Position numbers and translations under genes: made by a program. A stretch of 64,000 nucleotides of DNA from Powellomyces hirtus (taxonomy: Eukaryota; Chytridiomycota; Chytridiomycetes; Spizellomycetales; Powellomycetaceae): positions 1 through 64,000 of the forward strand of contig JAHLKG010000037.1 in NCBI GenBank assembly GCA_025526995.1, read 5' to 3'. Below the pieces are notes generated by a model. The model had not been told where the DNA came from. It made no database searches and saw only the letters and a list, made by a program, of their open reading frames with translations. This document shows, one piece after another, positions 1-64,000 of the stretch. Numbering within the stretch: the first letter of the stretch is position 1; each line of letters begins with the position of its first letter.

Positions 1-1572
1 ATAAATGCCAAATTGAAGTCCCTTCATACCATTGAAACATGGGAAGCCATTAACCCCAAATCCTTACTGCACAATCAACAGCCCATCTGCACCAAATGGG
101 TATTCAAGATTAAGCGAGACCTGAATGGTCAACCCCAACGATACAAGGCCCGGCTTGTAGTGAAAGGCTTCAAACAACACTATGGCATCGACTACAATGA
201 AACCTACGCTCCGGTTGCCAAGATAGCTACCCAACGCGTCCTTCTCGCTCTCGCCGCCAGCCTAGGCTTGAAATGCCATCAAATGGATGTAGTAACCGCA
301 TTCATGAATGGGATTGTTACCGAGACCATCCTAATCTATGCCCCTGAAGGCTCTGGCTTTCCGCCTGGGACCATCCTTTGACTCCGAAAGGCCCTTTACA
401 GTCTGAAACAAGCCCCGTGTGAATGGTACTCCCTACTTTACAAAGAACTGACTTCTTTGGGATTCAAGCGCCTGGCAAATGACAATGCCGTCTACATCAG
501 AACTCTACCTGAAAGTGACTCATCGCAGTGCATCTTCGTCTACATCAACGATCTCCTCATTTTCGCAAAGACCGAATCGGAAATCTTGTCAATCAAGACA
601 TCCCTGCACAACGAGTTCAACATGACAGACCTAGGCGAGGTCAACCACAACCTAGGAATGAGAGTTCGACGCGATTACTCAAGGCACGTCATCTTTCTCA
701 ATCAAGAGTCATATGTAAATGACATCCTCGAGCGCTTTGGTATGCAAGATTGCAAGCCCGTCAATACTCCGATGGACGAGACCAAGCTCGAACCCTACGA
801 AGTTGAAAATACAAAGACTTCCCCCAACCCGCAAGAAGGAGAATACCGCGAAATCGTTGGTTCCCTCATGTACCTGATGATATGCACGCATCCTGACATC
901 GCTGTCGCGGTCAGTATACTTTCTCGCTTCGCAAGCAACCCTTCGCCTCACCATCTGCAAGCTGCAAAGCGCGTTCTTTGCTACCTACAGGGAACATCAA
1001 CTTACAGCCTCTGCATTGGCGGAAATAATGTTACCCTTCACAGCTACAGCGATGCCGATTGGGGAAACAACATCCTTGACTGACGGTCAATCACTGGCTA
1101 CCTTTTCTACATTGGAAATGCGGGCCCCGTCACATTGGCTTTGAAGCGCCAACCCACCGTTGCTCTCTCATCTACCGAAGCTGAATACATGGCACTTTCA
1201 TTCGCCACTCAAGAAACAATCTGGCTTCGCTCACTTCTGCAAGAACTTCAAATCCCCGAATATCTCGATGAAAATGCTTGACCCACAACGATCTACGAAG
1301 ACAATCAGTCATGCATCTCGTTGGCAATGAATCCCGTGCATCACGTCCGTACCAAGCACATCGACATTCGACATCACTTCATCCGTGATCATATTGACAA
1401 GGAGATCCACCTGGAGTACTTACCCACCGCTGAAATGGTCGCCGACTCACTTACGAAGCCTTTACCGGCCCCGGCATTCAAATACCATCGCAAAAGCATG
1501 TGCATCAAGCACTACGACAACACCATCACGCCAATGACGAAAGCGTCCATGACGGAGCTCCCGAATGAGTAA
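1..1572 (+). pseudogene. Ty1/copia pol remnant (reverse transcriptase-RNase H)
   Basis: The 3' part of a copia-type polyprotein, open to the left edge. The reverse transcriptase carries the family blocks NETYAPVAK (around 205), a KALYSLKQAP-like block (around 390) and the catalytic box in the form YINDLLIF (around 540), where copia elements normally have YVDD; the first catalytic Asp is therefore Asn. RNase H follows with DADWG (around 1055), STEAEYMAL (around 1170) and the copia tail with KHIDIRHHFI (around 1360). All of this lies in one frame with no indel, but three TGA codons break it at 379-381, 1081-1083 and 1279-1281. The first two sit where related elements usually have Arg, so a CGA to TGA change is likely. 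The copy cannot make an active enzyme. Identity as copia is secure from domain order and motifs. Confidence 0.93.
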
Positions 1573-1599
1573 AATCCCATCATCGCGGATTGATTGCTC

Positions 1600-1609
1600 G
1601 GACAGGGGG
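1600..1609 (+). other. Polypurine tract of the copia element
   Basis: A short purine run (ggacaggggg) lies directly before the LTR start, 28 bases after the pol stop codon. This is the expected plus-strand priming site of an LTR retrotransposon. Confidence 0.6.
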
Positions 1610-1982
1610 TGTATTGGAATGTTGAGCCTTGCGTACTCAACGTTAGTCCTTACATTAGATCCTAATTTGGAATCTCCGGCTAGCACGCGTGACCGTGATA
1701 CCGGTAACGCTAAGAGCTGAATCGGATCACGTGTGATCACGTGATTGGAGAAAAAGTAGATTAGAACGCTCGAAGCGAGACATTACCGATAAGACTTTAA
1801 GACATAAAATACATTCACATACATTACATCTCCGTGCATCTGACAACGCTACATCGTCAACTGCATCTCAGAAGAGCTCTGTAACCCCCCTTTACGAAGT
1901 ATACTGGAGGCCACATCGAATTCGGCCAATCCTCTGCATTTCCGATAAAGTACTGGAAACGCCGATATCTCCAATACTTACA
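1610..1982 (+). repeat. 3' LTR of the copia element
   Basis: The LTR begins TGTATTGGA right after the polypurine tract and ends with TCCAATACTTACA, giving the imperfect terminal inverted repeat and the TG...CA ends typical of copia LTRs. Length is about 373 bp. The 5' LTR and the target-site duplication lie outside the window on the left, so the two LTRs cannot be compared for age. The right boundary could shift by a few bases. Confidence 0.75.
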
Positions 1983-2031
1983 CACCACACGATAATACAC
2001 TATTTATTACTATCAACTATCAAAGCTTCCT

Positions 2032-2751
2032 TTGACGTTACAGATATCATTCTATGGTACCATCCCAATCTCAGATCAAGATCAAGCATCAAGGACCGTC
2101 CGTCTTCAAATCAATGTCGGAAGTGCACTTCTACAACGCAATCCACGTCTCTCATTCCGCGCTCAAGGAATTGGCTTGGTAGCTGAAGACGGCGAGGATC
2201 TTGGAATTGTGGCTGCTACAACTGACATGCCGTTCCTTCAGATCCATGGCCAAAATCTGCTGAGCGTTTGGAGGGCTGTGAGAGAGCGTCTGCTGAATCG
2301 AGCGCTTCTTCCAACAGAGATTCCTCGGCTTTCGAGTGCACCTACTAGCGGTGGCGATCCAGGCCTTCCAACATGGGGTGGTCGTAAACAGAGCTATCCT
2401 GTGAAGCCAATTCACCCTAATAGCGCTCTTTGGCTGTTTCGGCAATGGCTTGACTCCACATTCACCGACAATGTCAACCAGATTCGGGTCTCGTGGAAGG
2501 ATGCGGGGATCCCCTTCAGAGCTCAGTATCGTAACTGGATCAGCGAAAATTATCCATTGCACCCCTGGGGACCATGGTGGCAAAACCTTGTCGTAAACCA
2601 CGGAACTGACAAGACAAGCAGGATCATACGTGGATGCATCACTGCTCTGCGGGGTCAAGTTACCAACAAAGCCCAGTATCAAGTCAATGCCAGCACCATG
2701 GGGCGTGTTTGGGAGTTTGGTCCCGTTCGTACCGACGACCAGCTTGATTGA
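2032..2751 (+). CDS. Hypothetical protein or gene fragment beside the LTR
   Basis: An open frame of 239 codons starts only 49 bases after the LTR. It has no ATG at its 5' end: the first in-frame Met is at codon 66 (around 2227). It encodes a Trp-rich, soluble-looking sequence with a motif around NSALWLFRQWLDS and a C-terminal stretch containing HPWGPWWQNL. I see no signal peptide, membrane segment or family I recognise. The absence of an early ATG and the abutting LTR suggest that the element inserted into a longer gene and that this is its 3' part. The opposite strand is also open over most of this stretch, so the coding claim is moderate only. Confidence 0.35.
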   Translation: MTLQISFYGTIPISDQDQASRTVRLQINVGSALLQRNPRLSFRAQGIGLVAEDGEDLGIVAATTDMPFLQIHGQNLLSVWRAVRERLLNRALLPTEIPRLSSAPTSGGDPGLPTWGGRKQSYPVKPIHPNSALWLFRQWLDSTFTDNVNQIRVSWKDAGIPFRAQYRNWISENYPLHPWGPWWQNLVVNHGTDKTSRIIRGCITALRGQVTNKAQYQVNASTMGRVWEFGPVRTDDQLD

Positions 2752-4299
2752 ATGGGGTGATAAGAAATATGTCGAATAGGATGTAGCATCTCCTATTGTT
2801 TTTCCTTTCCGTTTTATATGCCTACTCTTGAATGTTAACGTGAGACCATGCGCACTGAAATCGCAATGTATGTATTGAATGAGCAAAGAAAGGCAATGTC
2901 GGTGCACCTATATGCCGTCAAGATCATTCAGCCAAGCAAACTGAAAGGTGCGGTCAGTTACATTATAGGGTATGGCGTGACTCGAACATATCATGCACCT
3001 AGAAGCACAAAATCCAAACTCAAAAGCTGTGCGTGTCAAAGCCATCGCGACGCAACACCGTCTGCAAGCATCAAAGATCATTAGAATAATGACCGTTTGC
3101 TTGTTGAATTCTGTAGCGCATGCTATCGAGCTGGCAGGGCAATGAGATGAAAAGGAGGTGCGTGCCATTTCATCGGGGGACCTTCTGGACAAAATGAAAC
3201 AGACAAGGCGTCCATTGAGCCAAGCTTGTTTCCACTGGCAATCACACGCTTACATCACCCCTATTTCAACGTTCCACTTCTGGCTACTCTACGCAATCAT
3301 TCTTTTAAGACCTTGGCTACGCATGCCATGAAGCAAAGATGGGTGTTTGTGGGCCGCGAATGCGAACCTGAAGGGTGGTGCCCGCCGACGACGTCGCCTA
3401 GGTTGTCCACCTCAGAGTATGTCAACGGTTGGTTGGATTGAAACCTCGACTCGGGATCCCGCGTTAGACTTGAAGCGGCCCACGAGAAATACCGTCCAAT
3501 CACTCCGCCGAGGAACTGCTAGAGCCATGTCTTGCAACGCACAGACCAAGAGGCGGGGTCATTAAAAGACGACCGAGGGTACATGAGTTTCGTGACTACG
3601 GCCGACGGGACGCCCCGCTCATTCTGATCATATCTTTCCGCCCAAATGATACAAGTCACTCTTTAAAAAAACCGCAAGGAAAAGAGTATGGCGAGTTCTG
3701 CTTCCCGATCCCCACTCAATGAGAGCGTGTACTACCTCACAGACCGGGGTTCAGATATCACAAGTAATCCCGAGTCAGCGTCAAATGTTGTTTCTGATAT
3801 TCAGAAAGTCAACCTGTGGGAGGCTTCTGCGAAAATTGTTGGCAGCGTACTGTGTTGGCGGAGGAACGACGCAGTCCTAGGCCGCTGTTGTCGGAAGAAA
3901 AATTGTGAGCTACAAGAGAGTTTCTACGGTTGTCTCCTGACGGGGGTCTTAGTACGCATGAAGACGAACGTAGAAGCATCATGGAACGAATTGCGGAATT
4001 GTCCATTTCCAACCCAATTGCCAAACAAATCCTCCATCTGATGTAGTCCCTTTGGCAACCACAAAGCTGCAGCATGCAGTCATGTGCATAAGAAATAGAG
4101 CGTCTGAGATATTGCTGCTGCCCTGCTGTTGTTCGGTGGGACAGTAACATCTTCCTGTGTACAATTTCCGAGTCGGCAAGTCGCGCTGGGTGAAACCGCT
4201 GGGGAGAGGAAGCCAGACCATCTGCTAAATCTTCCCCGTTCGCAAACGCAGCATGTCGCTGAGACTCCCTGTGCCACACACTTGCCCAATTCACATGCC
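2752..4299. other. Intergenic stretch without a supported gene
   Basis: Several short open frames occur on both strands but none exceeds about 120 codons with convincing composition, and none carries a motif I recognise. The last few hundred bases must contain the SWR1 promoter and 5' UTR. No TATA box is obvious there. Confidence 0.6.
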
Positions 4300-7200
4300 A
4301 TGCTAGTCGATAAGCGTAAACGGAAGCCGAAAAATCAAGGCAAGTCAAGTCACCTTCAACTCGTCCCTGTTTTTGGACATTGACAAAGATCGTGTTGCTC
4401 ATTGCGGTCATTGCAGACTGGCCTATCCCACCCCCGGGACAAAATGACCATGCGGAACCACAAACACATCCTCCTGTCAAAAGAGGGGTCGGCAGACCGA
4501 GAAAGGTCCACCTCATCACCTCGTCATCCCCGAACACTGCCAACCAAAGCGCGACGAGCTCGTCCCTAGATCACCATGCACACCACTCCATTCCTCACAA
4601 AACCCGCCGCTCTTCTGGCCGTGTCACAACAGAGTCCCATTCTGAGGCAGCTACAACCCCAACACCATCGGCCGGTCGCGGCAGACGACCCGGCCGACCT
4701 CCTAAAAACTACAGCTCAGTCGCCAACAGCGCCCGGCAAAACTCCACTCGAGGAGGTCATGCGAAAGTTTCGACAAATTCACACGTAGCTGAAGGCTCGT
4801 CAGCCTCCCATTCTACACCAGTACGAACTGGCAATCATCCAGCGGCGGCGAACCGCGGCGGACGCGGCAGGGGCAAAAACGTGAAAGGGGCGGTTGGAAT
4901 GAGTTCAGGCCAACCGCCAGGGGCCAATCGCAAATCATCAGCAGGAGAGACAGCAGCACATCCAGTTCACAGTTTTCAGTTTCCCAACCGACACAATTCG
5001 CACCATTCAGCCAATCACCACGAGCAGGAGCGCGACAGCGAGTCAGATTCAGAACCTCTGTCTGTCCGACAGCAGATTGTTTCTGGCATGGAGCGCCGAA
5101 AGCGCAATCTGATTGAAGCACACAATAGAACTTTGCGGAAAATTCTGGACGATTACGACACAAAGCTACGCGAGATGTACTATCTTGAGCACAATCTTCC
5201 CCTGTTGGATTATGACGTCGCAAAGCTGAAGCAGGACAAAGGAGAACGCATGATCAATGTAACGTAGCTCTTTCTTCGCCCATCCCTGCATGAATGGGAC
5301 ATTAACCGCCGTCGGCTTTTCAGTACCTGAAAACTGCTGATCTCCGCACCATAACCGCACACAGTTTGGCTGCGGAAGCCTTCAAACAACAGTCAGAACA
5401 GCAGCGAAAGGACAGATATGGCACTCGCGGGTTGACTACTCGCCAGGAAAAGTCATTGGACTCCCTTATTGAGTCGGCCATTGTGGCAGTAGATGAGTTG
5501 CTCCCTCGATCAGCCCTTCTCGATCGTCAAGCCACACGTTACGCCAACTTGGACGAGTACTTTCAATCCTTCCTCTACCTCGATGACGAAGAAATCACCC
5601 ATGAGGCTCTCCGTGACCGCGTTCAAAAAGAAGCCAAAGTGGAGATGCAGATAGCTGCATACCGCAAAATGGGTTTGCTGAAGGGTATAACGCCGGCACA
5701 ACTTGAGCGAAGACCAGAACCTGCCCAGAAAACGCACTGGTCCCGGGTGCAAGATGAGATGAGGGTCGTCAGCGGGGGTTTTGCGCATGCTGGAAAGGAG
5801 CGTGTACGCATGACCAGGTTGTGCAGCAAAGCCATCCAAAAGTATTGGGAACTGAGACTTACCGCAGGAGAACGGACTGCCGCAGCGCAGGAACGGGAAT
5901 GGAAACGAGCATTCAAAGCAGTCAGAGTGGAACTGTGCAAGAGATGGAAACTCGTCGAGTCGATCATCAAAATACAGCACTCCAAACTTATTGCGGAAGA
6001 GCAACGTCAGGCGGGTATGCGACAGCTTGACGCCATGATCGAGCATTCATCGACCGTATTGCAGAGCCGTCACCCAGGACGCGAAGAACGCAGCGCTTCG
6101 CCCTCTTCGAGTATCCGGTCTGCTTTGACCTTTGAAGATTCCGAAGATTTTTCCGTGGACGGTGATGATAGTGACCTTGACATCGACACAAATGATGAGA
6201 GCGATCAAAATGAAATGGACGCGCTGCAGAACGAGATGGATATCCCGGTCGAAGACTTGGTGGATAGCAGCTACTTTGCATACAGGGAAGAAGCAAATGA
6301 GGCGCCTCCCGAGTCTGGGGATGATGATGACGATGACATGGAGGGTGGGGAAAACTATGACGAAGATGGCGGGGAAGACGATGACGCCTCAAATTATGTG
6401 TTAGCAGAGGAGGAACTTGCAGAAGATCCCAGTCCGCCATTATGCGAACAAGTACGCAACAACACTCACATTCGTCAAGATCAAGAGTCAATGCTGTTTT
6501 CAAACCCCTCGTCTGCGCTCGCGTCAGAGATGGGAGCAGATTTTTCCGATTCCCTCGAACCTGTGTCGAGCCCATTTTCGAGATCAGCGAATAGCATAGA
6601 CACTCCGGTCACCAGCAGAAGCAACTCACCAGAAGCAAAGCTGCGCCGCGAAATGGATGATGAGTTCGTTGTTGATGAGGAGGTGGATGGCGACAATGAG
6701 GAGCATGAGGCCGAAAAGGAGCTTGACCTGGAGGAGACATTGGAGGATGGTGACAGCGACGAAGAGATGAGGGGCCTGCAGGATGACATGGACATGGACA
6801 TCGACGCACTGCGGGACGCGATGCGACGGATGGAAGAGGAAATGGTACACTCGGGTTCTTACGAATCTGAGGAATCTGAAGACGCGTCTGAAGTCGAATC
6901 CGGATTAGAGTTCGATTCTGAGTCCAAAGATGCGACAATGGACTCGCCCATAATAGAAGACCAGAATTATCCCGAGTTAACGGAGGGAGGTGCCGCGGTA
7001 TCAATGGGCGACAAAACCAATGGCCATGATCGCACCTCAAGCGATGGGAGCATGGATCTGATTGCAGTCCCCACAGATGCGAATTTCGAAGAGAGGGAAG
7101 ACGACTTCTCCATTCTTCCTGCACAGACCAGCACCATGGATGATGCAGTTCATGTGAATGACGGCAATATGTCGCAGATGCCTGTCGAGCCGATGGCTAT

Positions 7201-10200
7201 ACCCGCATCTCCGCAAGATGAACAATCTGTCAAACATTCTCAGATGTTTTCAGCTGCAGAACCATCGGATGGCGGTGTGTCTCCATCTGAAACCTCGGCC
7301 GACAATGGCTATCGACTAGGAGACAACCTAGCTACCCTGACCAAGCAACCCAACCTCTTCTCAGATGCAGGCGACATCCCCGGCGATACCATGGATCTCT
7401 CAGAGCCTGCTCAGGCGGGGATCCCTGAGAATTTCGAGTCTACGGAGATGAACGAGGTGGCCCATGCGGATGCTTCAAATGTGAGGACACCCGTGCCGTT
7501 CTTGTTGAAACACTCATTGCGGGAATATCAACATGTGGGCTTGGACTGGCTCGCAGGGTTGTATGACAGTGGCCTCAACGGGATCTTAGCTGACGAGATG
7601 GGTCTGGGAAAGACCATACAGACGATATCGTTGTTCGCTCATCTAGCAGTACAAAAAGGAGTGTGGGGCCCGCATCTTATCATCGTCCCGACATCCGTGA
7701 TGTTGAACTGGGAGTGCGAATTCAAAAAGTGGCTTCCCGGATTCAAGCTCTTGACGTACTATGGAAACATAGCGGAGCGCGCTGCTAAGCGAGTTGGATG
7801 GCTGAAACCCAACTCATTCCATGTGTGCATCACCAGTTACCAGATTGTGCTTCGCGATCAGCACATATTTCGGCGAAAACGGTGGGCCTATCTGGTTCTG
7901 GACGAAGCTCACAACATCAAGAACTTTCGCAGTCAGAGGTGGCAAACTCTCTTGGGATTCAACACGGAGCGTCGGCTGCTACTCACGGGAACGCCACTAC
8001 AGAACAGCTTGATGGAACTGTGGAGCTTGCTGTACTTTCTGATGCCTGCCGATTCCGGGCCCGGGGAAGGGGGTTTTGCAGGCCGACAAGAGTTCAAAGA
8101 GTGGTTCGAAGGATCAGTTTCACAGCTGATCGGCGATGGCAGCAGTCTGCTTGCGTCCAACATGGCGGATCCTGAGACCCGTGCGTCGGTCGCACGCCTG
8201 CATGCCGTTCTTCGGCCATACATCCTGCGCCGGCTGAAAGCAGATGTGGAAAAGCAGATGCCGGGAAAGTTCGAGCACGTTGTGAAATGTCGGCTGAGCA
8301 AACGGCAACGGTTTCTGTACGATGATTTCATGTCGCGCGCCAAAACAAAAGAAGATCTCGCTTCCGGGAACTATCTGAGCATTGTGAACGTGCTCATGCA
8401 ATTACGGAAAGTTTGCAACCACCCCAACTTGTTCGAAGAACGGCCCGTCGTCACGGGATTCGCTATGCCAGAAGGAGGCGTCGCTTATGAGGTTATGGGC
8501 ATGGAAGAAACTCTTATCGCGCGGCGACTACTGAAAGACACCGATGACAACATAAATATCAAACGACTTGGACTGCAGATTATCGATATCCAGCGTGAGG
8601 GCACCTACGGCTGGTCTGGATTTGACGGGCAGTGTCTGAGGAATCTGGAGGCCGAGTCTCTGATCAACCATTCGCTGCACGGGGCCGTTACTGCGGAACT
8701 TGAAGCACGACGGCTACTTCCGCTGGACGGCAAGTATCGCACTAGCTTGGAGTGGGCAACCGTCCGACGTTGGAGAACCGCTCGGGATGATGTATCGTTC
8801 TGGGAGCGGACCGCGCATATTAATCGCATTCGCTGTGCGGTTCGAGGACCCATCTACAGCCGTGGTGTGATACGTGCATGTCGGCAGTTGGCAGCTCGAG
8901 AAGTCGACGCAATTGTGCAGCTAAGTGAGGATCCTCGCAGAGCGGGCGGTTGCAGCTGGTCTCTCCGAAACGCTGTGAAGACCCCATATGAGCGCGCGGG
9001 CGCTATGGCTGAGATTATTGGGCGTTTTGCTTGTGTTACGCCACGAGCGCGCGTCCACCCGTTCAGATTCGACGCTTCACCACCTGGATTCGATTTTGCG
9101 CGAGACATTGTGGATTTGGGATCGTTGACAACCAGTCTGGAGCGTTCATGCGAGCAGGATGTTCTCAGTTTCGCCAAGACCAGATTGGAGATATCGTTTC
9201 CAGATAAGCGATTAGTCCAATTTGACTGCGGCAAACTGCAAACTTTAGACAAGCTACTGCGAAATTTGAAACAGGGTGGACATCGGGCCCTCATCTTCAC
9301 GCAAATGACCAAAATGCTGGACATCCTCGAAGTGTTCCTCAATCTTCATGGACATCGTTACTTGCGACTCGATGGATCTACCAAAGTGGAATCCCGTCAG
9401 GTCCTGATGGAGCGATTCAACAACGACAAGAGAATTTTAGTCTTCATCTTGAGTACCAGAAGCGGTGGTATCGGCATGAACTTGACGGGTGCCGATACCG
9501 TCATTTTCTACGACAGCGACTGGAACCCGGCCATGGATGCCCAAGCGCAGGATCGTGCGCACAGGATTGGTCAGACGCGAGAAGTGCACATCTATCGATT
9601 CGTCAGCGAACATACTATCGAGGAGAACATGCTGCTCAAAGCGAACCAGAAGCGACAGCTTGACAAAGTCGTGATCCAGGCTGGCGATTTCACGACCGAG
9701 TGGATGCAGAAATCCAGCGCTGGTGGGGATGGCGGTCGCTTGGGCGAATGGAGAGATTGGTTGGACCCCGACGTCGTGACCGCCCCGCGCGTACCCGAAC
9801 GAGCGGCGGCCATCGAGTGGGAGAAGGCGATATTGCAGGCCGAAGACGAAACGGACGTGGTTGCCTTGAAACGTGCTCAGGGGGAAGTTGAGCGAGATGT
9901 TGCGGAATTTGATGACACGGGCATCACAGTGCTGGAGGCGGAGAATGCACTTGCCTCTACGCCCGCGAACATCACGCAAGCTGCAAATGATCTCGAGTGT
10001 GGCTCGCAGCCCACCGACTCAACTGAAGGAACTTCCAAAACACACGCAGCTGCCCCATCACATGCTCCACATACGTCCACGTCAGTTGGGCACAAAGTGG
10101 GACCATTGGACGAGTATCTCTTCCGGCTGCAAATTTACCGTATGGACTTGAGCGACGTTCTCGACTGGCGGGATTTTGGCGAGGAACTCAGAGACGTTGG

Positions 10201-10261
10201 CGAGGAGCGCGAACGGCTTGAACGCGTGCAGTCGGATGGCGGTGTTGGTCCGCCCGTATGA
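4300..10261 (+). CDS. SWR1: SWR1 complex Swi2/Snf2 ATPase (H2A.Z exchange)
   Basis: Catalytic subunit of the SWR1/SRCAP remodeller, which swaps H2A for H2A.Z in nucleosomes in the nucleus. Modelled exons are 4300-4339, 4417-5258 and 5324-10261, giving 1939 aa. The N-terminus is basic with AT-hook-like GRPRK (about aa 40) and GRRPGRPPK (about 102-110). An HSA domain lies near aa 430-510 (HWSRVQDEM...IQKYWEL), then long acidic Asp/Glu blocks. The ATPase has DEMGLGKT (about 1051), LVLDEAH (about 1152) and, after the roughly 270-aa insertion that marks SWR1/INO80-type enzymes, the C-lobe ending in QDRAHRIGQTR (about 1703). Intron 2 is an ordinary GT-AG of 65 bp. Intron 1 (4340-4416) is best modelled as GC-AG: it joins a basic ATG exon in phase and no in-frame ATG exists otherwise. 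A GT donor at 4349 is a weaker in-frame alternative. SWR1 is preferred over INO80 because of HSA placement and the acidic linker. Confidence 0.93.
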
Positions 10262-11120
10262 TCCCCCCGCGGCTGCAATCTAAATTTTGATACCATTCTC
10301 CCCCACTAATTCGAGCCCATATCTTATATCATCTGAATCTACATCACATCCTTCCAGAATATTTCAGCGGAATACCAGTCTGGCCATGCACCACGCGTTC
10401 GGTTCGCTTGGTTTGAAACACAAGTTTGGCGGTCCTCTCACTTTGTTTATCTCATTCCTTGGCAGTCAACATGATAGGTTTACTGAATCAAAACGCATCA
10501 TATTGCCTTGGCGACGTTTTCCCCTAGGAGTCAACGCATGACCTGCTTCATCTACCTCATCATTTCATTTTACAAAGCCGACCAGCCCCGATGACAATCT
10601 CTATGAGGCGATCTAATTAGATAGGATGTATCCGGTAACATATCTGCAGCAGACATATGCAAAAATTCTGAGTTTATCTCCTGGCGCGAATTGATCTGCG
10701 CATAGGTTGTTGGGTCACGGTCCGTTATTTTCGGCGTTACTATTAATAGCAACGCGCTCCACGGAGCATTATCAATGTCTTAAGGTGCATTCCCAGTTCG
10801 TTTCTACGCAAAAGCGGAGCCAGGGAGGGTTTTGTTTATGTTTTGGATCAGAGACACCATTGATCCCAGGTTCTTCGCGTTCTTGGGAAGATCTGGACCG
10901 GGGTTTTTGTAATAAGAATGAAAGCTTGGCGGAGGGGCTTTATCATTTCAGCATTCTCTTAAAGTCTGGCGATCCATTTTGATGTCCCGTACACATATCA
11001 AGCGTATCTTATCATATTCATCGTAGAGTAGAGCGGCCAACGCAGACCAGTTGGTCGTCAGCGTTCGCCGATAGGCAACTTAGAGCAAGTCTTTCGAGAC
11101 GACGATTCAGTGCCATTCGG
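10262..11120. other. Intergenic, SWR1 3' flank; nothing recognised
   Basis: No open frame above about 90 codons and no repeat structure that stands out. It must hold the SWR1 3' UTR; no clear AATAAA close to the stop codon was found. Confidence 0.5.
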
Positions 11121-11122
11121 AA

Positions 11123-12160
11123 ATGCTGCCCACCATCTCTGATCCGCTAAACATGTCGCAAGCCGTTTCTCTGCCCCGTCGTCGTCGTCAATTGTCCGTC
11201 GACGTCTCTGCCCCCACACCCCTTCAGCTAGCGAGTTCGACGTCAATCGAGGTTGCTTCACTGTCACAGCCACTTGCGTCTTCAGGGAACTCTGATTCCC
11301 TTGAACCAAAACAAAGATGCTCAATTTTCGCTTGTTCGTTATCAAGACACACATTGGCTAGAAGTTACGGACAGCTGCGGACGGGCGAACGAAGGTGGCG
11401 ATGAAGACGGCGAAGAAGACGACGACGCAGACGAACGCGTCAAAGATGACGACGAGCATGCTGCTGATGTCGACAATCATGAAAATAACGAAACTGGGGG
11501 TGATCATCCGGAACGGTCTCCGTTTGAAAAGATTATCTCCAGGACTGACACCACCGCGCGTTCCACGCGATTTACCTGAAGGAAAGCTCTACAATCTCTC
11601 ATCAAGACCTCACAATGGACATCATGCGTCTGTATCACGATTCGCGGGAGACAGAAACACTCAAATGGACACGTGCCTGCGAAGCGTTGCTGAACACATC
11701 AGTTTGGCGATACAAGAGGAAATAAATAACGGGATCCCGGACGTCAATGTTCTCGACTTTGCAGATGGGCGAGGCAATCTTCAAAGGTACATCGATGACC
11801 CATTCAATGGATCAAAGCCAAGCAATTCCATTGGCCTCGCTCATCAGTCTATGGGAAATAACGTTAAGAGACATAGCTGCGCATTACCGATCCCCCATGA
11901 TATTACAGCGTCTTTTTCGGTTGATATAGCAGTGTTCTTCTTGTCACATTGGGGCACCGTGAAGATATATAATCAGTTACATCATAAATTGCCTCAAGGT
12001 CATGAAGCCCGACAGCTACGGTATCGTTGAGAAATCCGCTGACGTCTTTGCGTGCGTTTTCGAAGAGTATCTTCGGCAAGGATGGAAATGCGAGGTTTGC
12101 GGCATTGTCGAGCATGCCATGCGAGGCAACGTGCATGTCCAACGTTTCTGCTGAAGTGCT
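11123..12160 (+). other. Possible unassigned gene or gene remnant in shifting frames
   Basis: Three plus-strand frames carry protein-like segments in succession: an acidic stretch (DEDGEEDDDADERVKDDDE, around 11400-11455), a segment containing LYHDSRETETLKWTRACEA (around 11625-11680), and a final piece containing EEYLRQGWKCEVCGIVEH (around 12065-12118) with a CxxC pair. The second and third lie in the same frame, which differs from the first, so introns or frameshifts are needed to join them. I recognise no family and cannot propose splice sites with confidence. It is either an intron-rich gene of unknown function or decayed coding sequence. Confidence 0.25.
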
Positions 12161-12855
12161 AGGGAACCATCGAAGGATTTATGATAGAGTTATCTTTACC
12201 AGGAAGGTTTTGTAGGTGCAGTTTCATTACTGTAGCATTAATATAGCTTAGCTGTGAGACAATCGTCCTTCCTGAGTTTTTCAAAAGTACTCTCGTTTCT
12301 GTGTATCTTCATTGAGTCAGTTTTTGGTAAACTGGTTCCGCAATTGATAACAAGAGATACATGCAATGTAGGGATGATACATGCATGTTTCATGTTTTTG
12401 CACCAATGGCTGTATCTTAGCAAACTCGCCAAGTTTGAAGCATAGAAGTCCTATGTACAATTAGCATGTTCGCCTAGCACATCCTTTCTATGTGTTAAAG
12501 GCAAACTTTGAATCTCAAAATGTAAACTGGATGGTCACCATGTTACAAGCACAACCTCAGCTTGTCCCCCAAATCACATTACATGTCAGTGGTTAATGCC
12601 ATATCTGCAGATATCTTAGCTAGACATATAATAGATAACAATGCTTGCAATGTATTCGTCCTAACTCCTGTGTCCCGACGATCTTTCAACAACGTGGCGA
12701 GTTGGCGGGGTTTTGGCGCGTCTTGCTTACGAAATTGCGATAGTCTACTGCGCGCGAACCGTGGGAAAATTCATTCTCCGCTCTCCCATTCCATCTCCAT
12801 TCTCCTCAATCGGAGATCACGAAGTTCTTATTTAGCGACCGGAAATAGATAGACG
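12161..12855. other. Intergenic, AT-leaning; nothing recognised
   Basis: Short open frames only, none with a convincing composition. It ends in the promoter of the MHYT gene. Confidence 0.5.
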
Positions 12856-12860
12856 AGGGA

Positions 12861-12866
12861 TATATA
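12861..12866 (+). promoter_or_regulatory. TATA box upstream of the MHYT gene
   Basis: TATATA in the context ggatatataggat lies 41 bases upstream of the chosen ATG (12907). Position and sequence suit a core promoter with a very short 5' UTR. Confidence 0.4.
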
Positions 12867-12906
12867 GGATCATAAAGCAACCTGAGAGCAACAGTCTCTA
12901 GTGCCA

Positions 12907-15900
12907 ATGGCCCACTTGAAGCTCGGCTTCGCGCCTGGGATCATCATCACCAGCTTCCTCGTGTCGACCGCTGGGGCGTGGGTCGCGCTGGAGCTCCTCA
13001 GGCTTAGGACGAGTAATCGAGGATGGGTCAACTGGGTGCTTCTTATACTGGCTTCGCTGGTCACTGGAACTCTCGCTATCTTCGTGATGCATGTAAGGAC
13101 GGGGGAGGAGTTTTTTTTTTCAGGCGCAGCATTCCCATGAAACCAGAATTGACGCATTTTCTGCCTCTACCGTAGTTCGTTGGAATGGCTGCAGTCACGC
13201 TCGATAATCACGGGGAGGAAATGCCACTATATTTTGAAACAGGGTAGGGAGGACGTTACGTTTACGGTTTGGAGAAGCTGGGCGTGACTGACGAAAGTCT
13301 GTAGAATGACTATTGGCTCGCTCTTTGAATCCATTTTCTGTGTGTGCGTCGGGGTTTACGTCACGGGTGCTCAAGAGGATCCTTCTTGGAAACGGTTTGT
13401 CGCGGGAGGTGCTTTCGCTGCGCTAGGCATCACTTTGATGGTGAGTAGATTGTGTGAGGTTATGAAACCGGAGCTCATGAATCGTTGCTGAGTTTTGTCC
13501 AGCATTTCACAGCCATGCGCGCAATGCGTGTCACGCTGGAATGGATCCCAGTTCTGGTGGCGTTATCCTGTGCAATTGCCTGGCTTGCGACCACCTCCGC
13601 GTTCATGCTCTTTTTCCGCCTTCGCGCAATGTGGCAAAACAGCTGGTGGAAGCAATTTGGTTGTGCTGTCATTTTCGCTGGAGCAATCTGCGCTATGCAT
13701 TACATAGGTTCGTGACGGTATGATCGTGCTCAAACACCTATTTCTTGATACCAACATACGGTTCTCCAGGCATGGTGGCGGCGACCTACTCCGTTGACCC
13801 GCTTTACCCACCCAACGGCGATCTCATCGTCCAAGGCACATTATCGGTCGATGATGTTCTTCGAGTGGGTATTGGCTTGTCAGGTCTCTGTGCGTGTGTC
13901 ACGATAGCTCTCCTCACATTGCGCGTGCGGAGCGTCTATCAAGATGAGCATTTCAAGAAAGCCCAGCTGGTCTTGGCTATTCTGCTGCTTGATCATCGTG
14001 GACACGTAATGGTCGACAATTTTGGTCATCTTCCTTCGCGTGCTGTTATCGGTCAATTCAACTTCAATGCCGTCCGGCTCCCAATCATGCACCCTGCAAT
14101 GCTATGGCTTCTGAAAGCTTCTTCCTGCTGGAGTAAATTTGCACACCTGGGTACTGCTTTCCGAAAGAACGGCGCGAGAGTTGCAACCCTCCTCTCCGAT
14201 GTGCTCGACCGTCGACCGCCGACCGCCAATCCCGAGCTGGCAACCGACAATTTTGATACGTCTCGTTTGCCTTTCTATAGGCTTTCCCTAATTCAAGCTG
14301 TGAGTACTTACGTATGAGCTGTCTGCGAGTTATTTCTAATTTCATTATCAGGTTGCGTCTCTCGCTGCTTCAATGGGAATTTCGCTTGGCGAGATGGGAT
14401 TGATGTATGATCAAATCATAAAAGCAAAAGAAGGTTGGGTGGTCTTTTTGGTTGATCGATTAGATAGCAAACATGCCGATGTACTTGCCACAAAAGGTTT
14501 CCGCTGGGTAAGATCGCGTCCTTCGTCTTCAATCGGTCTTCCATGCCTGATCATTGTGTCTTGTAGACGGAACCAAAGCGTGTTCTACAAGTGCTCGCTG
14601 GGCATTTGCAGGTGCATTCTGGTACCGTGCGGACAATTATCGGAGACGTTCCCGACTATGTTCGGACGAGGAAAAGACCCGTCAGATCTGGTCTGCATGT
14701 TGGCGTGCTGTCCGTCTATCCCAGGATCGGCCATTTTGAAGTGATGGTTCCATCTCGAGATCGCTCCAGCATTCCGACTGTTGAGGTATCCGCAATCGCA
14801 TTCGCTGCGCTCATGGAACATGCCCCCTACCTCCGGGAGTATGTTGCGCCAGTTCTCAGCAGCGAAGCGGGTGCTGCCATGGTTGTCGCTGACTATGTCG
14901 CAGCCTCCGAAATTCATTCTGCATTGATGCGACTAGGAATAGGATTGGACTCGGGCGCCCCTCTCTCTCTCCAGGCATTGACGCCTCCGGAGGATGTGCT
15001 GGTGCTGCACCGTAAACTCAAACACCAAGACGACCATGGGAGTTCTCGTGGGTCTTCCGGCCGTGACGGATATCCGTGGGTTTCCCGGGTACCATTTCCC
15101 TCTTGGAAGGCTTCCCCGAACTCCTCAGATTCGGATATGCTTCTTTTTGTGCAAATCAATTCATTCACTGGAGGACAACCCAAACTCCCAGCCGGATTTC
15201 AGCTCATTGACTTGACGGTCTTTGAAGCTATGCACTATTCTCGATGCTTTTCCGATCGATTCCGTCGCGTCATTGGCATGGAGATGAACGAAGAGTGGGA
15301 CCACTTGATCATACCTACTTTCGCAGAGCTTTCCGGTCATCCTTTGAGAGCACCCGATGCCGCCTTCGTAGAGCAAACCTCTCGAGGCAGCCACGCAAAC
15401 AGCGCCAATGGTCATCTGTCGCAAGGCGACTTCTCATCAGGAGCAGATTTGACAGGCAGCCGTTCCAACCACTCTGTTCTGGACGTAGATGAGATCCTAC
15501 GTGAAGGGCCATCTCCCACACGAAAAGACTCGGATGCTGTGGACCACAACACAGCGGTCGGAGTTGGAAAGTCGCCGGAAGGATCGATTACTCGCGCGGC
15601 GTCCCTCATCAAGATCATGAAGTCGTTTCCTCCTGAACACTTTCGCCAAAGCAGAAGCGGGCAAAGCTACAGCGACAAAGGCAAACTGAATGATGCGGTT
15701 GAGCTTGACGATTTCCAAGTCATGATCCCCCACAAGATGATTGCCAGCGACAAGGATGATGAAGAGAACGAGATCATCCCGCAAGTGGCCGGACCAGACG
15801 CCTCGCCGATTGTCAATGCGTGGCAAGCAATGCGTTGGGTGAAGTTGTACGTGAACGCAGCAGTGCAGTTCAATTCCACCGGGACAACAAAGTGGGGGAA

Positions 15901-16168
15901 ACCGTTCAAGGTTGGACAGCATCACGCCGCGGCGCCCGAAAGGACGCGAACGACGCCATTACTGTCAGAAAGACCCATACCTGTACATGCGGAAACGCTA
16001 GAGCGTCGGCCTAACCCTGATCATCACGTTGCCCAGCCCCACCCTTATCTCCATGGCGGTCATGTCCGAAGCATCCACAGCAACCATTCCGGCCGCCAGA
16101 CGTGCCCGTCAGAGGATTCCAGCAGAACGTGGAGGTCAGACACAAGGCAACCGAATATGTGTACGTAG
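12907..16168 (+). CDS. MHYT-domain integral membrane sensor protein
   Basis: Predicted 960-aa membrane protein of the fungal MHYT family. Modelled exons: 12907-13092, 13176-13243, 13305-13440, 13503-13707, 13770-14299, 14352-14507, 14567-16168; all junctions are GT-AG and keep phase. The first five exons encode about seven hydrophobic helices with the family's repeated metal-ligand motifs: VMHFVGMA across intron 1, HFTAMRAM after intron 3 and AMHYIGMVA across intron 4. A cytosolic part follows with a VMVDNFGHLPSR segment resembling the PAS-like region of fungal homologues, and a long Ser-rich, low-complexity tail. MHYT domains are proposed to bind copper and sense a diatomic gas; in bacteria they are fused to GGDEF/EAL or kinase outputs. 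No such output is visible here, so the signalling role is inferred. The last exon is taken to its stop; a further 3' intron cannot be excluded. Confidence 0.85.
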
Positions 16169-16422
16169 ATCCATCCGTTTTTCCAGCTTTTCTCGTTAGC
16201 TTTGTTCCTTTCGACTGATCTTGTTTTGCCTCGCTTGTTTTCTCCGTGCCCAACCCAAAGTGCTTCCAAGTTCTTCCACTTTTTTCCAGTAATTCTGCAT
16301 CCCCCCTGTCCCATATCGGGCGTATAGCCTATGCTCATTGTTGGAAAGTAGTCCGCGGCGTACCACTTGTTATGTAGATTTTTAGTTACACCCCTTTCCC
16401 CCCAAATGTGTGTGAACAGTAT

Positions 16423-16440
16423 CCCCCCCCCCCCCCCCCC
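16423..16440 (+). repeat. Poly(C) tract, 18 bases
   Basis: An uninterrupted run of 18 C residues in the 3' flank of the MHYT gene, one of several long G/C homopolymers in the window. Confidence 0.95.
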
Positions 16441-16491
16441 TTAAATGTATGTACAATATTTTATTCGTCTGTGTTGGTAGATGTATACAAT

Positions 16492-16497
16492 AATAAA
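16492..16497 (+). terminator. Possible polyadenylation signal for the MHYT gene
   Basis: AATAAA about 320 bases after the MHYT stop codon. The distance is long for a compact fungal gene, so this assignment is weak. Confidence 0.3.
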
Positions 16498-17724
16498 TGT
16501 AAGAAATGTCCAGTGTTTTTGATAGGCCATAATAGATCTGTCAAAATCTAGAGCAAGTAAAAGTTGTCACGATATTGCTCGGAGGATCCTCCTTGCATTC
16601 ACCGTCGATCATCTTCAATCCGAGACGGCAGTCCCCGTTTTCTTTTTTTTTTATGACTTTAATAAGCAACTTCTGAGTGCCGACGTGACCATTTGGATAT
16701 TTCAACACTTTCGGGCCCTGTCGAATTGCGAACTCCTGACAGTGCCAATAACAGTAGATGGGGTCAAAAGAACAGGAGGCCGCGAAAGAGTTTGATGAAA
16801 AGAACGCAATTTGTGTGTAAACATCAATTTCGAAATATATATTGTGTGTTGGCAGAGTTACACTCTTTGCGGCGAGAGGGTGAAAGTTATCGGTATGGGG
16901 CGCTGGTACATGGAGACTCCTTATCAACAACACGAAACAACCCCATCCCTTTCCCACCGTCTCCTGCCCTGGAAGACGACTATATTTTGTATATTACAAG
17001 TTACAAGGGTATGGAGATTAACTAAGACTAACAGTCCCTTCTGCGTTCCCGTCATTTCCGAAGAAGAGACGGCGTCTGGGCTTGGGACCAGAACAGCCGC
17101 ATTAGACCGGATATATCATGCTAGTACATGTATTCAAGCGCTGAAGAAGAAAGAGAATGGAGACCTGCCCGGGAAGTGGAGAACTTAGTTTCCTAGGAAC
17201 ACGGAACTGGACGGGCGCCTCTACGCTGCGAGCGGATGGGTCTCGGAAGAGCCGTTCAAGGAAAGCTCGACGCTGGCGAGGAAGTACCGGAGCAAAGAAG
17301 ACATTCGTCTCAATGGCTTGCGCGACAAATATCCAAACCATGCCTATTTAATATGATCCGACACGGTGCTCATAGAGGTTGCGCAGTCATGTTGCCGACC
17401 AAATTGAATGACTTGATAGGACCCGGGATAATCTATGAGGCAACAACAACAGGCAAAGGTTAGAAACAATATGACGCCTATATTATAAGTCTTTCGTTCA
17501 TGATCTAGTGTCAAATGGTTTTGAAGGAACGTGTGCCTTGGAGAAAACAGTGATTACGAGGGACGACGAGACATGGCATCCGTTCCCCAGCGTAGCGGAG
17601 TCGGCAGAGCATACGCTGGAGGAGAAAGAACGCCATGAAGGGAGATTAAGCGCAACGCAAAGCAGAAAGGATACCTCAGAAACCACAACAGCACTCTGCA
17701 GACAAGAACATGGCCAGTATCCGC
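16498..17724. other. Gene-poor region; nothing recognised
   Basis: Overlapping short frames on both strands without family features. Composition is close to the rest of the window. It leads into the duplicated block that starts near 17725. Confidence 0.5.
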
Positions 17725-17913
17725 CGGAACGAATCCCGTAACGAAATTCAAATCCACCCCGACCAGCCAAGAAATGCGGATGCACGCTTGGTTCTAGTCA
17801 AGATCCCAATCAGCCAAGGCAAATGCGGATGCATCCCTTGAGTTCTAAGCAGGATCCTGACCAGCAAGACGTATGCACCAATGCATCCCTTGAGTTCTAG
17901 TCGTGGTGAACTG
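17725..17913 (+). repeat. Direct segmental repeat, copy A
   Basis: About 189 bp that recur as copy B at 17991-18168 with small indels and substitutions. Shared stretches include the block around gaccagccaagaaatgcgga and the sub-motif catcccttgagttcta, which itself occurs twice in each copy. There is no coding frame worth calling. Confidence 0.9.
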
Positions 17914-17990
17914 CCCCGGCCGATACCGTTGAAAAACGATACCGTTTTCAACCAGCCATGGTCCCATGTAAAGGCAGCAATAAAGCAACC

Positions 17991-18168
17991 CGGAACGAAG
18001 CCCGTAACGACTTCAAATCCACCCCGACCAGCCAAGAAATGCGGATGCACGCTTGGTTCTAAGCAAGATCCCGACCAGCAAAGGCAAATGCGGATGCATC
18101 CCTTGAGTTCTAGTCAGGATCCTGATCAGCAAGACGTGCATCCCTTGAGTTCTAGTCGTGGCGAACTG
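17991..18168 (+). repeat. Direct segmental repeat, copy B
   Basis: Second copy of the 17725-17913 block, about 178 bp, separated from it by 77 bp of unrelated sequence. It contains the same internal catcccttgagttcta sub-repeat twice. No terminal inverted repeats or target duplication could be seen that would mark it as a transposon. Confidence 0.9.
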
Positions 18169-18619
18169 TTCCGAGTTGGTTGACTGCCTCCATGCATTGA
18201 GAGTGCTGTTGCGTGCAGCGCTGTTTTGCGTGTTTGCTGAATGTTCAGTGACGGGCGACACTGAGAAACGACAGAGAAACCATGAGAACACTGATGGCTG
18301 AAGTTGTGATTACGCCGGATGCAAGGCAGAAAAGATACCTTGTACGGCAGTGATGAGCGACCGCGGACCGGCGACAGTAACGATTGTTTTGTTGCAAATA
18401 CCTGGGGGGACCTAGCGGGTGCGAGTACGTTTATATACCGTTCTGTTCATAGACACATCATCGTTTGGCGCGTGTGTGGGTGCTGCGCATGGGGAGAGCG
18501 CGATGATTACCCAATGACCATTCCTATTGCTATAATAGGTCGATGGAATGAGTCGCCATCCATAACTTAGCACAGCATCATGTGCTCCATTCTATTGCGT
18601 TGGTCTTGTACGTGCTGTG

Positions 18620-19330
18620 TGACCAACAATGTCGTCTTCATTGAAAGATTACCAAATGAACACAAAAACAAGGCACTGATGTAATTCTGCCATACTCCAG
18701 CATGTGTACAAATGGCGCACACATTTGCTTGTGCACGCAGTTTATATTGAAAACACTGATATTTCTAATATCAATGTAATTTAATCTAGATGGTAGTTTA
18801 AATAAGATTTTCTATACTGTATGATATGTATGTGAACACACAACCCAAAGATTGATTTAATAATTTATTTTTGTAAACTAGTTTTATTGCACTATTTCAA
18901 AAGTGCTAAGAAAAATTGAAATCATACTCAAAGATTTGTGTTTAAAAACGTTGTGTCAAATGTCACTTTGAACAAATATCAACTCATAATCTTAAATGAA
19001 GTGGATGAAAAAACTTTGAGCACAAAGATATTTATGAAATTTTTAAAATATTATTAACGGATTTACCAACTTTTTTGAAAATGGTCAAAAATATTACAAT
19101 TCAGATTTGTCACATCCAAACTTATATTTTGACAATGTTTTTTTTTACTACATTCAAAAAGTTTTAGATTTTTTAATGTTTGAAAAAAATGATCATCTAT
19201 TTTCAGACATTCCAATTTCAAACTTGAAGACCCCAATCTACTTTGTTCTGTACCAGTGGGTCCCTGAAAAACAGGATTATGAAACTTGTGCATTATATCC
19301 TAAACACGGAAAAGTTAGTCACACGAAGTC
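18620..19330. other. AT-rich island
   Basis: About 700 bp of strongly AT-rich sequence with many A and T runs inside a window that is otherwise balanced in composition. A 75-codon frame on the plus strand (19107-19334) and a 76-codon frame on the minus strand overlap each other and look like by-products of base composition. It may be a decayed transposon or an AT-rich spacer. Confidence 0.6.
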
Positions 19331-19893
19331 TTGATGTATGTAAACCTTCGCTTGCGGAACATTAGAGACCACACCAAATTACATCTCTGTAAGCAAGAGC
19401 TGACTGTGTTTGAACAGGGAAGTTACATATCTGTACGCGTTCTGATGACTATATCATTGCATTGCGGCTTGCAGAGATCACTGATTGCATTTTGGGGGGA
19501 TGTAAGGCCATCAAACTAATGTTGCACACATTGCTCAGTGAAAAAGCATCTCAGATTTTTCATTAGAAAAGCTCGAAAAGCCGACCTATTGTTTCAGATG
19601 TTTAAGGGTGAAGCCTCAGTTAAAAAGATGCTGTATGCCCTGGAAACTCCTTTGATGCCCGCAGATGGGGACCTCTGTCTGTTTGACCAAGGCCGTTGCA
19701 ATTACGATGATCATCACTATCTGATAAGTGCATAGTAGAGTTCAGACCATAGGCCGGCATGCCAGACGTGTTGTGTTGTTGGCATTTTCACGGCCGTAAG
19801 AAATCCATCTGGTTATTCTGTGGCTTGGGCATGAGGCTTAGTCGCGCGAACTGAGCATTGGCTCCTTTCTGAAGTCGCTTGGGTCGGGCGTTT

Positions 19894-20271
19894 ATGAAAA
19901 AACACGTAGGATCAGTATACTTATCGTTACTATGCCCACATTTAGCTTGCGCCAATGGACGGATACGCCGTTCGTCAAGACGAACGGCGGCATCAGTTTT
20001 CGAGGGACTATGGGACACCATTAACAAACACCTCAAACCGCACGGGATGACCCGTACCTCGCGCGAGGAAACAGTTGATGCTTCTAAGTTTCGCAAGCTG
20101 AGAACGTACCATTGCAGAAAAAATGTTCGTGGGTACAGTCAGATTTTTCGTGAAACGTCAACGGGGGAGATGTTGACCTGGGGGGAAGTGAAGAAGGGCT
20201 CATGGGTCGAGGACCATCAAGCGGCGGAGGATACCGTGCGCAATACCGTCCGGAGTCTGTTTGACCGGTAA
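19894..20271 (+). CDS. Possible small hypothetical protein
   Basis: An ATG-initiated frame of 125 codons with a fairly natural composition, basic in its first half and containing a stretch with GYSQIFRETSTGEMLTWGEVK. No family, signal peptide or membrane segment is recognised. It crosses a perfect 11-bp inverted repeat at 19966-19989. Its location in a repeat-rich, gene-poor area makes a transposon remnant as likely as a gene. Confidence 0.22.
   Translation: MKKHVGSVYLSLLCPHLACANGRIRRSSRRTAASVFEGLWDTINKHLKPHGMTRTSREETVDASKFRKLRTYHCRKNVRGYSQIFRETSTGEMLTWGEVKKGSWVEDHQAAEDTVRNTVRSLFDR
19966..19989. repeat. Perfect inverted repeat (hairpin)
   Basis: Arms of 11 bases (cgccgttcgtc and its complement) separated by two A residues. 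No function can be assigned. Confidence 0.8.
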
Positions 20272-20580
20272 AGCTGACGCCCAGATGCCATTGGTGTTTG
20301 ATGGCTTCATGCGGCTGACTGACATACTGCGCCGAAAATTGGCATGGACCATCTGCTTGGAAGAGTCTGCAAAACGGCTCGCCGGCCCTCCCATTCCCCG
20401 TCGCCCATCTAACCCCGCTTTGCCATCCATTTACACTCCATCAAAGGGGAAAACACGTGCATAATGTCAATCTGATGTCATCTGTGGCAAAGATGGAGAA
20501 TAACAGTCTCATGGGACCAGACTTGGCAATTTTTCAACATTTTAATATACCACCCGCTTTGATCAGTCCAATATGATGAG

Positions 20581-23500
20581 CTATATCATACTCCGGTAAG
20601 ATCCCTGGAATGCCCGCAGGTCCGCAGGACTCCCAAATTCCACCACCTGCCCAGCGTCCATGACCATCACTCGGTCGCTGTCCATAATAGTGTCGATCCG
20701 GTGGGCGATGGTGATGACGGTGCGGTCGACAAATTCCCGCCGGATGGCGGTTTGGATTAGACGGTCATTCTCGATGTCGACGGATGCGGTGGCTTCGTCC
20801 AGAATAAGGATACGAGAGTCTCTCAGAAGAGCACGAGCGAGGCAAACGAGCTGTTGCAGACCACTACTGAAGTTTTCACCCCCTGCGGTTTTGCGGTGTA
20901 GGAAAGGAAGTTTAGATACAAGATGCGCAGAAAGGCAGTATGTGCTCATGAACGTACCTGACTCGACCACGCCATCGAGACCACCGTCCATGGCGGTAAC
21001 ATAATCTTTCAAATGCACTTTTTCAAGAACAGTCCAAAGCTCCTGATCACTTTTCTGCAACGTCGGATCCAGATTATCACGAATCGAGCCCGCAAACATG
21101 AAACTCTCCTGCGGAATGATGGAGATGCTCGAGCGGACGGTTTCGACACTGAGGGTAGCAATGTCGACGCCGTCGATAAAGATCTGGCCAGAAGTCCTGG
21201 CCCCGAGGTTCGCGGCTTCGTGCTCGCAGGATCCCACGAGGCGGAGAAGCGAGAGGGAGAGGGACGACTTGCCGGCGCCGGTTCGTCCCACTGCAAAAGA
21301 TCAGTCGTGTGAGGAAAGAGGGTCTAGTTTGTGCGGTAATGCGACATGGCCAACTGACCAACACCAATCTTTTCTCCGGACTTGATCTTGAAAGAGAGAT
21401 TATTCAACGCGGCAGGAATTCCAGCGCGGTAAGTCAGCGAAAAGTTTTTGTACTCAATCTCGCCGGTCGCGGGCCATCCAGCGTGGTGCGCCGCCGGCTT
21501 GATGACTGGGTTGCCGCGAGAATCGACAGGCATCTCTGTAGGGAGGTCTAGGTATTCCTTGATCCGCTCAGCGGCCACGAGATCGTTCTGCAGCTCGCCT
21601 AGCTTTTGCATCATCATCGAGACTTCCTGCGTGATTACCAGACAGGTACTGACGGCAAGACCTGCAATGGCAGGGGCAGAGTCGGCATCATGCACAGCCA
21701 AAAGAGCCGAAGCAAATACGATGAATGCAGCTAGAATGTTTGAAGAACCAATGAGGCATTGATGGGATGTGTCGCACGTCGCTACTCAACAAGAAAAACA
21801 CTTACAGATGATCTGGACCCACAACGAAAACCAACGGTTACAGTAAAAGTAGGATAGGAGTGTCCCCTGCATCTTGTCATACAATTGGTCATGCTTCAGC
21901 GACGCCTTGGTTGTTTGTTTGAATACTTTCACGGTCGAGATTCCAGACATTGTCTCGTCAATGTTAGATATAATCTCGCCCTGCATTGACGTCTTCATCC
22001 GCATATACGCAACTGAGGCGGGGATGTAGATTTTGAAAGCAGAGCCGAGAATGATAACTGTGTACAAATGATGAGCTATGGGACCGGCCCTCTTGCAATT
22101 GCATGAACAAAGCACTTACAGGCGACTAAAAGCGCAACCAAGAAGATTGGGGCCCCAATGACAGTAGGGAGCAAGTTGACGATCACGTTAGCGAGGGCAA
22201 AAGTCATGTCATATACCTGAAGAGACGCCAATGAAAAATCAGGTCCCGAACTTACGGGTCAGGAGGCAACACATAACCTCTCTTACCTCGTCCGGCAACC
22301 CAATATCAACGCGACCAAGGTTTCCACCAAAGCGACTAATAATGCGGCCGCTAGGCGTTCGGTCGAAAAAGCCGAGCGGATATCGCATGATACGAACAAG
22401 CAGCGAGTCATGCATCTTGCGGGATGCGCGAATACCAACGAAAATAAGGAAAAAACACCCGGCCCATGGGTACAACAGCACATAACCCAGCGTGTATGCC
22501 GCGTAGACGCCAAAGTAGTAACTGAGGTGTTGCGATGCGTAAGTCGGATCGACTTCGGTCCAGTGCTGGAGCCAGTATCGACCCATAAGATTCACGGCTT
22601 CAGAGACGGCGATGCCGAGCAAGAACGCGACCAGGAATGCGGTGGAGCAAGCTGCGAAGTAGATCGTGGCGACTTTGAGAGAGCTGCCTTCCGATAGGGC
22701 CTCCTTCTCAATGATCTGGTCCACGACTGTCTTTTCATCGTCGGGAACCTTCTCCGGTCTATCTTCGCAGACGGTTTTGATCGAGACTTCTTCCTCCTCC
22801 TTCTCTTTGGCGCTAGATTTCTTTTTCGTGGGTGATTTGGGTTGCTTGGATTCCCATTCTTTCATGATGTTGAACAGTAGACCGTTGTCTTGGGCGCGAA
22901 GCTGCTCATAAGTGCCGTCTTCCGCTACCTCTCCTTCTTTCATCACAAGCACGTTGTCGGCAGCCCCGATGTAAGAGACACCGTGGGTCACGAAAATGCG
23001 GGTTGAGTGCTTGAGAATGCCGGCTGAACCGATCACAGAGTCGAAGATATGGCGACCAACGTGAGCGTCGACTTAAGGAGGGAGGTAATAATTAGAATGA
23101 TGTGGTGGGCTTTCTCTTGCAGATCTTACTCGCCGCTCACCTGCAGACAGGGTATCATCAAGCAACAAAATATCAGGTTGCGCATAAACAGCGCGAGCCA
23201 ACGCGATCCTTTGCCGTTGGCCACCCGATAGAGACGTTCCCCTTGATCCAATCTCAGTCAAATCACCGTCCTTGAGTAAACTGAAATCTCTCGTCAACGC
23301 GCACGCCTCGACAACCTGGTTGTACCATTTGACATCGAGTTCCGCATCCAGAATGATATTATCCCGAACAGAGCCTTGGAACAGCCACGCTTTCTGAGCA
23401 ACATATAACACAGTGCCCCAGGTTCTGACGCGACCAGAAGACGATTCCATGTCGCCGAGTAATGCTTGCAAAAGACTGGATTTCCCAGATCCGACTTGAC

Positions 23501-26071
23501 CGACAACGCAACACAAGCTGCCCTTCTTCACGCTCACATTGATGTTCTTCAGAGTGTCTTTGGCGTCTTCGCCCTTTGTCCACGCGAACGCGCCGTTCGT
23601 GACCTGGACTGCCAAGTCGTTCGTGTTGGTGCCGTCGCGGATCACATAGTCCTCACCATTGCCGCAGTTTAGGAACTCGACCATACGTTGCAACGAAGCA
23701 ACCGAGTCGACAATGGTTGGGTACGACATGGACAGCTCCAATAGCGGTGCTTTAAGCAGATTGAACAGCGCGAGGGATACGAACACGCGGGCTGCGTCGA
23801 GAGGTTGGTCGGCGGGCGCCGTCTTGACGTAAATTCCAAGGACGATGGCGAAAAGTGCAACTGGGATGAGGTTTCCCATAAGAACACCCAGCATCTCACC
23901 GATGCGGCGTTTTTGGAGATGACCAAGCTCCGCTTTGCGGATGCTGCGTAACTGAAACAGAACTCCGGATGAGTAGAAACAAAAGCATGCTATACGGAAA
24001 CGAGGCGGTACCTTTTCGATAAAGTAGCGTTCCCATGCGTACATCTTGACGACCTTCATGGCCCGGATGATCTCGGTCTGCGGATAAATGTGCTTGAGTA
24101 TGTAGCATTGCCCTCGCAATCGCGTACAGACTGGAAGACGATCGAGAAACATACCATAAGCGACATACGCTCATCCATCTTTTCATAACGTCTCCCCGTC
24201 CATTTGCCAATGTAAGTTCCATTCATGTCTTGAAGTGGTCCTAGTGCAAGCAGCCCAACCACGACAGCAATTGTTGCGTATGAAAGCTGCTTCCACATCA
24301 GATATACAGCCATTCCGAGCTGGATGACGATGGAAATCAGCATAGGTAAGTTGGCACCCAAAAAGCCGATCTACCTTACAGAGCCGTTTGAGTAACGAGG
24401 ACAAGAATTATGCCATGTGTAATCCCTCCATACCTCCATACAGTCATTATCGACCAAATTTGTCACATTGCCTGCATCAAACTCGACACGTTCTGCAGGA
24501 GCGAGCTTGCAGGCCTTGCGGAACACGACGGCCGCAAATGCCGTCTTCCAGCGGTAATACAACATGAATGACAACTGGTTACCCCACACCAGAGTGAATC
24601 CGGCAAGCAAGCCCGATATCAGGAAGCCAAGCGCGATGAGAATACCCGTGGACATGGGCTCGGGAGTGTCAGTGGATTTTGATGAGATGAACGCCAAGAG
24701 GGCTTCGAGTAGACTCGGTTGCAGAATGATGACGATAGCAGAGATTGTGTGGAGAAGCTGTCAGGAAAGATAACGAATGGTTTGGTTAACCTCTGGTCGT
24801 TGAGTCAATGGGCCTGCTGGTGATGGGAACAACATACCAATGCCGCAGCGAACATGCCAGGCTCTGCTTTTCTCATCGCGATGAAGATGCGCCAAGGCCT
24901 AGATGAGAAAACATGATGTCAATTCCAAGTGACGAAGCAATTAGTGCAGCACATGGCCGAGAGACTTGCGTGAAGAAACAGTTCAATTTTCGAAGTTGTG
25001 CGTCCAACGACTTGTGAACAACGATGCTGGCTTCAGCCGACGGGATAGGATATATGTCATTCTCCTGCAAGGTTCGTTTCTGCGCAGCCATCATCTTGGG
25101 CCAGATATGGCCGAAAGAGACACGGCTCAAGACTCCGGCCGTGTCTAGGGGCGACTTGAGCAAGAAACGGATGAGATTAGGCCTGCACATCCGGCAGAGA
25201 CGATGCGTTGAGACTTACGAGAGCGTTCCCAGAAACAGAGTAAACTGGGAGTAGCTCCTCAAGTATCAGGAATGCCGAAGCCGAAGCGAGCAACCCAATG
25301 TTGCTCAGGAACGCTTGCTTGATGCCTGTGTCGCTCAAATCAAGAGAGCGAATCTTGATCATCGAGAAGACTGTGACGGTTCCCCAGTAGATGTAGGCAA
25401 CAAAAGGGCCACGAATGCCCAGAAAGTGAGCTTGGGCATGGCATAATGCCACGACAACCTGCGAATATGAGAAGAGTGAGCATATCCACCCATCTTATGC
25501 GCGATGAGCTGATCACCATACCGCCGATATGATCAGCAAGAACCTGTAATAGACCACAAGTCCAGTTACGCCGTTGTTGGGGCTCATCACGCAGAGAATA
25601 GCAAATGCCACGTGGGCCGTGAAAGCAATCTGTTTGCATCACCACTAATGTGAGCTGGATGCATGCATGTGTACGCGTAGCTTAACTCACCGCCTTGATA
25701 ATACACGCCCATGTTGGGGACCGGACTGCATTCTCAGTCGAGCAAAGTGCTCTGGTGCGACTGCTCCAAAAGGTGCTAAAAGCGCACAAAACAAAGATAG
25801 CATAAAGTACAGAGCTTAGCGTGTCTTGAAAGCAGACGGTTAGATCTGCGATGCGCAAATCAGTGACGGGCCCCTTGGCAGTGAAGAGATTAGAACTCTC
25901 AGAGATCAAAGCAGAGTCACCCGTAGGAGAACATACCCAGCCATCAGAATTTGGGCAGATCCTGTGCGGAGTTCCGATGGATACCGTCGAAAGCCAGATC
26001 TGTTGCCGTAATCCAGTGTTGCAGTTAGACCCACAGCCAAGGTCAAGCCCAGGTGAGCCAAAGAATGTCAT
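20581..26071 (-). CDS. ABCC/MRP-type full-length ABC transporter
   Basis: ATP-driven exporter of the ABCC family, in fungi typically moving glutathione conjugates or organic anions across vacuolar or plasma membrane. Fifteen exons in phase (26071-25691, 25629-25522, 25458-25219, 25154-24970, 24898-24838, 24757-24434, 24370-24155, 24077-24012, 23951-23141, 23071-22287, 22216-22120, 22057-21806, 21730-21359, 21290-20958, 20882-20581) give 1510 aa, the usual MRP length. Order is TMD0-like N-terminal helices, TMD1, NBD1, TMD2, NBD2. NBD1 has GQVGSGKSS, LSGGQRQR and ILLLDD, with Asp for the catalytic Glu as is normal in ABCC. NBD2 has GRTGAGKSS, ILILDEAT and the AHR switch, but its signature reads FSSGLQQ, unlike the usual LSVGQRQ. 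Intron 4 (24899-24969) is GC-AG; introns 3 and 9 end in AAG. Substrate cannot be inferred. Confidence 0.94.
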
Positions 26072-26980
26072 GATCAATCTTTTCTATTCTATTCTCTATT
26101 GCACATTTGACTAACGGACACCACGCCGCGGGACTCTAACGCTGAGACGCTGCTGTTCATTAACGGCCCGTCAGTTGTGGAGGTATTCTTTGTGATAACC
26201 ACTGCGCCACCCGCTGCTTGAAACGCGTCGCGCTTTTCTTCACACTTCAGCTGCGCCACGAGCTCCTCCGCTCCGCTCTTGCCACTACTATAAACTGATG
26301 CCAATGCAAAGCCAGCGTTTTTCGAGAGGCACGTTGTGGTTAGATCGACATTCATCGCGATTTTATTGCTACTCGACCTGAGGATTCGACGTCCGCTTGC
26401 AAGCATCGTGTGTCTTTTTGAACAGTCTTGGCATCTAGAATCTACGACTGGGTAAGAGGGATGGCCGCATCCTTTGAAGCTCAGTTTCACAGTCCAGCCC
26501 TTCCTAAACATTACATTATCATCACTCCAACAAAATAGTCCGTTTGCTGATCTCAGTCTTTTCTTACCGCCAAACTAATCTCTTCTCCGTGCAGAACACG
26601 AAACACATGGCATACGCTCCAATCAAATGATATCTGAGATGCCTGATGCAGAATACTTCTAAAGATTTACCAAATCACAAAATATCATTGACGGCGTACA
26701 AGCAATTAAATCTGGCGCATCACTAGACTGATCAGCTTGCCCCGGTATTTTGGGCAAAAATTAGCCAAATCATAATGGAACAGCTTGGGCATATCCAATT
26801 CCAAGCAGCATGGCAAAAGCTGCCGAACATTATGCCATTTTCCGAGCCGCTGTTTCGTTGAGGACTCTGAAGCTTAGAGAATTCCAATTCGATCTATAGA
26901 TTTAGCAGGAAAAGAAAATACGAAGCGGTCCGACATTACGAGGGAGCTTAGCTGAGCTGATGTACGTGACAAGTTTTCTG
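26072..26980. other. Upstream flank of the ABCC gene; no supported gene
   Basis: A 140-codon minus-strand frame (26089-26511) is the only long one and has no recognisable feature. The remainder is AT-leaning and empty. The ABCC promoter should be here; no TATA box is convincing. Confidence 0.45.
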
Positions 26981-27100
26981 TTTTGGGTAGACGTAGTAAG
27001 ATGGTCAATCAAGGCGTTTTATTCGTAGTGGCAATCTGTCTCGCATGTAGCGCTCTTGATTGGGGTGTTATTCTGTCTTTTCTCGCTGTCTGCGTCGGAA

Positions 27101-27253
27101 CTGACTCTGGATGCCTCCAGTCCTCCCAGCCTGCGTTACAATATCAAGGTCGAAAACATCACCACCACGGGCTGCGACTTTGTTCTCAACGCCTGGGGCG
27201 ACAATGTACTTTTTTGGACGGCCACTACTCAGTATTCACTGCTCGGTGGCTGA
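27101..27253 (+). pseudogene. H-type lectin domain fragment
   Basis: One frame encodes about 50 residues that match the core of the H-type (discoidin/Helix agglutinin) lectin domain: a LDAS...LRYNIKV strand, the ITTTG turn and a following strand FVLNAWGDNVLF, where family members usually have the pattern of hydrophobic residues, W, G/S, D, T and a final hydrophobic pair. The frame runs into a stop right after this. Stops lie upstream in the same frame, and a hydrophobic leader-like stretch (VLFVVAICLACSA, around 27015) is in another frame. It is therefore a fragment or an exon of a broken gene for a secreted sugar-binding protein. Confidence 0.5.
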
Positions 27254-27263
27254 ACCCGCGTGC

Positions 27264-27460
27264 GGTAATTAAATGCCTGTATTAACATGTGTTCCTAACC
27301 TACTCAACAACTGCATCATGATGCTCTCGGTGCGGGTGACCGCCTCCTCCACCCTTCCCTTCGGTAATCAAATGCCTTTATTAACATGTGGTTCTAACTT
27401 ACTCAACAAATACATCATCATGCTCTCGGTGCGGATGACCGCTTCCTCAACCCTTCTCTT
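27264..27460 (+). repeat. Tandem direct repeat, two ~99-bp units
   Basis: The unit starting ggtaattaaatgcct at 27264 is repeated from 27363 (ggtaatcaaatgcct) with about one change per ten bases, including the shared block catgctctcggtgcgg (one C/G difference before it). It lies between the lectin fragment and the helicase remnant. Confidence 0.85.
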
Positions 27461-27475
27461 CTTGTTCGACCGCCC

Positions 27476-30114
27476 CTATCCATCAATCTCCAGAAAGCGC
27501 TTGCGGTTTGCCTCGACCACCAGGTTCCCTACAATATCCGCGTCTTCCCGAATCCCAGCGTGCGGAGTTCCGGTGTCTTCCTCCTCCACCATAGTTCCGT
27601 CAATCATTCTGTAGGTGGGTGGGGCCTGTTCTTCGTTTCCGAAGATCACCGTGAACTCCTTCTGGGTAGTAGGTTCCTTACGTTTGACGTTTGATTTACC
27701 TTCAGGACTCACGGTCTTGATGCGGGTGGTGTCGAGGAGGCTGGTATCGAGTTTGGCGAAGTCTTTCATCATGTCGAATTCCTTCGCAACAATGTTATCA
27801 GCGATGTTCGCATCCCTCAGAGACCACTGGCTTTCGCAGGTCTTGTTGACATGGTACGCTCTGAACCAGGTGTTGGGCAAGGACGCAGATTCGTGCGAGA
27901 GGTTGAAGAAGGTACCCGACTATCGTACCAGAGGGACCTACCGCCCCCCCCCCCCCCCCATCAGCTGATAGACGATGGAGAGACTGCGTCGTGCCAGAAA
28001 TGTCACCACCTTCACGGGAATGTCCGCCCCTTCACCAAGCATTTGACACTGCACAATGTACTGCACCTCGCCGTCGTTGATCATCTTGTTAACGTACTCC
28101 GTCTTCGACGAGATGTCGTGACTCGACAGCAATACCGCCACCATGATTCCGTTGGTTGGCTTTTCCGGTCCTCGACGCGCTTCATGGTTTCCTGGGCATG
28201 CTTGTATCGTCTCCCCAATCAGGTATCTTTGCACAAGATCACTTTTTTCCAGCTCCATCCAGATGGCACGTTTCGCTCCCATAGTCAAGCCTTCGCCGCT
28301 TTTCGTTTTCGCCATCTCCGTCTTCGTCTTCGTCGCCGTCTTCATCTTCCTCGTCGTCTTCATCTCTACTCCACTACCGCGAGTCACAGCCGAGCCGGTT
28401 TCGAACACTACGTCACCCATGTCAAGGTTGCGTTTCTCCACACCCATTACCCCGAAGGAATATTGAGTGATAAGGTAGTTGGCGGTGAGACACGTTTCGC
28501 GGGGGCATGGTGTATGACGGGAAGCATCTGATGTATTTCCTGTCCAATCGAGACATCCACGCACTGAAGGCGACCACGTGGAGGTTGGGGTTGTGGGCGT
28601 ACAGAATCCGATTGATTGCCAAGTACCTAGAGGCGGCGTCCGTGATGGCCCTCATCAACGATAATTTGTTCGACGCCTCCGACGTCGCGTCAGGCTCAAT
28701 GATGTGATTAAGGTTGTTGGACTTCTCCACCAACGAGTGATGGTGATGACGATGCTCGTTCTTTTCAGCTGCGCAGAGTCATCGAAAGGTCGAATGACCG
28801 GCACCTTCTTTCCTGGGAGACCATGGACGTCCATACCGTTCGCACTTCGTCGCCGGTTGCATCGGGCTTATGGAAGACAATGTATTCGTAGGGCAGTCCG
28901 GCCGCCTCGCGAAAAGGAACAAAAGTTCGCGGCATGTCTTCCTGGACTTTCCATCATGAGGGTGTGTAGACACCGCGGGGCATGTTCCAAGCACCTTGAG
29001 CAGACTTTGCTTCATTGCCATGTTCATCAGGACATAGCGGGGCACATCGTGCCAGTCCTTGCGGCCTTCTCATTTGAGTCATCTTTGTCGCCCCACTCAA
29101 GACCCTGGGACCGCCTTCACGGTGATCCATTCATCGGGCAGCGGGAACCGCGCAATCTCTGCGTTCTCGGTCGTCGCGGGCTGTTTGTGCCGCCGATCTA
29201 GGTACCTGAGTTGCTGGCATGTCATGGCGATGGCGTCGAGGGTGCGGTGTGATGGCAGCGAGAGTACGGTGAGGAGTGTGGGAGCTCGCTGCAAGCACCG
29301 AATCTCCAAAGTAAACTTCGGTAATGTATGGACGCATATTCGGAGTGACAGGCCAACCGACCTACCTCCCCACAAGACAGGGTGAGCGACAGACTAGGCT
29401 TGAGGGAGAAGGAGATGAGGAAAAATGCACCTCAAAGGGACGACGACCACAGATTGATGTATCGCGGCTGTGACGGTAATGACACGGCTTTTACCTGCAT
29501 CAGCCGGCGCCCCCACGAATGCGAGCATCTTTCCTCGGGGAAGAACACCGGCGGGATCGTCGGGCCGCACCGTGGTGTTGTTGGTGATGGCGTTCAAGAT
29601 TTTTGGAAGGCCGTTCTCCACGCTGATAATTGCACTTCCCTGCACATTCTTCTGAGCAGCATGATACAACACAATACCCTGCATTGCAGTTCACTGCCAC
29701 TCACGGAGGAGTTGTTGTCCCGGGTCGCAGCAGCTGATGATATTTTTAGAAGGAGATTGTCGGGCAGGGTGTTTCGCATATAGCCTTCGTCCGTGGGCGT
29801 GAATTCATATTTTTCTCTGGTACGGCAGTTTCTGAGGTAGTGGTCGTTGCGCAACGCCGGTGCCAGAACACTGGAGATTGCGATACCGAGTCGTAGAGGA
29901 GGATGGTGTCCGTTTCGGGGTAGAGTGCTTTCAGGGCATTGACAGTTTTGTCGCTGTCTGTAGGAACATTGGACGGCATGGTGGTGGGATGCGTCGGAGG
30001 GCATGTACCAATAAAGTTCCTTTTATAACACTGAAGTTCTTGCGAAAGAACGCGCAACCTGGGGGCTTGACTCCGAGTCGCAACTGAGATCATAATGGTA
30101 GGCTGGGGTTTCAC
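27476..30114 (-). pseudogene. Frame-broken superfamily 2 helicase
   Basis: Read on the minus strand, helicase motifs appear in the right order but in different frames. An N-terminal frame starts near 29980. A Walker A-like GAPADAGKSRV lies at 29513-29481. The DEAH-type box reads VDEGHH at about 28659-28642. The next block, LHVVAFSAWMSRLDRKY, resembles motif III plus the following Arg-Asp of DEGHH helicases but is in another frame. Motif V (MLGEGADIP, around 28036-28016) and the start of motif VI (YQLMG, near 27975) follow, again shifted, and then a poly(G) run of 16 bases (27944-27959). The closest general match is the helicase type with IVVDEAHH and EGxDIP motifs; I cannot name the orthologue. 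The many frame changes over short distances fit decay better than introns, although some introns may exist. Exact ends are uncertain. Confidence 0.6.
27944..27959 (+). repeat. Poly(C) tract, 16 bases
   Basis: An uninterrupted C run that falls inside helicase motif VI on the opposite strand (where it reads as poly(G)); slippage here could explain one frame break of that gene. Confidence 0.95.
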
Positions 30115-30291
30115 CTTTTTATTTTCTCACATGCCCTGACGTGCGAAGGTTTCACACTGACCAGACAGCGCGAACGGGGACGCCACACCCAGCCACACCC
30201 AGCCACATAAAAACTGTTAAAAGCGCGTTGTTATCACGACGGTCAAATACTGGTAAAGGGCGCCCCGGCGAGACACGCTGGAAAATCCCCG

Positions 30292-30355
30292 GTTGAAGAG
30301 CTATTTGACACCACCCAAGGAAGGTTGAAGACCTTTTTGACACCACCCAAGGAAG
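30292..30355. repeat. Tandem repeat, two 32-bp units
   Basis: Units 30292-30323 and 30324-30355 start gttgaaga and share ttgacaccacccaaggaag. They lie between the helicase remnant and the Cys-rich repeat gene. Confidence 0.9.
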
Positions 30356-30487
30356 GATTGTCGATATAAAGAAGTTTCAGTAGTAGTGTATTCTTGAATA
30401 AAGGTTCTACATTACATTTGAATTTTGGCATACTAGGATAACTACATAAGGGGGTACTTCTTTTTTCAACACCAATGACCACATAAC

Positions 30488-32110
30488 TTGATTGCAGCAT
30501 GCTGTCCCTCGGGTACGTACTTCGAAAATGACTATTCTACTTTGTTCGCGAGTCGTTTACGACGCGTCACCTTAAGGTCCCAGACTGTCTTGGAGGAAAT
30601 CGGTCTCCCTGCCCTGGGTGATCGGGAGTTTCCAGACGAACAAACGTGGAACAAACTGTCTGCCGTCTCCGTGGAACGCAATGCCAGCTTCTCTTCCACG
30701 GAGACATCCTTCCCATTCTCTCCCGAGTACGTCCAGTTGTTCGACGTCCAACGCATTCTGGTAAAAGAAGCAGTGCATTTGTGCCTCCACCTCGAAAGCG
30801 TGCACGAAATCGCTTCGGTAGCACAAGAACAGTACGTGAAGTTTGTTTCTGCTGTGCAAAAACACTTCCAGGCGCTTCCCGGCGACCCCGAAACGGCAAT
30901 GCACTTTATGGAGTTGACGTTGCTTCGTTATCACAGTCGCCTCGGGAAGTGGCTTTTCTTTCAGACGGGAAATCGTGCCCTGGCCCTCGCCCTCGGACTT
31001 CTCGAATCAATGGAGGTGACGAGCGACTGCGAACACGGTGGACCACGCCGTTACTGCAAAGAATGCGAGGGTACTTCCCTCTGCGCCCACGGACGCCCCG
31101 CGGCATGCAGGGACTGTGGGGGGCAGGCATTCTGCAAACACGGCTGGTGGCGGTTCTGCAAGATCTGCAAGGGTCCCGGCATTTGTGAACACAACCGTCA
31201 ACGTCACCGGTGCGTGGAATGCGGTGGTGCGCCCATATGCAAATACGGCCTTAAGGAATACAATTGCAAGGTCTGCTGAGGTAAAGGGGTTTGCACTCAC
31301 CAAAAATTACGAATGCAACGCGTGGAGTGTGACGGTTCGTCGATATGCGCCCACAAGCGGCAGTATCATACGTGCGAGTTCTGCAAAGGTTGTCCCCACG
31401 GAAGGAACCCCCATGCTTGCAAGGACTGTGGGGGCGTCAGGTACACTCGTGCGCGCGAAGCCGCTATATTCTCATCATTTTCACGTGTTGGTAACAAATC
31501 CCTCATCAGGTTCTGCGGACCCCATGGACGCGTACTGTCGTCCTGTGTGGATTGCCATGGAGCGATTATCTGCGCACACAATGTAAGGCGATACACATGC
31601 AAAGAATTCCATGGTAGCGGTGTCTGCGACCACGGAATGCGATGCGAACTCTGCAAGGACTGTAATGGCCATCTGTCAACACAACATTCAAAAGTGGTCA
31701 TGCGGCGAGCGGAGCGAGGGAGACAGAGGGCTTTCGAGTGGGGCGAGGGCCTCCCGAAACTCCTCTGCAAGTGCGGTAAACACGCACAACACTGCAAGAA
31801 ATGTGGGGGAAAGTCGATCTGCGCCCACAACATCCGACGAACCATGTGCAGCATGTGCGGTGGTTCAGGTCTCTGCCCCCATCATCGGGAAAAGGGGAGG
31901 TGTTCCATTTGCGAGGGGAAGAACTTTTGCGGACATGGTAGTCTGGAGTGGCAATGCAGAGCGTGCGGAACTGGTGCTGCATTTTGTGTTCATGGAGGGT
32001 GGGCCTATTGGTGCAAACAGTGTCCGGGGAAAGGGTTATGCAAACACTTGAAGCGCAAGACTACGTGTAAAGAATGTAAGAAAGCTGCAGAAAGAAATGC
32101 AGCCATGTAA
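30488..32110 (+). pseudogene. Cysteine/histidine-rich repeat protein, one in-frame stop
   Basis: One continuous frame of 541 codons broken only by TGA at 31277-31279. The first 180 codons are non-repetitive and helical-looking. From about 31020 onward the sequence is an array of some 17 short units with the pattern C-x-H-x6-C-x2-C-x-G-x3, for example CEHNRQRHRCVECGGAPI, a spacing that suggests one zinc ion per unit. The stop falls inside a unit at the conserved CxxC-G step (reads KVC-stop-GKGVC), so a single base change explains it. A few units in the middle are degenerate, and near 31690-31750 a spacer replaces one. No in-frame ATG precedes about codon 139, so the true start or a first exon is unknown. 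Similar arrays are, to my memory, common in algae, oomycetes, amoebae and giant viruses, with no established function. Confidence 0.65.
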
Positions 32111-32700
32111 TATATTTTATGGGGTCATTACGAGAAACTTTTTGACTATGTGATAACAAAAGAGAGTGACATGCGACGCTGGGACTAGACTGTGCGTATT
32201 GGCCATATGTGGCTGTTTGGCGGTTAAACTTCTCAAGCAAAGACAAAGAAAAGCGCTAGAGTGAGGACGGAGAAAATGGGTCATGAAACTGCAATATGGA
32301 TTGTCACAAACTTCTCGGAAGCATTTTCTTCTGCATATCAGCGTCAACTGACTCGTGGGCTCGGCACAGCTTTCCGTTGTAATTCATGAGTATCTGTCAT
32401 GACGAGACCTGATGCTTTTCATTGCTGCCGGTACAAAAAAAGTACCAGTGTTGCTGCAAAGTTGATAAACTCTTCATCAATAAGAAACAAAGCGAACGTG
32501 GCTAGACTCTGTATCATGAATTGACATAAAACACGGGCAAATGACTTCAACAGCAGACTCGTCTAATGGTTTTCATGTTCTGTCGGTTGCAGTAGATGAC
32601 AGTCCTCATTTTGACTCTCAAACCGTTGATCGAAAGACTTCCACAATCATCCCAGTTACTCTGAGCACAATATAAACTCTCCACTGTGACCTCCCTCTTT
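32111..32700. other. Intergenic between Cys-rich repeat gene and secreted protein
   Basis: No supported gene; short frames only. It contains the 3' flanks of both neighbours, which are convergent. Confidence 0.5.
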
Positions 32701-33021
32701 TCACGCACTCGGCCAATCGACACTCCGGACGAACTCTGTCGCATTTTCGAGCGGCTGGCATGTGTAGGGTTGCCGAAATCTCGGGTTCTTTTTCAAGCAG
32801 ATGGTATCGCCGCGGCAGTGGTCGTTTGAAGTGCATTGAGCGCCGAGGAATCCGTTGACGCATCTCTTGGTGATTCCTGCGAAATTGATGTTGATGCAGG
32901 CAAACCAGCAGTCGGCGCTTGAGGTGCAAGGTTGGTTGGTGTCGTCTGGGGTCGCGATGAATGTTGGTGATGCCAAAATGGAAGAAGCGGCCAGCAACAG
33001 GGCCATTGTGATGAACTTCAT
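32701..33021 (-). CDS. Small secreted cysteine-rich protein
   Basis: A single-exon, 106-aa protein starting with a clear signal peptide (MKFITMALLLAASSILAS, cleavage probably after Ala/Ser about residue 17-18). The mature part of about 88 residues has eight cysteines in the order C-x5-C-x3-C, then CVNG, QC, HC, ICL and TCQP, which suggests four disulfides. No transmembrane segment or GPI signal. The family is not recognised; the pattern is reminiscent of small disulfide-rich secreted proteins of fungi. The start is the only ATG preceding the signal peptide. Confidence 0.72.
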   Translation of the reverse strand: MKFITMALLLAASSILASPTFIATPDDTNQPCTSSADCWFACININFAGITKRCVNGFLGAQCTSNDHCRGDTICLKKNPRFRQPYTCQPLENATEFVRSVDWPSA

Positions 33022-33395
33022 ACTCGAGTGCTAGTAGGCAACCTCAAAATGCTAATAAATATGCTGTTTGCCTCATAGAATGTGCCACAACGTAATGTGT
33101 TTAGAGTTGGAGTAAGGCCAAGTTTGACTTCACCCATTCCGCGAGACGCGTGTCTTACGTAATAAATAAACGGAACGTGGTACCCATAAAGAGGTCGCAA
33201 CTTAGTGCTTCTTTACAGGTCAAGTATACAGCACAGTGTTTCCCGCATAAGTCCAAACCAAAACGTGTCCGTTTGATAAAAGGTCATGTATGTACATAAC
33301 TAGATGAAGAAGGTGGGGGGGGGGGCTGTCCGGAGTGTCTAGGAGGGATGTTGGGGATAGTACTCGCCCAATTGACCGTGTCGCCGTTCCATCGT
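33022..33395. other. Intergenic, SMC2 3' flank
   Basis: Holds the upstream region of the secreted-protein gene and the 3' end of SMC2. A run of 11 G lies at 33315-33325. No additional gene is seen. Confidence 0.5.
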
Positions 33396-36300
33396 TCATG
33401 AGCGAAGGCCACGTGCAGCTGGTCCGCGGATGGCTTTCTTTGTCGCCGAGGACAAGATCTTCGCCGCCGATGAAGCGCCGGAGGAGTTTGCCGATGAACC
33501 TTTATCGCGCTGAGAGGTGCGCTATTCATGCAACAAAGATTATAATTGAAGCAATCAGTTAGCCTGACTCTTTTTCTCTTTACAATGCAATCGTCGCAAC
33601 GCAACGCAACGGTTACCTCAACATTCGACACGCCGTCTCTGAACTTTGTTCTAAAGAGGGTGTTTGCATTGTTGAACATGCCATCCTTGAGTGATACAAC
33701 AATAAACTGTGCAGTCCCAAAGCGCGTTCGGATCAGAGTTCCAATGTTTTGCGTATGAGACAGGTCGAGCGCAGAGTCTACTTCGTCAAGGATGTACATA
33801 GGCGCGGGCTTGTATTGCAGGAGTGAGAGGATGAGGGAGAGTGCTATCAAGGATCTGCATACAAATTGTCAGCAGAGATTGACATCCTCAAGTGCAAGAG
33901 GCTCGCTTACCGTTGACCACCGCTGAGCTCTGTCAGACTGTTTTTCCAAACGCCTCCGAGTGCCACTCGAACTTCCAGACCCTGGGAGATGTCCTGGTTT
34001 TCCGGTGGGGAGAGCTTTGCTGAATTTCCAGGGAGGAGATCCGCAAAAATATTCCCAAAGTCCACGTTGACCTTTTCCCAGGTGGTCCTTAAAGCCTCGC
34101 GTTTGTACTTGTCCAATTCCGCGATCGTTTCCTGGATTTTTTTCTTGTCCCGTTTGACTGTGGCGAGCATCTGCTTGAGTTGTGTTTCCTTCTTCTCAAC
34201 TCTGCGGCATCAACCGTGAACATGAGAATCATCACATGCCCGCATATGTTGTCAGATTCTAAGACGCACCGGTCAAACTTGTCCATGACATGTGGATCCA
34301 AGCTTCTTTCCAAACTCTTGTGTCGCTCCTCCAGCTGCTTAACTCGTTTCCGCACGTCCCCGAAATCATACTTGGAGAACTCATAGTCCGTTCCAGTTTT
34401 TCCAAACAGCCTGCATAGGGGAAATCCGTATCAACTGTTGCTCAAATAGCTGCGATCATACAAACTCGAGGATTGGATACGTACTGTTTCTGATCTTGAA
34501 TCCACGGATGCGCCTCATTCATCTCTGCCACAAAGCGCGTCGCGTTCCGTCGCTCATCATTGAATTTTTCAAGCTCGTGCATGAGCTTTTGCACTTCCAG
34601 CTTACAGTCCTCGAGCATTTGTTTCTTGTCTTTCTTTTGGGCGTTGAGGTCTTTGGTTTGGGTGTCGTACGTGGAGAGGGCGGATCGCTCGTTTTCGAGT
34701 GCGGTCTCGGCGTCGTCGTAATCTTGCTTCACTTTGGCCATGGCGTCCTTCAACGCTGATTCTTCGGCTTTGTACTCGTCTATAGCTGAGTTCAGATTGT
34801 TGATTTGGACGTCTGTTTCCTGAATCTCCTTTTCAAGTGATGCTGTCGAGATTAAAAAGGGACGTCGTAAGTTCTGTGCTCCAACCGACGAGACTTGATC
34901 TGAGTCCAACCTGTCTCCTCCCGCGACAGATCTATCTCCTGTTGCACTTTCTTGATGGTGGGCGCCGACTTGCTCAGCTCCTTCTTGCCAAGCGCAAGAT
35001 CGTTCTACACAATAACATTCACAAATCAGCCCACCCGACAGGTACCACGACCACACATATCTCTCACGCACCTGCAACGCCTTTAATTTGTCCTCACGAT
35101 GCGCTGAGAATTCCCTCATCTCGCTCGCCACATGCGCACGCGTTTCCTCAGCTTTCTTCTTTTTCTCGATTGCATCGGCGCGGAGCAATTCTTGCTCTTG
35201 GATGCGTGTCCGCAGGCTTTGCACATGTTGAATTGTCTTTGCACTGGCATTCGTGTTCAACCTTTTCTCCAACAATCCACCCTCATACAGCTCTAAATCC
35301 AATTTCTTCTGCAGTCCCTTGTAATGGTTAACCGTTCGATCGCATTCTTCCAGTTCGCGTTGCACTTCCGACAGAGCAGGGAGGGCGAGGTCGTTTAACT
35401 TTGTGCGGAGAGTTTTAAGGGAGCCGAGTTTGAGGAGGACGCCGGAGGAGTTTGGCTTGGAACCGCCAGAGAGTTGTCCGGACGGATCGTATGCGTCACC
35501 ATCGAGGGTGATGGAGCGCATCCGTACAGTTTTTTCGAAAGTGACTTTTTTGGCCGTGTCGGAATCTGCGGATTTCTCTCAGCCGTTAGTCACTAATCTA
35601 CAGACATCCATATTTCCACACGCTTGCCTTTGCAGATTAATGCCGACCCAAAGACATAGTTCATAGCAACCTCGACCTCCTTCTGAAAGCCGATCAGGTT
35701 CAGAGCTAGATCAACCTTGCCAGGAGCCAACTTTTTGGCTGCTGCTAATCGCTACGAAATCGACATCCTCAAGTCAGTAAAGCTCCTACATAATAGGATC
35801 TGGCTTACTATTCACCTCTGGGGATATCCTCGACGCTGATATCTTGTTGAGTGGGATAATGGTCACGCGGCGCCTCAATTTACCGTTCTGTAAGAGCTGT
35901 GTGCCGACAATCTCGGTTTGAACGACGACATTATACAGTTTGCCGCCGGCGCAAATCTCAAGTGCAGTTGCCGAATCCGCATTTTCCTTTGTGATGTCAA
36001 CAAGTTGTGCGACAAGACCCATGACTGCTGCACGGTCAAAGTTTGGGGCTGGATCACTGTACTCAAAGTGAAATGCTGCCAGCTCACGTTCGAGACGGTC
36101 AACTTGCTAGAAGGCGCAACAAGTCAGGTTTGATAGATTACATGCCAGTTCAGTCCGCTCATTCTGTTTACCTCTTTCAAATCGTTGACTAGGCTCTGAT
36201 TAACTTGCTTTTGCCGCAACAACTCCATCTCACGGTCGGGGTTGTACGCAAGTGATTCGAGCTCACTCTATGCGACGATTACGATTGTAAATCTTTCCTA

Positions 36301-38195
36301 AGCAGGACAATACCTCTCTCAATCCCTCGAAATACCTTTAACATTTCGGTGATCTTCTTGTTGGCTTTGAGTCCCGCAACCAAGGTTGCATTTTGTGATT
36401 CGGCCGCACGAGCTTTCGGGAGCTGCTCTTGCAGTTCCTTCTTTAAATGACTGAGTTTCATCTTTGCTTGCTCCGCCTCAGATGCAGCCGTGGTGATAGC
36501 CTTACTGGCATCTACGACCGCATAAGGTTGAGCCCGCGATCACCTCATGTGGAAATGGCGCCTCCGTACCTTGCAGCTGCGTTTGGTATCCATTTTCGTG
36601 TCCTTCTTTTGCAGCCATGCCCGTGGACAACGTTTGAACCAGATCTTCAAGTTTGCGGACCGCCTCTGTCTTGTCATCGTGGGCGCGGACCGTCGACTCG
36701 AAGTCTGCCGTAAGCTTTTCATACTTTCGGCGTGCTTCTCCAAGGGATTTCTCTGTGTCGACTTTCTCTGCAAGCAACGCGCTCTTGTTCTTTTCCTCCT
36801 CGGCGATGCTGCTGGCCTTCAGATCGCACTGCGTTTTGATTTTGACCAGATCTTTTGCGTACTCTTTGAAGGCGTCTTCCAGATGTTTAAACTGGCTAGA
36901 GTCCTACAAAAATACATCAGCAAAGTAAGGAAATCGCTTTTCTTGAGACGTTCAGACACATTATCGAAATACCTTCTCACGCTCAAGGGCAAGCTGAGCC
37001 AAGGTTCTGTCAATTTCTTCCATATCCATCTTTAACACCCCTTGCATTTGCTTCAGAGTATCGATCCTGCCTTCCTTTTCCTGGAGATCTTGTGCCGACG
37101 TCTGCAGCTTCGTCTCATACTTCATGAAATCATGCGCAGTGTTGAGGCGTCGAAGATGGTCGAGCTCCGCAGCCATTTTTTGATATTCAAGGTAAGTGCG
37201 TTTGGCGGTGCGAAGGGTTTCAAGTTTCGGACCGATTTCGGATTCGAGAAGGGTGTTGATTTCATCCAGTTTGGCGTCTTTCTTGGCCATTGTCTTGAAC
37301 GCTTTCTCTTTACGATCCTATAGAAAAGGCCACAGGGTTTGAGATATTGAGGAGGCAACAGAAGATCGGATCATCAGAGAAGGCCCTTCACCGAACCTCG
37401 AACATCCGCGTTCCAGCAGCCTCCTCGATCATGGCCAGAATTTCCGGTGGTTTCATGTTGAGGACTTTTGTGATGCGTCCTTGCATGATCAGAAAATGAG
37501 GATTGTTGACGTTGAGCTGGACGGATTGAAACAGATTGGCGACGTCCTGTTGATTTTTGTTGTGTCCGTTCACGATGTACTTGTTGCGGCCGTTTACGAC
37601 GACCTGATATCGAGGGAGCGGTTGGTGAGTTCTCCAGATATCGTGGAGAAACTGTTGTCTCAAGACTTCCATAAGGGGAAGGCTTCATTCGCATCAAGGC
37701 TTATTTGTACAAAGCAGGAATGAAGTCCAAGGTATAACCTCTCTTCGCAGCCAAGGCTCACTCAGTTCGCGCATTTGTCACAACGCCAAACACACCTGCC
37801 GCGTAACCGAAATCTGCTTATGATTCTCATACCCGGGCGGGCTGCGTTCCCTGTCTCCATTGTTGAAGACGATTGTCACTGAAGCTTTGGTGATCCCGGC
37901 TTGTCCGCGTTTGTACACCAAGTCCTGGAGGTTGTTTGCGCGGACCTAGCAAGCAAAACCATACATGTGTGAAAGATCAGAGATCGGACCCTTTCTCCTT
38001 CTCAGAATCGGCTTCTCGAAGTTATACATGCGAAAGTGTTGATATCCCAAGCACAAAACATATGGCGTCCAAGATGTTTGATTTCCCAGAGCCGTTGAGA
38101 CCGGTGATGGCGTTGAATTCGGGATCCCATCCAGTGATGACAGTGCGTGTAGCGTAGGACTTGAAGCCCTCTATGATAAGTTCCTCAATGTGCAT
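33396..38195 (-). CDS. SMC2: Condensin subunit SMC2
   Basis: ATPase subunit of condensin, which compacts chromosomes in the nucleus with SMC4. Sixteen exons in phase (38195-38028, 37945-37796, 37603-37397, 37317-36973, 36903-36570, 36511-36336, 36267-36172, 36106-35816, 35751-35628, 35565-35072, 35004-34911, 34842-34485, 34410-34270, 34201-33911, 33854-33617, 33521-33396) give 1210 aa, the usual length. The start [15 protein letters not shown] is the SMC2 N-terminus, followed by Walker [30 protein letters not shown] is diagnostic for SMC2. Long coiled coils flank a hinge with [11 protein letters not shown] and SGQLSGGS. The C-terminal head has [10 protein letters not shown] across intron 14 and the D-loop [19 protein letters not shown]. 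Intron 9 (35566-35627) is GC-AG: skipping it restores the conserved [11 protein letters not shown]. The last exon adds a Ser/Lys-rich tail that is less certain. Confidence 0.97.
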
Positions 38196-39894
38196 TTTGT
38201 GCCGTGCTCAGACAGGGAATCGTCGGTTGCTCTGAAGGCTGCAAGCTGTACGTCCGACAGGTCCGAGCGCGTCTCTGTTTGCAAGCCTGCTGCGCCATAC
38301 CCCTCGTGAGAGCTGTCAGAAGTTCCCCCAATATCTTTGCACTCGAGCAAGGACATTATTCACATCGAAACCCAGTGGCAAATGCATTGTACAGATAGCA
38401 CCCTCCATCCCAGGGCCCCAATCAGCAGGAATTTGGTTGTAAAGTCTCTTAGGAGAAGAACCCTGCCTGGCCCGTGGACCGATTATGTTCTTTTCTAACG
38501 ATGGGCTGACTTGTGTACCAGATCTGCGTCTCCTTCTTCAGCGAAGAGGCTCATTGACAAGCCAAAGTTGTCGACGCCGTCCGGTCGACCTTCGTGTTCC
38601 GCAACCTTCGATGAAGTCCTGCAACCATCAGAAGAATAGCTATCAAAATGACGAACAGGAGTTATCAATTATATCTTGCCCACAGTACAGGTGCTATTAT
38701 CGAACCCGATCCCGCTACGTCGGTGAAAGAGGCGTCTTCTTTCCCCCACGCTTCCTTCAAGTCTTCATCCAACACGAAGATCCACAAGTGGATCTATTTT
38801 AGTCGAGAAAAGGGTTATCGCTGATCATCAACGGCTGTGGATATTGAAGGAAAAACCACAGACCTCTCCTCGCGCAGCTCTTGCTGAGCAAGCGCCAGAA
38901 CTCCTCCAGGACCGCTGCATGGGAGGGGAGCACAGTGTCACGCACTTTGTTGCGCTTTTCCACCGCCGCCCGTAGCAATGCGCTGCTGAGGGTGTTGTCC
39001 CCGCTATCTCATCTTAGATGAAGGGGAACGGTTAAGGTACATGGTATTAGTGCGTCAAGTCTGATATTTCCCTGAAGACCCGCTACAGACTTACCATGCG
39101 GGGTTTGATCGCTCTTACGTCTCCGGGGACTTCTGCTGGGCGCGTTTTGGGACTCTTCCTCGGGGGAACGCTTGGACGCTCGCGGCTCTTTGGCTATTGA
39201 GAAGCGACGACAGAGCGCTCATTCCTTTTGAGACGACGAGGAGACGACTTTTCGCTGTTGGACGGGCTCTCTTCACTCTGGAGACGGGGCTCGCTTTGCT
39301 CTTGGACGGGCTCTTCTCGCTTTTGGACCTTTGTACCGGCTCTTTGCTCTTGGAGCGCTCTTCCTGAGAGGGACACTTGTAAATGTTTGTTGCATTTCAC
39401 GAGTAAGAGAATGACCAGCCATGCGGTAGATCGCCTTTACAAGTCCGCACCGCTATGTGCCCCTATTTAAAGTCGGTGTTGACTTTGCCGATTTGCACGA
39501 CGATGCTACGAAGCTGGCCCTTGCAAAACGGATTGACCGACCTGTCGTATCTGCTCACGTGCCAGACGAACTGAGTATCTATGCCCTGCGAGTAAGTAAG
39601 CTCTAGCAAAGCAAGTTCGAGAACGGAGTCGGGTGTCGAGATCGAGATCCAAGATTGGGTGTCGAGCTTCGAGAGGCGGTTGAGTTTCGAGATCGAGAAC
39701 GGGCTGGGTCGGGTGTCAAGTTCGAGATCGGGGTAAGTCGACACCGGTTTGGTTGGTGAAGGGCGTAAATTCTCCCAAACTTTGAGGAAGTGCTCACTGT
39801 GAACTTTATGATTTATTGACCTAATGGGAAGTTTCCACTATGTCTATCAAGGTAATGTCTACAAAATAATGGACATGATGTGGATCGCTTTCTG
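38196..39894. other. Gene-free interval with simple-sequence blocks
   Basis: Contains the SMC2 upstream region and two low-complexity blocks: 39225-39370, built from variants of gacgggctc/cttttggac, and 39600-39740, built from variants of tcgagatcgag and gtgtcgag. Frames through these blocks encode only repetitive peptides. Nothing else is recognised. Confidence 0.6.
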
Positions 39895-41946
39895 CTACAC
39901 CTCACAGTACGCCACTTGCGCAACAGTAAATCCCAACCGTCTCGCGTGATGCACAACTTGTGCGCGGTCATCAAACATCATCCCAATGACATGTGTTTTG
40001 TGTATCTCACGCCACATGTCTTCCTTGATGAGAAAGTCCGCGCGACGGTCACTCAACTGTCGCATGTAGAGTGCGGAGAACGAGATTTCGTTGTCGCAAA
40101 GCCATTGCTCGGTGTCGGCTCTGCAGCCCTCCGTACGGCCTGTGCACATGACGATGGTGGAGCCGGCCTTGTGCAGTGCGCGCGCAATTGCTGCGACGTC
40201 GGGAACGACGAGATCGGAAAGGACTTTAGATTCGTCGAATCTATGGCGGTTGTGGCGGGTGGCGAGGGTGCCGTCAATGTCAAAGACGATACATGTCGGT
40301 GCTGGGGAGGCCAGTGTCATGGGGGATTGGAGTTGGGTTTCGCAAGTTGTTCTCCAGCTCCTGGTTGAACGCAGCTCGTCGTCGATTGATTGTTGAAGAG
40401 AGTCCTTGCTGGCTGCGAATGTCGCATATTGATCCGCGAGACGCGCTAGGGTTACTCTATCTGAAGCAGCCAGTCGTCTCACGCATTCATCCAACGCCGT
40501 ATCCATAGCTCGAACGACGACGGAGCATCCATGGGGGACCGCCGACAGGAGCGGTAGAACATCGCTGGCATCCAGGTACGGGCCGTCCGCAAGGACAGTC
40601 TGACCTCGGAGTAGGGCATGTCGGATGGCCGTCAGCTCCATGCGGACCACTTCCTTTTCGCGAGCTGCAAAGCCCTTGGAGGTCTTGTTCGCTTCTCTGT
40701 CCTGCGGCGTAGTAAGGACAAACATGGCGTCACGCAGGGCGTCGCGGGAAACAACGACACTGGAAACGTGAGTGGCAACCCATCGGCGTGCAAACGTTGT
40801 TTTGCCTGATCCTGAAATGCCCAAGAGAACGACGAGCGACGGTAATGAATCTTTCGCGGAAGGACGAACGCGCCGCTCGGTGAAGATAGGGGCGGCTGCC
40901 GTTTGGGATTCCATTTTGGCTGGATCGATAAGGGCCAACAGCTTCTTTCGAGCGTCTTGTTTGCTGAACATCATGAACAACGCGGGCTTGATTTGGGAGG
41001 ACTGGATGGCTCGGGCGAAAGCTGCCCTTGTACAATCTTCGCCGCCAGCATCTTGGATTGCAGCCACAAACTCTGCGTCGGCTTCGACGGATAGCCGTTG
41101 GAACTCGGTGTCAATGTTTGCGTAAACTGTTTCCGCCCACTTCATGAACTCGTCTGGAATCCCCTCGCAGACCTTGTCGAACGGCATGCCGCTTGCGTAC
41201 TGCTCAAGCAGCCACGGTGCGTTCATGTTGCTGCCGACCTTGTGGAGTGCCAGATAGCGCGCAAACTTGACCTTGATCCGGGTGCCGTTCGCGAACCGCA
41301 CAACGTAGCCTTCCTCGTTGTGGAGATCGCGGGCGCGTAGTTCGGCCATCGATGCGGCTGGGTGCTCTTGAACGACATCTACTCCGCATTGTCGTAGCAG
41401 GTCTCGTTGCGCGAGATCTTCGGATCCATCTGTGCGGAAAGCGGCGAGAAAGACTAGGCGTCTCTGGGCCCCGTAGTCAACGACGATGCGGTTTTCAGGG
41501 TAAATGATCTCGAAGCTGTATGCTAAATCGGGATCAAGATGTCTGCAGAGATCGGGATACTTCTCTCGCAATATCTCTGCTCCGATGATTGCTTGTGAGC
41601 TGTCGAACGATCCTCGGGATGCCATTATCCAGCTCCCGCGGTAGCAGAAGAGTATCCCAAGACATCCGTCCATCTTGGTATAAACGGTGAAATCAGGTGT
41701 CGCTTGGTAAGATCTTTCAGCTTCGTTGAAGAATTTGGAGAATGATCGAGCGACAACGGTCCCTTGCTGATCAGTGACGAGCCCGCGGCATTGCATTGTG
41801 ATGTCGTCCCATTGTCTGTAGGCCTGAACGGCTTCGGTGTAGTTCCAGATAAGAAGGTCGTTGCTTGGGTGGACTTTACATCTGAGTTTCTTGTTGGCGA
41901 CGTAGGTCTTCAACGAGGAGGTTTCGAATGATGTTGGTAACGTCAT
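39895..41946 (-). CDS. Trifunctional RNA-repair enzyme: Rnl1-type RNA ligase - polynucleotide kinase - 3'-phosphatase
   Basis: A single-exon 683-aa protein with three catalytic modules for sealing broken RNA. Residues 1-330 are a T4 Rnl1-like ATP-dependent RNA ligase: RGLVTD (54-59), the adenylation motif KMDG (Lys91), SRGSF (110-114), FEIIYPENRIV (145-155), EGYVVR (212-217) and IKVKF (224-228). Residues 365-540 are a 5'-kinase with P-loop GISGSGKT (376-383), SRD (400-402) and an Arg-containing lid (ECVRRL). Residues 550-683 are a HAD phosphatase like the T4 Pnkp C-terminus: FDIDGTLA (Asp556, Asp558), CTGR and FDDR near the end. The order ligase-kinase-phosphatase matches phage T4 Rnl1 plus Pnkp joined, and the baculovirus RNA ligase; fungal Trl1 instead ends in a cyclic phosphodiesterase. 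All key residues are present, so it is probably active. Transfer from a virus or bacterium is an inference from architecture and lack of introns. Confidence 0.92.
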   Translation of the reverse strand: MTLPTSFETSSLKTYVANKKLRCKVHPSNDLLIWNYTEAVQAYRQWDDITMQCRGLVTDQQGTVVARSFSKFFNEAERSYQATPDFTVYTKMDGCLGILFCYRGSWIMASRGSFDSSQAIIGAEILREKYPDLCRHLDPDLAYSFEIIYPENRIVVDYGAQRRLVFLAAFRTDGSEDLAQRDLLRQCGVDVVQEHPAASMAELRARDLHNEEGYVVRFANGTRIKVKFARYLALHKVGSNMNAPWLLEQYASGMPFDKVCEGIPDEFMKWAETVYANIDTEFQRLSVEADAEFVAAIQDAGGEDCTRAAFARAIQSSQIKPALFMMFSKQDARKKLLALIDPAKMESQTAAAPIFTERRVRPSAKDSLPSLVVLLGISGSGKTTFARRWVATHVSSVVVSRDALRDAMFVLTTPQDREANKTSKGFAAREKEVVRMELTAIRHALLRGQTVLADGPYLDASDVLPLLSAVPHGCSVVVRAMDTALDECVRRLAASDRVTLARLADQYATFAASKDSLQQSIDDELRSTRSWRTTCETQLQSPMTLASPAPTCIVFDIDGTLATRHNRHRFDESKVLSDLVVPDVAAIARALHKAGSTIVMCTGRTEGCRADTEQWLCDNEISFSALYMRQLSDRRADFLIKEDMWREIHKTHVIGMMFDDRAQVVHHARRLGFTVAQVAYCEV

Positions 41947-42003
41947 GGCCGTAGCGAGAGATGGGGCTTTTGATATGCGGTGCGTCGTAGTCGCGCCATT
42001 GCG

Positions 42004-42011
42004 CTTTTATA
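42004..42011 (-). promoter_or_regulatory. TATA box of the RNA-repair gene
   Basis: TATAAAAG on the minus strand, ending 57 bases before the ATG at 41946. It is a near-perfect TATA consensus in the expected place, which suggests that the gene has a working host promoter and a short 5' UTR. Confidence 0.6.
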
Positions 42012-42730
42012 GCCCCGAAGACAAACAGCATATACGGGACTTGTTTTTTCTCTTCACACAATTCCAATGTGGGTGGAGCAGCTCACGCGAAAACACACAC
42101 TGTCAATAATGGCTGACTCGGATGACTCACGCGCCAATGAGTCAGCAACTGACGGTTGACCACGTAAGCGAGACTAGATGTAGGCAGTGAGCGAAAATTT
42201 GGTGTGAGAAGCGCAGCAAAAGAGCGTTCGGATGAGAGTGTGAAAAGTGTGAAAGTGTGAATGCGTGAAGTGTGAAAAGCGCCGTCGGTTTGACAAAGTT
42301 TCTTCCTTACAGGCAGGCCAAACTGTCATTTCCCATTACCGTCGCGGATCTCCCACCCATCGTCGGCTTCGTTTTCCCTCCCCCCCCTCTCTTTCTCCTT
42401 GCAAAACGTCATACTGGCAATACTAGTCCTGTATCGCTTCCAGAGTTAGAAGCCCCTAACCAAGAAAACAACAAACGGAACGGTTTCCCCTCCTGACCTC
42501 ATTCGATACGCCCCGGCGTCGTCAACAACCTGTTAACCCGTTCCTCGGAATCCCTCATAACAAGCCACATTTTTGTTTCTCTTTGGTTCATTAATCGAGC
42601 AAAGAAACCGACCAAAGTTCATATCCCTCATTTCAACAGCGTAACACGGTAGCACCATACCTTTGACAACCTTCTTCTTTCGAACCTACTCCTTCAATCG
42701 ACATATACATATATATCAGTATCCGAAAAC
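42012..42730. other. Divergent intergenic region between RNA-repair and KH-like genes
   Basis: About 720 bp with pyrimidine-rich stretches (42370-42400, 42560-42590, 42665-42690) and an alternating atatacatatatat block just before the KH-like start codon. The pyrimidine-rich part probably belongs to the promoter and leader of the rightward gene. No gene is seen. Confidence 0.5.
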
Positions 42731-43243
42731 ATGACCAACGCAGCAGCATCACCCGCGGCAGCCGCATTCAACGGCGACCGTAGTTGGGAACAAGTCGCCG
42801 TCGATGTGACCGGCTTCGTCTACTGCCCGCCAGGCTGGGACGAACAGCGCCTCCGCGCTGGCCCGGACGCCGAAGCCATTGGCAAGATCGCCATGGACAC
42901 CTATACCGACATCAGCTACATCAAGGAAAAAAACGCCATCCAAATCTCGGGCGAAACCCACGACGACGTTTACAAGGCCCAGAACCAGCTGAACGCGCTC
43001 TTCTTTCCCGTCATTGTTAAATCCAAGCGACAATGGGCGAGGCCCGACAGGCCCGGCGTGTGGGGTCAGAGACGTGACTCGTCCTCGGCGGGGCCCCGCC
43101 AGCCGGGCGGCGTCGGTGGTTTGCGTAAGATGAAATCGGAATCGGCCCTGCAGGCCTCGCGATCGGCTGATCCCCATGCGTATGGAACCGCTGCTACCGC
43201 TGCGGCCGGCAACGGAGGAGGTTACGGACACCAGTGGCGTTGA
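42731..43243 (+). CDS. Short KH-domain-like protein
   Basis: A single-exon 170-aa protein. After an Ala-rich start, residues 17-95 form a compact region with the segment IGKIAMDTYTDISYIKE followed by NAIQISGETHDDVYKAQNQL and a hydrophobic end. The alternation of helix, glycine turn, strand and 'ISG' strand resembles a KH-type RNA-binding fold, although the canonical GxxG loop is not exact (the IGKI position is the nearest). The C-terminal half is Gly/Arg/Ser-rich and probably disordered. Base composition is GC-rich and codon use strong, as in an expressed gene. Function is unknown; RNA binding is an inference. Confidence 0.65.
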   Translation: MTNAAASPAAAAFNGDRSWEQVAVDVTGFVYCPPGWDEQRLRAGPDAEAIGKIAMDTYTDISYIKEKNAIQISGETHDDVYKAQNQLNALFFPVIVKSKRQWARPDRPGVWGQRRDSSSAGPRQPGGVGGLRKMKSESALQASRSADPHAYGTAATAAAGNGGGYGHQWR

Positions 43244-43623
43244 GAGCTGTATGTGTCCGTCCGTCCGTGCCGGCGGGCCGCCCCATATCTCAGAAGATCG
43301 GAAACCGGTGCCCTCATTCGGCAGGAATGGCCATATCGCTACCAGGAGATATCTCTGCATCTACAATCACTTCCGACACGAAATACGTCTTCATGGAAAC
43401 GACCTCACTGCCCCTTCCCCTATTGTCCTACTGTCTCCCTCCCCTTTTCGTGTATATATCGGACTTGGGATTTTTTCTTTCATCCTTTCGTCAGCCCGCG
43501 TAGTCGGCGTTTAATATAGACCGAAAGGATCTTCCACGACTCCCCGTTTTAGTGTAGATGAGCATCAAGGAAATGGCGGAGTCCTTTGTAATAGTGGAGG
43601 GAGAACCTGGTTGCCTACACATC

Positions 43624-43629
43624 AATAAA
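43624..43629 (+). terminator. Possible polyadenylation signal of the KH-like gene
   Basis: AATAAA about 380 bases after the stop codon, following a transcribed-looking pyrimidine-rich 3' region. Tentative. Confidence 0.35.
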
Positions 43630-44727
43630 ATAGCATGAAAGCAAAGTCGCATGGTTACATGTACATCTACTGTACACTTCCAAACCATGTGCAATCTGAT
43701 TTTATTATCCTAGATATACATACAGAAAGGCAGTCAAAAAGCACGTTTCTTGGGAATCAGAGCAGTCTACATTTGTGACATAGTCTATCAATACAGATGC
43801 TGTTTTCGAATTCACCGACGTCGCCTTCCGTCAAGAGCCCGCATTCCCTCGCATAACCACATATGAAATAAACTTTTGTATCCATGCTATCTCGACGTAT
43901 AGGCCTCTTCAAAGAGTCGACAGTCCCATTCCCCTTCGGACGCCCCTTGCACTTCTGTCAAATGGACCTTCCAATCTCACTCCCTTCCTGTCGCAGCGTA
44001 GCTTTCGACCCGCGCTTCGAACAATGTAATGTTGCTCCAATCATCCCCGTCAGGACACATACCCCGGATGCTATTCAATACAAGCTACTGTATCTTACCT
44101 CTTGGTATTGTTGATGGATTGATCCATCAAGAGATTGATTTGTGCCATGTATACAACGTTCTTCATATGATTCCTCAATTTGTGGCCCAAACTGGCTCAG
44201 AGGTTCTTTTTCGTAACAGCACTATCCGCTTTCGGCTGGAATCCAGAAGAGAAAGACGTGTTCGCCCCACATGCGTTGGTGCAGTTCGTATTGCTATCCG
44301 CGCATAGCTTAGCCACATCTTTGCACCCGGTAGTTACCGCTCCGCCCGCTCATGATTTCACCGCATTTGCGTTTGTAAAGTGAGACAACGTCATAGATAC
44401 TAGTACCTTCTGAAGAGAGTTTCACCCTCTCGACGAGGCGTCAGCCTGAGTTGACGGTGCGACAGCGCGGCGACGGAAGAGTAGCTCGAGTGCACAGCAC
44501 CGAGTGTGAAGGAAGTCGGCGAAGGCCTGACTTTGAAGAAGGAGAGCAGCCCTTTCCCTTTGTGGAGAGCGTTTTGCTCCCTATCTCTTGCCTGTCAATT
44601 TTGCCAGACGTCTGGAAGAATTGACAGCGTCGTCCGCAAACGCGTCTGTGACAAGCCATGGGATTTGAAGGCCAGTTGGCGAAAATGTCTCGTTCATTCT
44701 CGCTTTCACCCATCACAGAAAACAAGC
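43630..44727. other. Intergenic, upstream of the CCZ1-like gene
   Basis: Short overlapping frames only. A frame on the plus strand runs into the first CCZ1 exon without stop, but the conserved part begins at the chosen ATG. No repeat or RNA gene is recognised. Confidence 0.5.
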
Positions 44728-46945
44728 ATGAGCGATACATGGAAACACCGCCCGCCGTGTCTGGCCTATCTAGCAATCTTCAATCCATCACTAGCAACAA
44801 CGTCCAGGGACAGGGAGTCCGCTTTGGCCGCCGAAGACCAGATATGTTTGTTTTACTCGCCCACCACTGCTTCGCTGGACGAAAAGGCGAGGCAGGTCGG
44901 GCTGGCTACTGCGCTGATAAATTTCACAAGGTGCGGCGCACATGTTTATCATATACGATCCTGTCATGGTGTTTGCCGACTGTCTCTGCTTTCGGGTCAT
45001 GTCTTGGTTATAGAACATTCTCTCCGACCGCGCCTTGCGACGCCGTGCACACCCGTAAACACAGGGTGATTCTCCACGAAGCCGAACCGGGCTACTGGAT
45101 GATTCTGGTATTTGTCTATGCTGGGCTTACCGTCATCTCTCTTTGGGGAAGCCAAACAGCGGTCTCATAGAGTGTTTGTTGGTTTTGGTTTGGGCAAGAA
45201 AGTAAGGCTAGGCACGCGTACGTGCCTCAGGGGCGGTCACAAAGTCATCGAGTACCTCGAGGATGGTCTGCAGAATAGCATATTGAGGAACGTGCTGATC
45301 AGGAGCTGGGAGGCGTTCAAGGTATGGGGTATGCACGAACGCCATTGCATGATTCAGAGTGGGTTGCTTAGACGTGGGTTGGGTCACGTAGCTATTCCAC
45401 AAAGGAATTGAACACATCAGGAAGACGCAGTCGATTGAAGCCGCGCGCAGAGTGTTGGAGGAGTTCTATGCGGGATTTTTGCCACGCATAGATTTTGGAA
45501 CGTTGGATCTGTTGGATGCATTTGACGGTACGTAGGTTATCCAATCGAACCTATCATGTTCATTAGCGTGCGCGGCCTCATAACTAACCTTGACGTTCCA
45601 CCAGGCATTCAATTCGCCTCGCTTCCCAAAACATCGTACCTACAAGTATCTTCTTTGATACAGCTTCTCAAATCCACCTTTCCCGTACTCCAACATCCGA
45701 TCTTGTTGTGGCATGACCACCTCGTGTGGAATGGCCTAGCCGACTTTGAAACGCTCAAACCTCTCTACACGTACATGACGGACCCAGAGACGGGGCGCGT
45801 GTATGATGGAATCGTTAATCAAGTGAAACATAAAGGCGAGGTATGACGAGTGGAAGCTGTTTCTTCTTGAAGCATATGTAGTGTAGGTTCGCCTTCTCTC
45901 TGATCTCCCGCGCCCCTTGTCCGTTTTCTTTTTAGCCGGTCATTGCAACCCGGCGCGTTAGTCTCAAAACGGCTCGCAGCTCTGGACGAACTTTATTGAA
46001 GTCTGCGAGACGAGGTGGGAAGTTTTCAGGATACCTCGTAGGACCCACGAACCCTGGCACAGTGGGCGCCATAGAGCTGAAGAATGTGTTTCTGGGTACG
46101 ACAGACAAAGTGGAGCATCATCTGATTGTCTATCAGGTAGGGGGCGTGCGATTGAGGCAGCGTGTGGCAATTGCTCACGCGTCCCTCCCCCTCACAAAAA
46201 GTACGAAGAAGAATGCACATTAGTCGTTCCAGTGCCAGTTTCATCCCCCAACAAAGCCGACATCACCAAAGGGGAGTTTTACGCGCGCTTGGCCACATTC
46301 CTTGACAACCACCTCAAGACGCTGGTAAACGTTCTGGCGGACGGGTGGGCAAGTGCACGGAACTTGGGGTAAGTGGAAGCATAACGGTTGAGGAATCGCC
46401 CACATCTTCCCCAAGTCCTCACTTTCCCATGTCTGTGCGTTGATGATTTAGGGAATTTGCCGACCAACATTTCCGCTACTTTTACTACAACTCGATGAAC
46501 CTCGCGTTCAAAACCTCGATCGGGTCCTACAAGTCGACCGTGTTGACGGCGGACCTGGTCCAGTGCCTGAACTCGATGCACGACACGTTTGTTGGCGAGA
46601 CAGAGCGGGGCCATAACGCGGTCAACGAAATGTGCGTCAAGTCGGCGGTGACGGATTCGTGGGTGGTTGGACGCCGCTCCGGGTCGAGAGAGCTGTACCT
46701 GGTATTTCCGAAAAGCGACATGGGACTTGTGGACGTTGATGGTAAGAAAAGAGAGATTCCCTTGCGAGAATGGTCATAGCGGCGCACATCTCTCTGCATG
46801 GTTTGGTGCAGTTGATATGCTTGGTTGTGTGCGCAGCCAGCTTCCATTGACCATTTTTCTGGTTCTTCTATATCCGCCCCTTTTTTTCCGCGCAGACGAG
46901 GTCAAGAAGTTTACAATGGCGTATTTCAGTGATATATTGCAGTAG
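44728..46945 (+). CDS. CCZ1: CCZ1-like vacuolar fusion protein (Mon1-Ccz1 Rab7 GEF subunit)
   Basis: Predicted subunit of the Mon1-Ccz1 exchange factor that activates Rab7/Ypt7 on late endosomes and vacuoles. Nine exons in phase: 44728-44930, 45014-45107, 45160-45321, 45392-45527, 45605-45840, 46002-46136, 46202-46368, 46452-46741, 46896-46945; 490 aa. The first longin-type block has LAYLAIFNPSL and SLDEKARQVGLATALINFTR; then EPGYWMIL and the region EYLEDGLQNSILRNVLIRSW. The middle block has YLQVSSLIQLLKSTFP and ILLWHDHLVWNGL; the last has GSRELYLVF and DMGLVDVDDEVKK. These match the CCZ1/INTU/HPS4 pattern in order and spacing. Introns 5 and 6 end in AAG. Exon 3 is the least certain because its upstream half is poorly conserved. 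The assignment rests on motif memory rather than an alignment. Confidence 0.75.
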
Positions 46946-47013
46946 CAGTGCGCAAGCAAGTCTTGCCGCCGCGCATATGTTTCCTATCAGCTCGCTGTTT
47001 TCTCGGGTATTTA

Positions 47014-47019
47014 AATAAA
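47014..47019 (+). terminator. Polyadenylation signal of the CCZ1-like gene
   Basis: AATAAA 69 bases after the stop codon, within a palindromic atttaaataaat context. The convergent SDHAF3 gene ends 155 bases further on. Confidence 0.5.
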
Positions 47020-47173
47020 TATGCATACTATATGTTGTGTTTGTTGTTGAGCGCGTGTTTGTGTGTAGGTGTTTGCTGTGTCTGGGGGCGTTGCGTATCT
47101 ACAAAAGCGTGTGCGATTTCTGCTGACCTCGCCTCGCATTGGGGGTCGGGTGGGGACAATCTCTTTATCAGTG

Positions 47174-47667
47174 CTATGACTTTTTCCCCTTTGCAGCCTC
47201 TCGAAGGGCATGCAGCTGACCCAATTGCTGATGGTTCAGAGCATCCAACTGGTGCATCTCGAGCCTTTTCCCAATCTGCGTGGCTGCGGCCGGCCCCTCG
47301 AACGGCGATGAGGCGACCTGCTGCAGAAGCGTGTCCCGATACACTGTCCATTCGGAGATGAAGCCGGCGAGAAATGCGGGCTCGGCTTTCCGGTGGCGGG
47401 CGAATTCGTCCTTGACGTAGTTGTTGCCGACTGCGCGAAGGGCTGTGGGAGAGGGAGACGACAAGAAGGGGAATCGGTTTTAGTTCTCTTGCACTTTCGG
47501 TTGGTCAATCTCAACGTTTTGGATGAGGTGATGGGGTGGGGGTTGAGCTTAGGTGAATGCAAATGCGGTCTTGGTTCCTTGCCTGGTGGCAGACGCTTGT
47601 GGAGACGCCTGATGGATTTATAAAGTTGGAGGACTGGTGGGAGCGAGGATGCTGTTGCTGTGGACAT
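47174..47667 (-). CDS. SDHAF3: Succinate dehydrogenase assembly factor 3 (ACN9/Sdh7 type)
   Basis: Small mitochondrial LYR-type assembly factor for the iron-sulfur subunit of complex II. Exons 47667-47583 and 47442-47174 give 117 aa, the usual size. Exon 1 has LQLYKSIRRLHKRLPP, the LYR-like helix; exon 2 continues ALRAVGNNYVKDEFARHRK and FISEWTVYRDTL, which match the family's DYVKxEFRRH and FxxxWxxY blocks. The intron (47443-47582) must start at GC (donor GCAAGG) to join CCA-G with CC-CTT and keep the conserved PPALR junction; no GT donor does so. The gene is convergent with the CCZ1-like gene and divergent from RPF1, sharing a 399-bp promoter region. Confidence 0.78.
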
Positions 47668-48066
47668 TTTTCCGAGGAAACGGGGGGCCCGCTGGCCTGG
47701 GAATGTGATGGATGTGCGGAAGGGGGCAGATGGAAACACCTGACGGGCAGTGAGATAAGATGCTGTCAATGACCCTGTCAATGCAGATGTGTGTGACTGC
47801 GTGTTACGCGAATCTAGATTGAGCCTCACGTGTGTGGAGCCGAAGTGGGGGTAACAAAAACAATTCAGTTGTTCGCAGACGAGCTTCTTCTTTTTCTTGT
47901 TGCTTTTTTTTTGGTGTTATTTTCACACATTTCTACCCAACTGAGGACATCGAACGTTTCTAGTTGCTTGTTAAACCTGTATCACCAGTTTACAGCCCCA
48001 GCTCTTGGCTTTCTCCCTTCACCTCCCTTCACATTTTGTTCCCACCCCTCTGTTCCGCCGCCCACC
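47668..48066. promoter_or_regulatory. Divergent promoter region SDHAF3 / RPF1
   Basis: A 399-bp interval between two divergently oriented start codons. It contains T-rich and pyrimidine-rich stretches near 47885-47915 and 48010-48065 that probably belong to the RPF1 leader. No TATA box is clear. Confidence 0.4.
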
Positions 48067-49537
48067 ATGCCCGCGACGGACCCCAACGACATCAAAAACA
48101 AAATGAAGCGTTCTGACGTAGTCAACCGGCTCAAAGCCGAGAAAGCGCGGGCCAAGCTCAAGCGGCGCCAACGGATCGCGAAGGAGGAGGAAGAGAATCC
48201 GGCGTTGAAGGAGGAGCGGTTGAAGGAGAATGTGCCCAAGACATTGGAGAATATGCGGGAAATGGACGAGACGGTTGTGGGGGAGAATGATGAGGAGGTG
48301 TTTGAGGAGGAGGAGACGGATGAGTTTAAACAGTATTTTGCGGACGGCGTGCAGCCGAAAATTATGGTCACGACGAGTAAGAGAGCTAGTGCGGTGAGTT
48401 ACAACGTGCCAAAGACATGGAATGGGGGGGGGGGGGGGAGAGAGAGAAAACGGGGGGGGGGGGGGGAGAGCAGAGGGGAGACCGAAAGGATTCATACATC
48501 TTTCGACGGGAAAGAAACAGCCGTTTGAGCACGGTCGAAAGTGTTTCATGCTTTTGGCGAAACCGCAATTGCTGGTGTCTCCGTCATGCACGCATAGGCG
48601 CGGATCCTTCATTGTCAATAACGATGGACCACAACCACTTCTCTTCCCAATTCCGACAAAAATCCCACGCTTCCTGGCACTCATCTCCTCTATCCTCCCC
48701 CCCCCCCCCCACTCCAGAACGTGTACGAATTCGCGGAAGAGTTCGTATCCATTTTCCCCGACGCCGAACTGATCAAGCGCGGATCGCAGTTTGAGATCAA
48801 GCGTATTGTCGAACTGGCCATCAAACGCAACTACACGGACATTGCCGTCATCAACGAAGACAAGAAACAACCCAATGCTATCACCCTCATCCATCTGCCC
48901 CATGGCCCAACCGCGCATTTCAAACTCAGCAGTATACGACTGAACAAGGATATTAGGGTATGCGAATTCAGCAGGCACGGAAAAATGGGGAAATGGAAAT
49001 GGATGAAGAGGGCAAGAGCGGCCTGAGGACGTGCTCATGCGGGTTTCTAAAATGGTTTGTTCTCTTTCCCTCTTTTTTTGGATTTTTTCCTTTGTCAAAA
49101 ATAGGGCCACGGCAAAGTCGGCCCGCAAAAGCCCGAACTCATCCTCAACAACTTCACCACGCGGCTGGGCCACACGATCGGTCGTTTCTTTGCCGCGCTC
49201 TTCCCGCACGTGCCCGAATTCCAGGGCCGGCAGGTCGCCACCTTCCACAACCAGCGCGACTTTATCTTTTTCCGCCGCCACCGCTACATTTTCAAAAACG
49301 GCGAACGCTGTGATCTCCAGGAACTCGGACCCCGCTTTACGTTGAAATTGAGGTGGCTGCAGAAAGGAACGTTTGATACACGCTTTGGAGAGTATGAGTG
49401 GATGCACAAGGTATGCGGGGCGGAGAGAATCGAATGCGACTCGCATTGTTGGACATGTTCTCCTTTGTTGTTGTTCTTACCGTTTTTTTCGTTTTCAGCC
49501 CGAGTTGGACACCAGCCGTCGCAAGTTCTTTTTGTAA
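48067..49537 (+). CDS. RPF1: Ribosome production factor 1 (Brix-domain protein)
   Basis: Nucleolar Brix protein needed for assembly of the large ribosomal subunit. Exons 48067-48393, 48718-48957, 49105-49410 and 49499-49537 give 303 aa. The N-terminus is basic and coiled-coil-like ([20 protein letters not shown]), then the family block [15 protein letters not shown]. The Brix domain starts at [12 protein letters not shown] and continues in exon 2 ([28 protein letters not shown]) and exon 3 ([53 protein letters not shown]). It ends [12 protein letters not shown], as RPF1 proteins do. Intron 1 is unusually long for this window (324 bp) and contains two 15-G runs and a 14-C run. All junctions are GT-AG. 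Confidence 0.93.
48424..48466 (+). repeat. Two poly(G) tracts in RPF1 intron 1
   Basis: Runs of 15 G at 48424-48438 and at 48452-48466, separated by 13 bases. They could form a G-quadruplex in the pre-mRNA or pair with the C tract at 48697-48710. Confidence 0.95.
48697..48710 (+). repeat. Poly(C) tract before the RPF1 intron 1 acceptor
   Basis: Fourteen C residues ending seven bases before the splice acceptor AG (48716-48717). It serves as the polypyrimidine tract and is complementary to the G tracts at the start of the same intron. Confidence 0.95.
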
Positions 49538-49853
49538 AAAGAACATTCTCTTTCTACCTTGTTTAATAGCATTATTACATATTTCGGGAGTGGTACCTTT
49601 TTGCTCAATGGGCACGAATTTTGGTTGTTCGATTAACGTCCTTTGGTCGAAAGGCTACATGGAGAAGAGAACCGAAGCGCATCTTCTTTGCAATGTTCTA
49701 CAAAACGATGGCATGCATGCAAAAGAAGAATATGATTTCGAGCCTAGGCAAAATAGATACAGAAGCGTGGGGCGCCCATGCCAGTTGTCTCCAAAAACAA
49801 AACCACGTCCAATTGGGCGGGGCAGAGAGGGGGGGTATGGTTAAAGTGCTATC

Positions 49854-51816
<1,963 letters not shown>

Positions 51817-52656
51817 GATGCCGCCGCTTTCTCAGAGATAAGAGTTATTTCCGTGTACGTGCGTGTACTGAATGGAGACTCGTTATAGAATTCCACACGT
51901 TGCAACTCTCCTCTGCGGTCGGTCGGTTGGTCTCGTCAGTCCGTCAGCTGCATCACGTGACATGGCTACTTCTAGACTCCTGAGAACAGCATCCCCGTAT
52001 TTAGGTCAGGCGCGAGGGAGACGCAAAAGTGAAAGTCAGTCCAAAGGGGCAATCACTCTTTGGCTTCACTCTTTGGCTTCACTCGGTCGGTCAAACACAA
52101 AGCTGCTCTCAGTCAAATGGATTGATGGCGTCGTTTCTCCTTCAGCCCTCCTTTCATGTTGTTTCACTCACTCGCCTTCTATTCTCAGTCTCACTAATAA
52201 TAGTCGAGAAAGGCAGAAATGGGGGAATGCCTATTTCCAGGATGGTCACTAGATTGAGGATGGTCTATATCAAGGTGACAAAGAACATTCTGTTTCCTTC
52301 CAAATCACATGACACACCTCATGGATGACGTGGACCGAGTGACGTCATCTCGTTGGTTCGTGTTGCTCATCAAAGTCACACACGCGTTTTCCCCCTTTTT
52401 CTCTCACTTTGTTCACACTCCGCCCATTTCCACTTACTCCCTCTGATGGATTGATGACTGCCTGACTGCCCCTTCCTTTCCGACATCACCCCGTCCACAT
52501 TGACATAATTACGGTACTTTTTTACATATCTACGCGACCTTGGCCCTTCGTTCCTCCTCCGTTTGTCTTTCAATTCTTACTCCGAGTCGTCTTTGTTCGT
52601 CACCCCTTCCTTTTCCACCATATTCCATCTGGTACAGCCACCCCCCCATCCATCAA
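51817..52656. promoter_or_regulatory. Divergent intergenic region SRP54 / lipid kinase
   Basis: About 840 bp between two divergent start codons, with CT-rich stretches just upstream of the lipid kinase ATG (52555-52650). A repeated tctttggcttcactc occurs twice near 52055-52082. No gene or TATA box is seen. Confidence 0.4.
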
Positions 52657-54558
52657 ATGGCTGTAGTGGCCCAGTCGCCCGTCGTCCCCCCCGCACTATC
52701 ATCTCCCAAAGACTCTTCTTCCCCTACCCTTTCCGCCTCTCCCTCCACTGACACCAAAGTCGACGACGGCAGCATTCAACGCAAACCGACTGGCGAGAAA
52801 TCTTCTGCTTCCGACAACATCCCGAGCCAGCAGCAAACCTATCACGACCAAGACCTTCTCCAGCTGCTCAACATGCCCCCGGTAGCCATCGGCGATGATT
52901 CGTCCATCCACGCGGCCCGCGACGACAATCTCAACCCCAAAACGTCCCACACTCGCCACGAGGACGACCTCGCCCTCCCAGCCGCCAGCCCCACCGACAC
53001 TGTCAAAGTTCAAGGCCGCTCCGAAAATGCCCAAGACACTGTCAACGACGGTGCGGCCACGGTCGAGGCAACCCCAGAGGAAGGCGAATCGCTGGTTGTC
53101 GTTCCCACCCACTATGTTTTCATTTTTTCCAACCCGCGTTCTGGCAACCAACAAGGTCTGCCGCTCGTCCAAATGAACATTCAGCACTACCGCATGCGCG
53201 ACCATCCTCACGTGCAGGTCCAGCTCTACGATTTCCTCGACGAAAGCGACCGCTCCGCCGGTCTCAAATACCTCAACTTGCTGCTCACCAAGCAAAAGAC
53301 CCTCAAAGAGCTCCACGTCTGGAGCGCCGGCGGTGACGGAACCCTCATGGGTGTGGTCGAAGGCATGATCGAAATGGGCATCGACGTTGCGGACGACCCG
53401 CGTGTCCTGTTTAGCGTCATTCCCTTTGGAACCGGCAACGACTTGTCCCAGGTCCTCGGATGGGGACGCTACGTCTCAGGCACCGACGTTGCCGGACGTC
53501 ACCTCGAAGGCCTCAACAAGCTCGTAACAGACCGTTTGAACGGTCACAAGACGCTGCTCGACATCTGGGGCGTCGAACTCGAGACCGAGGAAGGTGGATG
53601 GGTCCGCGAAGCCGGCAAAGAAAAAATATCCACCCTCCGCCGCAAAATGTCCAACTACTCGTCAGTCGGTCTCCAAGGTCGGGTCGGAGTCGGATTTGAG
53701 GAGAACCGTCGTGGATCCCGCGTCATGAACGCCGTGGAATACTCTAAACAATCGCTTGGCGTGCTGATTCACGGCGCACCAGCCATCACCGACGCGGTCA
53801 AGGGTCTTGAGGCCGGCGGCGAGTACTTTGATCTGGACGGTGACAAGTCCCTCCGCGTCACTCACGAACCCATCGAAATGATCATTCAGAACATTCCCGG
53901 CATGTGGGGTCGCCACGTTGACCTTTGGGGAGTCGCGGAAATGTCTCGCTCCATCGTCCGCGAACAAAAGGGTCCCACCGATCTCACCCAGTGGACACCG
54001 CACTGCGCCTACGACGGCAAGCTCGAAGTCTTTGGCATCGGATCCCTGCGCTCCTATCTCCGCAAACAGTTTTCTTTTGGCCGCAAGCGTCTGCAACGGG
54101 TCGGTCAGATGCCGTCCCCTTTCACCATTCACTTTCACCCGAAATCAAAGATCCACGCCATGATTGACGGCGAGTTTTACGAAACCTGTGGGGCCAAGAA
54201 GATGACGTACACCCGCATCATGCAAATCAAACTCATTGGCGGACACCCCGACTCTTCGCGTCTCGTCAGCGACCTCCAAAACAAGGTCGCCGAACAACCA
54301 GGACCCACCGGTGAGGGCCTTATTCCCGGCGTCGACTTTCCCGTCGGAAAGACGGAATACGCGGAAGAGACCAAGAACGACAGGGTAGAGCGGCGGCAGA
54401 GTCAAGAGATGATTTCTGCGCGAAGCCGCGGGTCTTCGGCAAAGTCTCACAAGTCAGCAAGCAAACCGCACTCCCCAGCCACGTCCTCCACTCCTCTTCC
54501 CGCCACTTCCAACCCCACCACTCCCGCACCCGCTACTGCACCGACGCCCGCCCGGTAG
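52657..54558 (+). CDS. Diacylglycerol-kinase-type lipid kinase
   Basis: A 633-aa, single-exon eukaryotic-type DAG kinase, phosphorylating diacylglycerol or a related lipid to its phosphate at membranes. The first ATG (MAVVAQSP) is chosen; the open frame extends upstream without ATG. Residues 1-145 are Ser/Pro-rich and disordered. The catalytic domain starts at YVFIFSNPRSGNQQG (about 149), with the ATP-binding SAGGDGTLMGVVEG (about 221-234) and VIPFGTGNDLSQVLGWG (about 255-272). The accessory domain includes NYSSVGLQGRVGVGFEENR (about 336-355), DGKLEVFGIGSLRSYLRKQF and IDGEF, the usual end of the fold. No C1 or PH domain or membrane segment is present, so recruitment must be by other means. 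The C-terminal 60 residues are Ser/Thr/Pro/Ala-rich. Confidence 0.87.
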   Translation: MAVVAQSPVVPPALSSPKDSSSPTLSASPSTDTKVDDGSIQRKPTGEKSSASDNIPSQQQTYHDQDLLQLLNMPPVAIGDDSSIHAARDDNLNPKTSHTRHEDDLALPAASPTDTVKVQGRSENAQDTVNDGAATVEATPEEGESLVVVPTHYVFIFSNPRSGNQQGLPLVQMNIQHYRMRDHPHVQVQLYDFLDESDRSAGLKYLNLLLTKQKTLKELHVWSAGGDGTLMGVVEGMIEMGIDVADDPRVLFSVIPFGTGNDLSQVLGWGRYVSGTDVAGRHLEGLNKLVTDRLNGHKTLLDIWGVELETEEGGWVREAGKEKISTLRRKMSNYSSVGLQGRVGVGFEENRRGSRVMNAVEYSKQSLGVLIHGAPAITDAVKGLEAGGEYFDLDGDKSLRVTHEPIEMIIQNIPGMWGRHVDLWGVAEMSRSIVREQKGPTDLTQWTPHCAYDGKLEVFGIGSLRSYLRKQFSFGRKRLQRVGQMPSPFTIHFHPKSKIHAMIDGEFYETCGAKKMTYTRIMQIKLIGGHPDSSRLVSDLQNKVAEQPGPTGEGLIPGVDFPVGKTEYAEETKNDRVERRQSQEMISARSRGSSAKSHKSASKPHSPATSSTPLPATSNPTTPAPATAPTPAR

Positions 54559-55093
54559 TCACTTTTCAACAGAGCCGGCCCATCCACCTCCTCTACGCCG
54601 TGCTTTCCTTCTTTCATTTCCCCTGTGGCTGGCCCTTTTTTTGCTCTTGTTCCGCGTACATTTCCCGTATTCCCTTTCCGCGAAACAGATAGCTTTTTCC
54701 CCTTCCCCTTTTCCCCTCTCTCTGATACACAAGAATATAATATAACTCATAGACATTTCCGTTCCGAAAAGAAGATGGACCCAGTCTTATTCTTATTGGT
54801 AAACATGTTCATGAATTTTCATGCAAAAGCGCACCATGGGCATAGGGGAATTTGAACCGAGCTGTATTCAGGTCGAGACGTGTGTGCGTCCACGTGGGTG
54901 TCACGCGAAGTCACGGGGTGTTGTTAACTGCCAGATTTGGCCTAATGGAGCCACAGTAAGCGTTTTGGGCCTTGGTGCTTTTGTTTTTGTCAAGTTTTGT
55001 GCCCACTCGAGAAACAAGACGGTGCGTGTGTGCATTTTGTGACCTATTTTGAACACGTCAACGGAATATTCAAAGAGTACCTGACACACAGTA
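54559..55093. other. Intergenic, lipid kinase 3' flank and UTP3 promoter
   Basis: Pyrimidine-rich for the first 170 bases, then mixed sequence. No further gene, repeat or tRNA is recognised. Confidence 0.5.
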
Positions 55094-57831
55094 ATGGCCC
55101 GCAAAAAGCATGGCAGAAAGAGCCTGGAGCGGCCACAGACCGCCGCTCAGGACGAAGTAGACTACACCAAAAACGCCTCTGCCAACCTCGACAACATTGG
55201 TCTCGACTCGGAGGACGAATTCCACCACCAGCGCGAGTCAATAGCTCTCGAGAGTTACAACAAAACAAAGCCACGCCGTCGTCGTGGCCAGGTCGACTCG
55301 GATGACGAAGCTGACGAAGAAGTGTTTGGGTTGGGAATTGAGGATTCAGAAGACGAGCAGGACAGTGAGGCGTTCGAGGACGAGGACGACGACGGTGAGG
55401 AAGATCAGGACGAGGCGCTCCTCAAGAAACTCCAGATGCAGTTAAAGAGGGGTGGAGCTGTGGTTGGAGACAGTGACGACGACGATGACGACGAAGCTTT
55501 GAACAGCAAGACGAAGAAGAAAAGGGCCGGTGACGACGACGAAATGGACGACCGAGCGTGGGGAAACTCGCGCAATATGTACTACAACGCCGACGAGGCC
55601 TCTGACGAAGACGATGCCAAAGCCGAAGAGGAGGAAGCGCTCCGTCTGCAGCGTCTCCGCACAAGCCAGATGCGAGAAGAAGACTTTTTGGACGAATTTG
55701 AAGACAGTTTCGGGAAACGTATCGGCGGCGATGCCGGGGCTACCGGCTCGCATTCTGCAGCCACCCTCACCGACGACGTTGACGATCTGGACCACCTTGC
55801 TCTGTCCTCGGCGTTCCCGCTGAACCTCCTACCCTCTGCGCAGACCGAGGTTGAGGTGGTTTCCCGCGAAACCAGCAATCTGTCCCCGGCCGAGTTGATC
55901 AAAGTGGCAGAGTCAAGCATTCCGGAAGTTGTCCACCTCTTGGCGGAATTCAAAGAGAGATGGCAGGAGTGTCGGGAGATTTTGGGACCGGCGGTGGCAT
56001 GGAAGTGTCACGCGGAGGAGGCCAGTGCGAGTGCGAGCAGAGGCCGCGAATATGTGGAGTTGAAATTCCGTACGTTTTTCCTCATCGAAAGGGTGGCGTG
56101 GCGTTCGCAATTTTCTGCTTCTTCTTGTTCTGGTCTGACAATATTTGCATCTCGCCCCTTTTTTTCCGCCGACTTTTAGGACTCCTCTCTACGTACCTCA
56201 CCAACGTCGCCTTCTACCTGTCTCTCCGCGCCAACCCACCACCAGGCGTCAACGTCACCGGCCACCCAGTTGTCGACTCTCTCGTGCAACTCCGTGAGCT
56301 CCTGGAACACCTGGAAACGCGCGTCGAAGGCCGCGTGCTCTCCGATGACGACGACGACGAGAGTGAAGCTGACAGCGATCAAGATGCGGCTGCCAAAAAG
56401 CGACGACGGAAAAGAAAACGAAAGGAGAAGAAGATTGCGGCGAGAGGGAACCCGGAACTCCAAGCCGCGGTTCAGGCATTCCTCGACCGTGGACCTTTGG
56501 ACTTGGAACACGAAAATGAAAATGACAGCGATAGAGATGAGGAGGAAGAAAGCAATGACAGCGTGCCCGAGATAATGGTGCCACCCAAATCCACCACAAA
56601 AAAGAACAAAAAGTCCTCACCCTCTACCGCCACTACCACATCATCAACATCACCATCATCAGCATCAGCAGTCAACGCCAAGACGAAGAAGAAGACGGCC
56701 GCCGCGGCTGCTGCTGCGCTCAACGACTCGGAAGTCCCAGAAATGGAATACGTGCCGCTAGCCAAACTCAAAAAGAGCAAAACGACCAAGGCGAAAATCG
56801 CCCGTGGCATGGCCCATGATTTTGGAGAAACGGATGATCTGGACGCGGCGGACCTCGACGACAAGTTGCAGAGAAAGAAGAGTCTCAAGTTCCATGTCAC
56901 CAGAGTCGATCAGGTATGTGTGTGCAAACACGAACAACACTCCCTACGCCCATCTCTTGCATCTATGAATACGCGCCCGCGTAGGCAGTCACGTGCTCAC
57001 CTCGCTCTGGTTTGTTTCCTTCTCTCTCTCTCTCCCTCTCGCTCACAGGCTATCACCGCCCGCCACAACCGCCTATCCCGCTCCGCAGGCGGCGACGAGG
57101 ATATACCCTACCGCGACAAGAACGGTCAACTCATCCTGCCCTCTGGCAACGAACCGCGCGGCCCGTCACCCGAGAAAGTATTCGACGCCCCCGACGACCT
57201 CGAAAACAACTCGGACAACCACTCAGAGGTCGACGAGGATGAACTGATGCAAGAGCTCATGAACGCCGGTGGACTGGGAGGACGTGCTGCGGGAGGAGGA
57301 CGCAAACGCGCCCGCGAGGATCAAGACGATATGGATGTCTTGAGCGATGGTGGGGATCAGGATCTGGCTTATTACAATACAATCACCAACGCGAAAAAGA
57401 GCAAGACCAAGGAGCATGAAGACCGCGTACGGGCCGAAAAGGAAGCGGATGCTCTTGTCAACAGGTATGACCCCCCAAAAAAAAATCCCTCCGCCCTTTA
57501 TCTATCACTAAATGGTCGTTTTGTTTTTGTTTCTTCTCTCTTACTCGGATTCTCTTCTCTCAGCCAACCGTACCCTGACGAAGAGGAAATCGACTCGCAC
57601 ACCAAGCGCCCCGCGACCTACAAAATCCTGGCCAACAAGGGCCTCACGCCGCACCGGTCGAAAGAACAGCGCAACCCGCGGGTCAAGAAACGCAAAAACT
57701 ACGAACGCGCGCAGAAGAAACTCGGCTCGTTCAAACGGCTCGTCAAGAACCCGGCCGACGCGAGAGGCTATGCGGGAGAGACAACGGGGATCAAGTCGAA
57801 TTTGGCCAGGAGTGTGCGGTTTGCGGCGTAG
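55094..57831 (+). CDS. UTP3: Small-subunit processome protein UTP3/SAS10
   Basis: Nucleolar protein of the U3 small-subunit processome, needed for 18S rRNA maturation. Exons 55094-56069, 56180-56913, 57049-57464 and 57564-57831 give 797 aa. It starts MARKKHGRKS and has long acidic blocks (SDDEADEEVFGL, SDDDDDDEA) typical of the family. The Sas10/Utp3/C1D domain spans intron 1: LIKVAESSIPEVVHLLAEFKE, then LLSTYLTNVAFYLSLRA and VVDSLVQLRELLEHLE. After Lys-rich and acidic linkers, exon 3 has the ITARHNRLSRSAGGDEDIPYRD region. Exon 4 has the Sas10 C-terminal domain: YKILANKGLTPHRSKEQRNP, RVKKRKNYERAQKKLGSFKR and GYAGETTGIKSNLARSVRF. All junctions are GT-AG and phases agree. Confidence 0.92.
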
Positions 57832-57971
57832 AGACAAAACGTTGTGGAGACACCCCGGGATGGGGAGTCGTGTTTTTGCTTTCTCTTTATTTTATCTTTT
57901 TTTTTGTTGCATGCAGACTGCCGTATTTATATGTGTGTGTTCAATATATACATACATATCTTGTTTCGGCA

Positions 57972-57977
57972 AATAAA
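57972..57977 (+). terminator. Polyadenylation signal of UTP3
   Basis: AATAAA 140 bases after the UTP3 stop codon, preceded by T-rich and tgtgtgt sequence, a plausible fungal poly(A) region. Confidence 0.5.
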
Positions 57978-58187
57978 GAAAAACATATGGGATTTTGCTC
58001 TCCGTGGGAATGTGGGCTTTGGAATCCTGTGCGTGACACACGTCAGAGGCCTGATGAGCAATTTCTTTTGGAAGGTAGCCATGTGACAGTTGTGACAGTT
58101 GCAATAAAATGAGCAGAGACATGGTGTGTCGCTTGTTAACAAGGATTTGTTTATCAGATTGTAACCACGCTCCCGTCTTTCCAGCTG

Positions 58188-58223
<36 letters not shown>
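58188..58223 (+). repeat. Poly(A) tract, 36 bases
   Basis: An uninterrupted run of 36 A residues, the longest homopolymer in the window. It lies in an otherwise ordinary intergenic stretch between UTP3 and the F-box-like ORF. Confidence 0.97.
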
Positions 58224-58225
<2 letters not shown>

Positions 58226-58443
58226 GAGGTGAGTTGCCAACTCATCCACGGAGCTGTTTGTGACTCATCAAATCAGCACCGTGGATCATTCACTGCGAAG
58301 AAAAGGGCGAGTAGCGAAGGAGGAGGAAGCGTGACGTGCCAATGCGCTGTTCAGGGCATGATTTTCAACCAAGGTGGTTGCGGGGACCACTGATCATAGC
58401 CTATCTCTTCGCTTCGCAAACGCAAGTCTCAAATACATTCACC

Positions 58444-58764
58444 ATGCGTGTCCCGCCCGAAGTGATTGAGAGGATTGTCGACAAGTTATGGGACGAGATC
58501 ATGGTCTGGATGAAAACACCATTGTTCCTCACGTTGATGCTGGTCAACAAACAATTCTATACGATCTTGTCGCGACGTCGTCAGGGACTTATGCAAGCCC
58601 ACGCATCCACTGTGCATCACTGTGCCAGTTTGGTTACTCTCTTGCGCTTCAAGAAACCGCTCAGCAACCCTTTTGTGAATCCCAGGCGGTTGCTGGATTC
58701 TATGACTCGTGCTGGGACTGGGGAATTCAAATGCGTAACATACAAGCGTACTTGGTTACCGTAG
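58444..58764 (+). CDS. Short F-box-like protein
   Basis: A 106-aa single-exon frame. Its first 45 residues follow an F-box pattern: VPPEVIERIVDKLWDE, then LFLTLMLVNKQFYTIL, where F-box proteins have LPxEvlexIf...L...rLVnkxfy. F-box proteins link substrates to SCF ubiquitin ligases through Skp1. The remainder has no leucine-rich repeat or other substrate domain, and the usual full-length proteins are much longer, so this may be a truncated gene or a first exon. No downstream exon was recognised. Confidence 0.45.
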   Translation: MRVPPEVIERIVDKLWDEIMVWMKTPLFLTLMLVNKQFYTILSRRRQGLMQAHASTVHHCASLVTLLRFKKPLSNPFVNPRRLLDSMTRAGTGEFKCVTYKRTWLP

Positions 58765-58987
58765 ATTGATCCATGCGAACCAATTTTTCTTTCAGCGGCC
58801 CTCGATCGCCGGGATGACACATGAACGGGGTTCAACAACATTTTTTTGCTATATGTAAAGCTCAACGTGTGGGTTCCTCAACCAAATGTGTGGGTTTGTT
58901 GGGGACCTTTTATAAAATTCTGGGTCCCAGCCGTGAAGACTTTGCCGCCAAAGTCTACGGAAGAGCAAGTGGGCAAGCCAGCTACAT

Positions 58988-59731
58988 CTACATACTGAAA
59001 GGGACCGCGGACAATGCTGCTACGGCTACTACGAGGGCACGCCCAGAGGTGACGCTGGTCGAGAGAGGTGCGGAGTTAGTCGCATCAGACGGAGCTGGAG
59101 CGGCGGATCCGGTCGCGCCGGTCGCAACAGGACTAGTAGTCGGACTGGCAGCCGGCGTCGTAGGGACAATGGGCAATGTAGCGTTTGTCACAGGCAATGT
59201 AGGCGCACCACCATTGACGAACGGGACCGTTGGCAGCTGAAATTCCGGCGCTCTCCCATCCGCACACGCACAAACCGCGGTTTTGGTCGTGATGTCAATG
59301 TCCGCCTTGACCGCTTCCCGGGGGGCACATGCCTCCGCACACGTTTGCTGCCAAATCGTCCGTGGCGGCACCGACGAGACGTCCCAGAACGGAGGCATGA
59401 GCAGGTTGGGCACGTCGGGCACAAAAATGGGGCGAAACGGGGAGTAGCACGTCCAACAGACTCCAACGTCGTGGGTCAAATTGAAGCCTTTCTGCGTACA
59501 TCCCATCACGACCTCGTCGACACTGCAGACTCGTTGATTGGACGCAGCGTGGCGTTTGGAAAAGGTTTCGCATTTCTGCTTGAACGCGAGGCAGGCGGCC
59601 GATTCAGTGTCGAGCGACACGGTGGGGGACGCTTGACGTTGGGCAAGTGAGTGTGAGGCAGAGACGGGGTTCAAAGCGGCCGTGACACTACCCGTCGCTA
59701 ACGCAAAGGTGGTGAGAGCTGCGAGCCTCAT
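58988..59731 (-). CDS. GPI-anchored cysteine-rich cell-surface protein
   Basis: A 247-aa single-exon protein with an N-terminal signal peptide (MRLAALTTFALATGSVTA), a cysteine-rich ectodomain (about residues 45-165) with some nine to ten cysteines (CLAFKQKC, CSVDEVVMGC, CWTC, CAEAC, CAC), a Thr/Pro/Ala/Ser stalk (about 170-225) and a hydrophobic C-terminus (ALVVAVAALSAVPFSM) after a small-residue site, as in GPI-anchored wall or membrane proteins. The ectodomain family is not recognised. One probable N-glycosylation site (NLT) lies in the ectodomain and another (NAT) in the stalk. Confidence 0.72.
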   Translation of the reverse strand: MRLAALTTFALATGSVTAALNPVSASHSLAQRQASPTVSLDTESAACLAFKQKCETFSKRHAASNQRVCSVDEVVMGCTQKGFNLTHDVGVCWTCYSPFRPIFVPDVPNLLMPPFWDVSSVPPRTIWQQTCAEACAPREAVKADIDITTKTAVCACADGRAPEFQLPTVPFVNGGAPTLPVTNATLPIVPTTPAASPTTSPVATGATGSAAPAPSDATNSAPLSTSVTSGRALVVAVAALSAVPFSM

Positions 59732-61974
59732 TTTTGCAAGCGCAATTGTGAGAATTCAGGATATGCGACAAGACAGCTCCGGGGGGAGCAAGAACTCCCC
59801 CAGTAAGTATGTGACGCATTCTCAACTGTAGTTGTCGCCGGAACCGCATTTGGCAGCTGCAACTTCCAAGTTGTTATCCCACAAAAAAAAATGTCGGCTG
59901 CCGCAGCGTCCACGGCATCATTTCGTTTGCGGGCGCGTTTTCCTTTTTCCAGATCGTGCTTTGGGATGGTTCCATAACTTAGTTTGACGGGTCACGTTGG
60001 CGTCTGTAACACTTTTTACGAAAACGCCACGGCTGCAAATCTTTTCACAAGAGTCCATGAGTCTTTTCAAGGGAGCTTGAGAGATCCTCGTGGTCTTTTG
60101 GTTTGCCCATTCGAGTGAGACACTGCATCACGCATGACTACGTGTGCCCTACGCATATCTATTTTGCAGCGTCAGGAAAAAAACACTGTTTGAGAAAAAC
60201 ACAAGGCTGTTGAGCTTGTTTTTGAAACTCGTTGCCAAACTCGATACATGTGTCGAGAGCTGTGGATAAGTATATACCACAGGAGATGATATGTCGCTCT
60301 ACATCACATCATTTGCTATGTATCCACATTTTCGCATGGATCTGTTCTACATTTATGCTTATGAAGAGTTTATGCTTGCTGCTTGACCATTATTGAAGTT
60401 AATGGTACTTTAAACTCTGGAAATTGATTAATTTGTTATTATTTGGATTGTATTGCGAGGATGAACTACTTTTGTATGTGAACTGAGCAATATTGTCTGC
60501 AAGACTTTTATAAACGTAATGTATTTTTTCAATTTTTTTTTTTGGAACGAATTTTGAAGATACGATTGTCAGATTTAATTTTAAATGTTTTTTTATGAAA
60601 GGCCTTAAGAGCCCAGAGATCTCCATTGAGGTGTTTTTTTTTTTTTCGATTTTGCACTCAATGCAAGTCTGTATAACTCTACTTTGGTTAAACGACCGTC
60701 AGGACCCATGGTCAAAAAGCAGCAGCGTCGCGAAGAGCATTATCATGAAGTCAAGAAACAGCCCCCCCGCCTCGGGATTCCGACATTACACCAGCCAGAA
60801 ACGCTCCGGCCCCCGCGGTTTCATCCCCGCCTTCGAAACCCACACACCATCACAAACCACACATACATCCACACTCACAAACGTCGGGCGCACGAAAATC
60901 GCGACGTCAGACACACGGTCATGAAAAAACGGCAGAGCGACTGGGAGCCTCAACGATATCAAACACGCCCTCATGCCGTGAATGCGCGACCCCCCCTCTT
61001 GCAGCCACACCATCTGACGATGGACGCGTGTTGTTGCGAAATTGGTATTTTGTCGGTGGGCTGCTGCATGTGTACTGTACATATTATTTGCCCATCCCAT
61101 ACTCGATAGTCATTTAGCATATGTGGCAAAAAAATAAATCATCCGCTTTTTGTACATAGTATAGCCTAGCCTCTACCCACGCCGTAAGATTTTTCTCATA
61201 ACCGCATAACCGCATATGCAGTCTCATTTTGGAAGATGTTAGATTTCAGCACTGCGCACAAGGATGCTGTATGGCGCTATTGAAGAGATCTCCTCTGGAA
61301 AAAACCAAAATCCTCTTTGTGTTTGTTTCCAGAGTGCGCGCGCGGGCGCCGGCAGCACTTGCGTCAGTAGTGAGTGAATTCACACCCGGGTTTGTCTGCA
61401 ATGAGACCAGGTATGCGTCACGTTGCTGGCGCGCGGGAACAACCGCCTGTTTCCTCCCCCGATAATCGATTCGTTTCAAGTCCGGTCTTCTAGTTTGCCG
61501 AGTTCAACAAAACGGCCCAAAGCGACACCCGCCAAAAAAAAAAAACAGCACACACTGACGCGGTGGGGTTGATAACGGTGGAGTGATGGCGGGCTGCGGG
61601 CGGTACGTTTTGCGTTCAAAGGGCGGGGCGTCGACCTCCATCGCCTCCTGAGCAAACCAGTTAGTTGGTCGCGCCGCAAAACCCCCCTCCTGCCTAGCTG
61701 GGTCCGTGGTCCCGTCCGAGACCACAGATCTGGCAAGCTGATTGATTGGAAGCGTATTTGATCGGGTGATAACGAGAGAAACGGTACTTCTTTCAATTTT
61801 GTAATGTTCTCTGACTTTGATGATGATATATATTCTTGTGTTTTATACAGCTCGATTTTGCGCATTTTACATAACAGAAACAAATTTACAACGCTTTTTT
61901 TCTACAGTAGACTAACACTACACGCCTCTACGCCAAGACGGGTTTGTCTCGTCAGGGTTTGGGGGTTGGGGGGT
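59732..61974. other. Gene-free interval, AT-rich in part
   Basis: No supported gene. The stretch 60170-60660 is AT-rich with T runs (for example 60532-60543 and 60633-60647). Overlapping frames around 60595-61109 encode basic, low-information peptides on both strands and are not called. The upstream region of the GPI-protein gene lies at the left end. Confidence 0.55.
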
Positions 61975-62197
61975 TTAGAAGACGGCCAAGGCGGCGAGTA
62001 GAATGGGTGCGAGGCTGGCAGCACCCGTGCGGAGGGTGGTGGAGGCACCAGAGAGGACAATGTCGCCGATCTTGGTAGGGGGGGCGGGGCCGGTGGTGGT
62101 GGTGGTGGTGCCGGCGGGCGCGGCAACCTCGATTGGGGCTGGGGCGGGGTTGGTGGTGGTGCCGGCGGGCGTGGCAGCTTCAATCGGGGCCGGGGCG

Positions 62198-62232
<35 letters not shown>

Positions 62233-64000
62233 GGGGGCGGGCTGAGCAGGGGTGGTGTCCACGGGCAAGGGCTTGTACTCGGGCTTGGGGTCGACCTTTG
62301 TCCCCCTCTCATCGGTGACGGGTCCGGCGTTGGTGTTGACGGAGAGGGTGCCAATGTCGATATCGCACAGGATTCCCGAGTATCCGGGCGCGCAGTAGCA
62401 TCCGTTGGAGGTGCAGACGCCGTGTTGACCGCAGCCCTTGGGGCAGGTCTGGGTTCCGAGTCCCGAGTCCTTCTGGGTTTGTTTGCCGCTTTCCTGTTCC
62501 TTGGGATCTGCGCTCTGCACCTGCGCCTGGCTCTTGGCGCGGCAGTTGGCCAGCATCTGTTCCTTTGCGGATTCGGAAAAGATGAATGTGCCCGTGCGAG
62601 CAGCGTCCTTGATGCACGAGTGGATGTAGAAGGCTTTGGCCGTCAGGGCAGCGCAGGAGGGGACATTGAAGAGGCTGGTGCAGTATTCGGTGGCTTGGTT
62701 GAAGAACGCCTCTGGGCAGTTGTCGGGACGCGTCGGGGCCTTGGGGGTCTCTCCCGGGGCTGTGATCTCGTCATCGGCGGGGACCGGTGTGGGGGCACCC
62801 GGGGCAGCAGGGGCGGTAGTAGTAGGAGCAGGCACGGCAGCAGTGACGGGGTAAACGGGCGCTTTGGGGTCGTACGCAGGAAGCTGGGTGATGGTGGTGT
62901 AGTACGTGTCGGTGACGACGACGGTGGAGACGACCACGGCGGTGGGTGCTGGGGGCGCGGGGACCGGGGTTTGGGTGATGACTTGGGTCACTTGGACCGT
63001 GTTGACGACCGTCGCGGTGGTGACGCCTCCGACGACGGTGGTGGCGATGGTGGTTTCGGCTGGCGGCGCCGGCGCGGTCGTGGTGATGACCTCGCCCTCC
63101 TCGGTGATGGTCAAGGTCACCGGCTCGAGAGGCGTCTCGATCGCGGCGGGTTCGGTGTGCTCAATGACTTTGGTGACGGTCGCGGGGATGACGGTGGTGA
63201 TGACTACGGGTTCAGCAGGGAGTTCAGGCTCGGGGTTGTTGTTGGGGAAGGGGACGGGGACCTTGCACCATTGTCCGGAGCTGGTGTCGCCGTTCTTCTT
63301 GCCGCCCGAGCATTTGGCACCGCAGTTGAAGATGTTGTCGTCGTGGGGCACGATCCAAGAGTCACCAAAGACCTTGGCACTCTTGGTGATGGATCCATCC
63401 GCGCAGGTGAGGCCGGTGGCCACGTCGCTTCCCTCCTCGTACGTGTTGCACAGACCCCCGACGGAGCGCGCAAACGTGGACGCCAGACGAACCGTGACAT
63501 CGACGTAGTTGAAGCTGTTGAAGGAGTGGGAGAGGAGTTCGATTTGCGATCCATCGTGGGCCATTTCGATCAGGAACTTGGAGTTGGCGACGGAACCGGT
63601 GATTTTCAACCCGTCGAGCGAGTCCGAAGCTTGACGGAGGGCCATGGCGGTCGAGGCTTTGTCGTTGGGGTCGGTGGAGATGACGACGACGGATTCACCA
63701 AACCGGATGGCGACCCCCGAGTTGCAGGTGGCCTTTGTCGGGGCGTGGCACTCAAACTGCGCCGTCTGGATCGTGAGCATGTCGTTCTTGACCAGGTAGT
63801 GGACGCCGGTGGTGTGGTAATCAAAGGTGGATCCGCCAAACGTCTTGTAATGCGGGTCACCGAGCGTCGTGCAGGTCTTGGCTGGGGTCTGCGCGCGCTT
63901 GCACTTGTATTCGGCGTTGTTGGCGTGGTAGGGTGAGCCCGGGGCCATGGCTTTCCCGGTGATGACAAAGTCGACGTCGCCGGCCTTGGTGAACTGGGGC
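61975..64000 (-). CDS. VWD-domain / EGF-like GPI-anchored surface protein (5' end missing)
   Basis: The frame is open to the right edge, so at least 675 C-terminal residues are present and the N-terminus lies outside. From the edge inward: a von Willebrand factor type D domain (CTTLGDPHYKTFGGSTFDY near 63870, then VGGLCNTYEEGSD and DSWIVP); a Thr/Val-rich linker with repeated TTV units; a Cys-containing segment (CPEAFFNQATEYCTSL... SCAALTAKAF); an EGF-like module (CPKGCGQHGVC...CYCAPGYSGILCD, about 62370-62460); a low-complexity region with an (AP)n run (about 62185-62240) and PAGTTT repeats; and a hydrophobic C-terminus (SLAPILLAALAVF) after a small-residue cleavage region, indicating a GPI anchor. 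The layout suits a large adhesive cell-surface protein. No intron is needed in the visible part. Confidence 0.85.
62185..62240 (-). repeat. Ala-Pro dipeptide repeat in the VWD gene
   Basis: A short tandem repeat based on gcaggagcag on the plus strand, translated as alternating Ala-Pro on the minus strand. It forms part of the extended stalk of the surface protein and is prone to length change. Confidence 0.85.

What the first reader, a model, noticed from the sequence alone, without database searches (positions are those of the whole stretch)
39895..41946. Complete RNA-repair fusion (Rnl1 ligase - kinase - HAD phosphatase) in an intronless fungal gene
Seen: all catalytic motifs of three modules in one 683-codon exon with its own TATA box, in a window where most genes of this size have several introns. 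Known: phage T4 supplies these activities on two proteins, baculovirus RNA ligase joins them, and fungal tRNA ligase Trl1 has a phosphodiesterase instead of a phosphatase at the end. Inference: a second RNA-repair system, acquired laterally, that could heal and seal RNAs cut by ribotoxins or defence nucleases rather than splice tRNA. No such pathway is standard in fungi to my knowledge.
Basis: partly seen in the sequence, partly recalled or inferred. Interest (0 to 1): 0.88.

Follow-up and report, generated by a model that had tools for sequence, protein, structure and literature searches.

The report
Phage-type RNA-repair enzyme in a fungus
A chytrid fungus carries, besides its normal tRNA-splicing ligase, a second RNA-mending enzyme made of phage-type parts fused into one protein; the sealing and 3'-end-cleaning parts look intact while the third part, the kinase, looks worn.

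Summary
The ORF is real: 39895-41946, minus strand, 683 codons, one exon, TATA box at -65, codon usage like its neighbours. It encodes a T4 Rnl1-type RNA ligase, a T4 Pnkp-type kinase and a HAD 3'-phosphatase in one chain. A gene 10.6 kb away is 98% identical to Powellomyces hirtus, a chytrid.

Two parts of the finding need correcting. The fusion is not fully "complete": ligase and phosphatase active sites are intact, but the kinase has lost the conserved lid arginine (T4 R126, here S495) and its DxTN motif reads DGPY. All six chytrid-clade proteins that have the domain lack that arginine; 33 of 35 other three-domain proteins keep it. Nor is it a recent capture: in ligase, kinase and phosphatase trees it sits in a chytrid clade inside a larger family of fused proteins, with two-gene phage-type cassettes as nearest prokaryotic-type relatives.

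The genome also encodes Trl1, Tpt1, splicing-endonuclease domains, a DNA-type PNKP, Clp1-type kinases and an RtcB-like ligase. So this is a second, probably non-splicing RNA-repair enzyme. Most likely it cleans 3' ends and seals nuclease-cut RNA, with 5' phosphorylation weak or supplied in trans. The substrate is unknown. The architecture is known from viruses; new here are its fungal home and the kinase decay.

The parts
39895..41946 (-). single-exon gene, 683 codons plus stop: ligase - kinase - phosphatase fusion
   Evidence: one match in the own assembly
40906..41919 (-). T4 Rnl1-type RNA ligase domain, residues 10-347; R54, K71, K91-D93-G94 (motif I), E146, E212, K225, K227, Y231
41674..41676 (-). 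K91, expected AMP-acceptor lysine of the ligase (aligned with the KEDG lysine of T4 Rnl1)
   Evidence: alignment to T4 Rnl1 2c5u/9do4
40399..40848 (-). T4 Pnkp-type kinase domain, residues 367-516; eroded
   Evidence: AAA_33 4.8e-15; 4 of 16 otherwise conserved columns changed
40798..40821 (-). kinase P-loop GISGSGKT, residues 376-383, intact
40576..40581 (-). kinase residues 456-457: P-Y at two columns that are T-N in at least 90% of the 35 non-chytrid fused proteins (DxTN motif)
40462..40464 (-). S495, at the place of the kinase lid arginine (T4 R126)
   Evidence: R in 33 of 35 non-chytrid rows; S, I, gap, E, G, A in the six chytrid-clade rows
39907..40302 (-). HAD 3'-phosphatase domain, residues 549-680; D556, D558, R567, R604, D637, D660 intact
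42005..42011 (-). TATA box TATAAAA, 65 nt upstream of the ATG
   Evidence: sequence

Best explanation
This is a host gene of a Powellomyces-like chytrid that encodes a T4-type RNA end-healing and sealing enzyme, separate from tRNA splicing. Proposed working: a ribonuclease cuts an RNA and leaves a 2',3'-cyclic phosphate or 3'-phosphate. The HAD phosphatase removes it to give a 3'-OH/2'-OH end. The 5' end is phosphorylated weakly by the protein's own degenerate kinase or, more likely, by a host kinase (Trl1 kinase domain, Clp1/Grc3-type). The Rnl1 ligase then adenylates K91 and seals a plain 3'-5' bond without the 2'-phosphate that Trl1 leaves. The family arose from phage-type neighbouring ligase and PNK genes, was present before the chytrid clade split, and is losing its healing modules there, the kinase most. 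Shown: architecture, residue state, trees, co-occurrence with Trl1, Tpt1, Sen and Clp1 matches. Inferred: activities, history of transfer, in-trans 5' kinase, substrate, nuclease source.
Against: No activity, expression or substrate data. P0001 keeps P-loop, D402 and R405, so its kinase may still work. By overall divergence the P0001-P0002 and P0001-P0004 kinase pairs are not outliers (z -0.55 and 0.02); the divergence signal comes mainly from pairs with P0003 and P0005. That the lid arginine is essential rests on recalled T4 work (the paper was not held). Single-residue alignment in the lid is less certain than elsewhere. The in-trans kinase is conjecture. The trees disagree on the phage pair: outside the fused family by ligase, inside it by PNK and by kinase, unresolved by phosphatase, so one fusion is not certain.
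Confidence: 0.62

Rival explanations
1. It is a fully trifunctional, self-sufficient repair enzyme, as the first reader proposed and as recalled for the baculovirus PNK/PNL; the changed lid and DxTN positions are tolerated.
For: P-loop, D402 and R405 intact; kinase domain modelled with a T4-like fold.
Against: Lid arginine and DxTN lost in a lineage where the same module has decayed outright in G. michiganensis (P0003: P-loop reads GLPGMHTR).
Confidence: 0.22
2. It is a backup or condition-specific tRNA-splicing or HAC1-type ligase overlapping with Trl1.
Confidence: 0.08
3. It is a decaying gene without a present function, on its way to pseudogene.
Against: Ligase and phosphatase conserved columns are as well kept as in other members; open frame of 683 codons; native codon usage and TATA box.
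Confidence: 0.07
4. It is a recent capture from a virus or bacterium, or contamination.
For: The domains are phage-type.
Against: Chytrid clade in every domain tree; orthologues on 401 kb and 857 kb Geranomyces contigs; eukaryotic neighbours, one 98% identical to Powellomyces hirtus; codon usage r 0.84 with other window genes.
Confidence: 0.02

Closest known systems
Phage T4 Rnl1 plus Pnkp (two proteins; tRNA repair after PrrC cleavage)
   Same: Same ligase and kinase-phosphatase families; folds match; PHROG models of each cover this protein. T4 repair of tRNA-Lys: passages of PMC3400036 read.
   Different: Fused here; kinase lid arginine lost; eukaryotic host; 19-31% identity by region.
Baculovirus PNK/PNL (AcMNPV, recalled) and iridovirus polynucleotide kinase/ligase (BFVD A0A5B8RI79, 699 aa)
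   Same: Ligase and kinase in one chain of about the same length; the iridovirus model is the best of the viral fold matches (E 5.9e-41) and aligns over 738 columns.
   Different: Viral, 21% identity, TM 0.39 and rmsd 24.9, so the arrangement of domains is not shown to match. Baculovirus sequence not compared; its biochemistry is recalled, no paper on it found in the held library. A review of large DNA viruses places iridovirus, baculovirus and phage RNA ligases in related clades (passages of PMC3493329).
Fungal tRNA ligase Trl1
   Same: Three-part chain: ligase, kinase, 3'-end enzyme; related ligase fold.
   Different: Trl1 ends in a 2H phosphodiesterase; this ends in a HAD phosphatase. The genome has a separate Trl1.
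Neighbouring ligase and PNK genes of bacteria and phages (Bacteroidota, Streptomyces, cyanobacteria, Arthrobacter phage Bauer)
   Same: Same domains, ligase first: in 52 of the 70 bacterial loci that hold both, the frames lie within 300 bases, in 38 within 20 or overlapping (phage Bauer).
   Different: Two separate ORFs: no fused ORF in 80 bacterial and 80 viral loci.
Laterally acquired RNA ligases of bdelloid rotifers
   Same: Non-metazoan RNA ligases, PF09511 among the domains for which trees were made, up-regulated under fungal attack and proposed to counter ribotoxins (passages of PMC11258130; also PMC10809525).
   Different: No kinase-phosphatase fusion is mentioned in the passages read.

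Membership tests
T4 Rnl1-type RNA ligase | Nucleotidyltransferase motifs (KxDG, E, EG, KxK) and Rnl1 fold | tested here: met
   PF09511 above cut-off, 57.7 vs 28.3 bits; residues invariant; T4 Rnl1 best fold match for the ligase part
T4 Rnl1-type RNA ligase | NCBI equivalog model TIGR02308 (T4 RnlA) | tested here: not met
   55.3 bits against a cut-off of 242.25: same superfamily, not the T4 equivalog
T4 Pnkp-type polynucleotide kinase-phosphatase | HAD phosphatase D165, D167, R176, R213, D254, D278 equivalents (list recalled) | tested here: met
   all present and identical in 50 of 50 rows; HAD_PNKP 119 vs 27.6 bits
T4 Pnkp-type polynucleotide kinase-phosphatase | Kinase K15, S16, D35, R38, R126 equivalents (list recalled) | tested here: not met
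   K382, T383 (for S16), D402, R405 present; the R126 position is S495
Baculovirus/iridovirus PNK/PNL trifunctional enzyme | Ligase then kinase-phosphatase in one chain of about 700 aa | tested here: inconclusive
   this protein has that order in 683 aa; the iridovirus 699-aa kinase/ligase aligns over 738 columns but with TM 0.39, and its domain order was not read; baculovirus order is recalled only
Baculovirus/iridovirus PNK/PNL trifunctional enzyme | All three activities | not testable with these tools
   needs purified protein
Fungal Trl1 | C-terminal 2H cyclic phosphodiesterase (PF08302) | tested here: not met
   no PF08302 match in this protein; the genome's PF08302 match is on C1
Bacterial Pnkp (polynucleotide kinase-phosphatase) repair enzyme | TIGR04075 equivalog | tested here: not met
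   21.3 bits against a cut-off of 750

The most novel reading that the evidence does not exclude
Some chytrids, and the unnamed organisms that carry the 35 other three-domain proteins, run an RNA-repair route that bypasses Trl1 and Tpt1: a phage-derived protein cleans 3' ends and seals damaged RNA without a 2'-phosphate scar, while in chytrids the 5' phosphate is delegated to a host kinase. The repeated loss of the kinase, with the ligase kept, records the take-over of one healing step by the host.
Probability: 0.3. Interest if true: 0.72.

Novelty: new variant of a known kind. Interest (0 to 1): 0.52.

Why it matters
Fungi are textbook users of a single ATP-dependent RNA ligase, Trl1 (general knowledge). 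A second ligase of phage type, kept in a chytrid clade beside an apparently complete Trl1 route, would suggest that RNA repair (not splicing) is a standing function in at least some fungi. The kinase decay makes a clear prediction: the enzyme seals 5'-phosphate ends and cleans 3' ends, but needs outside help to phosphorylate 5'-OH ends. The chytrid-clade and metagenomic sequences give a ready panel of three-domain, two-domain and ligase-only forms for testing which step of healing a host can take over.

Tried and rejected
Rejected: a direct recent origin from a sampled phage or bacterium (trees); contamination; membership in Trl1 (no CPD); the idea that lack of introns is telling (three other long uninterrupted frames).

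Led nowhere: viral-contig scans with single fused proteins P0012, P0008, P0136, P0128 found no relative. Scans with alignments A3 and A4 kept 57 loci and the best 80 of 170; among the 135 loci new to the session only one ORF carried the ligase plus another of the three models, a weak P-loop match (14.8 bits) N-terminal of a ligase in L271, not this architecture. The hosts of the non-chytrid fused proteins stay unknown (no metagenome scan was allowed). The AU test did not reject one clade of fused PNK parts (p 0.077), so whether the phage pair lies inside or outside the fused family is open. The ten paper searches (one search returned nothing) gave no description of a fungal Rnl1-PNK fusion in the listings or passages that I saw. 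The review of Burroughs and Aravind 2016 was not held and is known here only as quoted in PMC11258130, so prior mention of such fusions there cannot be excluded.

Dropped rows: P0016 (long branch) from the careful trees; 14 bacterial PNK loci from the PNK tree to thin near-copies, then a further thinning to 15 non-fused rows; ligase-only proteins were subsampled (31 of 170) for and 15 kept. In one search the RtcB row was read out of frame (13 stops) and is not used.

Full report

Whose gene. The diacylglycerol kinase gene 10.6 kb away is 98% identical over 93% to Powellomyces hirtus, then 79% and 77% to two Geranomyces, so the genome (29.26 Mb, 60 contigs; window on C37) is a Powellomyces-like chytrid of the Spizellomycetales (lineage). 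The fusion has one match in the assembly. Named orthologues are G. variabilis P0005 and G. michiganensis P0003, on 857 kb and 401 kb contigs; Fimicolochytrium jonesii P0152 and Rhizophlyctis rosea P0155 have the ligase alone.

The family. The profile search listed the best 120 of 982 hits. Of the 216 proteins tested with domain HMMs built here, 40 have all three domains, 5 (P0144-P0148) ligase plus phosphatase, 1 (P0007, short) ligase plus kinase and 170 the ligase only. Of the 40, five are chytrid-clade (P0001-P0005) and 35 are not. In the bacterial and viral loci fetched the domains are separate: no fused ORF in 80 bacterial or 80 viral loci, while 70 of 80 bacterial and 5 of 80 viral loci carry both. 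In 52 of those 70 the PNK frame follows the ligase frame within 300 bases, in 38 within 20 bases or overlapping; the other 18 lie farther apart or in the other order. Of the 5 viral ones, 2 are that close, L021 is 386 bases apart and 2 are far.

Trees. In the ligase tree (72 rows) 45 fused proteins and 9 nested ligase-only proteins form a clade (99/93); its sister is two phage-type contigs with separate ligase and PNK genes (L021, L041) plus ligase-only P0149. L041 carries what I read by eye as portal-like and head-morphogenesis-like ORFs. The chytrid clade has 11 rows (100/99): six with more than the ligase and five ligase-only. In the PNK tree (54 rows) the five chytrid-clade rows form one clade (100/100) within a 12-row set (97/82); there the phage pair groups with eight fused proteins (97/92), although one clade of fused rows is not rejected (AU p 0.077). 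Kinase alone: six chytrid-clade rows 100/100, phage pair again with six fused rows (96/86). Phosphatase alone: five rows 100/100, phage pair unresolved at the base of the 46-row fused set (100/98). One early fusion of a phage-type pair is the simplest reading, but a second fusion, or a split in the phages, is not excluded. Within chytrids inheritance looks vertical but patchy; the two Geranomyces genes are not sisters in the ligase tree (support of the forks between them 84-89), so paralogy or loss is likely.

The kinase is wearing out. Mapping on T4 Pnkp: the phosphatase residues checked are identical in 50 of 50 rows, except S211 (S or T). K15 is kept in 49 of 50 rows and D35 in 50 of 50; R38 is kept in P0001 but is H, Y, A and S in P0002-P0005; R126 is S, I, gap, E and G in P0001-P0005 and A in P0007, against R in 33 of 35 non-chytrid rows. 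Of 16 kinase columns at least 90% conserved in those 35 rows, P0001 changes 4 (T456P, N457Y, I463V, R495S), P0002-P0005 change 6, 11, 6 and 5, and P0007 8. Leave-one-out in the 35 others gives mean 0.51 and maximum 3. Ligase changes are 0-2 of 61 in the six rows and phosphatase changes 0-2 of 30 in the five that have the domain. For P0001 alone, 4/16 against 3/91 gives Fisher p 0.009. Against this: by overall kinase divergence P0001 paired with P0002 or P0004 is not an outlier; the signal is strongest for pairs with P0003 and P0005. Five other members keep ligase and phosphatase without a recognisable kinase, at four places in the ligase tree. Ligase active-site residues are intact in all 11 chytrid-clade proteins.

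What else the genome has. Trl1 ligase, kinase and CPD exons together on C1; Tpt1; tRNA-intron-endonuclease matches at two places; a DNA-type PNKP; CLP1_P kinase matches at two places; an RtcB-family ORF that fits RtcB2-type models best, but below their cut-offs (that these models stand for the RtcB2 type is recalled). So tRNA splicing appears provided for, and other RNA 5' kinases exist.

Mechanism. Shown by sequence: the sealing and 3'-healing sites are intact. Inferred: 3'-phosphate or cyclic-phosphate removal, 5' phosphorylation weak or in trans, sealing without a 2'-phosphate. The T4 precedent (PrrC-cut tRNA repaired by Pnkp and Rnl1) is in the passages of PMC3400036 read; phage RNA repair as counter-defence is in passages of PMC7824862. 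The idea that laterally acquired RNA ligases counter ribotoxins in a eukaryote is already in print for bdelloid rotifers (passages of PMC11258130). Which RNA is repaired here is unknown.

Novelty. The architecture is known from viruses: the baculovirus enzyme (recalled) and an iridovirus kinase/ligase of 699 aa, the top viral fold match at 21% identity; several giant-virus proteins, one named tRNA ligase, also align over more than 600 columns at 11-12%. I saw no report of this fusion in fungi in ten paper searches, but the library lacks most subscription papers. It is a new, fungal and kinase-eroded variant of a known kind.

Noticed in passing
L013 1096-2823 (own genome C9:558601-559698): An RtcB-family ORF nearest to PRK09588 (300.7 bits, cut-off 407) and TIGR03073 (244, cut-off 271.8), models that I take for the RtcB2 type. 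Bacterial RtcB2-PrfH protects against colicin E3, which cuts 16S rRNA (abstract of PMC9223846). A PrfH model matched this genome only below its cut-off. A third RNA ligase in this chytrid.
   Followed up: partly
L021 424-8592: Phage-type contig in which GroEL-like, RNA ligase and PNK genes lie between two parts of a PolA-like gene; the ends look like a split intein (read by eye from the ORFs).
   Followed up: no
L278 4980-7046 and L268 1654-3732: RNA ligase genes interrupted at nearly the same place (profile position 145/146) by about 1 kb; in L278 the insert holds a 320-aa ORF. No Rfam intron match at gathering score. Possibly an intron or intein with a homing endonuclease.
   Followed up: partly
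P0144-P0148: Ligase plus HAD phosphatase without a recognisable kinase, at four places in the ligase tree of the fused family.
   Followed up: partly
L094-L173: Neighbouring ligase and PNK genes are frequent in the bacterial loci fetched (Bacteroidota, Streptomyces, cyanobacteria): 70 of 80 hold both, 52 of them ligase first and within 300 bases. In 12 Flavobacterium-type loci a PNK lies about 2.5 kb downstream instead.
   Followed up: partly
L271 3627-6056: 810-aa ORF with a weak P-loop match (14.8 bits) before an RNA ligase domain.
   Followed up: no
window 62001-64000: G+C 0.639 against 0.41-0.55 in the other 2-kb steps, strong G skew, 51-bp and 6-bp tandem repeats and long ORFs on both strands.
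   Followed up: no
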